A DNA stretch of 49,212 bases from an uncultured Prochlorococcus sp. (lineage in GTDB: Bacteria; Cyanobacteriota; Cyanobacteriia; PCC-6307; Cyanobiaceae), in contig CACOIM010000008.1 in the NCBI GenBank assembly GCA_902627325.1, forward strand, positions 1 to 49,212, given 5' to 3'. The notes under the pieces were generated by a model. That model made no database searches. It was given only the letters and a program-made list of their open reading frames with translations, and was not told the DNA's origin. This document shows positions 1-49,212 of the stretch, piece by piece. Numbering within the stretch: position 1 is the stretch's first letter; the number at the start of each line of letters is the position of its first letter. Both the position numbers and the translations under genes were made by a program.

Positions 1-771
1 TGGTGCAGAAGGACTGATGAATTAATGGATAGTTCAGAAGCTCTTAAAAAGACAGAAGAAGAACTTTCAGATAGTTTAAACTCATGGGAAGAAAATACAA
101 AAAATATTTTCAAAGGAATTGTCAAAACAGATTTGGATGCAGTTCTAGCAGATACATTGGAAAAATATCCTCAAAATATTGACCCATACTTAGATATGAT
201 TGCAGGTCAAAGAATGGATTTAACTAAATTTAGATACAAAAATTTTGATGAACTAAAGCTTTATTGCTATAGAGTGGCTGGAACCGTAGGACTTATGACT
301 CAAAATGTAATGGGTATAGATGCTTTCTATGAGGCTGCATCATGGATAGAAGTTCCTGACATCTCGGAAGCTGCTATTGCATTAGGTATTGCCAACCAAT
401 TAACAAATATTTTAAGAGATGTTGGTGAAGATAGGCAAAGAGGAAGAATATATATTCCACAGGATGAGATTAAAAATTTTGGCTACTCAGAAGAGGAATT
501 AATGTTAGGGAAAATCAATCCCCAATGGAAAAATTTAATGGCTTTTCAACTTAATAGAGCTAGAGAATGGTTTAAAAGTTCAGAGGAAGGAATAAAGTGG
601 CTCTCAGCTGATGCTCGTTGGCCAGTATGGACATCTTTGAGGCTTTATAGAAAAATTTTAAATTCAATAGAAAATCTAGACTATGATGTATTCAATAACA
701 GAGCATATGTTAATAAAACAATCAAAGCTTTTGAGATTCCAATCTCCTACCTAATTTCAAGATTTAAATAA
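1..771 (+). CDS. crtB: Phytoene synthase (5' end outside window)
   Basis: Condenses two geranylgeranyl diphosphates to phytoene, the first committed step of carotenoid synthesis. The reading frame is open from base 1, which encodes WCRRTDEL, the conserved motif carrying the first Asp-rich site (DELMD). An ATG at base 25 exists but would cut through this motif, so the gene is truncated by the window edge and not started there. The second Asp-rich site (NILRDVGED) lies near residue 140 of the visible part. 256 residues are visible of a usual ~300. It ends directly against the convergent RRM gene with no bases between. The later pathway gene zds is also in this window at 33.1 kb. Confidence 0.95.
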   Translation, partial: WCRRTDELMDSSEALKKTEEELSDSLNSWEENTKNIFKGIVKTDLDAVLADTLEKYPQNIDPYLDMIAGQRMDLTKFRYKNFDELKLYCYRVAGTVGLMTQNVMGIDAFYEAASWIEVPDISEAAIALGIANQLTNILRDVGEDRQRGRIYIPQDEIKNFGYSEEELMLGKINPQWKNLMAFQLNRAREWFKSSEEGIKWLSADARWPVWTSLRLYRKILNSIENLDYDVFNNRAYVNKTIKAFEIPISYLISRFK

Positions 772-1188
772 CTACACTGGTGTCTTTTGATTAGCAAGTA
801 AATCTTTTAGTTTTGATAATTCACCTGCCCATCTTGGATCAGGAGACTGAATATTTGGTGCATCGCTATGAACAATTTTCTTAATATTTTTCCTTTTACT
901 ATTTTTATTATTTGTTGCGTTTCTTTTATTGGTTGAAGAATCTTTTTTTTCTGACTTTTCAACTCTTAATTTTGAACCTTGAAATTCAAATCCATTTAAC
1001 TTTTCAATTAAAGAATTTGCACTTTTCTCATCATTAGTAGTTGCGAAACCAAATCCTCTACATTCTTTAGTTTCTTTATCTAGTACAGGTTTAAATCTAA
1101 TATCTTCTTCAAGTGACTTAAGTACACTATCAAATTCTTTGGGATTAAACCCTTTTGGTAAATTTCCAATGTAAATACGAATGCCCAT
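772..1188 (-). CDS. RNA-binding protein with one RRM domain
   Basis: A 138-residue protein with a single N-terminal RNA recognition motif: the RNP2 strand (IRIYIGNLP) is at residues 3-11 and the RNP1 strand (CRGFGFATT) near residue 45. Downstream is a Lys/Asn/Ser-rich linker, then a tail with PDPRWAGEL, a motif I recall near the C terminus of marine cyanobacterial RRM proteins. The family binds single-stranded RNA and is linked in cyanobacteria to cold response and mRNA handling; the target here cannot be told. It is convergent with crtB, whose stop codon abuts its own. Confidence 0.9.
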   Translation of the reverse strand: MGIRIYIGNLPKGFNPKEFDSVLKSLEEDIRFKPVLDKETKECRGFGFATTNDEKSANSLIEKLNGFEFQGSKLRVEKSEKKDSSTNKRNATNNKNSKRKNIKKIVHSDAPNIQSPDPRWAGELSKLKDLLANQKTPV

Positions 1189-1242
1189 AAATTTAAAAAT
1201 AATTTGGATCTAAATAAATAAACCAAAGTTAACTATGTGTAT

Positions 1243-2529
1243 TTAATCACATTTTGGCGCATTTTGTTGAAACCATCCCTTAGCTTTATAAATAGCTTCA
1301 TCAAAATTATTGAGTCTTTCATAAGCAAATTCTCTTGAAAGATAATTTAGTAAATCACCCAGCAAAGGCCCATCCTCAATTCCAACAATATTTTTGAGTT
1401 GGTTACCATTAATAAATTTTCTTGGATGAAATAATTTATCTTTATTATTCCGCCAACGATGTAACCATTCTTTATGATATTTTTTTGGTAAATACACAAT
1501 AAATGCTGGCAAGATCATTTCTAAATCTTTATGTAGCTGAAATCTTTCAATTTCTGTAAAATTCATAATTGACTTTTGAGTAAGTTTTTGGGTCCATCTT
1601 CTTAGGGAGCTAATAGCTAATGAATCAGCTTTACTAAATTTAAACTTTTTAATAACAGGCTCTTTTAATAATTCCTTTAAATAAGCTATGGGAAAAAATC
1701 TATCAATTTCATCTTGAAAAAAATTATCAAAATTTGCAAAGATTAACTTACTGGAATTATTATTTTCATACGATTGAATCCAGTCAAATATTTTTATCTT
1801 ATTAAGAAATTCAACAGTCTTATAAGCTTCTTTCCCATAGACAATTTTTTTTAATTCATACTGTATTCTCTCTACAGAAACATACTGTAGTTGAAATTTA
1901 TTTAATTCTATAAATTCAAGGATATTAGGTTCAATATGAAAATTCAGTTCTGACATGAAACGAAAACACCTTAATATTCTTAAGGGATCAGAAAGAAGGT
2001 TTTCATTACGAAGACTCCTTAGTAAAGAATTATTTAAATCATATATTCCATTCGCTGGATCTATTAATTCTCTTTTATCTAATGAAAAACCTATTGAGTT
2101 AATGGTAAGATCTCTAGTTTTTAAATCCTCATCTAACAATTCATGAGTTTTATTAGCTAAATCAATTATATAATTCGAAAATATAATTCTTACTATTTTT
2201 CTGTCTTGATCAAGTATTAAAAATTTACCAGAATACTTTTCTGAAATACTCTTACCAAACTCTATAGAATTTCTGGGGAGAACAATATCTATATCAGGAT
2301 AGGGATTAAGCCTGTCCAGAATTATATCTCTTATAAAGCCGCCTACTAAGATTGATTCGTCTGGCATTTCATATAAAATTTTTACCAGATTTTGATAACT
2401 TTTAATTTTATCTTCTATCCTTGAAACTATTAAAGAATGTTGAATCGATAAATTTTTATCCTCAAGAGTGTTATTAAGTTCCATTTTTATTTTATTTCTA
2501 TATTTAAAAACATTAGAAATATAAATCAT
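1243..2529 (-). CDS. CCA tRNA nucleotidyltransferase / poly(A) polymerase family protein
   Basis: Class II nucleotidyltransferase that probably adds or repairs the tRNA 3' CCA end. The encoded tRNA-Asn in this window lacks CCA, so such an enzyme is needed. Visible motifs are LVGGFIRDIIL (the glycine-rich motif), DIDIV with the metal-binding Asp pair, RDLTINSIGFSL and the LRCFRF template-recognition segment. The first 15 residues look like translated intergenic DNA; the ATG at 2484 (MELNN) is an equally good or better start, giving 413 residues. CCA-adding and poly(A)-adding members cannot be separated by eye. Confidence 0.88.
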   Translation of the reverse strand: MIYISNVFKYRNKIKMELNNTLEDKNLSIQHSLIVSRIEDKIKSYQNLVKILYEMPDESILVGGFIRDIILDRLNPYPDIDIVLPRNSIEFGKSISEKYSGKFLILDQDRKIVRIIFSNYIIDLANKTHELLDEDLKTRDLTINSIGFSLDKRELIDPANGIYDLNNSLLRSLRNENLLSDPLRILRCFRFMSELNFHIEPNILEFIELNKFQLQYVSVERIQYELKKIVYGKEAYKTVEFLNKIKIFDWIQSYENNNSSKLIFANFDNFFQDEIDRFFPIAYLKELLKEPVIKKFKFSKADSLAISSLRRWTQKLTQKSIMNFTEIERFQLHKDLEMILPAFIVYLPKKYHKEWLHRWRNNKDKLFHPRKFINGNQLKNIVGIEDGPLLGDLLNYLSREFAYERLNNFDEAIYKAKGWFQQNAPKCD

Positions 2530-2697
2530 TCTAACAATTATTATTAATAGTAAATTTACAGCAAAATTTTCATATTTATTTATTTAAATAAATATGAATA
2601 AAATTAATTAATTATTTTTATATAAGTCATATTCGAATGAGAAAATTAATCTAATTACCTCTCAAAAATAAGATTTAGAAATGATTAAATCAGAAAA

Positions 2698-3354
2698 ATG
2701 TTGAAAGCACAAAATATTGAAAATAATGAATTTATCCTTGCTATTCACTGCACAAATGATTATTTTGGCTTTGGATATAGAGATTTAAAATTTAATTATA
2801 TTAAAGAGAACTTTTTTATAAAAAATTTAGATCAAGATCTATCAAAACAATTAATAACTAATCTAGCTGAATTTTTAAATAAAAACAAAATTGAATCCAT
2901 AGCAAGAATTTCTATAAGTATAGGACCAGCAAATTTTAATGCTTCTCGCCAAATAGTTGTCTGTGCTAGAACAATGTCACAACAACTAAATTGTTCTTTA
3001 GATAAATATAGTTCTTTTAAAATTATGGCAAAAAGAATTGCTATTAAAAATCATATCCTCGATAATAATGAATGTTTTTGGATTATAAAAAAATTAAAGA
3101 AAAGAGGCTCTATAGCTGGTAAATATAGAATAAATAATTTAAATCTTTACAATTCAAATTTGCATATTGAAGAAGTAATTCCTCCCAAACTATACAAAAA
3201 ATTCATAACAAGGGAAGCATACTTTGAAGCCGAATATGATATTAAAAATGAGCTAAAGCAGCTACTCGAATTATCTGCTCATAACTATGAAAATCTAATT
3301 TCAAATCATTGGACAAATGTATTACCTATCTATCCTCTGGAACCAGTAAATTGA
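2698..3354 (+). CDS. TsaB-like protein (tRNA threonylcarbamoyladenosine synthesis)
   Basis: A 218-residue divergent member of the ASKHA-fold TsaB/YeaZ family, a partner of TsaD in making t6A at position 37 of ANN-reading tRNAs. The best anchor is ISISIGPANFNASRQIVV near residues 84-101, matching the family pattern of a GPGSFTGxR-like turn followed by a helix, then ARTMSQQLN. The Gly/Thr of the usual motif are replaced (PANFNAS), as in other fast-evolving compact cyanobacterial genomes. The start is the ATG following AGAAAA. It is convergent with plsC. The family call is moderately sure. Confidence 0.72.
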   Translation: MLKAQNIENNEFILAIHCTNDYFGFGYRDLKFNYIKENFFIKNLDQDLSKQLITNLAEFLNKNKIESIARISISIGPANFNASRQIVVCARTMSQQLNCSLDKYSSFKIMAKRIAIKNHILDNNECFWIIKKLKKRGSIAGKYRINNLNLYNSNLHIEEVIPPKLYKKFITREAYFEAEYDIKNELKQLLELSAHNYENLISNHWTNVLPIYPLEPVN

Positions 3355-3360
3355 TCTTAA

Positions 3361-3981
3361 TCAATTGAGTAAAAAATTAATTTCATTTTGCAGTTTTATT
3401 GTTGTCTCTGTAATATCAATCTTTCTGGTGCTCAACGGATAATTAATTGGCTTACCTATTTTAATTATGACTTTATTAAAACATGGCAGAAAATATTTAA
3501 ATTTCACCAACCTATGAGAATTGATTATTGCAACTGGTAATAATAGTTTTTTTGTTTTTGAAGCAATCATAGCTGCGCCATTTTTAGGTTTATTAACGAA
3601 TCCATCTTTTTGCCTAGTACCATCAATAAAAATACCAATGATTTCATTATTAAAAAGTTTGTTTGATGCATGGATAATTGCATTCTTATCAATCAATCCT
3701 CTCTTTACGGGATATGCACCACATGCTTTTATGATTTGAGAAAGGATAGGAATATTAAATAATTCTTGTTTTGCCATAAATGACACTTTTCTTCCTAATG
3801 CATGGCCTAAAAATGGAGGATCTAGCAAAGAACCATGATTAGCAACAATAATGAATGATTTCTCATTGGGAATATTTGAATATCCATCTAATTCCCCACG
3901 AAATAAAAATTTAAAAATGGGAAATACTATTATTTTACTTATGAAATGGTAGGTAATTTTATTAAAAAACATGTAATTCAT
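3361..3981 (-). CDS. plsC: 1-acyl-sn-glycerol-3-phosphate acyltransferase
   Basis: Membrane-associated enzyme that acylates lysophosphatidic acid to phosphatidic acid. It shows the HX4D catalytic motif (NHGSLLD, H49 to D54) and a second block FIDGTRQKDG. The latter differs from the usual EGTRS form but keeps GTR. At 206 residues it has the short cyanobacterial length, with a hydrophobic N terminus. It is the last gene of the minus-strand run rpaB-plsX-fabH-fabD-plsC, 4 bases behind fabD, so it places the final acyl transfer next to the genes that start acyl-chain synthesis. Confidence 0.92.
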   Translation of the reverse strand: MNYMFFNKITYHFISKIIVFPIFKFLFRGELDGYSNIPNEKSFIIVANHGSLLDPPFLGHALGRKVSFMAKQELFNIPILSQIIKACGAYPVKRGLIDKNAIIHASNKLFNNEIIGIFIDGTRQKDGFVNKPKNGAAMIASKTKKLLLPVAIINSHRLVKFKYFLPCFNKVIIKIGKPINYPLSTRKIDITETTIKLQNEINFLLN

Positions 3982-3985
3982 AAAT

Positions 3986-4885
3986 TTAATAAGAAATCTC
4001 TTTAGCAGATGAGACTTGACTGATCTTAATATTCTTTAAATGTCGTTTAGCAAGGCCTCCGAGCACATTAGAAGGGCCTATCTCAACTATATGCACATCT
4101 TCCCCTTGCCCTTTAATTAAATCCATCGTTTCACGCCATCTAACTCCATTACACATTTGATCTTTTAAACGAATTTTTAATTCATTAGAGTCAGTACATA
4201 GTGAAGGATTAGAATTACTTATAACAGGTGAGACAGGTTCTTTAAAATTAAGATCATCTAAATATTTCGAAAATTCTTGTGAAGGTGCATTCATAAAATG
4301 TGAATGAAAAGCTCCTGAAACATTTAAAAAAATAAATCTTTTGCAAGAGATTTTTGAGGATAATTTTTCTAATTCTTCTTTTTTCCCGGACAGAACAACC
4401 TGAGAAGAACTATTATCATTAGCGATAACAACGTCTTCTAGGGAATCAACTAATTCCCTAAGCTCCTCCATATCAAACCCAATTAAAGCTGCCATACTAC
4501 CCTTAACTGCTGATGACATTAATTCTGACCTAATCTTTATTAGAGATACACATTCCTCAAATGACAAAACATCTGCAGCATATAAAGCTGTAATTTCTCC
4601 TAAACTATGGCCTGCTAAATAATCAGGTTTATATCCTTTAGATTTTAGTGAATCTAAAAGTATTGATTCAACCAAAAAGAGGCATATCTGAGTATTTTTT
4701 GTATTATTGAGATTTTTTTCATCGCTATTATTATCATTTTCAAAACTGCAAATATGATATAAATCTCTCTTGAATATATTTGATGCTAAATCAAATCTTC
4801 TTTTCGCATCATTCAATTCAATAACATCTTGTCCCATTCCAATTTTTTGTGAACCTTGACCTGGGAATAACCATGCAGTCTTCAT
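3986..4885 (-). CDS. fabD: Malonyl-CoA:ACP transacylase
   Basis: Moves malonyl from CoA to acyl carrier protein to feed fatty acid elongation in the cytoplasm. The N-terminal FPGQGSQ motif is at residues 7-13, the nucleophile elbow GHSLGE has Ser94, and the downstream FHSHFM segment carries the catalytic His. The length of 299 residues is normal. It lies 22 bases after fabH and 4 before plsC in the same direction, consistent with one transcript. Confidence 0.97.
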   Translation of the reverse strand: MKTAWLFPGQGSQKIGMGQDVIELNDAKRRFDLASNIFKRDLYHICSFENDNNSDEKNLNNTKNTQICLFLVESILLDSLKSKGYKPDYLAGHSLGEITALYAADVLSFEECVSLIKIRSELMSSAVKGSMAALIGFDMEELRELVDSLEDVVIANDNSSSQVVLSGKKEELEKLSSKISCKRFIFLNVSGAFHSHFMNAPSQEFSKYLDDLNFKEPVSPVISNSNPSLCTDSNELKIRLKDQMCNGVRWRETMDLIKGQGEDVHIVEIGPSNVLGGLAKRHLKNIKISQVSSAKEISY

Positions 4886-4907
4886 TCTAAAAATCTATTA
4901 TATTTTA

Positions 4908-5915
4908 TTAACCCCATTTTAATAGGGCAGCACCCCAACTTAGTCCTGCACCAAAACCACTAGTTAAGATTATGTCATTTTTTTTAATCTTTTGATTTCG
5001 AATAAATTCATCCAGAACTAAAGGTATTGTTGCTGCAGAAGTATTACCATATTGGTTTAAATTTGTTAGGATTTTTTCCTTATTTATTTTTAGTCTTTCT
5101 CCTACGGCATCTAATATTCTTTGGTTCGCTTGATGTAAAATTAACCAATCAATATCCGCACTATCAAAGTCTATTTTTTGTAACAAATCACTTATGATTA
5201 TTGGCACCTCTCTAACAGCAAATTTATAAACTTCTTGCCCATTCATCGAAATATTAGAAAATTCTCCTTTGCGATATTTAATTTGATCAATAATATTACC
5301 AGTTAAATTTTTATTATTGAGATTTAAGAAACAACCTCTTTCTCCATCAGTTCTCAAGTTAAAACCAAATAAATTACTATTATCACTGGAAGCTTCAATA
5401 GCCAATGCTCCTGCACCATCTCCAAAAAGGATACAACTTCCCCTGTCTTGCCAATCAACATAACTTGATAATTGATCAGAACCAATAACTAATGCTCTTT
5501 TATATTTACCTGAGTTTAGATATTGCGAAGCAGTAATCAAAGCAAATAAAAAACCACTGCAAGCAGCAGTAAGATCAAAAGCCAATGCATTTTTTGCTTT
5601 TAACTTAGCCTGAATCATGGGTGCTGAACCAAATAAGTCACTTGGAGTAGAAGTAGCCAATATGATTAAATCTACAGATTCAGAAGCCCAATTTGCCATA
5701 TCCAATGCTGATAATGCTGCTTTAAAACCCATATCTGATACATTTTCATCTATTTCAGCTATTCTTCTATTTGAAATACCAGTTCTTGTTTTAATCCACT
5801 CATCACTTGTCTCTACAATTTGACTGATCTGTTCATTACTCAAAACTTGAGCAGGTAAATAACTGCCGGAACCCTTAAATGTTATTCCAATGTTGGCAAA
5901 GTTTGAACCTTCCAA
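4908..5915 (-). CDS. fabH: 3-oxoacyl-ACP synthase III (KAS III)
   Basis: Condenses acetyl-CoA with malonyl-ACP to start type II fatty acid synthesis. The complete catalytic triad is visible: Cys119 in AACSGF, His261 in LHQANQ and Asn291 in GNTSAA. The length of 335 residues is typical. It sits 50 bases downstream of plsX and 22 upstream of fabD; plsX-fabH-fabD order is common in bacteria, so co-transcription is likely. Confidence 0.97.
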   Translation of the reverse strand: MEGSNFANIGITFKGSGSYLPAQVLSNEQISQIVETSDEWIKTRTGISNRRIAEIDENVSDMGFKAALSALDMANWASESVDLIILATSTPSDLFGSAPMIQAKLKAKNALAFDLTAACSGFLFALITASQYLNSGKYKRALVIGSDQLSSYVDWQDRGSCILFGDGAGALAIEASSDNSNLFGFNLRTDGERGCFLNLNNKNLTGNIIDQIKYRKGEFSNISMNGQEVYKFAVREVPIIISDLLQKIDFDSADIDWLILHQANQRILDAVGERLKINKEKILTNLNQYGNTSAATIPLVLDEFIRNQKIKKNDIILTSGFGAGLSWGAALLKWG

Positions 5916-5965
5916 GAAATTAATTATTACTTATATAAGTCAAACATAAATTAGACACATTATGT

Positions 5966-7318
5966 TTATGAATTTAAAACTGGTAGTTTTTGAAGTTGAA
6001 TCAAGTGCTCCATGACATCATGATTAACTGCTGAATGTGCCAATCTCAAGGCGCTTACAACAGATAATGATTTACTGCTCCCATGACCAATGACACATAT
6101 ACCATTTACACCAAGTAACAAAGCGCCCCCATGTTCTGCATGATCTAATCTTTTTTTAATCCTCATCAAATTACTTTTTAAAAAAGCAGATCCAACTTTT
6201 CCTCTCCTTCCTCTGGGTAATTCAGATTTCAAAATATCTAATAAAACCCCCCCCACTGACTCTAGAAATTTTAGTAGCACATTACCTGTAAAGCCATCAC
6301 AAACAACAACATCAAATTCTCCACTTAAAACATCTCTCCCTTCGCAGTTGCCCAAAAAATTTAATTCTTTTTCTTCTGAAAGTAGTTTATAAGTTTGTAA
6401 TGAGAGTTCATTACCTTTGCAATCCTCTTCACCAATATTTAAAAGACCTATTTTGGGTCTTTCTATTTGCAACACATCCTTGGCATAAATATTTCCGAGT
6501 AATGCAAATTGACGTAAATAATTTGGCTTGCAATCAGTATTTGCCCCAACATCTAATACTAAAACTGGCCTGCTTTGATCTCTCGTTGGAAATAATGCAC
6601 CAATTGCTGGTCTATCTATACCCTTGAGCCTTCCAATTCTAAAGATTGCTGAGGCCATTAAAGCTCCAGAATTACCTGCAGAATAGACTGCTTTAGCTTC
6701 ATTACTCTTTACTAAATTCATCGCCACATTAATACTTGCTTCTTTTTTCTTTCTAACCGCTGTTGCCTCTTCATTCATACCTATTGGTGAACCACTGGCT
6801 ACGAGTTCAAAGCGATTATTTTGTATTTCTTTCTCCATTAGTTCGTATAATCCAATTTTCTTAGAAACTTCATTAATTTTTTCAATTTGACCAACAAATT
6901 TTATGTTTATTGGAAATCTTTGTATCGCATCTAAACAACCTTCAAGGATAGGACCCGGTGCATGATCTCCCCCCATCCCATCAACTGCTATCCATACTCT
7001 TTTAGTAGTAACACCATTTCCCCTATCGTTTGAGTTCTCACTAGTTTGAAGGCGTTTAAACGGGTCAAAAACCAATGGTTGCAGTGTATTTTTTGCTAGA
7101 GAGCCTGCACTTGATACTACATTTCCAGCTACATTACTAGCAGTACTTACAACTGATCCTGCACTAGATACTACATTCTCAGCTACGTTACTCGCGGTGG
7201 CGGCAGAATTTGCAGCAGAATCAACAATAGATGTAACTGCGGTATTTCTCTTATACCAAATCACTAATCTCCTGATAGCCCTTGATTTATTAATTTTCCT
7301 GTAAGCTTCTTTAGCCAT
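5966..7318 (-). CDS. plsX: Phosphate acyltransferase PlsX with a repeat-bearing N-terminal extension
   Basis: Forms acyl-phosphate from acyl-ACP for the PlsX/PlsY route to phosphatidic acid. The catalytic domain begins near residue 106 with WIAVDGMGGDHAPG and continues through SAGNSGALMA and CDGFTGNVLLK. The 450 residues exceed the usual 330-350 because of about 105 extra N-terminal residues: a basic stretch, then two tandem 18-residue units beginning ASNVAENVVSSAGS and ASNVAGNVVSSAGS. The ATG at 7318 directly abuts the rpaB stop (7319), which suggests coupled translation. A shorter start at the domain is not obvious: the frame is open and low in rare features all the way, so I keep the long form. 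Confidence 0.92.
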   Translation of the reverse strand: MAKEAYRKINKSRAIRRLVIWYKRNTAVTSIVDSAANSAATASNVAENVVSSAGSVVSTASNVAGNVVSSAGSLAKNTLQPLVFDPFKRLQTSENSNDRGNGVTTKRVWIAVDGMGGDHAPGPILEGCLDAIQRFPINIKFVGQIEKINEVSKKIGLYELMEKEIQNNRFELVASGSPIGMNEEATAVRKKKEASINVAMNLVKSNEAKAVYSAGNSGALMASAIFRIGRLKGIDRPAIGALFPTRDQSRPVLVLDVGANTDCKPNYLRQFALLGNIYAKDVLQIERPKIGLLNIGEEDCKGNELSLQTYKLLSEEKELNFLGNCEGRDVLSGEFDVVVCDGFTGNVLLKFLESVGGVLLDILKSELPRGRRGKVGSAFLKSNLMRIKKRLDHAEHGGALLLGVNGICVIGHGSSKSLSVVSALRLAHSAVNHDVMEHLIQLQKLPVLNS

Positions 7319-8065
7319 TTAATTACCCTCAAAGGGAGCTATATCTACAATCCTCTGAAATAAATAACCTGTTCCCCTAGCGGTAAGAATTAATTCAGGA
7401 TTAGCGGGATCAGCCTCTAATTTTGATCTAAGTCTAGAGATATGTACATCAACGACTCTTGTATCAACATGTCTTTCAGGAGTATACCCCCAAACCTCTT
7501 TTAAGATTTCACCCCTACTAAATGGTTCGCCTGACCTGCTGACCAGCAATTCCAATAAACTAAATTCCATACCAGTTAGTCTTATTCGCTCATCACTTTT
7601 AAAAACTTGCCTACGATTTGTATCAATTTTTATATCTGTAACTTGTATTAGCCCTGAATTAGGCATCCCCGCAATTTGTTCCTTATCAATTCTTCTTAAT
7701 ACGCATCTAATTCTTGCCTCAAGTTCTTTCGGGCTAAAAGGTTTAACAACATAATCATCAGCCCCTAGCTCTAATCCTGTAATCCTATCTGCTACATCTC
7801 CTAAAGCTGTTAACATCACGATAGGGACATCGGAGTCTTTTCTCAATTCTTGGCAGACACCATAACCATCTAATTTTGGCATCATTACATCAAGAACGAC
7901 CAAATCCGGCTCATAATCCCTAAACAATTTAAGAGCTTCTTTACCATCAGAAGCGGTTACCACCTTATAACCAATCATAGAGAGCCTAGTTTCTAGTATT
8001 CTCCTGATACTTGCCTCATCATCGGCGACGAGAATTGTTTCTTTTGTTTGACTTGATGCAGCCAT
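7319..8065 (-). CDS. rpaB: OmpR-family response regulator RpaB
   Basis: Two-domain regulator: an N-terminal receiver with acidic pair D15/D16 (ADDE) and phospho-acceptor D59 (VLDVMMP), and a C-terminal winged-helix DNA-binding domain (LTGMEFSLLELLVSR to GTGYLFQ). The sequence is almost textbook RpaB/Ycf27, the regulator that in cyanobacteria binds HLR1 sites and controls photosystem and high-light genes together with the kinase NblS. At 248 residues it has normal length. It heads the minus-strand run with plsX, fabH, fabD and plsC and diverges from radA across 108 bases. Confidence 0.95.
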   Translation of the reverse strand: MAASSQTKETILVADDEASIRRILETRLSMIGYKVVTASDGKEALKLFRDYEPDLVVLDVMMPKLDGYGVCQELRKDSDVPIVMLTALGDVADRITGLELGADDYVVKPFSPKELEARIRCVLRRIDKEQIAGMPNSGLIQVTDIKIDTNRRQVFKSDERIRLTGMEFSLLELLVSRSGEPFSRGEILKEVWGYTPERHVDTRVVDVHISRLRSKLEADPANPELILTARGTGYLFQRIVDIAPFEGN

Positions 8066-8173
8066 TTGTTGCTATTAGCTAATCAGTATGAGTATTTAAC
8101 CTTTATCTAATCTAACTTGTGAAGGGGCAATATCCAAAGCAACTTTTGTAGCAATTTTATCTTCATAAGCAAA

Positions 8174-9526
8174 ATGTTAAATAAATTTTCAAGATATGTT
8201 TGTCAAAATTGCGGTTATGAAACTTCTCAATACTTTGGTAGATGTAATAACTGTAAAGAATGGAATTCGATTATAGAAGAAAAGAAAAGTACTCTTTCAA
8301 AAAAAAATATTATTAAACAAACTAAAAAATCAAAACTCTTTACAGAAATTAAACTTCAAGAGATCTCAAGAATTAAGACTGGTTTTAATGAATTTGATAG
8401 AGTTTTAGGCGGGGGACTCGTGAATGGTTCAATCATATTACTGGGAGGGGAACCTGGCATTGGGAAAAGCACGCTTGTTTTACAAGCCGCTGGGAAAATT
8501 TCTTTATCTCATAACGTTCTTTACATAACAGCTGAGGAATCATTAGAGCAGGTCAAGATAAGATGGGATAGGCTAAATCAAGGCAATTCTGAGTTAAAAG
8601 TTTTTGCAGAAAATAACTTATCACTCATTATTGATGAAATTGAATCTTCCAAACCAACAGTTGCAATTATAGATAGTATACAGGCGTTAAATAATAGTGA
8701 CTTAGAGAGTGCATCAGGGTCAGTATCACAAGTAAGATCATGTTCTTCTGAATTACAAAAATATGCAAAAGATAATAATATTGCACTTCTTATTATTGGA
8801 CATGTAACTAAAGATGGAACATTAGCTGGACCTAAAACTTTAGAACATTTAGTAGATGTTGTTCTGAATTTCGAAGGAGATCAAATTGCTACTCATAGAT
8901 TGCTAAGAGGAATAAAAAATAGATTTGGAGCAACCTTTGAACTAGGAATTTTTGAAATGCTTGAAACTGGATTAAATGAAATTAAGAATCCAAGTTCTAA
9001 CTTTACATGTCAAGAAAATATCGCTGGTGTTGCTACAACAATTACTGTTGAGGGAACTAGATCTTTCGCAGTTGATATTCAATCATTAGTAAACAAAAGT
9101 TTCTATACCAATCCCAAAAGAGCAACTACTGGATTGAATATCAATAGATTACATCAGATAATTGCAGTAATTGAAAAGCATGTTGATTTGAAATTATATG
9201 AATTCGATTGCTATGTAGCGACAGCGGGTGGTTTTGAGATAAATGATCCTTCATCAGACTTATGTATAGCAATATCAATTATTTCTAGCCTCATCAACAA
9301 AAAACCCATCAAAGATTGTGCCTTTATTGGTGAACTTGGTTTAAATGGACAACTCAGAAAAACTAATAATTTAAAATCAAAAGTTGAAGAGTGTATAAGA
9401 TTAGGTTATAGAAAAATGTTAATTCCTAAGAATAATAGTGAAATAGTGATGAAATTTAAAAATTATATCTCTCTAATTGAAATTGAAAATATAAAGGGGG
9501 CAGTAAATATTGCTTTAAAGAATTAA
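8174..9526 (+). CDS. radA: DNA repair protein RadA
   Basis: RecA-like branch-migration ATPase used in recombination repair. Features in order: a zinc finger with C10, C13, C24 and C27; Walker A GGEPGIGKST near residue 95; Walker B-type VAIIDSIQAL; the RadA-specific KNRFG motif near residue 250; and a C-terminal Lon-like domain. The length of 450 residues is normal. It is transcribed away from rpaB and convergent with ycf3, leaving only 6 bases between stops. Confidence 0.97.
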   Translation: MLNKFSRYVCQNCGYETSQYFGRCNNCKEWNSIIEEKKSTLSKKNIIKQTKKSKLFTEIKLQEISRIKTGFNEFDRVLGGGLVNGSIILLGGEPGIGKSTLVLQAAGKISLSHNVLYITAEESLEQVKIRWDRLNQGNSELKVFAENNLSLIIDEIESSKPTVAIIDSIQALNNSDLESASGSVSQVRSCSSELQKYAKDNNIALLIIGHVTKDGTLAGPKTLEHLVDVVLNFEGDQIATHRLLRGIKNRFGATFELGIFEMLETGLNEIKNPSSNFTCQENIAGVATTITVEGTRSFAVDIQSLVNKSFYTNPKRATTGLNINRLHQIIAVIEKHVDLKLYEFDCYVATAGGFEINDPSSDLCIAISIISSLINKKPIKDCAFIGELGLNGQLRKTNNLKSKVEECIRLGYRKMLIPKNNSEIVMKFKNYISLIEIENIKGAVNIALKN

Positions 9527-9532
9527 TAAAAC

Positions 9533-10054
9533 TTACAAATAAACATCAATATTACTTCTACCAGAAGTCTTAAGCCAATTTTCAATATCTAGATAGCCTC
9601 CTGGATATAACCTTACAGCCTTAATCCAAACTTCTGCTGCCTTATCAAACCAAATATCTCTTTGATCAAAATCTCCACTTTGTTCAGCATATCTTCCTCT
9701 TTTTTCATATATTAAACCAATATTTTTAAGACAAGATGGTTGTTTGGGATTTTCAATTAATGCTTTCTTATATGTTTCAATAGCGAGATCTTCATCACCA
9801 TTACTCATATAAATTATGGCCATATTTTTTAAAGTCTCCCCTCTATCAATAGGACTTTCTTCTAACAATAGACTTTCTTGATAATTTTCAAGAGCTTCTG
9901 AATAATCTCCATTATTTTGGGCAGCTAAACCATCTCGGTAATATATATACGCCTTTTTTTCTTTTTCAGCGATTGGGAGGACTTTTACGATTGATTCTGC
10001 TATTACTGTAAAAGCTTTATCTATGAAATTGTCTCTGTTTTGATTGCTAGGCAC
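9533..10054 (-). CDS. ycf3: Photosystem I assembly protein Ycf3
   Basis: TPR chaperone acting on the stromal/cytoplasmic thylakoid face in assembly of PsaA/PsaB. It has 173 residues, the usual length, with three TPR units between about residues 35 and 160, for example [19 protein letters not shown] and [20 protein letters not shown]. The family N-terminal block [12 protein letters not shown] is present. Divergent from the copper ATPase gene, with a 115-base gap that must hold both promoters. Confidence 0.97.
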
Positions 10055-10169
10055 TTTAAATTTTTAATAAAATAAATAGAAAATTAAGATTCAACTATTT
10101 AAAAAGGATTACTAACATTTATGCTAGTAATTAATAAACTATAAGTATTTTAAGCTATTCAAAAGAGAT

Positions 10170-12473
10170 ATGAAAAGCATCCAAATTTATATTAGCGGAA
10201 TGAAATGTGGAGGATGTGTTCAAACTGTTGAAAGAATAATAAATAATAGTGAAGGGACTAAAAATGTAACCGTAAATCTTCTTACAGAAAGTGCCTACTT
10301 TGATATCAAAAATAACAAGTTAGATATAAAAGAAATATTGGATAATCTGTCTAGCAATGGATTTCCCTCCAAAATCTATACAAATGATTTTTCAGAAAAG
10401 ATTAATAAAGCAGAACTAGATAAAAAACAAAAATGGATTGACAAATGGAAAAAACTTAATTTTGCATTTATTCTTTTATTTATTTCAGTATTAGGTCACT
10501 TAGCTGAAGGCGGTTATATTAAGTCCTCATTGCTTGGAAACATATATTTTCATGCATCCATAGCTACTACTGCACTCCTTTTCCCTGGCAGACCAATAAT
10601 AATTAAAGGTTTTAAATCATTTTTACTAAATAGACCAGACATGGATACTCTCGTAGCGCTCGGAGTAACAAGTGCTTATCTAACAAGTCTAATATCCTTA
10701 ATCTTCCCCGAGAGTGGATTCCCTTGTTTTTTCAATGAACCCGTAATGTTATTAGGTTTTATACTACTTGGACGTTTTTTAGAAGACAGAGCTAAATATC
10801 AAACCGGATCTTCAATAAATGAATTATTAGATTTACAGCCCGAAAAAACTCTTATTTATGATAAGAATGAAAACATTAAGGAAATTAGAGTAAGTACATT
10901 AAGTCCTAATGATGAAATCAAAATCCTTGCTGGTGATCGGGTGCCTGCAGATTGTATTGTTTTAGAGGGAAATTCTTTAATAGATGTCTCACATATTACT
11001 GGTGAATCAAAACCTATTGAAGTCAATGAAGGCGATAACTTACTGAATGGCTCTCTTAATTTAAACTCAAGTTTACGCTTAAAAGTGATTAAAGTAGGAT
11101 CTGATACTTCATTAGCCAAACTTGTAAATCTTATTGAATCTGTTCAATCACAAAAGCCATCTATCCAAAGATTAGCGGATCAAATAGCTGGGAAATTTAC
11201 ATATTTTGTACTTCTAACATCGATATCAAGCTTCATTTTTTGGTGGCAAATAGCTTTTAGATTATGGCCAAGTCTTACCAAAGCTGAAAATATTGGTTTG
11301 TCTATTCATAACAATCATTCATTACACAGCTCTTTAGGAAGTAACGCAGATAACCCTCTTACTCTTGCGATACAACTATCTATAGCGGTCCTAGTAGTTG
11401 CTTGTCCATGCGCTTTAGGATTAGCAACTCCCACTGTGATTACAGTTGCTTCTGGCAAGGCTGCAAAAAAAGGTATTCTTTTTAAAGGTGGCGACAAAAT
11501 AGAGATTGCCTCAAAAATAGATTCAATTATTTTTGATAAGACTGGTACACTGACAAAAGGATCACCCTATATTGTTGGCTACGTTGGAAGTAAGGATGAA
11601 ACTTTTCTTTTGCAAATAGCTGCAAGTTTAGAAAGTGATAGTAGACATCCACTTGCAAAATCGCTGATTGAGGAAGCAAAAAGACAAAATCTAAATTTAT
11701 TCCCAATCAAAAATATAAAAACAGAGACTGGTCGAGGGATCTCAGGCAAATTAAGTTCAATCGATGGAGAAATAAAAGTAGGAAATTTACAGTGGTTAGA
11801 GTGCCACAATGTTGCAATAAGTCATGAAATTAAAAATAAGATCAATTCAAGTGAGATGCAGAAATATACCATAATAGGTGTAAGCATATCTACAAATTTT
11901 ATCGGTTGTATTCTATTCGGAGATACATTAAGAGACGATGCTCTATCTACAATTGAAAAATTAAGAAAAGAGAAACTTGACATTTATATTTTTAGTGGAG
12001 ATAGAAAAGAATCTGTTGTTGATTTAGGACGAAAACTAAATTGCAAAATAAATGACTTAAAATGGGAACTTTTACCTGAAGAAAAACTAAAAAATATTGA
12101 AAAATTGAAAAGTCATAATAAACAAAGAGTCGCAATGGTGGGAGATGGGATTAATGATGCCCCTGCTTTAGCCGCGTCAAACCTTGGAATTGCTGTTGGA
12201 TCAGGTACACAAATAGCCAAAGCCAATGCAGATCTAGTCTTGATGGGTAATAAATTAAATGGTCTTGACTATGCTTTTAAGCTTTCAAAAAAAGCTATTA
12301 AAAAAATTAAACATAATTTATATTGGGCCTTTGGATATAATTTAATAGCAATTCCTTTAGCGGCTGGCGTACTATATCCTAAATTCGGAATACTTTTATC
12401 ACCTTCAATTGCAGCATTATTAATGGCTATCAGCTCAATTACAGTTGTAATTAATGCGTTAACTTTGAAGTAA
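10170..12473 (+). CDS. Copper-type P1B ATPase
   Basis: Heavy-metal translocating ATPase, probably for Cu(I). Domains in order: an N-terminal HMA domain with GMKCGGC (residues 10-16); several membrane helices; the actuator TGES loop near residue 276; a membrane CPC motif in VACPCALG near residue 412; the phosphorylation site DKTGTLTKG near Asp456; and the hinge GDGINDAPA near residue 658. CPC plus CxxC-type HMA indicates monovalent copper. Cyanobacteria use such pumps either at the cell membrane (CtaA) or thylakoid (PacS) to supply plastocyanin; which one this is cannot be told here. The stop is immediately followed by the tmk ATG. Confidence 0.93.
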   Translation: MKSIQIYISGMKCGGCVQTVERIINNSEGTKNVTVNLLTESAYFDIKNNKLDIKEILDNLSSNGFPSKIYTNDFSEKINKAELDKKQKWIDKWKKLNFAFILLFISVLGHLAEGGYIKSSLLGNIYFHASIATTALLFPGRPIIIKGFKSFLLNRPDMDTLVALGVTSAYLTSLISLIFPESGFPCFFNEPVMLLGFILLGRFLEDRAKYQTGSSINELLDLQPEKTLIYDKNENIKEIRVSTLSPNDEIKILAGDRVPADCIVLEGNSLIDVSHITGESKPIEVNEGDNLLNGSLNLNSSLRLKVIKVGSDTSLAKLVNLIESVQSQKPSIQRLADQIAGKFTYFVLLTSISSFIFWWQIAFRLWPSLTKAENIGLSIHNNHSLHSSLGSNADNPLTLAIQLSIAVLVVACPCALGLATPTVITVASGKAAKKGILFKGGDKIEIASKIDSIIFDKTGTLTKGSPYIVGYVGSKDETFLLQIAASLESDSRHPLAKSLIEEAKRQNLNLFPIKNIKTETGRGISGKLSSIDGEIKVGNLQWLECHNVAISHEIKNKINSSEMQKYTIIGVSISTNFIGCILFGDTLRDDALSTIEKLRKEKLDIYIFSGDRKESVVDLGRKLNCKINDLKWELLPEEKLKNIEKLKSHNKQRVAMVGDGINDAPALAASNLGIAVGSGTQIAKANADLVLMGNKLNGLDYAFKLSKKAIKKIKHNLYWAFGYNLIAIPLAAGVLYPKFGILLSPSIAALLMAISSITVVINALTLK

Positions 12474-13112
12474 ATGAAAGGGAAATTTATTGTTCTAGAG
12501 GGAATTGATGGATGTGGGAAAACGACTCAAATAAAAGAACTTTCTGAATGGTTACCAAAAAGTGGTTTAATCAATAAAAATGCAACATTAATAAAAACAA
12601 GAGAACCAGGAGGTAGCATTCTAGGAAGAGAAATCAGAGATATGATTTTAAATAATGATAAAGCAAATCCACCATCGAACTTAACGGAATTACTTCTATA
12701 TTATGCTGATAGAGCCGAGCATATTTCTAAAATAATATTACCTGCATTACAAAATGGAAATTGGATAATAAGTGATAGATTTTCAGGATCAACATTAGCT
12801 TATCAAGGCTATGGTAGAGACATAGATGTAGATATTATTAAAAAATTAGAAAATATTGTTTGTCCTAATATAAAACCAGACATAACATTTCTTTTACAAA
12901 TCTCACCGGAAGAAAGTATAAAAAGAAGACAGAATAAAGTCGCAGATAGAATTGAATCCGAAGGATTAGAATTTCTCAAGAAAGTTAACCATGGATTTCA
13001 ATTAATTGCTTTAGAAAATAATTGGAAAATAATCAAAGCCTCCAAAGATTTAAAGTCGATATCACAACAAATTCAAACGTCATTAATCAATAAATTCTCT
13101 TTAAACAAATAA
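12474..13112 (+). CDS. tmk: Thymidylate kinase
   Basis: Phosphorylates dTMP to dTDP for DNA synthesis. The P-loop [11 protein letters not shown] is at residues 9-19, followed by REPGGSILG for dTMP binding, the DRF motif ([13 protein letters not shown]) and a lid DRIESEG. The length of 212 residues is normal. The start ATG abuts the stop of the copper ATPase and the gene precedes holB by 11 bases, the tmk-holB order seen in many bacteria. Confidence 0.97.
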
Positions 13113-13123
13113 TAATTAATTTT

Positions 13124-14068
13124 ATGAATATTAAATTTAAAAATGAAATGAATTTAAAATTTGACAAAATAATACAAGAAAATGTCATCTCGAATGCTTA
13201 TATTTTTTATGGTCCCGCAAATACAGGTAAAAAAGAGACAGCCTTAAGATTTTTTTCAGAAATAATAAGAGCAAATAATTCTGATTTAGATGTATACACA
13301 AAAATTAAAGAAAATAATTATCCTGACTATTTAAAAATTGAACCAACATTCATACACAAAGGAAATCTTATTAATCAATCAGAAATAAATAAAGAAAATA
13401 ATCAAAATACTAAACCTTTGATCAGAATTGAGCAGATCCGCAATATCAAAGTTTTCTTAAGCAAAAGATCGATCCAATCTACAAAAAAATTCATACTAAT
13501 AGACAATGCTCATCTATTGAATGAGTCTTCATCAAATTGCTTATTAAAAACTCTAGAAGAGCCAACAAATGGAGTTTTTATTTTATTAACATCAAGATTG
13601 AATTTATTACTAGATACAGTTATATCAAGATGTCAAACAATAAGATTCAAGCCATATTCAGATAAAGATTTAAGGCAATTTATCAAAAATTCAAAATATA
13701 ACAACCTGGATGTTTTATCAGATAGTGATGTTTTGGAAAACTTAATCTTTATATCTAATGGATCTCCAGGAAAGCTATTAGATAATTTAGACATTTGGAA
13801 TCAAATACCTAAAACAATTAAAAATGAAATTGAATTTCCTCTCAAAAATTATGAGATTATTTTGAATTTAGCTAAAAATATTGCAAATCTTCTGGATTTA
13901 AATCAACAAGAATTTCTCTTAAACTATATACAAAGGAATTGGTGGAAAAGGACAAAAAATAAGAAAATAGCTGAAATACTGGAAACAATCAAAAATAATA
14001 TTTATTCAAACGTACAACCAAGAGTGTCTTGGGAAGTAGGCTTATTAAAAATAAAATTTGAAGAATAG
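13124..14068 (+). CDS. holB: DNA polymerase III delta' subunit
   Basis: Clamp-loader subunit of the replicase. The degenerate P-loop is GPANTGKKE near residue 30, and the family hallmark SSNCLLKTLEEP lies near residue 142 with SRCQTIRF after it. At 314 residues it is close to family length. It lies 11 bases behind tmk. No CxxC zinc module is visible between the P-loop and the sensor region. That fits the delta' rather than the tau/gamma type. Convergent with rpaA (4 bases between stops). Confidence 0.92.
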   Translation: MNIKFKNEMNLKFDKIIQENVISNAYIFYGPANTGKKETALRFFSEIIRANNSDLDVYTKIKENNYPDYLKIEPTFIHKGNLINQSEINKENNQNTKPLIRIEQIRNIKVFLSKRSIQSTKKFILIDNAHLLNESSSNCLLKTLEEPTNGVFILLTSRLNLLLDTVISRCQTIRFKPYSDKDLRQFIKNSKYNNLDVLSDSDVLENLIFISNGSPGKLLDNLDIWNQIPKTIKNEIEFPLKNYEIILNLAKNIANLLDLNQQEFLLNYIQRNWWKRTKNKKIAEILETIKNNIYSNVQPRVSWEVGLLKIKFEE

Positions 14069-14072
14069 AAAA

Positions 14073-14846
14073 TTATGTATTAATTAAATTAGATTCTCTC
14101 GAGTTAATAAATTCATCTCTTGCTACATCTACTTGGTTTCCTGTAGGCAGTTCAAGACAATAACCTGCTCCATAGACTGTTTTTATAAATTGTGGTTTCC
14201 GTGGATCTGGTTCTAATTTTGTTCTTAAGTGCCTAACATGAACCCTGATAGTTTCAATGTCATCGTCCGGTTCATAACCCCAAACCTCTTTTAAAATTAG
14301 CGAGGGGGAGACAGTTTGACCGTGTCTTTGAAGTAGGCAATGTAATAATTCGAATTCCAGATGCGTTAATCTTACTGGAGAATTAAACCAGATCACCTCA
14401 AATCTTTCTGGAACTAATGTTAGTGGACCATAATTTAGTATCTCTTGTTGATTTGTAGAATTAAGTGCAACCCTATTAGTTCTTCTCAAAAGGGCTTTAA
14501 TACGAACATGAAGCTCCTCCAAATCAAAAGGTTTTGTAATGTAATCATCAGCTCCTGAATTAAAACCAGTTACTTTATCCTTTAAACCACCTAAGGCTGT
14601 GATCATTAAAATAGGAATACCTGATGTTCTATCATCTCTTCTCAATCGCTGACATAATGTGAGCCCGTCTACATTTGGGAGCATTAAATCTAACAGTATA
14701 AGATCTGGAGAATATTGCAAAGCTAAGGCTTGACCTTTAATTCCATCATCAGTTTTTAAAACATCAAAACCAGAGTGCTCAAGATGACCCGCAACTAAAT
14801 CGCGCATATCTCGATCGTCCTCTATTAATAGAATAGTAGTTTTCAT
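14073..14846 (-). CDS. rpaA: OmpR-family response regulator RpaA
   Basis: Receiver domain with D10/D11 and phospho-acceptor D53 (LLDLMLP), then a winged-helix domain. The block [20 protein letters not shown] and the end [13 protein letters not shown] match RpaA, the master output regulator of the cyanobacterial clock and light signalling, controlled by SasA and CikA. The length of 257 residues is normal. Its transcription starts from the 365-base gap on its right. With rpaB it gives both central light/clock regulators within 6 kb. Confidence 0.94.
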
Positions 14847-15211
14847 ATTGATTACAAAAATAAAATTTTTAATATTCTCTCAATAATTTTTATTTATTGC
14901 AGACAATGCTTTGAAAGCACCTTGGATTAAGAAAACTGATAAATTCAATCGTACCAATAGTTTTTGGATAATTATACCAATCAAAGCCTAAAGAAATTTT
15001 ATAAATTCTTCCATTTTTTTTAACCTTTGCTTAATAATACACAATAAATTCAGTTATTTCTTGCACTATTTAGTTCCCAATTAACCCAAATTATGGAGAA
15101 CTAACTAAATTTTTAATTAAATTAAAGGATATATTATTTATTTGAGAAAATTAAAATTAATCCTCTTAAATAAAATAAGGTTTATCTTATATTGATATAA
15201 ATTTAGTAAAC
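14847..15211. other. Intergenic region, promoters of rpaA and the 116-residue gene
   Basis: 365 bases, strongly AT-rich, between two divergent genes. It must hold both promoters. A TTATATTGATATAA segment just before the rightward ATG contains a -10-like element. I see no open frame, RNA structure or repeat that I can support. Confidence 0.6.
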
Positions 15212-15562
15212 ATGGCTAAAAAACAATTTAACTATTCTGATTTATCCCCTAAAGAACTCGAACTATTGAAAGAAATCTATATAGAATTAAAGGTTAAAAG
15301 CATGACTTTAGCTGATTTAAAAGAATTTGCTACTGACAATATTTCTCTGCAAATTAAAAACACAATCGGAAATGATGAAGAAATAGACGCTTGGAAAGAG
15401 ATGGAAGAATTCTTTAAAGACGACTTTGAGGGTACTATAAAAGGCATTCAAATGAAGATAGGATCAAAAAATATTGCACAAAAAGACCCTTTTGTTAGAC
15501 AAGTTAAAGTTGAAGCTGCAAAGAAAGAAGATGAGAAAAAACTTGATATGTGGGAAGACTAA
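15212..15562 (+). CDS. Small conserved-type hypothetical protein, 116 residues
   Basis: Not assigned to a named family. The protein is charged and largely helical in appearance, with SDLSPKELELLKEIYIELK near the start and a Lys/Glu-rich end (VEAAKKEDEKKLDMWED). There is no signal peptide or membrane segment. The coding signal is good: an ATG after GTAAAC, a long clean frame and codon use like its neighbours. Its stop is about 10 bases from the end of a convergent Yfr2-family RNA, so the hairpin there may terminate both. Confidence 0.8.
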   Translation: MAKKQFNYSDLSPKELELLKEIYIELKVKSMTLADLKEFATDNISLQIKNTIGNDEEIDAWKEMEEFFKDDFEGTIKGIQMKIGSKNIAQKDPFVRQVKVEAAKKEDEKKLDMWED

Positions 15563-15570
15563 ATAGATTG

Positions 15571-15670
15571 AAATAAAAAAAAGACCCTTTTTTAAGGGCC
15601 TTATATAATGGTTTTCAACAAGTGTTTCCTTGTTTCCACTGCGAAAACCATTTACTCCTACACACTCACA
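15571..15670 (-). ncRNA. Yfr2-family (Cyano-1) small RNA, copy 1
   Basis: Read on the minus strand this is a short RNA of about 95-100 nt. It carries the family hallmark of two GGAAACA elements in tandem (GGAAACAAGGAAACA, bases 15637-15623) inside a loop closed by a perfect 10-bp stem (15643-15652 with 15607-15616). It ends in a rho-independent hairpin (AAGGCCCTT/AAGGGTCTT) followed by eight Ts. A near-identical layout occurs at 21.8 kb. Yfr2-type RNAs are abundant small RNAs of marine cyanobacteria; the 5' end is estimated from the shared GTAGGAG segment downstream of a -10-like TTATGTTAT. Confidence 0.9.
15573..15602 (-). terminator. Rho-independent terminator of Yfr2-family RNA copy 1
   Basis: On the minus strand a 9-bp GC-centred stem (one G-U pair) with a 4-base A loop is followed by a run of Ts. 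The + strand also forms the hairpin but with a shorter U tract, so it may serve the convergent gene that ends at 15562. Confidence 0.85.
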
Positions 15671-15680
15671 TAACATAACT

Positions 15681-16118
15681 TGTTTAGCATATTTTCGTGA
15701 GTATCAAATGTTTATCTACTTCAACTGTCACATGAAATTACTGTTATTTAACTTGGGAAACATACTTATAAATTTTCCTCTAGGAACTAAATATAAAAAG
15801 TACAAGAAATTGAATGATTTTAAAAATATAATAATATAGGGTTTCTTAAGAGATATCTCTATATCAATCAAGTGTGAACAGCATTAATTTTTTTCAATTT
15901 AGTAAATTAGCCTTCTTGTAAATAAAACCATAATTTATTTATATCCTTAAGGTGGTTATCCTGCTTCAAAGACAAATCAAAAATTTTTAAATAGTAACCT
16001 ATATCAATAAAATTGATATGAACCTTTTCTACAAATGAAATAAGAAAAATACATATTATAAAAAATATTCAGAAGAACCTAAACTTCAACCTGAAAAATT
16101 TAGAACAATTTCCTTTAT
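15681..16118. other. Gene-poor stretch
   Basis: Very AT-rich. Apart from the promoter of the Yfr2-family RNA at its left edge (TTATGTTATG on the minus strand) I see no supported gene. The + strand frame over 15630-15839 runs through the Yfr2 RNA and lacks coding character. Confidence 0.6.
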
Positions 16119-16358
16119 TCATTTTAATTTAAATTCATTGACAAGTATCTCTTTTATTAAGGATAAATCTGATGTGAATGCACCTTGAATATCTGTCTCC
16201 CCAGAATCTAAACAATATTCAAATACTCTTAAAGTGGCCTGATATATTTGTTCTTTAGATGCTCCAATATCTTCAATACCTCCTTCACCATAAAAAGAAA
16301 AAACATATTCTTGGAAATTCTTCATATTTTCATCTAAAGAAGAAGAATTTAAATTCAT
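16119..16358 (-). CDS. Small hypothetical protein, 79 residues
   Basis: An acidic protein of unknown family with MNLNSSSLDENMKNFQEYV at the start and a helical C terminus (TSDLSLIKEILVNEFKLK). No signal peptide or membrane helix. The central region GASKEQIYQATLRVFEYCLDS looks like a genuine amphipathic helix, and codon use matches core genes, so I take it as real. It stands alone between gene-poor stretches on the left edge of the accessory block. Confidence 0.7.
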   Translation of the reverse strand: MNLNSSSLDENMKNFQEYVFSFYGEGGIEDIGASKEQIYQATLRVFEYCLDSGETDIQGAFTSDLSLIKEILVNEFKLK

Positions 16359-16969
16359 AATTATTTACCCCAGATGATTAATATAAAATAAAACAAAACA
16401 ATAGTATTTAAGACTTTAAAGGATTAAATATACATAACTATGTATTTAAGTTTGCCTTGAATTTATGCATTCATAAATCAAACATAATATTTTGTTAATT
16501 ACACCAAAATTATTAGAGACTTGATATTAATTGAATATTTTTTGCTTATTCACCTATCAACACTGCATATGTCTTCAAAAATAATCCTTAAAAATAAAGC
16601 TGACAGATTTTTATGAATATAGAATTATTAAATCTTTTTTAATTAAATTTTCACCTAATGCATCCTTGAGACTATGAACTTTCAAATAGAAAAATATTTT
16701 AATAATCATGTTTTTTTGATATTTTTAATACATTAAATAATGTTCTAATAATATCAAAATAAAAACTTAAAGAATAAAACATAATTAAGTTATATCTGCA
16801 AAAATAAAGCATAAAAGCATATAAAAACAATATTATATATATTATTAAAAGAACAGTAAAAAGAACAATAGTATTTTGATTAAAGCCTCAAAAGATAAAG
16901 AGGCTATGATTACTTTCTGGCTAAGTTGATTAGAATCTGATCACAAATACAAAATCTCAGCTAAAACAC
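16359..16969. other. Gene-poor stretch of 611 bases
   Basis: Extremely AT-rich. Only frames under about 20 codons are seen on either strand. A 6-bp stem AGCCTC/GAGGCT lies at about 16886-16905, 70 bases before the SDR gene, without a U run. I assign nothing here. Confidence 0.6.
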
Positions 16970-17734
16970 ATGGTCTTGCCTATTAATAAACAAACTGTTC
17001 TAATTACAGGTGCAGGAAGAGGATTGGGTTCCGCAATATCAAAATCTTTTCATAGAGAGGGTGCAAAAGTAATAATTAATTACCGGAAATCATACGAGAG
17101 CGCGAAAAGGTTGAGTGATTATCTTGGAGAAAATGCACTCATAATTCAAGGAGATATCAGAAATAAAGAAGATGTAGTTCAAATGAGCAAAGAATTATCA
17201 GAGCAAAAAATTACAATTAATACAATTGTTCATAACGCAATTAATGATTATAAATTCAACGGAGAACAAAGGAAAAAAATTGAAGATATTGATTGGCAAG
17301 ATTTCCAAAATCAAATTGAAACGAGTCAAAAAGGTTTTTTAAATTTACTAAGTATTTTTACACCAAATATGAGAAAGGGCGGCTTTGGAAGATTTATAAC
17401 AGTTGGCACAAATTTATTTCAAAACCCTGTAGTCCCCTATCATGATTATACTGCGGCGAAGGGTGGATTATTATCAATAACAAGAACCGCAGCTATAGAT
17501 TTAGGACAATTTAATATAACTGTAAATATGATTTCAGGGGGTCTATTAAGGATAACAGATGCTAGCAAAGGCACTCCAGAAGAGGTTTTTGAGTATATAA
17601 AAAACATTACACCTCTAAGAAAAGTCACTACTATTGAAGATTTTTCAGATGCTGTATTATTTTTTGCTTCTCCTTGGTCGCGAGCCATAACAGGGCAAAA
17701 TCTTATAGTAGATGGAGGTTTAGTCTTAAGCTAA
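16970..17734 (+). CDS. Short-chain dehydrogenase/reductase (FabG-like)
   Basis: A Rossmann-fold NAD(P)-dependent oxidoreductase of 254 residues. The N-terminal cofactor motif TGAGRGLG lies at residues 14-21. The catalytic Tyr-Lys is in YTAAKGG. The tail GQNLIVDGGLVLS is typical of FabG-like classical SDRs. The usual NAG(I/V) motif is replaced by VHNAIND, seen in divergent members. Substrate unknown; it is not next to the fatty acid genes, so a role in fatty acid synthesis should not be assumed. It stands alone in the accessory block. Confidence 0.88.
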   Translation: MVLPINKQTVLITGAGRGLGSAISKSFHREGAKVIINYRKSYESAKRLSDYLGENALIIQGDIRNKEDVVQMSKELSEQKITINTIVHNAINDYKFNGEQRKKIEDIDWQDFQNQIETSQKGFLNLLSIFTPNMRKGGFGRFITVGTNLFQNPVVPYHDYTAAKGGLLSITRTAAIDLGQFNITVNMISGGLLRITDASKGTPEEVFEYIKNITPLRKVTTIEDFSDAVLFFASPWSRAITGQNLIVDGGLVLS

Positions 17735-17972
17735 CAAATTACTAAAATAGAAATAAAATAAGGCTTTAATCTATAAATTAATTTATAAGTAAAATGTTTT
17801 AATAATACAAAGTCATAGTGAAAAAATTAATAATTTCTCGTTAATAGATTTTAAATACACAGATAATTAAATATAAACTGCATTAATTGAATACTTTTAA
17901 CTAGACTATCAACATCAATTATTTAATTAAAAACAAATTCTAATCTACTTATAAAACCAAAAAACACATTTT

Positions 17973-18167
17973 ATGGCAGATAAAATTCCACCCAATATAA
18001 TTTTGCATAAAAGCAAAGAAGTCATTTTTTATATTTCAAATGATTATAGAAACCCCGTAAATATTGATTTATGGATCAAAAAGTTGAATCTTATCGAATA
18101 TAAAGGGATGATTATCCACAGTAAATGTATTTTTAATAGACTTAAAAGTGATACTTCTATAGATTAA
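17973..18167 (+). CDS. Small hypothetical protein, 64 residues
   Basis: A frame starting MADKIPPNIILHKSKEV and ending KSDTSID. No family is recognised, no membrane segment, basic overall. Start is the ATG after CACATTTT. It is flanked by gene-poor DNA, and the coding call rests only on a reasonable codon pattern and absence of better frames. Confidence 0.5.
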   Translation: MADKIPPNIILHKSKEVIFYISNDYRNPVNIDLWIKKLNLIEYKGMIIHSKCIFNRLKSDTSID

Positions 18168-18553
18168 GAAATAAAAGAGTAAAATTTAAAAGATTATTTT
18201 TTATTTGATATCAATATTTTTTTGAAATTTAGTAATTAGTTTAATAGAAATCAAAAACAAACCAATTGCTAATTTTGGAGTCAGTAAATAATTAATTTTT
18301 AATTGATTTATTAATTTTTTGGTTTATTGATAATAAGAACTTCATTAGACTACAAAATTTTTTCTACGTAATTTATTTATAAACTCTCTTAATTGAAAGC
18401 TAAATAGTTATTTATAAGTACATAAAGACACTTTTCACTCTTTAAAGCTAATAAATATTCTTTCACGGAAAAAGATATAAATCTAATACATTTAAGTATA
18501 AAAAACCATATTAAAACTTTTTGAATGAGTAGATACTAAAACCATAAAAATAG
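18168..18553. other. Gene-poor stretch
   Basis: 386 AT-rich bases with no supported gene or structure, ending at the AGGAGG that precedes the decayed YWDKEC copy. Confidence 0.6.
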
Positions 18554-18719
18554 AGGAGGTCTTATAAATTAGCTGCTCCGCACAAAATTCATCCCAAATT
18601 TCTAAATAATTTTAAGCAAAAAGATTTATCCTAAAAGTGCTTCTAATAATTCCCAAAAATATAATTACTGGGATAAAGAATGCTCTGATCATCCAACTAA
18701 TAATTCTTGTCTGATTTAA
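18554..18719 (+). pseudogene. Decayed copy of the small YWDKEC protein gene
   Basis: This is a relic of a gene like the intact one at 26327-26485. Both begin with AGGAGGTCTTAT (18554-18565 here). Here the start ATGAAACTC has become ATAAATTAG, and one base is lost before the matching CTCCG. The end is still readable: from 18666 the frame gives YWDKECSDHPTNNSC against YWDKECIDHPTSAHC in the intact copy, with a stop in the matching place. The middle is scrambled and a TAA interrupts the frame at 18603. Length from lost start to stop is 156 against 159 bases. Confidence 0.82.
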
Positions 18720-18852
18720 TGAAATTAAATAAGAAATTCACTTCATACTTATTCTTATTGTTATGTAATAAGAATAATTGGGTTTTCTAAAATTTTGATT
18801 AATAAAAGATTCAGGGGTTCAGTATCTAAAAAAACTTTTTAGGTTTTGTGAA

Positions 18853-19257
18853 CTATAAATCTTTTAATTCATCATATTCAAAATCTTTAACTTCACCGAA
18901 AGAGATATTTATTTTGATCTGTTTTGGATATCCTGAATCTTCTGCAATCTGCATCCAAATTTCTTCATCCTTTTTACTAAATATTGAATATTCCTTAAAC
19001 CAAATTTTTAAACCTTTACACTTTGAACTATCTTCTTCATCATCTATCCCAAAAAAATAAAATATTTCCATATAATTACCAAAAAATTGATCCCCAGACC
19101 AATAATCCATAGTTCTCTTTAAACCAAATTCATCAATAAAGAATTCTTGATATTCAAAAGATTTAAATTCTTCAAATAATTTTGGATTTGTGTTATGAAC
19201 ATCATTACCAATGATGAGAGTTATTTTTTTATCAACCATATAATTCAACCAATACAA
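18853..19257 (-). CDS. Hypothetical protein, 134 residues
   Basis: Unrecognised family. An acidic, aromatic-rich protein with VDKKITLIIGNDVHNTNP near the start, a DEEDSSKCKGLKIWF middle and a GEVKDFEYDELKDL end. The ATG at 19239 (MVDKK) is a likely alternative start, since the first six residues are hydrophobic-aromatic and may be untranslated. No signal peptide. A weak AT-rich hairpin (CCTAAAAAG) follows the stop on this strand. It is isolated in the accessory block. Confidence 0.62.
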   Translation of the reverse strand: MYWLNYMVDKKITLIIGNDVHNTNPKLFEEFKSFEYQEFFIDEFGLKRTMDYWSGDQFFGNYMEIFYFFGIDDEEDSSKCKGLKIWFKEYSIFSKKDEEIWMQIAEDSGYPKQIKINISFGEVKDFEYDELKDL

Positions 19258-19453
19258 TTTAAATATCTTCTTTAGATAATTTTAAACAAAAAAGGAATTT
19301 GTATTTCTATATTAAGTTTTAAAATACTTTTTCTCAATATTTGAAAACTTAAAGAATCCATATTCTGCAATATCAATTTATAAAGAAAAACTTTATATCC
19401 TTATAATCTTTATTAATTTTATTTATTTTTTTTATATTTTAATTAGTTTCTTA

Positions 19454-20152
19454 AATAAGAAGATCAAAAATCCAATAATTATTCTCGGTGGCTTTCTGAT
19501 CACTTCTGAGGCTTATAATGATGCAAAAAATACAATTAAAAGTATTTCTGGCAGGAAAGTATATGTGGTGGATGTGACAAGAAGAGATTGGTTTAAAAGC
19601 AATTCTGCAGAAGGATGGGTAAATATATTGAATAAAGTACAGGACAAAGTTGCTTTAGCATTAAAAGAAACTAAAGCAAAAAAAATAGATCTCATTGGAC
19701 ATAGTTCAGGAGGGATTATGTTGAGACTTTATCTTTCCGACGAACCATTCAAGGGAGTAATCTATGATGGGAAATCAACCACTAGAAATTTAATTACACT
19801 AGGGAGTCCACATCAAGCGGATAAAGCTACTGCTATGAGAAAATTTGTAGATGAAAAATATCCAGGCGATTTTTTTAAAAATATCAATTATGTTTCTATT
19901 GGAGGTGCAATAGAAATTAATACTAAGCAGACTTCAATTTTAACCAAACTTATCGCTAGAGATTCGTACAAATCAATTTCAGGAGATAGAAATGCAACTG
20001 GAGACGGTTTAGTACCATTATCCTCATCACTTTTAAGAAATTCTCAACAAATCATATTACCGGAAACAGTTCATGGAAAAATTTTTGGAAAGGATTGGTA
20101 TGGTAGTTGCTCAAAAGTAAAGGAATGGTGGCATCAAATAAATTGGAAATAA
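19454..20152 (+). CDS. Lipase-like alpha/beta hydrolase, start codon unresolved
   Basis: A soluble serine hydrolase. The nucleophile elbow GHSSGG is clear, followed by LITLGSPHQA and a GDGLVPLSS segment carrying the acid residue; the catalytic His is probably in ETVHGKIFG. The first canonical start codon in frame is GTG at 19565, but the conserved N-terminal strand and oxyanion region (NPIIILGGFLITSEAY, from 19469) lies upstream in the same open frame. That frame is open from 19316 and contains no ATG, GTG or TTG before 19565. So the gene either uses a rare start such as ATT (19442), or has lost its start and is dying. Confidence 0.75.
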   Translation, partial: NKKIKNPIIILGGFLITSEAYNDAKNTIKSISGRKVYVVDVTRRDWFKSNSAEGWVNILNKVQDKVALALKETKAKKIDLIGHSSGGIMLRLYLSDEPFKGVIYDGKSTTRNLITLGSPHQADKATAMRKFVDEKYPGDFFKNINYVSIGGAIEINTKQTSILTKLIARDSYKSISGDRNATGDGLVPLSSSLLRNSQQIILPETVHGKIFGKDWYGSCSKVKEWWHQINWK

Positions 20153-20174
20153 ATTTTTTAAATAATTAATTCTC

Positions 20175-21029
20175 CTAAAAAAGACTTCCTTGAATTCCTT
20201 CGCTATCTCCCTTGAATTTATTACTAATCACTTTGGCATATTGTTCAGAATAAGCACAGTTTTTGCATGATAAATTCTGTGATGGGAGTTGACAACTATT
20301 CATTAAGTCGACCATTTCGTCAACTTTATTTTCAATCCAATCAATATTCCAATTATAGGGCACTAAATATTCATCAAAATTCATTCTTTTCTTGAATTCT
20401 TGTTGATCTCTCTTTGCATTACAAACTAAGAAGTAGGAAGTTTTATGGACATCAAAACCCATACCAATAAGAAGATAAGCATAAAAATCCATTTGTATTT
20501 TATATCCCTGATGATAAGGATCTTCGAGATAGTCTTGTTTATCTAATCTCCCAAGTTTTGCTTGTGATTTGTAATCGACAACAATTAATTGCTTTGAGAT
20601 ATTATGCTGCCAAATATCATCTACTCCTCCAGTTAAAATGATATTTGTATTCTTGTAACGAAGCATCAATCCTTTATGAAGAGAATCCCTCCAATTATCA
20701 ATTTCTGGATGATCAAAAGGTACAAGATTACTTAATTGGTTTTCGATAAACAATCGATGAGGAATTTGTCTTTCTCGGCAATAATCAAATTCCTTTTTTA
20801 ATAGTAAATCTGTTGTTTCATTCAAAGTCCATCCAGGGGTGCCTGGAGGATCTAACCCTTTTACTCGATCTAAATAAAAACATCTCTTGCAGGTTAAAAA
20901 ATTAAAAAATCTTCCTCTACTAATTTTAAAATCTTCTTTTTGATTCGGTGAATAAAATGAGCAGGCTCTAGATCTTAAGCCAGTAGCTCTAATGGGTTCC
21001 TTTTTACTATTTCTTTTTAGGTCAATCAT
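20175..21029 (-). CDS. PD-(D/E)XK nuclease family protein, Cas4/AddB-like with Cys cluster
   Basis: Likely a metal-dependent DNA nuclease of the RecB-nuclease superfamily. Active-site residues: D137/D138 in GGVDDIW, D152-x-K154 in VVDYKSQ, then Q179 and Y183 in QMDFYAYLL. The paired cysteines C47/C50 (CKRC) and C255/C258 (CKNC) flank the nuclease core, the layout of Fe-S-stabilised members such as Cas4 and AddB. The length of 284 residues is complete. No cas genes, CRISPR array or helicase lie nearby. Its promoter is in the gap to the right. Exact function unknown. Confidence 0.82.
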   Translation of the reverse strand: MIDLKRNSKKEPIRATGLRSRACSFYSPNQKEDFKISRGRFFNFLTCKRCFYLDRVKGLDPPGTPGWTLNETTDLLLKKEFDYCRERQIPHRLFIENQLSNLVPFDHPEIDNWRDSLHKGLMLRYKNTNIILTGGVDDIWQHNISKQLIVVDYKSQAKLGRLDKQDYLEDPYHQGYKIQMDFYAYLLIGMGFDVHKTSYFLVCNAKRDQQEFKKRMNFDEYLVPYNWNIDWIENKVDEMVDLMNSCQLPSQNLSCKNCAYSEQYAKVISNKFKGDSEGIQGSLF

Positions 21030-21407
21030 GACATCTCTAATGCCTCAATGATATTCATCTGTTATAGAGTATTTAGCTCAATAAATACGTACAAACATAT
21101 TTTTTGTAATTAATATCTCAGTAAATTGAAAATATTAAAACAAATTATAAAAATGAAATTCGTACTAATTTATTTATTAATTTCTGATCACTTAAAAAAA
21201 CTTCAAATGATTGAATTGTTTAAATGTAGAGTGTTCTTTTAATTTTTTTTATTTCTTATAAATTCCATTTCGTTTAATTTTCGATTGGGAATTGCGAAAA
21301 GAGTAGTTAGTTTTATAATTGCTCCAAGATCTATTTATATATTGTCACTCGATTCGCATTGGATTTGTAGAGTATTTTTGTTCCAGTAATAATGCTTTGT
21401 CTTTTTG
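21030..21407. other. Gene-poor stretch
   Basis: About 380 AT-rich bases upstream of the nuclease gene. No supported gene or structure. Confidence 0.55.
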
Positions 21408-21526
21408 AGCACTATATTTCTCTAATTGACAGGATTATAAATAATACAGTATTCACAGGGACTTCAAAGTACCACTCATTAAAGAAGTTCAAGACTCTAA
21501 AGTGGCATACAAATGTCCCCTAATAT
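21408..21526 (+). repeat. Inverted-orientation copy B of a ~115-bp element (small-RNA-like, decayed)
   Basis: Read on the + strand this matches the minus strand of 24058-24178 almost end to end. Shared landmarks in order are CACTATAT.TCTCTA, AATACAG, TCACAGG.AC.TCAAAG, ACCACTCATT, AAAGAAGTTCAAGACTC and a GC hairpin. In this copy the final hairpin (GTGGCAT/ATGTCCC) has mismatches and no U run, so termination is probably lost. No conserved start codon is shared by the two copies, which favours RNA or regulatory DNA over protein. Confidence 0.75.
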
Positions 21527-21577
21527 ATGATCCCCAACACATTTGTCAAAAATATTTTTTAGGTACGCTAATTTAAT

Positions 21578-21706
21578 TTGAGTTGGATAACTCAGGGGTG
21601 AATTATCCAGTAAGAGATGGTCATTCGGTTAGTAGTGAATGACTGGTACTTTTCTCTCTGCAAAAATGACCTTGAAACATCGTTCCGTTTCAAGGTCATT
21701 TTTGTT
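21578..21706 (+). ncRNA. Candidate structured small RNA, unassigned
   Basis: About 125 nt on the + strand. A -10-like TACGCTAAT sits at 21564-21572. It is followed by a short stem GGATAA/TTATCC (21585-21590 with 21603-21608), then a longer one with GTCATTC/GAATGAC (21620-21626 with 21637-21643) closed by AGAGA/TCTCT, and a very strong terminator. No frame of useful length or with a start codon fits inside. I do not recognise the Yfr name for it; it lacks the Yfr2 GGAAACA tandem and the Yfr1 motif. Confidence 0.75.
21662..21705 (+). terminator. Strong rho-independent terminator of the structured RNA
   Basis: Perfect 15-bp stem (21664-21678 with 21687-21701), extendable to 17 bp by A-T pairs, loop ATCGTTCC, with the T run TTTTTG at its 3' end. 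It is one of the strongest hairpins in the window. Confidence 0.92.
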
Positions 21707-21787
21707 GTCAGGGATATTTTAATTATTGAATTTAAGTGTTGATTTTAGGAACCTGAAAGTATCTAACTGAACATTTAAAAATAATGA

Positions 21788-21885
21788 TAAAAAAAAGGCC
21801 CTTATCTCTAGAGGTCTTTTGCTGGTTCTACTGAATCAAGTGTTTCCTTGTTTCCAGTGATTAAGTAAAACCTCTCCTACACACA
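21788..21885 (-). ncRNA. Yfr2-family (Cyano-1) small RNA, copy 2
   Basis: Minus-strand RNA with the same GGAAACAAGGAAACA core (21855-21841) as copy 1. It is enclosed by stems GGTTTTACT/AGTAGAACC (one G-U pair) and AATCA/TGATT, then a terminator hairpin and a run of Ts (21800-21788). The upstream TATTGTGTGTAGGAG resembles the 5' region of copy 1 (GTGTGTAGGAG), marking the likely promoter and start. The stem sequence differs from copy 1 but pairing is kept, which supports selection on structure. Confidence 0.9.
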
Positions 21886-21976
21886 ATACAAAACTAAAGG
21901 AATTATTTATTTAGGCAATATTAGGAGTTAGGTCATTAAATTGGCACATATGCAAAATACCTAAAAAAATTAAGTC

Positions 21977-22012
21977 ATTAAAAAACACCCTAATTCATGT
22001 GAATCGAGGCGT
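21977..22012 (-). terminator. Hairpin terminator on the minus strand
   Basis: On the minus strand AAACGCC pairs with GGTGTTT (one G-U pair), with an inner ATTCA/TGAAT, followed by six Ts. It could end a minus-strand transcript coming from 22.0-22.4 kb. Confidence 0.6.
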
Positions 22013-22226
22013 TTAGTGATCAGAAATTAGTGTGTAAGAAGTTTTCTGATGCATCTAATCTAATCCTAAAAGTAATGTTTAAAAGAACTCTTAATCTGAT
22101 TATCAAATAGATCTCGATCTCCTTCTGTCTTCACTAATACAAAAGACCCCTATAGGAGCATTTTTTAATGTCTTTAATATACTTTAGAACCAAAAGTAAA
22201 AAATTATATCGATCGATTATGTATTA

Positions 22227-22418
22227 TCACTTCTCCCAAAACAAATAAAGATTTGAAAAATTATTTTTAGTATCCACAATTGCTGTGGCTGTTGAAATCA
22301 ACTTCCATCCTGCAGAATTTCTTTTATTAATAATTACTGAAATTTCACTCTCTTGTCTTTGGGTATTGGCATTACCAACTGCATAATAGATATCGAGATC
22401 ATTTTTTACTTGTGCCAT
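22227..22418 (-). CDS. Small DUF4177-like protein, 63 residues
   Basis: A short soluble protein. The middle, ISVIINKRNSAGWKLIST, followed by a short strand ending NLYLFWEK, fits the pattern of DUF4177 proteins (helix, x-GWxL-x strand, then a final aromatic strand). The match is by eye and the family's function is not known to me. The ATG at 22418 is preceded by A-rich DNA without a clear ribosome binding site. A small hairpin with a TCTTTT tail (22142-22160, minus strand) lies downstream. Confidence 0.6.
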   Translation of the reverse strand: MAQVKNDLDIYYAVGNANTQRQESEISVIINKRNSAGWKLISTATAIVDTKNNFSNLYLFWEK

Positions 22419-22511
22419 TTTTAAATATGCTGATTGATTTAAAGTTAATATTAATCAATCTTTCATTAATATTTGAATGGATTCGATAGAGTGACTGAAA
22501 ATAAGCTTTAT

Positions 22512-22616
22512 ATGATTTTACCTTCACCTCAAATTGCAATTGGATTATTGCTAATAAGTATTGGAGTAGTTGTTACTTTTGATATCAAAATTGAATTATT
22601 TAAAAGTAAAGACTAA
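22512..22616 (+). CDS. Single-helix membrane peptide, 34 residues
   Basis: Starts MILPSPQIAIGLLLISIGV and ends LFKSKD: one hydrophobic helix of about 19 residues followed by a charged tail. This is the form of many tiny thylakoid or cell-membrane proteins in cyanobacteria, but I do not recognise it as a known photosystem or cytochrome subunit. It is convergent with the rhomboid gene 62 bases away. Confidence 0.5.
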   Translation: MILPSPQIAIGLLLISIGVVVTFDIKIELFKSKD

Positions 22617-22678
22617 AAAATCTTTGGATGTTTAGCTTATAACAACATTAAGTCAATCAAAAAATAATTTATCTTACT

Positions 22679-23284
22679 TTAGATTAAGAACAAAAAACAT
22701 CCAGAAATAAATCCACTTATGTGACCCATTAAACTTACTCCCGGTACGAAAGAGAAAATCAATCCTATAAGACATATTGTCTTTGACATTTTTTGAATTT
22801 CAAAATTGGATGTCAAATTAATTCGTTTGCCTAAAAAATAATTTTTTCCATAAAAAGAACTTAATAATAAGAATCCAAATAAAGCATAAATTATTCCACT
22901 AAATCCTAAGGCCGCATAATTCTGATAGACGTTAAAAAAATACAATAAGATCTTTTCGTAAGCCCAGATAATCAAGAAATTTAAAAAAGAACAAATTAAA
23001 ATAAATTTCAAATAAAAAAATCTACTTTCCATTCCAAGTCTCATCAAAAAATATCTTGTGATAATTATTCCTCCAAGATTACTTAACAAATGATTTAAAT
23101 CTGCATGGACTAGAATTGAGGTGAAAATCCTATAAGGTTGATCACTAATTAATCTTGGTACGTAGTAAAAAAATTCTTTATCAAAAACTCTAATTAAATC
23201 TGTAAAAATAAAAACTGAGATTAAAAAGAATCCACTAACAATGTACTGCCAATCATATTTAGATATAAAATTCTTAGAAGGCAT
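22679..23284 (-). CDS. Rhomboid-family intramembrane serine protease
   Basis: A polytopic membrane protein of 201 residues with the rhomboid signature. H60, H65 and N69 are in HADLNHLLSN. The nucleophile Ser129 is in GFSG. The partner His188 is in MGHISGFISG. All catalytic residues are present, so it should be active, cleaving other membrane proteins within the bilayer. The substrate is unknown. It lies alone in the accessory block, which is notable as such a gene is not part of the flanking core clusters. Confidence 0.88.
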   Translation of the reverse strand: MPSKNFISKYDWQYIVSGFFLISVFIFTDLIRVFDKEFFYYVPRLISDQPYRIFTSILVHADLNHLLSNLGGIIITRYFLMRLGMESRFFYLKFILICSFLNFLIIWAYEKILLYFFNVYQNYAALGFSGIIYALFGFLLLSSFYGKNYFLGKRINLTSNFEIQKMSKTICLIGLIFSFVPGVSLMGHISGFISGCFLFLI

Positions 23285-23316
23285 TTTTAATTTTATAAAG
23301 AAATATCTTATTAAAT

Positions 23317-23343
23317 AAAAGACTACACAAAAGGGTCTTTTTA
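23317..23343 (-). terminator. Hairpin terminator after the 40-residue ORF
   Basis: AAAAGAC/GTCTTTT stem with an 11-base loop. On the minus strand it follows the stop at 23399 by about 55 bases and ends in a T-rich run. It may work in both directions with the rhomboid promoter region. Confidence 0.55.
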
Positions 23344-23398
23344 CTATCTTAAGTTTATATTTCCTTTAGTACATTTTATTGATCAGACAGTTTCAAAC

Positions 23399-23521
23399 TT
23401 AGAGTAAAACTGAGGTCTGAATATGATCTAAATAGTTTTGTGGTATGTAGGGACTATCCCAACTTTCCCATAGTGATTTTTCTATCCTGACTCTTACCCA
23501 GTTAGGATCTTTTTTATCCAT
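23399..23521 (-). CDS. Small hypothetical protein, 40 residues
   Basis: Begins MDKKDPNWVRVRIEKSLW and ends NYLDHIQTSVLL. It is rich in Trp and charged residues and does not look like random AT-rich translation. No family recognised. It follows a 31-residue frame on the same strand by 6 bases and is followed by a hairpin terminator, consistent with a tiny operon reading away from the tRNA-Asn remnant. Confidence 0.5.
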   Translation of the reverse strand: MDKKDPNWVRVRIEKSLWESWDSPYIPQNYLDHIQTSVLL

Positions 23522-23527
23522 ATTTTC

Positions 23528-23623
23528 TTACCAACACCAAAAATATATTTTTCTCAACATATTACCAAGGTCAAAATGTTGAATCTGCATTATCTTGACG
23601 GAACCTGAATTTCTGATTTTCAT
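23528..23623 (-). CDS. Very small possible protein, 31 residues
   Basis: Frame MKIRNSGSVKIMQIQHF to the end LRKIYFWCW. It stops 6 bases before the next ATG on the same strand. No ribosome binding site is clear. Supported only by its position and by the unusual aromatic end; it could be part of an untranslated leader. Confidence 0.3.
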   Translation of the reverse strand: MKIRNSGSVKIMQIQHFDLGNMLRKIYFWCW

Positions 23624-23642
23624 GTAGCTGTTAGAGCATTAA

Positions 23643-23711
23643 TAAAGACCTCAAGTACCATAACGTGAAGTCTTTAGATCTTGAAATTGGACTCCCAGGG
23701 CGATTAAAACA
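23643..23711 (-). mobile_element. Degraded duplicate of tRNA-Asn 3' end plus terminator (att-like remnant)
   Basis: In the same orientation as tRNA-Asn at 26560-26631. Both places read AAAGACCTCAAGT, a hairpin loop, TGAAGTCT, TTGAAATT, then the tRNA 3' end: CTCCCAGGGCG here against CTCCCCGGGCG in the intact tRNA. A 6-base gap (GAAATG) and point changes separate them. Duplication of a tRNA 3' end in direct orientation is what integration at a tRNA gene leaves behind. An AlpA-like gene relic lies 150 bases inside. Confidence 0.75.
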
Positions 23712-23856
23712 AATGCATAATGAACTGTTATGACTACTCTTGAAAACCTATTTCATTATATTTTGTGCATTACACTAACTATTTTTTACAAGATTCTTTG
23801 GAATTACCAAAACATTCATTAATTCATTTCCCTGTTAAGATTTAAATCACCTACGC

Positions 23857-24092
23857 ATGAATACAGAAAATAGTCCCTTTTCTCGATCCAGGAAGTTTCT
23901 GAGTTTCTTGGGATTTCTATATCAACAATTAATCGCTTGGTCAAAGAAGGAGACTTTCCAAAAAAAATAAAAATAACACCCAGAAGAATAGTTTTTATGA
24001 AAAATGATATTGAGGATTGGATAAAAAGTAAAAAAAAACAACTATATTCCAAAAAAATAAAGGGGCATGTGTTTGCCCCTTTCGAGTCTTGA
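23857..24092 (+). pseudogene. AlpA-like (excisionase/regulator) helix-turn-helix gene, frameshifted
   Basis: From 23874 one frame encodes an AlpA-type winged HTH: IQEVSEFLGISISTINRLV, then GDFPKKIKITPRRIVFM and DIEDWIKSK, ending at the TGA of 24090-24092. No start codon occurs in that frame after the TAG at 23871. The natural start, ATG 23857 (MNTENS), is in another frame; restoring one base near 23874 joins them. So a single-base loss has broken the gene. AlpA/Xis-like proteins direct excision or regulation of integrated elements. Confidence 0.75.
24052..24083 (-). terminator. Rho-independent terminator, minus strand
   Basis: Perfect 9-bp stem AAAGGGGCA/TGCCCCTTT with a 6-base loop, followed on the minus strand by ATTTTTTT. 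It ends the small-RNA-like element copy A and perhaps the transcript of the 24242-24667 gene. Confidence 0.9.
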
Positions 24093-24178
24093 ACTTCTTT
24101 TCCTAAATGAGTGGTGCTTTGAGGTTCCTGTGACTCCTGTATTCTTTCTACTCCTATAAAATAGAGATATATAGTGTA
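24052..24178 (-). ncRNA. Candidate small RNA, copy A of the ~115-bp inverted-repeat element
   Basis: On the minus strand: a -10-like CACTATATATCTCTA, about 85 bases of conserved sequence (AATACAG, TCACAGGAACCTCAAAG, AAAGAAGTTCAAGACTC), then a strong terminator. A homologous copy lies in inverted orientation at 21408-21526. A promoter-like start plus terminator and no shared start codon suggest a short RNA, about 90-100 nt. It overlaps the end of the AlpA-like relic on the other strand. Unnamed. Confidence 0.6.
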
Positions 24179-24241
24179 GAGATCCACAAAGTATTATTAC
24201 TTGAGCAAAAACCACCAAACCTATTCATGATGTTCATTTTT

Positions 24242-24667
24242 TCAAGGATTAAAGTCTCTACATTTTGCTCTTTCGTTTTCATAATCTTTAATAGCAGTAT
24301 CCCATTCTAATAAATCTGCTTCTTTTCCAGAAATATATAATTCCATTTGTTTCGAATACTTCGCTGATTCAATCCGACTATTGAATGAAGCGTTGCAGAA
24401 TATTATACTTCCAAATTTTTCATAGTCCGTATAATCCCTATTCGCAGCAAATTCAGCATTTGCCCTTTTCTTATCTAATGCTTTATATTCCAAATCCTCA
24501 ATACTAGGTTTTGGACGGAGTAAGAATGCTTTATATTCCAAATCCTCAATACTAGGTTTTGAAAGAAGTAAGGATGGTTTCTTTTGTGAATTTAGATATG
24601 CGATAAGGAAAACAGAAATAAGAACAACAGCAAATACTCTAATTAACCAAGTTATAGTTTTGTCCAT
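24242..24667 (-). CDS. Membrane-anchored hypothetical protein with internal tandem repeat, 141 residues
   Basis: One N-terminal membrane helix (residues 5-25), then a charged region with two copies of KPSIEDLEYKA, 16 residues apart, and a helical C-terminal part with two Cys. The repeat is a recent 48-bp tandem duplication: 37 bases are identical in both copies (24477-24513 and 24525-24561). Family unknown. It lies inside the segment bounded by the tRNA-Asn remnant and tRNA-Asn. Confidence 0.68.
   Translation of the reverse strand: MDKTITWLIRVFAVVLISVFLIAYLNSQKKPSLLLSKPSIEDLEYKAFLLRPKPSIEDLEYKALDKKRANAEFAANRDYTDYEKFGSIIFCNASFNSRIESAKYSKQMELYISGKEADLLEWDTAIKDYENERAKCRDFNP
24477..24561 (-). 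repeat. 48-bp tandem duplication within a coding region
   Basis: Two perfect 37-base copies, period 48 bases (16 codons), frame preserved. The identity at the DNA level points to a recent event. Confidence 0.9.
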
Positions 24668-24768
24668 TATTCTTTTACTTATTCAGTACAACCATCAAAG
24701 GAAAACTTTTAAAATACTAATCAAAATAAAACCTAAAAGAAATAATTTCTTCTTACAAATTAAATAAT

Positions 24769-24978
24769 TTATTTTGCCCATAACTTGAACTTCTTAGAAA
24801 CCTCAAAAAGTCGATTCTCATCTAAACGAAAATACTCCGTCTGATAAATTCTGAACTCTTTATAGTCTCTATGAAGATCTCTTTCAAGTTCATCCCTTTG
24901 CCTCGGTTCTGGATCTGGATACATTTCTTCAGGTTTATCAGGGGGTTTAGCAGATCGTATGATTCCTCTAAAGATCAA
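24769..24978 (-). CDS. Small hypothetical protein, 69 residues
   Basis: Highly charged, with PPDKPEEMYPDPEPRQRDEL and an aromatic-rich end (EYFRLDENRLFEVSKKFKLW). No family recognised. Its ATG overlaps the end of the upstream 64-residue gene by 11 bases, a sign of translational coupling. Within the tRNA-Asn-bounded segment. Confidence 0.55.
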   Translation of the reverse strand: MIFRGIIRSAKPPDKPEEMYPDPEPRQRDELERDLHRDYKEFRIYQTEYFRLDENRLFEVSKKFKLWAK

Positions 24979-25162
24979 CCTCCATTGGTATTTCTAAAAT
25001 AGGATTCTTTATACCATATTTATTGGCGGTTCCCTTCATAACTTTATAGTCATGTTTGCATTCTATATAAAATCTCTTTTCTTCTTCTGTAGCGTCTTCA
25101 TTTAAAGGTTTGCCTGTAGTCGCAAGCATCAATAATTCTTGGGATCTTTTATTAGTAATCAT
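24968..25162 (-). CDS. Small hypothetical protein, 64 residues
   Basis: Starts MITNKRSQELLMLATTGKPL and ends NPILEIPMEVDL; soluble, mixed charge. Unrecognised. Overlaps the following 69-residue frame by 11 bases, so the two may be translated together. Within the tRNA-Asn-bounded segment. Confidence 0.55.
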   Translation of the reverse strand: MITNKRSQELLMLATTGKPLNEDATEEEKRFYIECKHDYKVMKGTANKYGIKNPILEIPMEVDL

Positions 25163-25213
25163 GATTTGAATTTAAGTTGATTTTCTATGAAATAATTTCT
25201 AAAGCAGAATCAA

Positions 25214-25429
25214 CTAATTTTTTCTATATTTACTTAATTCTAAAGTGGAGACTGTGAGTAATTCATAATCAACATTGTCTATTACTAATCTTTTAGTTGT
25301 ATTTGTCAGTATCAGATTGCAAATCTCTTTGGAAGGCATATTATCTAAAACAATTTTAAATTCAGTTTTATAGTCTTTGAATCCAATACGCTCATCAAGA
25401 TTTTTAATTTTGGGATTCATTACCAACAT
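25214..25429 (-). CDS. Small hypothetical protein, 71 residues
   Basis: Starts MLVMNPKIKNLDERIGF; the ATG four codons in (MNPKI) is an alternative start. Middle KEICNLILTNTTKRLVI, end ELSKYRKN. No known family. It begins 27 bases after the stop of the broken HSDR_N-like gene, on the same strand. Confidence 0.5.
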   Translation of the reverse strand: MLVMNPKIKNLDERIGFKDYKTEFKIVLDNMPSKEICNLILTNTTKRLVIDNVDYELLTVSTLELSKYRKN

Positions 25430-25456
25430 TGTTTTTATAATTTGAAATGCTTTTAA

Positions 25457-26221
25457 TTAATCAGCATTTGTATAGATTCCAGTTGATGATTTTTCTCCCT
25501 CAAGAACCTTTATCTTTTTTATTGAGTTTTGTAATGAGACAGAATTTATAAGATTCGATAATTTTTCAGAGATTTTTTCAGTAATTCTCTTTCCACTCAT
25601 CTTTTGAAAAACAAGTTTTATTAATCCATCTCCAGCTGGATAAAGTGTCTGAGTTAATGCATTATTAAAATCATCTAAAAAGTATTTTTCCTCGGATATT
25701 TTAAGAATATCTTGAGTATTAAAAACCTGTAAATGAAAATTTGCAATATCCTCAAGATCTGCTCTTGTAAAATCTCTTAAATCAAAAACCATAAATGCAT
25801 AATTACTTAGTTTTTTGGAGTCATTCCACATTACTGAATAGAATTCATAGACTATACCATTAGTCAAAATTCCTAATTTTGACTCTTTATGATTATGAAA
25901 ATAATCTGCTAACTGCTTTCAGTTTGTATCAGTTAAATTTGAAGTTGATCTTTTACATTCGATCAACATTATTGGTGTTTTTCGATTTAAAGTTATTACA
26001 ATATCAATTTTTTTACACTACCCTTCCCAAACTTCAGACTGAATTCATGAGAATAATGTTCCATTTTGTTATGTCCAAGAAGATTAAAAAATGGTTCAAT
26101 TAAATAATTACTGGTCTGAGATTCGTTCTCGCTAAGTTTAATTGTTTTGATATATTCCCACTTTGAAAATGATTTCTCTAATAAGTTTCCAATTTGTTTA
26201 ATTGTTGCCCAGATTATTCAT
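25457..26221 (-). pseudogene. HSDR_N-type (type I restriction R-subunit N-terminal-like) nuclease gene, broken
   Basis: On the minus strand two frames together encode one protein. The first part gives SNYLIEPFFNLLGHNKMEHY. After a run of seven T on the + strand (26008-26014) the frame shifts to KIDIVITLN and MLIECKRSTSNL, with Asp and Glu-x-Lys of a PD-(D/E)XK core. An in-frame TGA (25919-25921) follows, then KQLADYFHNHKESKLGILTNGIVYEFYS, the typical QLxxY...LTNG end of HSDR_N domains, continuing to the stop at 25457. So one frameshift and one nonsense mutation, and probably a further shift near the start (ATG 26221). The last 411 bases remain open (from TTG 25867) but are unlikely to be made alone. 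Confidence 0.8.
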
Positions 26222-26316
26222 TTATCAAATTAATATAATCACAATGCAATTCTACTCAGGTATTAATACCCTATGAATTTCAAATTAATGGGAGGATAAT
26301 AAAAGAGTAGAGATCT

Positions 26317-26322
26317 AGGAGG
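26317..26322 (+). promoter_or_regulatory. AGGAGG ribosome binding site
   Basis: Perfect Shine-Dalgarno, 4 bases before ATG 26327; unusual strength in this AT-rich window. The same AGGAGGTCTTAT stands before the decayed copy at 18554. Confidence 0.85.
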
Positions 26323-26326
26323 TCTT

Positions 26327-26485
26327 ATGAAACTCACAACTCCGTTCACTGCTCTTAGAAATGCAACTTCAGATATGTGGAGAATGCATGATTTTAATTA
26401 CAAATTGCCAAAAGAAGCAAAGCAAGATTACTGGGACAAAGAATGCATTGATCATCCAACAAGTGCTCATTGCAAATTTTATTAA
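26327..26485 (+). CDS. Small YWDKEC-motif protein, 52 residues
   Basis: Begins MKLTTPFTALRNATSDMWRM, continues HDFNYKLPKEAKQDYWDKEC and ends DHPTSAHCKFY. Soluble, two Cys, many aromatics. No named family known to me. Support: a perfect AGGAGG site, a GATAAT -10-like element at about 26294, and a second, decayed copy at 18554-18719 keeping YWDKEC and the Cys spacing. The existence of two copies shows it was a real gene. It sits just inside the tRNA-Asn gene. Confidence 0.8.
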   Translation: MKLTTPFTALRNATSDMWRMHDFNYKLPKEAKQDYWDKECIDHPTSAHCKFY

Positions 26486-26508
26486 AAAAATTACAAATTC
26501 AAGTCAAT

Positions 26509-26541
26509 AAAAAAGACCTCAAGTGCAATGACCTGAAGTCT
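26509..26541 (-). terminator. Terminator of tRNA-Asn, minus strand
   Basis: On the minus strand GACTTCAGGT pairs with ACTTGAGGTC around a short loop, followed by six Ts, 20 bases beyond the tRNA 3' end. The same hairpin is duplicated in degraded form at 23644-23675. Confidence 0.8.
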
Positions 26542-26559
26542 CTTGAAATTGAAATGGAA

Positions 26560-26631
26560 CTCCCCGGGCGGGATTCGAACCTGCGACCAATCGGTTAACA
26601 GCCGATCGCTCTACCGCTGAGCTACCGAGGA
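26560..26631 (-). tRNA. tRNA-Asn(GUU)
   Basis: 72 nt on the minus strand with acceptor TCCTCGG/CCGGGGA, D arm with AGCTCAGCGGTAGAGC, anticodon loop CTGTTAACC (GTT, Asn), and T arm GGTTCGAATCC. The 3' CCA is not encoded (TTC follows the discriminator G). It marks the border between accessory and core DNA. Confidence 0.97.
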
Positions 26632-26676
26632 ATAATAAGAATTTAGCTCTTATACCCACCAAATGACAAGGGGGGG

Positions 26677-27360
26677 TTAATTATATTTTAAATTATTTGG
26701 GTGTTGCCAAGTTGATAACTTACCCATTTTCATTACAGACACTTTATCTGCAAAAACTAATTCATCTAATCTATGCGTAATCCATAAGACAGTTATGGGA
26801 TTAGTTTTATCTTGAATCAATGACTTAATAATTTCAAGTATTTTTTTTCTACTTAATTTATCTAAAAGTGCCGTTGGCTCATCCATTAAAATAAAATCAC
26901 TTCCACTGATAAGTGCAGAAGCTATTGCTAATCTCTGTTTTTGCCCTCCGCTTAAAGTATGGATAGGTCTTTTCCAAAAACCTTCTAAACCTACAGAATC
27001 TAAGCAATGATTAACTTTCTTATTGATAAAACTCTTACTCAAATCACCTTTCATACTTAATATTAATTCACTTCCACAAGTAGGCATCAATATTTGATGA
27101 TCTGGATTTTGAAATACTAAAGACAAATTTGAAGGCCTCTGTATATATCCATAAGTTGGCTGTAAAATTCCTTTAATTAGTTTGAGAAGAGTACTTTTAC
27201 CACATCCATTTTCTCCAACAAGCATCCATAAACCTGGATTTGAAAGAGAAAAACTACAATTTTTTATGACAAAATCTTTTTTATCAGCCCAAGTAAAATA
27301 CACATCTTGAAAAATTAACTGGTTACTTTGATTTTTTTTTAATTTTCCATTGTTATACAT
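26677..27360 (-). CDS. ABC transporter ATP-binding protein
   Basis: A single nucleotide-binding domain of 227 residues: Walker A GENGCGKST near residue 55, Q-loop LVFQNPDHQI, signature LSGGQKQR, Walker B FILMDEPTALLD, and switch His in ITHRLDEL. The form resembles energy-coupling/CbiO-type ATPases (FQNPDHQ is typical of them). No membrane partner is adjacent, so the substrate cannot be named. It follows the UPF0367 gene by 3 bases. Confidence 0.9.
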   Translation of the reverse strand: MYNNGKLKKNQSNQLIFQDVYFTWADKKDFVIKNCSFSLSNPGLWMLVGENGCGKSTLLKLIKGILQPTYGYIQRPSNLSLVFQNPDHQILMPTCGSELILSMKGDLSKSFINKKVNHCLDSVGLEGFWKRPIHTLSGGQKQRLAIASALISGSDFILMDEPTALLDKLSRKKILEIIKSLIQDKTNPITVLWITHRLDELVFADKVSVMKMGKLSTWQHPNNLKYN

Positions 27361-27363
27361 TAG

Positions 27364-27630
27364 TTAGCTTTCTAGAGAGAAACCTGGTCTTTTTGATCCG
27401 CCAGCTATCGCGGACTTTTCATAAATTTGTACAGCAATAATTTCCCTTGACAAAACAGCTATAGACTTACTATTCATTTTGTCACATTTCAAATCAATCA
27501 AAACAGAATCTGAATTCTCTCTCATTGCATTTTTAATCTCCTCAAAAACCCTTAAGACATCATCGTGTTCTTTTTTTTGTATCGAAATTGGAAATGGTGA
27601 ATATCTCAGAGATAATTCTAAAGTGAACAT
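27364..27630 (-). CDS. UPF0367 family protein
   Basis: 88 residues, soluble. The pattern MFTLELSLRYSPFPISIQKK, then IAVLSREIIAVQIYEKS and a GSKRPGF end, matches UPF0367, a family restricted to cyanobacteria and of unknown function. It precedes the ABC ATPase by 3 bases and is divergent from the cysteine synthase gene. Confidence 0.88.
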   Translation of the reverse strand: MFTLELSLRYSPFPISIQKKEHDDVLRVFEEIKNAMRENSDSVLIDLKCDKMNSKSIAVLSREIIAVQIYEKSAIAGGSKRPGFSLES

Positions 27631-27780
27631 AAAACCTTTTTAAACTAATATTAGGTTAACTATAGAAACTTCTAATGGAAAAAGATTTTTATATAAATAG
27701 AGTATTTTCTATAAAAAATAATAAATAAGTTTATTATGAGGTATATATAAATTTTTAAAAAATTTAGAAACTATCATTAT

Positions 27781-28749
27781 ATGGATATTGCTAACGATAT
27801 TACACACCTTGTAGGTAACACCCCATTAGTAAAACTTAATAGAATAAGAAAAGAATATAATTGTTACCCAGAAATAATTGCAAAATTAGAGAGTTTTAAT
27901 CCTTCCGCATCTGTTAAGGATAGAATTGCTTACTCAATGATTTTATCAGCAGAAAACAAAGGACTAATCTCTCCTGGGAGAACAACTTTAATTGAAGCTA
28001 CAAGCGGCAATACTGGTATTGCTCTGGCAATGGTATCAGCTGCTAAGGGATATAAATTAATACTTACCATGCCAGACACAATGAGTATCGAGAGAAGATC
28101 AATGTTAAGAGCATATGGAGCCGAATTAAGATTAACACCAGGGTGTGAGGGCATGAAAGGTGCTTTGAACTTAGCCAAAGAATTAGCCAATGAGTTAAAT
28201 GATAGCTTTCAATTTAATCAATTTGAAAACCTTGCAAATCCAGAAATTCATGCAAAAACTACCGCTAAAGAAATATGGGAACAATCTAGCCATAATGTAG
28301 ATGGTCTAGTCACTGGAGTAGGTACTGGTGGAACTGTTACAGGCTGCGCTAGTTTTCTCAAAGAAGTAAATCCTAAATGTAAAATATTTGCTGTTGAACC
28401 TGAAAAGAGTGCAGTAATATCTGGCGGAGATGCCGGTTCTCATCAAATTCAAGGCATCGGAGCAGGTTTCATTCCGAAGGTATTAAAGAGAGATTTAATT
28501 GATGAGGTGTTATCAATTCAAGATGAGGAAGCATTTTATTTTGGGAGAGTACTTGCTAAAACAGAAGGACTACTATCAGGTATCAGCAGTGGTGCAGCGG
28601 TAGCGGCGACAATTAAGATAGGGAAGAGAAAGGAATTCAAAAATAAAAGAATTATTGTAATCTTACCAAGTTTTGGAGAAAGATATTTATCAACTGCAAT
28701 GTTTGATTCAAACACTTCTATTCAAGCTAGAAATGATGGATATCTATAG
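27781..28749 (+). CDS. cysK: Cysteine synthase (O-acetylserine sulfhydrylase)
   Basis: PLP enzyme making cysteine from O-acetylserine and sulfide. PLP lysine in SVKDR (near residue 46), substrate loop TSGNTGIALA, phosphate-binding GTGGTVTG, and the C-terminal SGISSGAA. The length of 322 residues is normal. CysK and CysM forms cannot be fully separated by eye; CysK fits better. It is followed by the DnaJ-domain gene after 8 bases, same strand. Confidence 0.94.
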   Translation: MDIANDITHLVGNTPLVKLNRIRKEYNCYPEIIAKLESFNPSASVKDRIAYSMILSAENKGLISPGRTTLIEATSGNTGIALAMVSAAKGYKLILTMPDTMSIERRSMLRAYGAELRLTPGCEGMKGALNLAKELANELNDSFQFNQFENLANPEIHAKTTAKEIWEQSSHNVDGLVTGVGTGGTVTGCASFLKEVNPKCKIFAVEPEKSAVISGGDAGSHQIQGIGAGFIPKVLKRDLIDEVLSIQDEEAFYFGRVLAKTEGLLSGISSGAAVAATIKIGKRKEFKNKRIIVILPSFGERYLSTAMFDSNTSIQARNDGYL

Positions 28750-28757
28750 CTAAATAT

Positions 28758-29435
28758 ATGACAAAAAATTTCTATATCCAGTTAGGCTTAAAGAAAAACG
28801 CTACAAAAAATGAGATAAAGTCTGCATATCGTTTATTAGCTAAAAAATATCACCCTGATACAGGAGGTGATAATGAAAAATTTCTTGCTTTACAGCTTGC
28901 TTGGGAGACTTTAAATGATCCTCAAAAAAAAGCAATCTATGACCAATCACTGGCAAGTGATGAAAGTTACACTGTTAGTAAGAATAAGAATTGGTCCTCA
29001 GATCTAAAAAATAAAAAAAACATTTCAACCAATAAAGATCAAGATATTAAAGATTGGATAAAAAAAATATATAATCCCATCAATAGATTCATCTCACAAG
29101 TAACAAAACCTTTAAATGATGAAATTAAAAAACTCTCAGCTGACCCTTACGATGATGAATTGATGAATGCTTTTAGTTTATATTTAAGTGAGAGTAGAAA
29201 TAAAATTGAAAAAGCTTCATCTCTATTCAAGTCTCAGGCGGTTCCAAGCTCTATTTCCTCTATTGGGCTAGATTTATACCATTGTTTTTCTCAAGTCCAA
29301 GATGCATTAGATGAATTAGACAGATATACGCAAGGATATGTTGATGATTACTTATTTGATGGAAAGCAAATGATGAAAGAAGCTAAAAGAATTCAATTAA
29401 AAATGAAAATTAACAAAAAAAATATTTCTTTTTAA
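28758..29435 (+). CDS. DnaJ-domain protein (type III)
   Basis: An N-terminal J domain (residues 3-65) with the HPD motif in KYHPDTGGD, which activates DnaK ATPase. It has no G/F-rich or zinc-finger region. The remaining 150 residues are helical and specific to this group. Length 225. It may recruit DnaK to a particular client. Same strand as cysK, probably one transcript. Confidence 0.9.
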   Translation: MTKNFYIQLGLKKNATKNEIKSAYRLLAKKYHPDTGGDNEKFLALQLAWETLNDPQKKAIYDQSLASDESYTVSKNKNWSSDLKNKKNISTNKDQDIKDWIKKIYNPINRFISQVTKPLNDEIKKLSADPYDDELMNAFSLYLSESRNKIEKASSLFKSQAVPSSISSIGLDLYHCFSQVQDALDELDRYTQGYVDDYLFDGKQMMKEAKRIQLKMKINKKNISF

Positions 29436-29446
29436 ACTGTTTAAAT

Positions 29447-29686
29447 CTACTCAGGAGTATATTCTTTAAGCTGATCTAGTTTAAACCATACATCGGGAAC
29501 TGGCCTTCTCCATCTTACTTGGGCATAATCCTCTTTTATACCAAGTATTTCACCTGGACCTTCAAATACATAATTAGGCAATTCAATATCACTTGCCAAA
29601 GATTCCAAACTGTTCATATATTTTTCCCTGTCGAGGACGACTAAACTTCCTTTCTTAAGTGGTTTCTTTTGTATTGATTCTGTCAT
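29447..29686 (-). CDS. ndhO: NAD(P)H-quinone oxidoreductase subunit O
   Basis: A small subunit (79 residues) of the cyanobacterial/plastid NDH-1 complex at the thylakoid, used in cyclic electron flow and respiration. LKKGSLVVLDREKY and VRWRRPVPDVWFKLDQL are diagnostic. Convergent with the DnaJ-domain gene and divergent from the epimerase gene. Confidence 0.95.
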   Translation of the reverse strand: MTESIQKKPLKKGSLVVLDREKYMNSLESLASDIELPNYVFEGPGEILGIKEDYAQVRWRRPVPDVWFKLDQLKEYTPE

Positions 29687-29829
29687 AAATGCAAGATCAA
29701 AGTTATATAATAATCTATCTGATTAGACATAAAAATGCATTTTACAAAATAAAATAAGTAATTAATGTTTTCTACTATCAGCAGAAAATAAAAAAATTAT
29801 TTAAGGTTTAATAATATTGATTAAAAAAA

Positions 29830-30759
29830 ATGCGAATTTTAATGTTAGGCTGTACAGGCTTTATTGGGAAGAGTTTAATACCTAGATTAATCTCTGAAGG
29901 TCATGAATTATGTTTAATAAGCAGAAAAAATATTGATCAGTTAAAGATAAATTCTTCCTTTGAAAAGATTGCATTTTTAAAGTTAAATTTGGCTCAAGAG
30001 AGAAGCTGGAATGATATTAACCTACTAAATCAACTAAAAAGTTGTGAAGTAATTATCAATCTTAGTGGAGAACCTATTACTGAAAAGAGATGGTCACAAG
30101 AACAAAAACTAGAGATTGAAAATAGCAGAGTAAATACTACTTCATACTTGATGAATTCTCTGAAAAAAAACGCAATTAATCCTAAAGTTATAATTAATGC
30201 TTCAGCTATTGGATTTTATGGGACTAGTTTAGATAATATATTTGACGAGACAAGCCCTAGTGGAGAAGATTTTCTTGCAAAATTATGCAAAAAATGGGAA
30301 GAAGCCGCTTCACAAAAACCATTTTTCACAAGATTAGTAATTCTTCGAATTGGAATAGTACTTGGAGTTAATGGTGGTGCTTTAGGTAAAATGTTACCTA
30401 TCTTTAAAGTTGGTTTGGGAGGCCCTATTGGCGATGGCAATCAATGGATGAGTTGGATTCACATAGATGATTTATGTGACATTATTGTTAATGGAATAAA
30501 AGACAAAAAATATTCTGGTGTAATTAATGCTGTATCTCCAAAACCCGTAAAGATGAAAGAATTTTCCTCTATATTGGCAAAGAGCCTTCAGAGGCCAAAT
30601 TTACTACCTGTTCCGGCAGCTAGTTTAAAATTAATTTTAGGCGATAGTGCTAAGTTGTTATTAGAGGGACAAAATATAAAAAGCATTAAATTAAATAAAT
30701 TTTTTAAATTTAAATATCCTCTTCTTGAAGAAGCAATTTTCTCTTTAACCAAGAAATAA
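29830..30759 (+). CDS. TIGR01777-family NAD(P)-dependent epimerase
   Basis: An extended-SDR protein of 309 residues: cofactor motif GCTGFIGKSLI at the N terminus, INLSGEPITEKRWS and NASAIGFYG, which are signatures of the TIGR01777 (YfcH) group, and SWIHIDDL. Reaction unknown in cyanobacteria. Its 3' end overlaps the convergent small membrane protein gene by 50 bases. Confidence 0.9.
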   Translation: MRILMLGCTGFIGKSLIPRLISEGHELCLISRKNIDQLKINSSFEKIAFLKLNLAQERSWNDINLLNQLKSCEVIINLSGEPITEKRWSQEQKLEIENSRVNTTSYLMNSLKKNAINPKVIINASAIGFYGTSLDNIFDETSPSGEDFLAKLCKKWEEAASQKPFFTRLVILRIGIVLGVNGGALGKMLPIFKVGLGGPIGDGNQWMSWIHIDDLCDIIVNGIKDKKYSGVINAVSPKPVKMKEFSSILAKSLQRPNLLPVPAASLKLILGDSAKLLLEGQNIKSIKLNKFFKFKYPLLEEAIFSLTKK

Positions 30760-30979
30760 TTGCTAATAATAATGAACTAGATATTAAAATTGATATTGCA
30801 GGCAATATAAATGGTTCCCAAATCTTCCTAAAAAAATCAAGAAAAGTTGATTTCCCATTAATTTCCATGATCAAGGAAAATATAAAAAATAATGCACTAA
30901 AAATTACAACAAATAAATTACATAATAAAAAATTATCTAAATATTTTTTAAAATCAAATCTCGAAATAAAATTACTCAT
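30710..30979 (-). CDS. Small membrane protein, 89 residues
   Basis: Two hydrophobic segments (LLCNLFVVIFSALFFIFSLI and LPAISILISSSLLLAIISWL) with charged ends. I chose the ATG at 30979 (MSNFIS) because it overlaps the stop of the upstream LpxB-like gene by 8 bases, fitting translational coupling; a frame extension to 30997 exists. Function unknown. The C-terminal 50 bases overlap the opposite epimerase gene. Confidence 0.75.
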   Translation of the reverse strand: MSNFISRFDFKKYLDNFLLCNLFVVIFSALFFIFSLIMEINGKSTFLDFFRKIWEPFILPAISILISSSLLLAIISWLKRKLLLQEEDI

Positions 30980-32174
30980 TACATAAAAACTTTCCAATAT
31001 CAGAAGTTATTTTTACAGTAGCATCTTCATCTCCAAGTCTATTTTTAGCATTATCCTTACAAGATTTCAAAAAAGAATTATCTAATTTCATTAGATACAT
31101 AATTTTCACAATCAAATTAATAGTTCCATCAATCTGCTCATCTTTATCAGAATAATCAGTAAAGCAATATACATGCTTACCTAGTAATCTACGCTGAGCT
31201 TCTGCAAATGACCTCGTGAACTGAGGGCCCTTACCCTCTACTTGTATTACAGGTTTTGACATCGCTACTACCTGTTCGGCAGCAGTCCCAGACATACTTA
31301 TTGCTAAATCAGATTTAATTAAAATATTTTCAAAAGAATTCCACTGAAAAAAAACTTTAATAGATTTATAAAAATATAAAAGTTTAAAATCATTAGAATA
31401 ATTTTTTTCAATTTGCCAATTTCTGCTCTCCAAATTAGTTTGTACATTTTTCATTTCCAGATCTGATGAAAGAGCGAAATAAAATTTAACTGTTTTAAAG
31501 TATTTATAATTTGAGAGCTCCTGGATAATATCTAGCATCAAATCAAAATTATTTATCAGCTCATTAATCCTACTTCCAGGTAATAAGGCAATAGTAAAAA
31601 AATTATTTGAATCTTTAATATTATTTTTTAATAATTTATCAATAAATGGATTACCCAAAAAAAGAACTTCTTTTTTTAATTGATTACTTAAATCAATAGC
31701 GGTAAGCGTATCTCTTGTATAAATTCTTTTGGAATTTGACGATTTTAAAAAATATTTGCAAGGCCAAGGGAGATTTAATTTACCCTCATAGTGACTTGAA
31801 TATGCAACTAAATATGTAAAGAATTTTTTTCTAGATAACCATGCAAAAAAAATTGGCACGATATCACCAACCACAAGAAAGTAATCATATTTTTTTCTTA
31901 TAAGAATAACAAGCCAAATTTTTCTAAAAAAATAATTTATTTGTCCATTAAATAAATCAAATAATTTTCCTTTTAAAGAATTATATCCTAATCCTGCTGT
32001 ATTAAATTTTCTTGTTTTACCAATAATATTTATTTTTTCTTTTTTATATGGATCACCAGAACCAACTAATGGCAAAGCTTCAACTTCATTTCCTATTGAT
32101 ATTAATCTACTCGCTAAAATAGAACCGGATAAATCTTCACCATGTCCATTACTTAATATTAAAATTTTATACAA
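30972..32174 (-). CDS. Lipid-A-disaccharide synthase-related protein (TIGR03492 type)
   Basis: A GT-B glycosyltransferase-like protein of 400 residues: NGHGEDLSG at the start, VGDIVPIFFAWLS, LLPGSR, and the C-terminal AISMSGTAAEQVVAMSKPV typical of nucleotide-sugar binding. This is the cyanobacterial LpxB-related group, not LpxB proper, and its acceptor is unknown; an envelope glycolipid is a reasonable guess. Follows the TPR gene by 1 base. Confidence 0.85.
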   Translation of the reverse strand: MYKILILSNGHGEDLSGSILASRLISIGNEVEALPLVGSGDPYKKEKINIIGKTRKFNTAGLGYNSLKGKLFDLFNGQINYFFRKIWLVILIRKKYDYFLVVGDIVPIFFAWLSRKKFFTYLVAYSSHYEGKLNLPWPCKYFLKSSNSKRIYTRDTLTAIDLSNQLKKEVLFLGNPFIDKLLKNNIKDSNNFFTIALLPGSRINELINNFDLMLDIIQELSNYKYFKTVKFYFALSSDLEMKNVQTNLESRNWQIEKNYSNDFKLLYFYKSIKVFFQWNSFENILIKSDLAISMSGTAAEQVVAMSKPVIQVEGKGPQFTRSFAEAQRRLLGKHVYCFTDYSDKDEQIDGTINLIVKIMYLMKLDNSFLKSCKDNAKNRLGDEDATVKITSDIGKFLCNE

Positions 32175-32175
32175 A

Positions 32176-32592
32176 TTAAAAATCCAACCATTTATTTACC
32201 TTTTTTAATTCTGGCCATTCTGGATATCTTGAAAACCCATCTTCAACAGATAATTTAAGATCCTCCTCTAAATCAGGAGCCATAATAATAATCCTCTTAA
32301 TTAAATCAATATTTTCTCTGACACCCTTTGTATTTGTGGCTAATAATGCTAACGATAGATTCATACGAGCTTGTAAATCTTGACCATTTAATTTAACAGC
32401 TTGTTTAGCAGCAAATAAGGCTTCATTATTATTTTTTAGCAACAGATGAAGCCAAGCCAAACAAGTCCATGCTGCAAAATGGTTAGGTATTTGATTAATG
32501 ATTTTTTTAAAATCATCTATTAATGGTAGTAAATCTTCTCCAGCTTCATATCTAGATAAAGCTGCGTTAAATTCTGCTTCAATATCATTCAT
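32176..32592 (-). CDS. TPR-repeat protein, 138 residues
   Basis: Contains at least two TPR-like helical pairs (for example FAAWTCLAWLHLLLKNNNEA and LQARMNLSLALLATNTKG) and probably acts as a protein-protein adaptor. No signal peptide. It lies 13 bases downstream of the IscA/SufA-type gene and 1 base upstream of the LpxB-related gene, all in one direction. Confidence 0.85.
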   Translation of the reverse strand: MNDIEAEFNAALSRYEAGEDLLPLIDDFKKIINQIPNHFAAWTCLAWLHLLLKNNNEALFAAKQAVKLNGQDLQARMNLSLALLATNTKGVRENIDLIKRIIIMAPDLEEDLKLSVEDGFSRYPEWPELKKVNKWLDF

Positions 32593-32605
32593 TTTCTAAA
32601 ATTGT

Positions 32606-32998
32606 TTAAACTGCGAAAGAGCTACCACACCCACATGTTTGAGAAGCATTTGGATTGGTAAAGTTAAATCCTCCCCCAATAAGTTCAGTACTGAAATCTA
32701 ATTGCATTCCGTAAATATAAAGTAAGCTTTTTGGATCACAAACAACTTTGAAAGCCACATCCTCGCTTAAGGAATAATCATAAATTTTGTCATCTGAATT
32801 AATCTCATCATCTCCTATAAAATCCATCGTATAACTCATGCCACTACATCCTCCAGATCTAACACCAACTCTAAGAGCTTTTTTATCAACTTGATTTCTA
32901 ATCAAATTAGATATTTGTTGTATTGCAGTGCTTGTAATCAGTATTCCTTTCCCATCATCAGAATTCTTTAATTTTTCATCAAGATTGCTTTCAGTCAT
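32606..32998 (-). CDS. A-type iron-sulfur carrier (IscA/SufA/HesB family)
   Basis: Small Fe-S assembly carrier of 130 residues with three conserved cysteines: VRSGGCSGMSY and the C-terminal CGCGSSF. The N-terminal 20 residues are an acidic extension. Function: moving Fe-S clusters to apo-proteins. A TATAAT on the minus strand (33022-33027) lies 24 bases before its ATG. First gene of a minus-strand run. Confidence 0.93.
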   Translation of the reverse strand: MTESNLDEKLKNSDDGKGILITSTAIQQISNLIRNQVDKKALRVGVRSGGCSGMSYTMDFIGDDEINSDDKIYDYSLSEDVAFKVVCDPKSLLYIYGMQLDFSTELIGGGFNFTNPNASQTCGCGSSFAV

Positions 32999-33037
32999 AT
33001 TTTTAATAACTCATTACCTATATTATAGAAATGATTA

Positions 33038-33063
33038 GCTAGGCGCATCCTAATGCGATTAGC
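33038..33063. promoter_or_regulatory. Imperfect palindrome, possible operator between the IscA-type gene and zds
   Basis: GCTA..CGCAT, loop CCTA, ATGCG..TAGC: two arms of 11 bases with one mismatch and one G-U pair. The flanking heptamer GATTAGC is also directly repeated at 33033 and 33057. It is centred about 27 bases before the zds -10 element, so a bound protein could affect both divergent genes. Confidence 0.55.
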
Positions 33064-33076
33064 ATATCCTTTTTGT

Positions 33077-33082
33077 TATAAT
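33077..33082 (+). promoter_or_regulatory. -10 element TATAAT of zds
   Basis: Perfect -10 consensus ending 11 bases before the GTG start. Transcription would begin about 4-5 bases before the start codon, giving a nearly leaderless mRNA. Confidence 0.65.
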
Positions 33083-33093
33083 TTATTTAAAAA

Positions 33094-34551
33094 GTGAAAA
33101 TTGCAATAGTTGGTTCTGGTTTGGCTGGTTTAACAGCTGCAGTAGATTTGGTTGATTCTGGCCATAAGGTTGATATTTATGAAAGCCGATCATTTTGGGG
33201 AGGGAAAGTTGGGAGCTGGGAAGATAAAGATGGTAATCATATCGAGATGGGTCTACATGTATTTTTTTATAATTACGCAAACCTTTTTAAATTAATGGAG
33301 AAGGTTGGAGCTTTAGAAAATATACTCCCTAAGGAGCACACACATCTTTTCATAAATAATGGTGGAGATCTTAAATCATTAGATTTTAGGTTCCCTATTG
33401 GGGCTCCTTTTAATGGATTAAAAGCCTTTTTTACAACTGAACAATTGAATATAGTAGACAAATTAAGGAATGCACTTGCATTAGGAACAAGCCCTATTGT
33501 TAGAGGATTAATTGATTATGAGGGTGCAATGGTGATCATAAGAGATCTTGATAAAATAAGTTTCAAAAAATGGTTTATGAATCATGGAGGAAGTGAAAGA
33601 AGCTTACAAAGAATGTGGGACCCTATAGCTTATGCCTTAGGATTTATAAATTGCAATGATATATCTGCCCGTTGTATGTTGACGATTTTTATGATGTTTG
33701 CGGCCAAGACAGAGGCCTCTAAGCTTAATTTATTAAAAGGATCACCCCATAAGTGGTTAACAAAGCCAATCGTAGATTACATTACTAAAAAAGGAGCAAA
33801 AATACACTTAAATCATAAAGTTAAAAAAATTTGTTATCAAAAGAATTCTTCATCATATATAGTTAATCAATTAATAATGGAAACCTCAGAAGGAGAAAAA
33901 TCTATATCAGCAGATAAGTACCTGGCAGCTTGTGACGTCCCTGGAATAAAAAAAATAATTCCAAAAGACTGGTATGAATTAAAAGAATTTAAAGGAATAA
34001 ATAAGTTGAGAGCTGTAGCTGTAGCTACCATTCAATTAAGATATGATGGTTGGGTCACTGAATTAAATACAAATAATAAAAATCTCAGCAGGCCTTCGGG
34101 ATTGAATAATCTTTTATACTCAGCCGATGCATCTTTTAGTTGTTTTGCTGATCTTGCTCTAACAAGTCCCGAAGACTACAAAAAAGAAAATATGGGATCA
34201 TTACTGCAGTGTGTCCTTACACCTGGAGATCGCTGGATCGGTAGATCTCAAGAGAAAATTACAATAGAAATTGATAAAGAAGTCAGAAGATTATTCCCCT
34301 CATCTAAAAATCTAAAACTTTTATGGAGTAATGTTGTCCAAATCCCTCAATCTCTTTATAGAGAGTCACCAGGGATGGATCCATTTAGACCTGATCAAAA
34401 AACTTCGATTGAAAACTTTTATCTTGCAGGAAGTTATACTAAACAAGATTATATAGATTCTATGGAAGGTGCAACGATGAGTGGCCATTTAGCTGCCTCT
34501 GTTATGCTAAATAAAGAAGTTAAATTAGCAAAAAATCTTGCGGTAAGCTAA
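33094..34551 (+). CDS. crtQ: Zeta-carotene desaturase
   Basis: FAD-dependent desaturase (also called zds) turning zeta-carotene into lycopene-type products at the membrane. The N-terminal dinucleotide fold VGSGLAGLTAAVDL is at residues 5-18, then ESRSFWGGKVGSW and EMGLHVFFYNYANL typical of plant-type Zds, and a C-terminal SMEGATMSGHLAA FAD-binding block. 485 residues. The start is GTG at 33094; the fold begins 3 codons later, so no other start is possible. Followed after 2 bases by an SRPBCC gene. Confidence 0.95.
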   Translation: MKIAIVGSGLAGLTAAVDLVDSGHKVDIYESRSFWGGKVGSWEDKDGNHIEMGLHVFFYNYANLFKLMEKVGALENILPKEHTHLFINNGGDLKSLDFRFPIGAPFNGLKAFFTTEQLNIVDKLRNALALGTSPIVRGLIDYEGAMVIIRDLDKISFKKWFMNHGGSERSLQRMWDPIAYALGFINCNDISARCMLTIFMMFAAKTEASKLNLLKGSPHKWLTKPIVDYITKKGAKIHLNHKVKKICYQKNSSSYIVNQLIMETSEGEKSISADKYLAACDVPGIKKIIPKDWYELKEFKGINKLRAVAVATIQLRYDGWVTELNTNNKNLSRPSGLNNLLYSADASFSCFADLALTSPEDYKKENMGSLLQCVLTPGDRWIGRSQEKITIEIDKEVRRLFPSSKNLKLLWSNVVQIPQSLYRESPGMDPFRPDQKTSIENFYLAGSYTKQDYIDSMEGATMSGHLAASVMLNKEVKLAKNLAVS

Positions 34552-34553
34552 CT

Positions 34554-35024
34554 ATGGGAATTTGGCTTAAGCATGATGTTATAACAACTGTAAATGCTCC
34601 CTTGGAAAATGTTTGGTATACATGGAGTGATTTAGATTCCATGCCTTTATGGATGAGTTGGATTGAATCTGTTAAAACCATTGATCAAAATACATCAACA
34701 CTCCCTGATTTAACCGAATGGACTTTAGCAGCAAATGGCTTTAGATTTAAATGGAAAGCTCAAATAACCGAGAGAATTGAAAAACAAAAGTTGAAATGGG
34801 AGTCAATTGGAGGTTTACCTACAAAAGGTTCGGTAATATTTAGTTCAGAAAATTCAAATTTAACTTCAGTCAATCTATCAGTCACTTATGAATTACCAAA
34901 AATGATTGCAAGGCTAATGGAAGAAAATATCTTAGGAAAAATGGTAACTAACGAATTGCAAGCAAATATAGATAGATTCAAAAAGCTTGTAGAAAAAAAT
35001 TATTCACTTAATAACCCTTGCTAA
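34554..35024 (+). CDS. SRPBCC (START-like) family protein
   Basis: A 156-residue hydrophobic-ligand-binding fold of the polyketide-cyclase type. Visible are WYTWSDLDSMPLWMSWIES near the N terminus and GSVIFSSE further on. Being 2 bases behind zds it may bind or handle carotenoids, but this is inference from context. Its end overlaps the convergent hemD by 17 bases. Confidence 0.88.
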   Translation: MGIWLKHDVITTVNAPLENVWYTWSDLDSMPLWMSWIESVKTIDQNTSTLPDLTEWTLAANGFRFKWKAQITERIEKQKLKWESIGGLPTKGSVIFSSENSNLTSVNLSVTYELPKMIARLMEENILGKMVTNELQANIDRFKKLVEKNYSLNNPC

Positions 35025-35814
35025 AGTAATTTATAGATGCATTAAGTAAACCTTCAAAAGTATATATATCAGCTTCTTTGTCAACTCTTCCAAAATTTCT
35101 TTTGCATTCCAAAGTTGTTTGAGGACCAATACTAAATAACTTTACTTCACGAAGGATAGCTTCCCATTCTCTACCGAAATGCTTTTGCAACAAAAAAGCA
35201 GTATTTTTAACTGTCTTACCACTTGAGAATAATATTGCATCAATCGTTCTACTTTCAAAGGCTTTTATTGTCTCCAAAGGAATTGATTCTGGACATCTTG
35301 ATTCATATGCAGCTACTTCTTTTACCAAAGCTCCGCGGCTAAGCAAATTATCGATAATAAGATTATTTCCGCCACTTTGAACCCTTGGAATTAAAATACT
35401 CAAATTCTTTACAGGGGATGGGAAATGTTTTACTAAACTCTCAGCTATAAAGTCTGGAGGAATATAATCAGCAACAATACTAAGACTACTTAGATATTGG
35501 GAGGTTTTTTCACCAACAACGGCAATTTTAAACTCATTAGAACATGTTTTTAAAGATGAACCTTTATCTACTAATCTTTTGTTTAAATACTTGATCCCAT
35601 TACTACTTAAAAAAATAATCCAATCAAATTTATTTATTTGATCTATCACCTTATCTAAAAGTGTCATATCATCAGGATAATCAATAACCAACGCTGGCAA
35701 ATCAAAGATAAAAGCACCTGCATTCTTAAAGATTGTTTTTGCCTCAGAAATTTGACCTTTAGCACGTGTAATTACAATATTTCTATCTTGCAAAGGTAAT
35801 TTAATTTCTTTCAT
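35008..35814 (-). CDS. hemD: Uroporphyrinogen-III synthase
   Basis: Closes the tetrapyrrole ring for haem, chlorophyll and cobalamin. Family features: NIVITRAKGQ near the start, DWIIFLSSNGIKYL, AAYESRCPES, and the C-terminal AILFSSGKTVKN with FSIGPQT. 268 residues, usual length. It lies 8 bases behind rbfA on the minus strand; an rbfA-hemD pairing is common in cyanobacteria. Confidence 0.92.
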   Translation of the reverse strand: MKEIKLPLQDRNIVITRAKGQISEAKTIFKNAGAFIFDLPALVIDYPDDMTLLDKVIDQINKFDWIIFLSSNGIKYLNKRLVDKGSSLKTCSNEFKIAVVGEKTSQYLSSLSIVADYIPPDFIAESLVKHFPSPVKNLSILIPRVQSGGNNLIIDNLLSRGALVKEVAAYESRCPESIPLETIKAFESRTIDAILFSSGKTVKNTAFLLQKHFGREWEAILREVKLFSIGPQTTLECKRNFGRVDKEADIYTFEGLLNASINYFSKGY

Positions 35815-35822
35815 AATTAAAT

Positions 35823-36188
35823 TTATAAGTTATTTTTTTGATCTCTTAATTTATCAAGGACTTTCAATACTGCTAAACCTTTTTCTAAAGCTCTATCTAT
35901 CTTAAATGTTAATTCAGGTATTCTTCTCATTTCAACCCTTTGAGTTAACTTATGTCTAATAAAACTTTTTAAATTATTCAAGCTATCCACAATTTTCTCT
36001 TTTTTTTCATCCTCAACTGCACTAGTGATGTAGATTTTGCAATAATGCAAATCTGGGGAAATTTCAATTTTAGAAATAGATATAAAATTATCTGAAATTA
36101 TTGGTTCATCAAGGTCATTATTTAAGATTAAGCTTAATTCTTTTTTTAAAAGAGAAGCAACTTTTTGTATTCGACGATTTTGAGACAT
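35823..36188 (-). CDS. rbfA: Ribosome-binding factor A
   Basis: A 30S maturation factor with a KH-like fold, 121 residues. RIQKVASLLKKELSLIL at the N terminus, then ISISKIEISPDLHYCKIYIT and MRRIPELTFKIDRALEKG are characteristic. Same strand as DUF751 (4-base gap) and hemD (8-base gap). Confidence 0.95.
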   Translation of the reverse strand: MSQNRRIQKVASLLKKELSLILNNDLDEPIISDNFISISKIEISPDLHYCKIYITSAVEDEKKEKIVDSLNNLKSFIRHKLTQRVEMRRIPELTFKIDRALEKGLAVLKVLDKLRDQKNNL

Positions 36189-36192
36189 TAAT

Positions 36193-36405
36193 TTATAGTT
36201 GATTAGTATTAGTCATTGCCTGTAGAACAAAAAAGATTGTAATCATTGCACTGATAACAGAGGAAATTAAAGCAACAGCAGTGACAGGATTGGAAATATT
36301 CTTGAATAGAGGTCCCAACAAAGCGACAAATCCACCAACAATAATTGAGATTAAATATTTAGGGTATCTTGCTACGTTAGAAAAGAATTCGCCCATAAAC
36401 CCCAC
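36193..36405 (-). CDS. DUF751/Ycf33-like small membrane protein
   Basis: 70 residues with two hydrophobic segments. FFSNVARYPKYLISIIVGG at the N terminus is the recognisable block of the cyanobacterial/plastid DUF751 (Ycf33-type) family, function unknown. An ATG at codon 4 (MGEFF) is an alternative start. Leads the run DUF751-rbfA-hemD. Confidence 0.82.
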   Translation of the reverse strand: MGFMGEFFSNVARYPKYLISIIVGGFVALLGPLFKNISNPVTAVALISSVISAMITIFFVLQAMTNTNQL

Positions 36406-36449
36406 AAAAAGATTACTTTTTTAGCTAAGTTTTTAAAAACCATAGTTTT

Positions 36450-37181
36450 ATGATTACATTATATCAATTTAGGCACAGTGCTTTTTGTCTAAAAGTAAGA
36501 ATGGCACTTCATGCAAAAAAAATTCCATACCGTATTGAAGAAGTGAAACCTGGCATAGGCCAAATTGAAATTTTCCAAATATCTGGTCAAAAGCAGTTAC
36601 CAGTTATCAAAGATGATAATGACCAGATTATTAGCGATTCTTCAAATATCTGTGAATATATTGATAATAAATTTGAATCAAATAACCTATTTCCTGAGGA
36701 TCCAATATTACTAGCTCAATCGAAATTAATTGAAGACTGGGCAGACACAACAATGGCTTCTACTTGTAAAAAAGTATTGATAACATCTGCATTAGAAAAT
36801 CCTCAATTGAGAAGTGCATTACTTCCAGATGATTTCCCCTCTTCTATAAAAGGTGTAATAGATAAATTGCCTTTTAATAATGTTAGTAAGCTCTCCAATA
36901 TTGTTTTATCAAACAAAAACAATATTGATTTACAAAAGATTTTAGAAGCTTTATCTAAATCATTAATAAATAAAAAGTTTTTAATTGGAGATAGTTTATC
37001 TATAGCTGATATATCAATTGCTGCTCAATTATCCTTATTAAAATTCCCAACCTCCGCCGGCCCAATTTTAGCGGGAGAAGGATGTCAAGAATTTATAAAT
37101 AATCCATATTTAGAAAATATATTCCAATGGCGAGATAATTTAGAAGAATTAATATTTAGTGCTAAATCTCAGAAGATTTAA
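36450..37181 (+). CDS. Glutathione S-transferase family protein
   Basis: An N-terminal thioredoxin-like domain (YQFRHSAFCLKVRMALH, with GQKQLPVI and DSSNICEYI as the glutathione-binding cis-Pro and Glu/Ser segments) and a helical C-terminal domain containing GDSLSIADISIAAQL. 243 residues. Likely conjugates or reduces small electrophiles, or serves as a binding protein; substrate unknown. Its end overlaps the convergent hypothetical gene by 20 bases. Confidence 0.88.
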   Translation: MITLYQFRHSAFCLKVRMALHAKKIPYRIEEVKPGIGQIEIFQISGQKQLPVIKDDNDQIISDSSNICEYIDNKFESNNLFPEDPILLAQSKLIEDWADTTMASTCKKVLITSALENPQLRSALLPDDFPSSIKGVIDKLPFNNVSKLSNIVLSNKNNIDLQKILEALSKSLINKKFLIGDSLSIADISIAAQLSLLKFPTSAGPILAGEGCQEFINNPYLENIFQWRDNLEELIFSAKSQKI

Positions 37182-37869
37182 AAGTTAATCTATATTGATT
37201 TGTTGTTATCGCTTTTGTATTTAGTTCCCCTACTTTTGATCCATAAGTTGCCACATATTGGAATCCACAAATATCATCATTTATTTCATTATTGGTATTA
37301 GCTTCTGAATTACATTTAAAAAACTTACTCATAATTTCTACCTGATTTATTCGAGAAATACCATTTTTATGGTTTGTTTGAATAAAAAATTCATCTGCAA
37401 AAAACAAGTCATTATCAAATATTTGATTTCTTCCTGTTACTCTAGAATCTATATATTCATTATCTTTTAAATATATAATTTGATTGTTAAAAGACTTTGG
37501 ATCAATTTTTACTTTTTGAAGCTGTTCCCCAAAGATTTCTTTTCCTATTGACTCTGAATTTTTAGTTCTATTACCAACAATATTACCCATTTCATTTTTA
37601 AAAAAATTGACTCTATAAATAATTGGTTCTTGCAAATTATTATTTAAATCTTCAGATTTTACAATCCAGTTGCCTTCAAACCATTCAGGATAAATTAAAT
37701 CATAATTTATATTTGATAATTTTAATTTAGTTAAATTCCAATTAGGCCATGCTTTTTCCCTATTAATTAAAAATTGCTCTATATTTTTACTAGGTAATGC
37801 ATCTACTTCGGTAAAATTAATTACCTGAGAAAAAAACAAACAAATCAGGCCTAAAAGAAAATTTGTCAT
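37162..37869 (-). CDS. Conserved cyanobacterial secreted-type protein (DUF6816-like)
   Basis: 235 residues with an N-terminal hydrophobic signal (NFLLGLICLFFSQVINFTEVDA) probably cleaved after DALP-like residues, indicating export to lumen or periplasm. The body WPEWxEGxW-like (YPEWFEGNWIVKSED) recalls cyanobacterial DUF6816 proteins; this name is tentative. Its ATG shares two bases with the ATG of the divergent gene (CATG at 37867-37870). Confidence 0.68.
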   Translation of the reverse strand: MTNFLLGLICLFFSQVINFTEVDALPSKNIEQFLINREKAWPNWNLTKLKLSNINYDLIYPEWFEGNWIVKSEDLNNNLQEPIIYRVNFFKNEMGNIVGNRTKNSESIGKEIFGEQLQKVKIDPKSFNNQIIYLKDNEYIDSRVTGRNQIFDNDLFFADEFFIQTNHKNGISRINQVEIMSKFFKCNSEANTNNEINDDICGFQYVATYGSKVGELNTKAITTNQYRLTFKSSEI

Positions 37870-38125
37870 GTCAAATCCATTAATAAGATCTGAAGATCAT
37901 TATGTTTTATTAGAACCTGATAAGAAAGAGAGAATCGTTTCAAGAGAAGAAGCTATAAATTGGTTAAGAGATTGGTTTAAAAAGATTGATATTACAACAA
38001 TAAATCAAAATGAAAATTTTGAAAAGGAAGAAACTTTATCAAAATTTCTAGAAGATACCTGTGAACTTGAGATTAATAGTGGCTATGTTATAAAGTGGTT
38101 TGCTGTAAGAATTGATCCAAATTAA
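37868..38125 (+). CDS. CRR7-like protein (chlororespiratory reduction 7 homologue)
   Basis: 85 residues. The pattern SEDHYVLLEPDKKERIVS, then FLEDTCELEINSGYVIKWFAVR, follows the cyanobacterial/plant CRR7 family, which in plants is needed for NDH complex assembly. Soluble. The start ATG overlaps that of the divergent gene, so its promoter lies inside that gene. The stop overlaps convergent aroK by 4 bases. Confidence 0.78.
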   Translation: MSNPLIRSEDHYVLLEPDKKERIVSREEAINWLRDWFKKIDITTINQNENFEKEETLSKFLEDTCELEINSGYVIKWFAVRIDPN

Positions 38126-38679
38126 GAAGATATACTTTTATGTAATTCACTAATAATTTTTTTAGAAACTTGCTCGATATTTTCATGTTGCACTTTAATT
38201 CTTAAATCTGCTTTTTCATATAAGCATTTCCTCGATCTGAAAATCTCAGAATAATTTTCCTCTATATCTCTTCCATTAAGCAAAGGTCTATTATTAATAT
38301 CATTTTTAAGTCTCTCTATCGCATATTTTTTCTCAAGATCAATCCAGATTACAATACCTTGCCTTAAGATACCCCAATTCTCGTTTTTTGTTATTACTCC
38401 ACCACCAGTTGAAACTACAAGTGAAGGATATTTAATAATTTCTTGGAGGCATTGTCTCTCATACACTCTAAATTTTGTTTCTCCATCTTCTTCAAAGATT
38501 TTTGCAATCGATTTTTTAGCTACTTTTTCAATTAATGAATCTAAATCAATAAATTTATATTTAAGTAGCTGAGCTAGTTTTGGCCCTGTTTTTGACTTTC
38601 CACAAGCCATCATACCTATTAAAAATATACTTCTACCTTTTAAAAGATTAGTAATGTTATTGATAAAAGTTTCTTCCAT
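38122..38679 (-). CDS. aroK: Shikimate kinase
   Basis: Phosphorylates shikimate in aromatic amino acid synthesis. P-loop GMMACGKSKTG (near residue 22), shikimate-binding FIDLDSLIE and STGGGVI, and the lid NRPLL. 185 residues, normal length. Convergent with the CRR7-like gene and divergent from the 6-pyruvoyl-tetrahydropterin synthase homologue. Confidence 0.95.
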   Translation of the reverse strand: MEETFINNITNLLKGRSIFLIGMMACGKSKTGPKLAQLLKYKFIDLDSLIEKVAKKSIAKIFEEDGETKFRVYERQCLQEIIKYPSLVVSTGGGVITKNENWGILRQGIVIWIDLEKKYAIERLKNDINNRPLLNGRDIEENYSEIFRSRKCLYEKADLRIKVQHENIEQVSKKIISELHKSISS

Positions 38680-38729
38680 GAAGACAAATTTGTATTTAAG
38701 ACCTTAAGATAGTAATAATACAGCTATAG

Positions 38730-39656
38730 ATGGCACTAAATCATTCCAAACATAAACATGGGGAAGGACGTGAATGCGTTATTACTCGCCGCGCCTGCTT
38801 TAGTTCTAGTCATCGCTATTGGCTCCCGGAAAAAAGTCCCGAAGAAAATTTTGCTCTTTTTGGAAAATGTAGTTTTTCTCCTGGACATGGTCATAACTAT
38901 GAGCTAGTTGTATCAATGGGAGGTGAACTAGATCCATACGGGATGGTTTTAAATCTTTCTGATGTCAAACATTCTATTAAAGATAAAGTAACTGGACCAT
39001 TAGATTTCCGTTTCCTAAATGAAGTTTGGCCAGAATTTGATATGTCTAATGATGCAGGAATCCTCCCTACAACGGAAGCTCTTGTTAGTATTATCTGGAA
39101 TCGCTTAAAAAACGATTTACCATTAACTTCACTAAGACTATACGAAAGCCCTACTCTTTGGGCAGATTATCATGGAAAAAAAATGGAAGCTTTATTAACA
39201 GTTCAGACTCATTTTAATGCAGCTCATAGATTAGCTAAAGATGAGATTTCTCTTAGTGAAAATAAAAAAATCTACGGAAAATGTGCAAGAATTAACGGAC
39301 ATGGACATAACTATTTCCTTGATGTCACCGTTCGAGGAGATATAGATCCAAGGACTGGGATGATATGTGATTTACCTTCTCTTCAAAATATTATTGATGA
39401 TCTAATTGTTGAGCAACTTGATCATACATTTTTAAATAAAGATATTGAGTACTTTAAGACTTGTGTACCTACCTGTGAAAACATCGCCTTATACATTTCT
39501 GATATATTATCCAAACCTATAAAAAATATAGGAGCAAATCTTCATAAAGTTAGACTTCAAGAAAGTCCAAATAACGCCGCAGAAATTTATGTTGAACAAA
39601 GTTTGAGTAATTCTCTACAAATTAATCTTAAAAATAGTCTTGTAACTCAAGCTTGA
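38730..39656 (+). CDS. 6-pyruvoyl-tetrahydropterin synthase family protein, two tandem domains
   Basis: 308 residues, about twice the usual QueD/PTPS size, because the domain is present twice. Domain 1: ACFSSSHRYWLP and FSPGHGHNYELVV. Domain 2: THFNAAHRLAKD and INGHGHNYFLDV. Each half keeps the zinc-binding His set (H, HGH). The catalytic Cys is seen as FGKC and YGKC. Products may be a pterin or a 7-deazaguanine precursor; the RibD-C reductase gene overlaps its stop by 4 bases (TTGA), so the two likely act on pterin/flavin-type compounds together. Confidence 0.88.
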   Translation: MALNHSKHKHGEGRECVITRRACFSSSHRYWLPEKSPEENFALFGKCSFSPGHGHNYELVVSMGGELDPYGMVLNLSDVKHSIKDKVTGPLDFRFLNEVWPEFDMSNDAGILPTTEALVSIIWNRLKNDLPLTSLRLYESPTLWADYHGKKMEALLTVQTHFNAAHRLAKDEISLSENKKIYGKCARINGHGHNYFLDVTVRGDIDPRTGMICDLPSLQNIIDDLIVEQLDHTFLNKDIEYFKTCVPTCENIALYISDILSKPIKNIGANLHKVRLQESPNNAAEIYVEQSLSNSLQINLKNSLVTQA

Positions 39657-40312
39657 AAAGACCTGAAATAATACTTGTTATTGCTAGTAGTTTAGATGGA
39701 AGAATTGCTTTCCCTCAAGGTGGAGAAACACATCTTGGGAGCGCATATGATAAACAATTACTAAATCAATCTCTAAAAAAAGTTGATGCAACTTTGTTTG
39801 GTTCTGGAACATTAAAAGCGCATCAAAGTACTTTCTTAATCAGAAAAAAGCACTTCTTAAAAAAGAGAAAAGAAATATCAGTTAATCAACCAATATCCAT
39901 TATTGCTGGAAATAGTAATAATTTCTCAAAAAGTTGGCTCTATTTCAATCAACCTATAAGAAGATGGTTAATAAGCTCAAATAGAAATACAAAAGATTCA
40001 AAAGTTAATTTTGATAAAATACTGTTTTATGAAAATTCATGGCTTCAAACATTAAATATTTTAAAAAAGGAGGGCATAAAAAGAATCGCTTTGTTAGGAG
40101 GGGCTAAGTTAATAGAATCTTTCTTTAAAGAAGATCTGATAGATGAAATTAAAATAACTATTTGTCCAAAAGTTATTGGAGGCAAATACACATGGATACC
40201 ATTTAAAGAAAAAAATAAAATCTTCAATTTTGAAAATAGTTGGAAAATTAAAGTGACTAAAGTATTAAAAACAAGCGAAGTCTTCATTCATTACACAAAA
40301 AAGATCAATTAA
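39653..40312 (+). CDS. RibD C-terminal-domain reductase family protein
   Basis: A dihydrofolate-reductase-fold protein of 219 residues, like the reductase half of RibD. IASSLDGRIAFP at the N terminus is the family nucleotide/substrate block, with LLGGAKLIESFF and KVIGG towards the end. It has no deaminase domain. The start is TTG at 39653, overlapping the preceding TGA. Substrate either the riboflavin-pathway pyrimidine or a pterin. Confidence 0.82.
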   Translation: MKRPEIILVIASSLDGRIAFPQGGETHLGSAYDKQLLNQSLKKVDATLFGSGTLKAHQSTFLIRKKHFLKKRKEISVNQPISIIAGNSNNFSKSWLYFNQPIRRWLISSNRNTKDSKVNFDKILFYENSWLQTLNILKKEGIKRIALLGGAKLIESFFKEDLIDEIKITICPKVIGGKYTWIPFKEKNKIFNFENSWKIKVTKVLKTSEVFIHYTKKIN

Positions 40313-40325
40313 AAAATAATTAGTC

Positions 40326-41483
40326 ATGATTAATGAAAAATATAATATAGAAATCAAACTAAGGATTCAAGATGTAGATAAAGATGCTTGGAATAATCTT
40401 GCAAAAAAATTAGATAACCCTTTTTATGAATGGGAATGGCTTTTAAATCTTGAGATATCAAAAAGTGTATCTCAAAAAACAGGATGGCAACCGTTATACT
40501 TTCTCCTTTATCTTGATAAAGACTTACATGGGATAGCACCTCTTTTTTTGAAGAATCATAGTTACGGCGAATTTATTTTTGATCAATCATTTGCAAGATT
40601 AGCCCAAGATTTAAATTTAGCTTATTATCCAAAACTGATTGGCATGAGTCCCTATAGTCCTATAGAGGGATATCAATTTATTTACAAAGAAAATTCAAAC
40701 AAGCGAGAAATAACTGAAACACTTTTGAATTATATTGAGGTTTTTGCTAAAAAAAATAATATACTCAGCTGTAATTTTTTATATATTGATGAAGAATGGG
40801 AGAAATTATTAACTAAATATAATTATCACAAATGGATCAACATAAGAAGTCAATGGGAATCAATAGGAGAAAAAAATTTTGAAGAATTCTTAAATAGATT
40901 TAACTCTAATCAAAGAAAAAATATCAAAAAAGAAAGAAAATCAATTAATAACCAAAAAATTAATATAAAAATTTTTACTGGAAACAATATTAATGAAGAT
41001 TTAATGAATAGTATGCATTTTTTTTATGAACAACATTGCTTGAGGTGGGGGGTATGGGGTAGCAAATATCTTACCCATGATTTCTTTAAAAATAGTCTAA
41101 AAACAAAAGAAAATTTAATCATCTTTTGTGCCTTTGAGGAGACATCAACAAAACCCATAGCCATGTCTATGTGCATCAAAAATAAGGATAATTTATGGGG
41201 AAGATATTGGGGTTCCTTAAAAGAAATAAATCACTTGCATTTTGAATTATGTTACTATCAGCCAATAGAATGGGCAATTAAGAACAAAATTAAATATTTT
41301 GACCCAGGTGCTGGCGGCCAACACAAAAGACGAAGAGGTTTTTATGCAAAGGGAACAAATAGTTTACATAAATGGTTTAACTACAATATGGAAAATTTAA
41401 TTGTTCAATGGCTAAACAAAGTCAATAAAGAAACTTTAGTTAGCATCAAAGATGAAAATAATTCTATTCCTTTTAAAAAATAA
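40326..41483 (+). CDS. FemAB-like GNAT-fold protein (DUF482 family)
   Basis: 385 residues. FYEWEWLLNLE, PLFLKNHSYGEFIFDQSFA, LNLAYYPKLIGMSPYSPIEG and HLHFELCYYQPIEWAI match the FemAB_like/DUF482 family of putative acyl or peptidyl transferases. The end FDPGAGGQHKRRRGFYAKG is strongly conserved in the family. Reaction unknown. The same direction as the RibD-C gene with 13 bases between. Confidence 0.85.
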   Translation: MINEKYNIEIKLRIQDVDKDAWNNLAKKLDNPFYEWEWLLNLEISKSVSQKTGWQPLYFLLYLDKDLHGIAPLFLKNHSYGEFIFDQSFARLAQDLNLAYYPKLIGMSPYSPIEGYQFIYKENSNKREITETLLNYIEVFAKKNNILSCNFLYIDEEWEKLLTKYNYHKWINIRSQWESIGEKNFEEFLNRFNSNQRKNIKKERKSINNQKINIKIFTGNNINEDLMNSMHFFYEQHCLRWGVWGSKYLTHDFFKNSLKTKENLIIFCAFEETSTKPIAMSMCIKNKDNLWGRYWGSLKEINHLHFELCYYQPIEWAIKNKIKYFDPGAGGQHKRRRGFYAKGTNSLHKWFNYNMENLIVQWLNKVNKETLVSIKDENNSIPFKK

Positions 41484-41623
41484 TTTTATAATTAACAAAC
41501 TAAAGTTCTAGATTTAATAATAAAAGAAAAACTTAAATATAGGTTACTTTCTTTTTAATCATTAAAAGAATATTCAAATAATAATTTGTAGAGAAAGTAT
41601 AATAAAAATAATTTTTTAATTAC

Positions 41624-42010
41624 ATGGCTATTGAGGATTTAAAAAGAAAAAATGAACTTATTGATAAGAAATTATCTCAAAGAGATATAGTTCTTGACTC
41701 ATCTGGATATTTTATTATCAAGATCGATCAAATTAATAAAAAAATAGTTGTTGAACATTATCTTAATAATATTGATAAGAAGGGAATAGCTTTAGATCCT
41801 ATTACTAATAAACCAATACAATGTGATAATAAAAATAAAAGACAATACAATAAAATCTTTGTAGGAAATACAGCTAAGGAAATTGGGATTTATATTACAG
41901 AAAAAAATAATAATTTAATTTCAAAATTAGATCATGCTTTGTATCTGGGCAGAGAATTACAAAAGGCAGAAGAATGCTTATTAAAAGATCATAAGTATAT
42001 ACAAGATTAA
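41624..42010 (+). CDS. DUF4346 domain protein
   Basis: 128 residues, soluble. DSSGYFIIKID in the first third and the C-terminal HALYLGRELQKAEECLLK followed by KYIQD match DUF4346, a domain found in cyanobacteria and in some dihydropteroate-synthase-related proteins. The role is unknown. Confidence 0.82.
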   Translation: MAIEDLKRKNELIDKKLSQRDIVLDSSGYFIIKIDQINKKIVVEHYLNNIDKKGIALDPITNKPIQCDNKNKRQYNKIFVGNTAKEIGIYITEKNNNLISKLDHALYLGRELQKAEECLLKDHKYIQD

Positions 42011-42067
42011 GAAATTAAACTAAATTCATCCCCTTATAGAGTAAGTGCTAAATTAAAAAAAAAAGCT

Positions 42068-42160
42068 ATGAACATTATTTTTTATTTGGGTCTTCTTGCC
42101 TTTGGCTTTGGAGCAGCATTTGCTTTAGATAAACTGCTTAGAGCCGTCAAATTAATTTAA
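42068..42160 (+). CDS. petL: Cytochrome b6f subunit PetL-like peptide, 30 residues
   Basis: One membrane helix: MNIIFYLGLLAFGFGAAFAL, then DKLLRAVKLI. Size, single helix and the C-terminal KLI ending fit PetL of the cytochrome b6f complex. The gene is in a 246-base gap and is too short for routine ORF calling. Assignment rests on resemblance recalled for cyanobacterial PetL; another small thylakoid subunit is possible. Confidence 0.62.
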   Translation: MNIIFYLGLLAFGFGAAFALDKLLRAVKLI

Positions 42161-42256
42161 AAAATGAATGGGATAAACAAAAATTTCCAGGTATGCTAAG
42201 TGTTTAAGAAAAAAATAATATTAAAATAAATTTATGAATATAAAATCTGTTTTTGA

Positions 42257-43195
42257 ATGTCTTTGAACACAATAAAAATTACAAATGAAAAAAATTTAAA
42301 ATGGCCAAAAACACTTATAGCCATTTTAAGTACTATTGGGATTGCTGATACTGGATCAATAACTCTGAAAAATTGGGGTTTGTTAAATTCATTAAGCTGC
42401 CCTGGCGTAAATAAAGGATGCGATGCAGTTTTAAATAGCCCATGGGGAACATTAATAAAAAATAATCAATATGATATACCACTATCATTTGCAGGCTTTT
42501 TAACTTATTCAACGATATTGTTAATAGTATTAATTTTGAGCTTAAAAGTAATATCTCCAAAACAAAAAATTTATAAGGATTTTTGGTGGTTGTTATATCT
42601 AATATCTTGCGGATCTTCAGTATTCAGCATCTTATTAATAAGTATTATGATTGTAAAAATTAAATCTTTTTGTTTTTTTTGTTTACTTTCTGCAATTTTA
42701 TCTTTCTCTATTTTTATTCTCACTATTATTGGAGCAAGGTTTGATAACAGAGAAACTATGTTTTATAGAGGTTTAATTGTCGCTTTTACAGTTTTAATAG
42801 GGGGATTAATTTGGTCTAATCAAGTTGATCCAGCGAGGGCAAACGAAATTAACTTGTCTAGGGAAAATGTATCTCCCCCAATTACGACTTTGAGTTCAAT
42901 AGAAAAAATAAATTTTGCAAAATATCTTAATGATAATAATATTGTAATGTACAGTGCATATTGGTGCCCTCATTGCAATGACCAAAAGCAACTTTTTGGG
43001 AAAAAAGCAGTTGAAGAATTACTAATTGTTGAATGTGCTAAAGATGGTAAAAATAATCAATATAAGCTTTGTCAGGAAAAAGGTATTGAAGGATTTCCTT
43101 CATGGGAAATTAATAATCAAATATATAGTGGAACTATGAGTTTAAATGAACTTGCTAAGATGACAAACTATGACGGAGATATCAATTTTGAATAG
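42257..43195 (+). CDS. VKOR-thioredoxin fusion (disulfide-forming oxidoreductase)
   Basis: 312 residues. N-terminal vitamin K epoxide reductase domain with four to five helices, loop cysteines in CPGVNKGCDAVL and the membrane CFFC active site. This is joined to a periplasm/lumen thioredoxin-like domain with CPHC (YWCPHCNDQK). The fusion is the known cyanobacterial form that makes disulfides in exported proteins and uses a quinone as electron acceptor. Its end overlaps convergent nadB by 14 bases. Confidence 0.93.
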   Translation: MSLNTIKITNEKNLKWPKTLIAILSTIGIADTGSITLKNWGLLNSLSCPGVNKGCDAVLNSPWGTLIKNNQYDIPLSFAGFLTYSTILLIVLILSLKVISPKQKIYKDFWWLLYLISCGSSVFSILLISIMIVKIKSFCFFCLLSAILSFSIFILTIIGARFDNRETMFYRGLIVAFTVLIGGLIWSNQVDPARANEINLSRENVSPPITTLSSIEKINFAKYLNDNNIVMYSAYWCPHCNDQKQLFGKKAVEELLIVECAKDGKNNQYKLCQEKGIEGFPSWEINNQIYSGTMSLNELAKMTNYDGDINFE

Positions 43196-44846
43196 GACTT
43201 TTTACAATTTTTTGATTTATTCTTTGATTTGAGTGGCATTTCCAAAGATCATTTTTATTTGGATAATCGATTCTATAATGTCCACCTCTACTCTCCTCTC
43301 TAAAAAGACAAGCCTCTACTAAAAGTCTTGTTGTAATTTGCCTATTTTGTAAATCGATTAATAAATTAAGTGCTCTTCGATGTTGCTCATCAAAGGATAT
43401 TTTTTCACTCACCTCAACCTCTTTAATAATATTCAGGATAGAGTTATCAATGATAGCAGATGTATCTTTTCCAAAATTACTGTAAAAAAGCTTCATTTTA
43501 TTTTTTGAACGAGATACACCAATATTTTCCCAACAAGACTTTCTCAATGTTTCAATATTTGTTGAGATTTTACTAAATAAATCTTTATCAACATCGCTCA
43601 AATCAAAACTCTTATTAATACGATTAATAGATTTCGTTGTGCTAGATTCTAAATTTATTGTTGACATTTTTTTAGCAAAGACGAGACATTCCATTAATGA
43701 ATTACTTGCTAATCTATTCGCTCCATGAACCCCTGTTGAGGCAACCTCACCAACAGCATATAAGTTTTTAATGGTTGTTGATGCATTAAGATCTGTATTC
43801 ACTCCACCCATCCAATAATGTGCAGCTGGAGCAACTGGAATGACTTCATTTAATGGATTAACGCCATATTCTTGACATCTATTTAATATAGTGGGAAATC
43901 TTTTAACAATTTTATCTGGATCAATAAATCTTAAATCTAAACCAACATGATCAGAATTATTTTTAAGCATATTATTCATAATAGCTCTGCTTACTTGATC
44001 TCTCGAGGATAATTCCTTATCTTTTAGATGATCAACTGGACTATTCCCATATTTATCAATTAGGACAGCTCCTTCTCCTCTCAAGGCTTCGGAAATTAAA
44101 AAACAAGGAGCTCCATAAAATTTTAAGGCAGTAGGATGAAACTGTATAAATTCCAAATCTTGAATCAAAGCACCTGCTTTCCACGCAAGTGCAACTCCCT
44201 CACCAGCTGACTGTGAGGGATTTGTTGTATTTGTAAATAAATGTCCACCTCCACCAGTTGCCAATACAACTGCCTTAGATGAAATCCAATACAAATTTGA
44301 TCCGTCTAACACCTGTACACCCTTACAGATTTCATCTTCAACAAGTAATTCTGTAACCCTAACACCTCTACAATGAAGAATATTTTTCTTAGATTCAACA
44401 TGATCTTCTAAAACCTCAACAAGAGCTCTTCCAGTTCTATCTTTTACATGCAGCACTCTTCTACGAGAATGAGCTGCTTCCAGAGTTGTCGATAATTGAT
44501 CTAAATTCTTATCAAAAGTCATTCCTAACCTTTGTAAATTATCTACACAACTTGGCGCTTCTCTAACTAACATTTCAACAGCTTTAATATCACATAATCC
44601 ATCACCAGCATTTAGCGTATCTTCAATATGTAATTCAAATGAATCATCAGGACGAATAACAGATGCAATACCACCTTGAGCCCACATACTTGAAGATACT
44701 TTACTTGTATTTCTATTTAACAGCAGGACATTTAAATTTTCTGGTAATTCTAAAGAGGCCATTAAACCCGCTGCTCCAGCTCCAATAACGACTACATCCC
44801 AATTATGAAATTCAATTAATTTTTTTGAGAAAGGGGGTCGTAACAT
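43182..44846 (-). CDS. nadB: L-aspartate oxidase
   Basis: FAD enzyme making iminoaspartate, the first step of NAD synthesis. FAD motif VVIGAGAAGLMASLEL, then SSMWAQGGIASV, HRRxxLH-like region RRVLHVKDRTGRALVE, and EFIQFHPTAL. 554 residues, normal. The start ATG overlaps the DUF3120 stop by one base (TAATG), suggesting coupled translation. Confidence 0.94.
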   Translation of the reverse strand: MLRPPFSKKLIEFHNWDVVVIGAGAAGLMASLELPENLNVLLLNRNTSKVSSSMWAQGGIASVIRPDDSFELHIEDTLNAGDGLCDIKAVEMLVREAPSCVDNLQRLGMTFDKNLDQLSTTLEAAHSRRRVLHVKDRTGRALVEVLEDHVESKKNILHCRGVRVTELLVEDEICKGVQVLDGSNLYWISSKAVVLATGGGGHLFTNTTNPSQSAGEGVALAWKAGALIQDLEFIQFHPTALKFYGAPCFLISEALRGEGAVLIDKYGNSPVDHLKDKELSSRDQVSRAIMNNMLKNNSDHVGLDLRFIDPDKIVKRFPTILNRCQEYGVNPLNEVIPVAPAAHYWMGGVNTDLNASTTIKNLYAVGEVASTGVHGANRLASNSLMECLVFAKKMSTINLESSTTKSINRINKSFDLSDVDKDLFSKISTNIETLRKSCWENIGVSRSKNKMKLFYSNFGKDTSAIIDNSILNIIKEVEVSEKISFDEQHRRALNLLIDLQNRQITTRLLVEACLFREESRGGHYRIDYPNKNDLWKCHSNQRINQKIVKSPIQN

Positions 44847-45613
44847 TAAACCAATCCACTTAAGTTTGGTTGTATTATTGCAAGCAACATAAAAATGCCA
44901 TCAACTATTAATGTAGTTTGCAATACATAACTTGATACCAAAGCAGATCTACCATTAGAAGTATCGATAGAGGAATAATCAGCAATTTTCTTTGAAAGGA
45001 ACCATAGAGAAAAACCAATTATAAAAATAATAGATAACGGTTTAATATTAATAAGATTTTCAGACGTTCTTTGGAGTATTAATGGAGCAATTTCTGATTC
45101 GGCACTTATAACTTCCATCCATCTATCCATTAATCCAGTAAGAAATATTGTTAAATCAGTAATTGCAGTCCCAAATAAAGATGCTATGTAAAAGCTTGAT
45201 CCTATTTTCCACTTTGTACCTAGCCCAATACAAGCGAGAGGAAGAGCTACAGCCTCAACAGGAATATGAAGAACAGGATGAGCACTTAACCAACCCCAAA
45301 AGAGTGAACCACCTAGCCAGCTTCCTGCGACACCTAGCAATAATGATCCAATAATGAAGAATTTTTTTGAAGGCTCACTAGACAAAAATATTCCTGTTGC
45401 CAAAATAAAAAATGTAAATAATAAAGCACTATTTGGTTGAAACCTGACCCATGGAGCTTGTAAAAATATAGGCAAAATAACAAAAAAAGAGGACCAAAAT
45501 CTTAAGGTATTTGCTTTCGTAAGATAGGTACCATCAACAATATGAATATCCTCAATAAACATCGATTTATAATGATCTTCTTTACTTAAATTTTTAGAAA
45601 CTACTTTTTTCAA
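44846..45613 (-). CDS. DUF3120 membrane protein
   Basis: 255 residues with six or so hydrophobic segments after a 35-residue charged N terminus. The block GSWLGGSLFWGWLSAHPVLH and PVEAVALPLACIG are the recognisable part of the cyanobacterial DUF3120 family; function unknown. An ATG 18 codons in (MFIED) is an alternative start. Followed directly by nadB. Confidence 0.85.
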   Translation of the reverse strand: MKKVVSKNLSKEDHYKSMFIEDIHIVDGTYLTKANTLRFWSSFFVILPIFLQAPWVRFQPNSALLFTFFILATGIFLSSEPSKKFFIIGSLLLGVAGSWLGGSLFWGWLSAHPVLHIPVEAVALPLACIGLGTKWKIGSSFYIASLFGTAITDLTIFLTGLMDRWMEVISAESEIAPLILQRTSENLINIKPLSIIFIIGFSLWFLSKKIADYSSIDTSNGRSALVSSYVLQTTLIVDGIFMLLAIIQPNLSGLV

Positions 45614-45798
45614 TGAATTAATAATGAAAAATGAAACTTGTTTAATTTTGAATTAACTTAAATAAAATATGAAATACATATTCTAAAAAACTAAAACTAT
45701 AAAAACAAAAGATATTAGACATACTAAAAACATTTAATAGGCTTTGAGTCTTTTATAGGTTTAGAATAAGAATATTACAGCAATCTAGCATTTGTACT

Positions 45799-47196
45799 GT
45801 GTGGCAAGAAACTAATTATCTAGAAAATTCAAATGATGTATTAATTCCAAAAAATAGTCACAAAATCAACCCTGCTTTAATAGAAAGTATTGAAAATAAT
45901 TCAATAGCAGAAGAAGTAGGTTTTGAATCTGGAGATGCAATTTTAAGTATTAATGGTATTAAGCCTAGAGATTTAATTGACTACCAAATATTAATATGCG
46001 ATGAAATCTTAGAAATATCAGTTTTAGATAAAAACAATACAGTTCACAACATTACAATTGAAAAAGAACCAGATTCTAGCTTAGGTATTAACTTTAAAGA
46101 GGCTTTATTTGATTCTTTAAAAGAATGTAATAACCAATGTCCATTTTGTTTTATCGATCAACAACCTCCAGGCAAGAGAAAAAGCTTATATCTTAAAGAT
46201 GACGATTATAGACTAAGTTTTTTATATGGATCATATTTGACATTAACTAATTTAAAGGAAAAAGACTGGAACAGAATATCCACTCAAAACCTTTCTCCTC
46301 TTTTCATTTCTATTCATGCTACTAATCCTGATATAAGGGAAGAACTACTAAAAAATAAAAATGCGAGAGAAATTTTGAATCACATTAAATGGTTTGAAAA
46401 ACACTCTCTGCAAATACATGCACAAATAGTTGTATGTCCAAAAATAAATGATAATGAAATACTTGAAAAATCAATTCTAGATCTTTCACAGTTTTGGTCT
46501 AAAGAAAAACAAACAGTATTATCTGTAGCTATTGTGCCAGTAGGGTTAACAAGATTTAGACCTGAAGATGATGGATTAATAGCTATTGATAAATATTATG
46601 CAAAAAAAATAATTATTAAAGTAGAAAATATACAAAAAATTATGCAGAAAAAACTTGGTACAAGATTCTGCTGGTTATCCGATGAATGGTACTTAATTGC
46701 AGGTGAAAAATTACCCCAATATAAAACTTATGAAAACATGCCCCAAGAATCAAACGGCGTGGGTACAATTCGTAGCTTTTTAAAAATGCTAGATAATGAG
46801 ACAAAAACTTTACCCAAAAAATTAGTTAAAAAAAGAAATGTTAGTTGGATCGTCGGTAAATTAGTTTATGAAGCTCTTATCCCAACTCAAGAAAAGTTAA
46901 ATCAAATAGAAAACTTAACAATTAATCTTTATGGATTACCAAGCATATACTGGGGGCAAGAACAAGTAGTTACAGGACTTTTAACTGGAGAAGACTTGAT
47001 TTTAGGTTTAAAGGATAAAGCCCTTGGAGAAGCAATTTACCTTCCCTCAATGATGTTAAAGGCTAACAGTGATCTTTTTTTAGATGATAAAAATATTGAA
47101 GAGGTAGAAAAAGAACTAAAAACTAAAATTCACGTTGTACGTGAAGCAAATGATATTATTAAAGATCTAGTTGGAAAAGTTCTTGTTAAAAATTAG
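45799..47196 (+). CDS. PDZ/radical-SAM/DUF512 protein (TIGR03279 type)
   Basis: 465 residues. An N-terminal PDZ-like domain (SIAEEVGFESGDAILSING), a radical SAM motif CNNQCPFC (CX3CX2C, near residue 113), the following FIDQQPPGKR, and a DUF512 region with PVGLTRFR. The start is GTG at 45799. The family is conserved across cyanobacteria with no proven reaction. Confidence 0.88.
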   Translation: MWQETNYLENSNDVLIPKNSHKINPALIESIENNSIAEEVGFESGDAILSINGIKPRDLIDYQILICDEILEISVLDKNNTVHNITIEKEPDSSLGINFKEALFDSLKECNNQCPFCFIDQQPPGKRKSLYLKDDDYRLSFLYGSYLTLTNLKEKDWNRISTQNLSPLFISIHATNPDIREELLKNKNAREILNHIKWFEKHSLQIHAQIVVCPKINDNEILEKSILDLSQFWSKEKQTVLSVAIVPVGLTRFRPEDDGLIAIDKYYAKKIIIKVENIQKIMQKKLGTRFCWLSDEWYLIAGEKLPQYKTYENMPQESNGVGTIRSFLKMLDNETKTLPKKLVKKRNVSWIVGKLVYEALIPTQEKLNQIENLTINLYGLPSIYWGQEQVVTGLLTGEDLILGLKDKALGEAIYLPSMMLKANSDLFLDDKNIEEVEKELKTKIHVVREANDIIKDLVGKVLVKN

Positions 47197-47202
47197 TTAA
47201 TC

Positions 47203-48636
47203 ATGTTTAAAAATTTATTCAAATTTTGTTTTATAATTCCCACCTTTTTAATATTTCCATGCAGCAGTATTTTCCCAGTAAGATTATTAGCTGAAGAGCT
47301 ATCAATGAAAGATTCACCAAAAGATCGATTGATTAAGTTTGAAGAGATTCCAAATGTATTAGCTAATAATAATTTAGAGCTTCAATCCTTAAAGAAACTT
47401 GTTAAGGCAGCGTCTTATGATGTATCAAGTAAAATATCAAAAAAATATCCAAAACTAGATTTAAATGCGAACGGACTTCCTCAATATCTTTACTCAGAAA
47501 GATCTAGCAGTAATTCAATTGACACTAAAACATCTCAATATCAGATTAATCCATCTTTAAATTTAAGATGGGACATCATTGATCCAAAACGTGGCCCAGA
47601 GATTAAATCTTCTAAAAATAGGTATGAGATAGCTTTAAATAACTATGAGATAAAAAAAAAGGATTTAATACAAGAGGCAAACACTAGATATCATAGATTT
47701 CAAAAGTCTATCCAAGATGAAAAAAATGCTCTTATTGCAGTAAAGTTATCCGAAACAAGTTTAAAAGATGCCAAGGCTAAATTAGAGGTTGGAATAGGGA
47801 CTAAATTTGAAGTGATAGAGGCAAATTCTCAATTAGAAATAGATAAACAGCTTCTTAAAGAAAATACTACTGCCAAAGAGATAAACCTAATATTGCTGAA
47901 AGAGATTTTGAATATTGATTTCAATGAAAATATTACTTTCGAAGAAAAACATGAATTAAGTGGATTTTGGCCACACCCACTTGAAAAGATTTTAAAAAGT
48001 GGTTTAGAAAAAAGCTACTCACTGAAAAACATAAATATTCAAAATTCATTCAAAAGAAATCAAGCTCAAATCTTTAAGAATGCTTATTTACCTGTAATAT
48101 TTATTAGCAATAGCCTTTCAAGCTCTTTTTCTAAAGGGAGCTCTTTAACTGCGCAAATTGATCCTAATCAAACATCCTCTACATACTCCAATACAATAAG
48201 TCTTAACTTAGCGTGGAATCTTTTTGATGGTGGACAAAATAGTAACTCTGCAAAATCTAAACAAGCTGAAGCTGAAGCTGAAAAATTAAAATATCTAAAT
48301 CTTCAAAATGTTATTAGAACAAATATTAGTGAGGCCTATTTGAATTTATTAAAGGCGAAAAACAAATTGATATCTACTAAACAAGAAATCCTAGCGAGCA
48401 GAGAGGCATTAAGGTTAGCAAGATTAAGATATGATGTAGGTATTTCAACTTTGAAAGATGTATTGATTAAGCAACAAGAATCAACCTTGTCAAAATCAAA
48501 AAATATTAATGCTATTTATAATTACAATATTAATTTAGATAAATTAGAAAGATTAACTTTTCTCGTAAAAAGCGCAAGTTGCAATATTGAAAATAATACA
48601 AATGAAGATTCAGAATATTCCATTTGCGATTATTAA
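47203..48636 (+). CDS. TolC-family outer membrane efflux protein
   Basis: 477 residues. An N-terminal hydrophobic signal (about residues 1-30), two OEP repeats with long coiled-coil-like helices (for example TSLKDAKAKLEVGIGTKFEV and REALRLARLRYDVGIST), and beta segments for the outer membrane barrel (SLNLRWDIIDP, SLNLAWNLFDGG). It forms the exit duct for efflux or type I secretion; the inner-membrane partners are not nearby. Same strand as the radical-SAM gene, 6 bases away. Confidence 0.92.
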   Translation: MFKNLFKFCFIIPTFLIFPCSSIFPVRLLAEELSMKDSPKDRLIKFEEIPNVLANNNLELQSLKKLVKAASYDVSSKISKKYPKLDLNANGLPQYLYSERSSSNSIDTKTSQYQINPSLNLRWDIIDPKRGPEIKSSKNRYEIALNNYEIKKKDLIQEANTRYHRFQKSIQDEKNALIAVKLSETSLKDAKAKLEVGIGTKFEVIEANSQLEIDKQLLKENTTAKEINLILLKEILNIDFNENITFEEKHELSGFWPHPLEKILKSGLEKSYSLKNINIQNSFKRNQAQIFKNAYLPVIFISNSLSSSFSKGSSLTAQIDPNQTSSTYSNTISLNLAWNLFDGGQNSNSAKSKQAEAEAEKLKYLNLQNVIRTNISEAYLNLLKAKNKLISTKQEILASREALRLARLRYDVGISTLKDVLIKQQESTLSKSKNINAIYNYNINLDKLERLTFLVKSASCNIENNTNEDSEYSICDY

Positions 48637-49212
48637 ATGCATAATAAGGTAATGAATAATTCATCACAACAATTAAGCGATGAACAATTAATAGAATTAA
48701 ATATACTTTTTAATTCTATTAGTGATAGACAGCTTAAAGACTTTGGCAATATTACAGCTAGTAATAAAGCGGATGGATCTCTTATTACAAGCTGCGACAT
48801 ATGGAGTGATAAAAAGATTGTGGAGGGTCTTGCAAAGATAGCTCCAAACGAAGGCGTATTAAGCGAAGAAGGAGACAAAATCGTTCCTCAAAATGATGCT
48901 TATTGGGTAGTAGATCCTTTAGATGGTACAACAAACTTTGCAGCAGGGATACCATATTGGTCTATCTCAATAGCAAGATTAGTACGAGGGAAACCACAAG
49001 CATCATTCCTTATAATTCCAACATTAAAGAAAAAATTTTTAGCAATTAAAGGCAAAGGTGTTTGGATAAATGATAAAAAGATTATTAGGGGTGATAATGA
49101 TCAAAGAAGTCAATGTGTTTCTTTATGTAGTAGATCGATAAGAATTCTGCAGAAAAACCCTAATGAAACTTTCCCAGGCAAAATTAGACTCCTTGGGGTA
49201 TCAAGTCTTAAT
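48637..49212 (+). CDS. Inositol monophosphatase family protein (3' end outside window)
   Basis: 192 codons visible, open to the last base. The ATG at 48637 directly follows the TAA of the TolC gene; a second ATG five codons on (48652) is also possible. The metal-binding motifs are VLSEEGD and WVVDPLDGTTNF, diagnostic for the Li-sensitive phosphatase superfamily, followed by the GKGVWIND segment. Substrate (inositol phosphate, histidinol phosphate or another) cannot be decided from this part. Confidence 0.92.
   Translation, partial: MHNKVMNNSSQQLSDEQLIELNILFNSISDRQLKDFGNITASNKADGSLITSCDIWSDKKIVEGLAKIAPNEGVLSEEGDKIVPQNDAYWVVDPLDGTTNFAAGIPYWSISIARLVRGKPQASFLIIPTLKKKFLAIKGKGVWINDKKIIRGDNDQRSQCVSLCSRSIRILQKNPNETFPGKIRLLGVSSLN

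Follow-up and report, generated by a model that had tools for sequence, protein, structure and literature searches.

Between a complete tRNA-Asn gene and a degraded copy of its 3' end lies a 2.9-kb segment of Prochlorococcus DNA. The question is what this segment is, how it came there and whether it can still move. It is contained in a window (the whole stretch of DNA that was analysed) of 49,212 nt. An earlier note had described it as the remnant of an element integrated at tRNA-Asn, decaying and deprived of its integrase, with cargo of possible defence origin.

Borders of the element and the target tRNA

The target gene, tRNA-Asn(gtt), is complete at 26559-26632 on the minus strand (ARAGORN; Rfam tRNA, 66.7 bits). 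Its last 12 nt, ACTCCCCGGGCG (26559-26570, minus strand), form the tRNA-proximal core, and the similarity to a sister unit in G098 stops at 26571. A displaced core, ACTCCCAGGGCG, which has one mismatch to ACTCCCCGGGCG, is located at 23691-23702 on the minus strand, and the similarity to the elements of G078, G112 and G089 begins at 23691. The direct repeat of 23637-23702 and 26505-26570 is 80% identical over 66 nt (E 1.8e-12 within the locus), which together with shuffles of the core (see below) rules out a chance origin. The repeat noted earlier at 23643-23711 is real and close, but its shared part stops at 23702 and includes no more than the final 12 nt of the tRNA. The distal border is marked by a direct repeat of the tRNA 3' end, as in tRNA-integrated elements, and both attachment sites (attL and attR) are retained as cores, the distal one with its mismatch. 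These two 12-nt cores and a family with filled and empty sites confirmed that 23691-26570 is an integrated element of foreign DNA at the end of tRNA-Asn, 2880 bp long counting both cores.

Identity between the window and G112 was 80.1% inside the element, 49.7% outside it and, past the tRNA, 67.3% in the chromosome. The related elements of G078 and G112 start at the same base as that of the window (23691), and the three left flanks all differ; the sequence at 23643-23711 is not conserved in place across relatives. A terminator duplication fixed in place in all relatives was also rejected, because even the four closest relatives have different sequences next to the tRNA. Among the compared tRNA-Asn loci, none offered an empty site with the window's own left flank.

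Behind the tRNA now stands an intrinsic terminator hairpin borne by the element (26515-26540, minus strand; -11.4 kcal/mol, 10-bp stem) with a T-run at 26509-26514. The distal repeat most plausibly represents the terminator of an earlier occupant of the tRNA; this putative degraded terminator (23637-23690, minus strand) failed the test for a hairpin and T-run. Cassettes of this kind rebuild the end of the tRNA gene in which they insert: as the element brings its own terminator, the tRNA gene remains complete, with an older terminator displaced beyond the element.

Gene content and decay

An AlpA-like (excisionase/regulator) gene lies at 23857-24092 on the plus strand (PF05930, 1.1e-11; phrog_66, 5.4e-11; relatives). 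As had been noted from the sequence, it is frameshifted: near 23880 the frame departs from its ATG, L041 having MNTENSPFFTIQEVSEF... and the window MNTENSPFSRSR..., as read from a 60%-complete assembly. Four small genes had been listed as unknown, and this held for two of them, 24242-24667 and 24968-25162 (both minus strand), for which the Pfam search gave no match over the cut-off. The former encodes a 141-aa protein with a hydrophobic N-terminus as judged by eye; protein clustering placed it at 3 loci, including a homologue in the integrase-bearing element of G035 (L066). The latter is a 64-aa frame of the ORF list. The third, 24769-24978 (minus strand), is a C-terminal relic of a MUG113/T5orf172-type gene, matching only the C-terminal part of MUG113 above the cut-off (6.1e-7) and T5orf172 at merely 0.013; a 202-aa member of this family occurs in the same G035 element. 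The fourth, 25214-25429, shares the frame of the nuclease, starts just past a stop and is probably the tail of the nuclease.

The nuclease gene itself (25217-26217, minus strand) had been called broken and of HSDR_N type. It is indeed a pseudogene, whose pieces of one frame are split by an in-frame TGA (25919-25921) and TAA (25457-25459). The piece at 25999-26217 is in another frame and was assigned to the same gene by eye; if this is right, the gene also changes frame near 26000. The middle piece matched phrog_4225, annotated as endonuclease, at 2.5e-18. The HSDR_N label is only suggestive, because the sub-threshold match to HSDR_N_2 (20.7 bits) is under the Pfam cut-off of 25 bits. At the tRNA-side end, the YWDKEC microprotein gene (26327-26485, plus strand) has relatives that recur near cores. 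PADLOC gave no match in four pieces of the element's cargo; the ten cargo proteins run in PADLOC were chosen as interesting-looking and are not a census. The suggested defence origin of the cargo is plausible.

The arm that follows the distal core contains three TGA triplets 10 bp apart (23721, 23731 and 23741; 23721-23743, plus strand), and similar phasing was seen by eye in other arms. Comparison of arms identified a single 11-bp repeat, TTACACTAACT (23770-23780, plus strand), where L041, L039 and L059 have a tandem pair. Because AlpA is frameshifted, one 11-bp repeat is present instead of two, the distal core is mismatched and the nuclease is a pseudogene, the window copy is probably immobile now, and the description of the element as decaying holds.

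Related cassettes at tRNA-Asn

We compared 79 tRNA-Asn loci of the genus. The 78 relatives, from which two 20-base stretches were excluded, were picked by match rank and contig flank, not randomly, so that locus frequencies are not population frequencies. The islands of 45 of the 79 loci contained 62 displaced cores (38 exact, 14 with one mismatch, 10 with two), all in a single orientation; none of the 62 was reversed inside the islands, and a two-mismatch reversed core in L047 lies outside the island. In shuffled sequence, both strands counted, the core occurred at 0.00 per 10 kb with 0 or 1 mismatch and at 0.025 with two. When 14 filled sites were each compared with the best of 11 empty ones, 182-9222 bp were found inserted at the core, with left flanks 73.8-92.4% and right flanks 93.0-99.2% identical. 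The earlier note had suggested looking in relatives for empty sites or integrase-bearing elements at tRNA-Asn, and both exist for the family. Similarity between members at each end extends as far as the core and is lost beyond it. Many relatives of the window element are shorter than 4 kb, and some are gene-less; some cassettes of the family carry restriction enzymes. The gene-less units at tRNA-Asn include units of 137-257 bp. Two of them, with lengths of 256 and 257 bp, share 86.9% identity, whereas their left flanks are 35.8% identical.

An arm follows the core; in most cases it has a tandem pair of 11-bp repeats at a distance of 60-78 nt from the core, and an AlpA gene often comes next. 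The window element has core, arm and terminator but one repeat instead of the pair. The pair was detected in 44 of 66 arms (shuffled control, 0.08%), and 22 failed the test. In a scan of repeat spacings, 11 was found in 42 arms, whereas the other spacings from 7 to 15 gave 0-6. With a looser tandem-repeat test, random island stretches scored in 3.8%.

The T-run was kept in 57 of 62 displaced versus 78 of 79 current terminators, a slight difference. Of the current terminators, 61 of 79 passed a strict hairpin test, as did 31 of 52 displaced ones and 2 of 79 shuffles; many of the terminators failing it look like hairpins by eye. Repeated insertion at one tRNA would build arrays with the newest unit nearest the tRNA. 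This order rests on logic and not on decay, because cores farther from the tRNA do not have clearly more mismatches (means 0.53, 0.50 and 1.0 for ranks 1, 2 and 3; n = 45, 14 and 3).

Integrases, AlpA and proposed movement in trans

A full tyrosine integrase is present in only 3 of the 62 segments (the elements of G021, G035 and G050), 459-518 bp inside the core in the three islands (phrog_1, 2.9e-22 to 3.2e-29). It was found only through clustering of island ORFs. A PF00589 search of 40 genomes gave no integrase at tRNA-Asn, because the catalytic part had no Pfam match in the two scanned copies, and a PDB profile search with the integrase gave no match up to E 0.1. Matches to the integrase numbered 27 in 266 genomes. 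Of 20 loci inspected, the Asn core was present in the 5 closest and in 2 of the 15 others, so that Asn-core integrases are rare (7 of 20); the missing core at L126 and L133 counts for little because both loci are cut short. In the window genome (G000, 60% complete), neither a PF00589 match nor a match to the integrase was found, and no Asn-core integrase. The window element has no integration or transfer genes today and lacks the integrase that tRNA-integrated elements encode. Among viral contigs, neither a profile search with the integrase nor a search with two arm patterns gave a relative or a match, and no excised, circular or packaged copy of the cassettes was seen.

AlpA occurs in 20 segments without integrase, in 3 with a full integrase and in one with an integrase remnant. 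At 30 AlpA loci, which overlap the earlier set of AlpA relatives and the ten sequences of the profile, the Asn core (up to two mismatches) was found within 400 nt upstream in 29 and at 92-113 nt in 26. Here, integrase-less means no integrase match within the examined stretch (0 of 30, mostly 1.5 kb on each side); L153, counted as such, has no core and lies 4.3 kb beyond the integrase of the G189 contig. Weaker AlpA matches (best 4.3e-15) came from 19 genomes belonging to other genera in the family, and the four such loci inspected had neither an Asn core nor a tRNA.

We consider it likely that these are small integrative cassettes residing in the 3' end of tRNA-Asn, whose integrase-less members are moved in trans. 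A tyrosine recombinase would cut within the core and use the arm repeats, AlpA would serve as the directionality factor, and the integrase of an integrase-bearing relative would have moved the integrase-less members, including that of the window. Consistent with this, 20 of 59 integrase-less arms reached 60% identity or more with some arm of the main integrase clade (shuffled maximum, 55.8% in 126). Three more matched only the second integrase clade, the shuffle control covering only the main one. The comparison kept the rows of the window and its nearest kin, which matched no integrase-bearing arms; since the window arm matched the sampled ones only at chance level (45.3% and 49.5%), the integrase of its group is unseen.

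Alternatively, the integrase-less elements, including the window's, might be recent deletion products of autonomous integrase-bearing elements (CIMEs formed by decay), stranded and not self-moving. Decay of integrase-bearing elements does occur, the G022 element, in which AlpA is truncated and no more than the final 60-75 residues of the integrase remain, being a clear intermediate. The window also shares the 141-aa and T5orf172-type families with the G035 element, and in G189 the arm of a 215-bp element is 88.4% identical to that of the genome's own integrase-bearing element. However, the AlpAs of the five Asn-type integrase elements form one clade (100/100) apart from the 30 without adjacent integrase, in a tree of about 60 positions that is weak inside and whose bootstrap is unsettled. 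The AlpAs without adjacent integrase are under purifying selection (median dN/dS 0.29; all 431 usable pairs, which are not independent, below 1), and similar gene-less units (87% and 78%) adjoin unrelated left flanks. For these reasons loss of the integrase is probably not the main story, and we regard recent deletion as unlikely. The statement that the integrase is gone is unsupported as worded, since its absence is the rule among AlpA-bearing segments and their AlpAs stand apart. The integrase-less members look like long-lived non-autonomous cassettes, which an integrase would move in trans.

Instead of the integrase of related elements, the enzyme acting in trans could be a tyrosine recombinase of about 389 aa that is conserved in the chromosome. 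In 35 of 40 genomes, counted by match and length and not by orthology, PF00589 matched an open frame of 386-399 aa (exactly 389 aa in 22), and such an enzyme would account for integrase-less elements in genomes without the Asn-type integrase. Its best NCBIfam match is XerA, far below the cut-off, and at the one place inspected (G015) the gene lies between genes resembling cobO and hemH by eye. This candidate is improbable, as it has no known link to core or arm and arm similarity connects integrase-less to integrase-bearing elements. It is very improbable that homologous recombination, acting on terminator or tRNA repeats and across strains in place of site-specific recombination, built the arrays: the well-conserved tRNA-side chromosome could act as one crossover arm and some similar segments are inverted or reordered between islands, but the distal breakpoints fall at the 12-nt core where flanks are unrelated, and the integrases hold a near-fixed position beside the core.

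Movement in trans allows a wider reading, for which we see an even chance: tRNA-Asn would serve for the docking of cassettes that bring their own terminator, mostly lack an integrase and are moved by rare integrase-bearing relatives, an integron-like shuffling of defence genes in streamlined genomes, with the units of ~140-260 bp as the tyrosine-recombinase equivalent of MITEs. The parts of such a cassette are the 12-nt core, an arm with the tandem 11-bp repeat, an optional AlpA, little cargo, which in several cassettes includes a restriction enzyme, and the portable tRNA terminator. Integron gene cassettes likewise form an array of recombinase-less units at one platform, each bringing its own site. 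At tRNA-Asn the platform is a tRNA gene, and neither an attC-type site nor a platform-fixed integrase was seen at these loci. The portable terminator would explain repeated hits at one site without harm to a needed tRNA, and small integrase-less pieces, easily dismissed as debris, may be a moving population. The cassettes, whose borders are exact, whose arm architecture recurs and for which there is a candidate integrase, provide a testable unit of gene acquisition in an ocean bacterium with a streamlined genome, and they suggest a route by which restriction enzymes may enter and leave Prochlorococcus genomes.

A literature search by title and start of abstract, with the original tycheposon paper outside its scope, returned no description of this tRNA-Asn system, which is a variant of the known tRNA-targeted additive islands, CIMEs and tycheposons. 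Tycheposons share the host genus and the location in islands at tRNA genes; their size is quoted in PMC10872708 as 4-200 kb, compared with 2880 bp here, and their tyrosine recombinase is absent from the window element and present in those of G021, G035 and G050. Additive flexible genomic islands of Actinomarinales (PMC7771536) and Methylophilaceae (PMC10872708; cassettes of 330 bp to 42 kb) are likewise described as cassettes at tRNA genes that leave part of the tRNA as a direct repeat; the relevant passages of both papers do not mention a portable terminator, 11-bp arm repeats, AlpA or an integrase in trans. As outlined in PMC5704250, CIMEs (cis-mobilizable elements) are defined by loss and resemble the family in kept att sites, missing integration genes and tandem accretion at the end of the target gene. 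Unlike CIMEs as outlined there, the family keeps and diversifies AlpA without integrase, and its gene-less units seem to have been mobile. PICMI satellites are also small marine elements with alpA; the portion of PMC10803314 concerned states that their excision requires AlpA and proposes an excisionase-like role for it. Their model there demands int, alpA and prim, of which only alpA was found among the window element's ORFs. For the putative attachment site of P-SS2 at tRNA-Met of MIT9313, several partial copies of a tRNA within an island of Prochlorococcus are likewise described, as in the window family; the tRNA is a different one, and the corresponding section of PMC2784084 discusses the copies with phage and IS activity.

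Borders of the elements and repeated use of a single tRNA-Asn site

The sole tRNA of the window, whose genome is 59.9% complete, is tRNA-Asn(gtt) at 26559-26632 on the minus strand. Positions 23637-23702 and 26505-26570 were 80% identical across 66 nt (E 1.8e-12). The part common to both repeats is a terminator and the 3'-terminal 12 nt of the tRNA (the core, ACTCCCCGGGCG), and the identity ends there.

Some match to the tRNA-side chromosome was found in 199 of 200 genus genomes, not always at the tRNA-Asn locus; the better matches gave 78 relative loci, which together with the window made a set of 79. The left marker (window 13100-14900) includes a response-regulator gene; in these loci its end was 827 bp or more away from tRNA-Asn. 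Further, displaced copies of the core were detected inside the islands, 38 exact, 14 with one mismatch and 10 with two, and 40 of the 79 loci had a copy with at most one mismatch. No reversed core was found inside the 79 islands, the lone reversed two-mismatch match lying outside the island of L047, and shuffled sequences contained no core with one mismatch or fewer.

Empty sites were represented by eleven loci whose islands measure 987-1086 bp, lack a displaced core and have the terminator directly against the tRNA; filled sites were represented by 14 loci in which a similar terminator is displaced, each scored against its best empty match. The left flanks through the core were 73.8-92.4% identical and the right flanks 93.0-99.2%, with inserts of 182-9222 bp at the core; the best pair (L083/L104) had flanks of 92.4% and 99.2% and an insert of 3805 bp. 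The analysis as a whole demonstrates the borders and architecture of the elements, the family that they form and the repeated use of a single site. Since repeats of tRNA fragments in islands of marine bacteria (PMC7771536, PMC10872708, PMC2784084) and CIMEs (PMC5704250) have already been described, the tRNA-Asn cassettes are a variation on something known.

A strict test for a hairpin plus T-run was passed by 61 of the 79 current terminators, by 31 of the 52 displaced ones and by two of 79 shuffles. Because the terminator adjoining the tRNA varies between close relatives, it seems that each element brings its own.

The window element, its kin and the arm repeats

The similarity of two relative genomes, G078 and G112, to the window starts exactly at 23691, the distal border of the window element (23691-26570). 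Inside the element (450 nt) the identity was 85.6% to G078 and 80.1% to G112; outside it (300 nt), 38.6% and 49.7%. The chromosome past the tRNA was 88.9% identical in G078 and only 67.3% in G112. The element DNA of G112 is therefore closer to the window than its host DNA, and this one comparison shows horizontal spread of the element. At the tRNA-side end, window 26294-26571 was 92.8% identical to G098, in which a different element follows the core. The sister unit in G098 (1704 bp) runs from AlpA to the YWDKEC microprotein gene, terminator and core, and another element separates it from the tRNA. The window copy, which bears four lesions, is probably inert.

The stretch inside the element after the core (the arm) was compared in 66 cases, 62 from the 79 loci and four from integrase loci. 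A head-to-tail pair of 11-bp repeats (at least 9 of 11 matches) was present 60-78 nt past the core in 44 arms (0.08% in the shuffled control), and 10-nt windows gave 42 cases at spacing 11 versus 0-6 at each other spacing from 7 to 15. A looser tandem test detected 39 of the 66 arms; among shuffles it scored 0.5%, and among stretches taken at random from the islands 3.8%. The repeat sequence varies between groups; TTACACTAACT occurs once in the window and G078, whereas L041, L039 and L059 have two copies. Phased TGA triplets were seen by eye ahead of the repeat. Among 59 arms of elements without an integrase match (Int-less), 20 were at least 60% identical to an arm of the main integrase clade (shuffles, at most 55.8%), and a further three reached this level with the second clade alone. 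The window arm was 45.3% and 49.5% identical to integrase-bearing arms, which is the chance level.

AlpA, integrase and Int-less elements

In 24 of 62 segments an AlpA gene was located no more than 500 nt in from the core, and a profile of ten AlpAs matched 51 of 266 genomes. At 29 of 30 AlpA loci taken, some of which are elements already counted among the island AlpAs, an Asn core (at most two mismatches) lay upstream, in 26 cases at 92-113 nt. A diverged tyrosine integrase (Int) of about 437 aa was found in three of the 79 islands, downstream of AlpA and 459-518 bp in from the core. It matched a PHROG integrase (E 2.9e-22 to 3.2e-29), its match to the PRK09692 integrase domain model was far under the cut-off, and the residues R, HxxR and Y, assigned by eye, were conserved. 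Int matches occurred in 24 of 266 genomes, five of them close. When 20 of the 27 matches were inspected, an Asn core was detected near the five close ones and two others, and not near the remaining 13, two of which lie in incomplete stretches. In the G022 element, Int is reduced to its C-terminus. Int would work on the core in trans, and AlpA may set the direction; PICMI excision requires AlpA (PMC10803314).

Other recombinases were also observed. The three Int-bearing islands (L057, L066, L112) have resolvase-like serine recombinases by eye, L170 encodes a 389-aa tyrosine recombinase at 1521-2690(-), flanked by cobO-like and hemH-like genes, and PF00589-matching frames of 386-399 aa were present in 35 of 40 genomes.

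Recent decay alone probably does not account for the Int-less elements. In the AlpA tree, which has few columns and a rough bootstrap, the five Asn Int elements formed one clade (100/100) separate from 30 Int-less AlpAs, defined as having no Int match within the stretch examined. The median pairwise dN/dS of these 30 was 0.29, and all 431 usable pairs were below 1, although pairs are non-independent and some copies are broken. Segments of at most 270 bp (13 in the 79 loci and one in G189) had longest complete ORFs of 7-39 aa. Two pairs of these were alike with unrelated flanks, L111/L075 (86.9%; flanks 35.8%) and L085/L096 (77.9%; flanks 42.5%), a pattern that in-place deletion alone would not produce. 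L084/L096 were 61.3% alike with similar flanks of native type (80.5%).

Cargo and other features of the islands

Some elements with AlpA only carried enzymes of the defence type, namely a type ISP restriction-methylation protein of 1623 aa (L041), an Mrr-helicase (L083), MrcB_N/NOV_C (L067) and a Z1 protein (L098); L058 and L100 encode proteins like those of L041 and L083 by start and length. HsdM and HsdS were found in the Int-bearing G035 element, and HsdR and HsdS in the AlpA-less element of L106. PADLOC gave no match on the L096 cargo and a weak match on that of L069. The nuclease pseudogene of the window fits cargo of the defence type. The tRNA-Asn island of G089 (L039 4490-7181) encodes a ferredoxin-nitrite reductase, above the cut-off, and a formate/nitrite-family transporter, under it.

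Rfam small RNAs, two copies of Cyano-1 and one of Yfr10, are located within this variable island at window 15602-15667(-), 21819-21886(-) and 21970-22050(-), with additional copies of these types in L037 and L038. A repeat of about 150 bp (79% identity) at window 21375-21519(-) and 24062-24211(+) recurs once or several times in the islands of some relatives. The YWDKEC family is represented at window 26327-26485 and about 18.66 kb; it gave 22 matches, some from overlapping rows, across 13 of the 79 islands. Of these matches, 20 are on the plus strand and 11 have a core no more than 450 bp away. Window 20175-21029(-) encodes a PD-(D/E)XK nuclease weakly similar to Cas4, and homologues are present in five of the 79 islands, counting that of the window.
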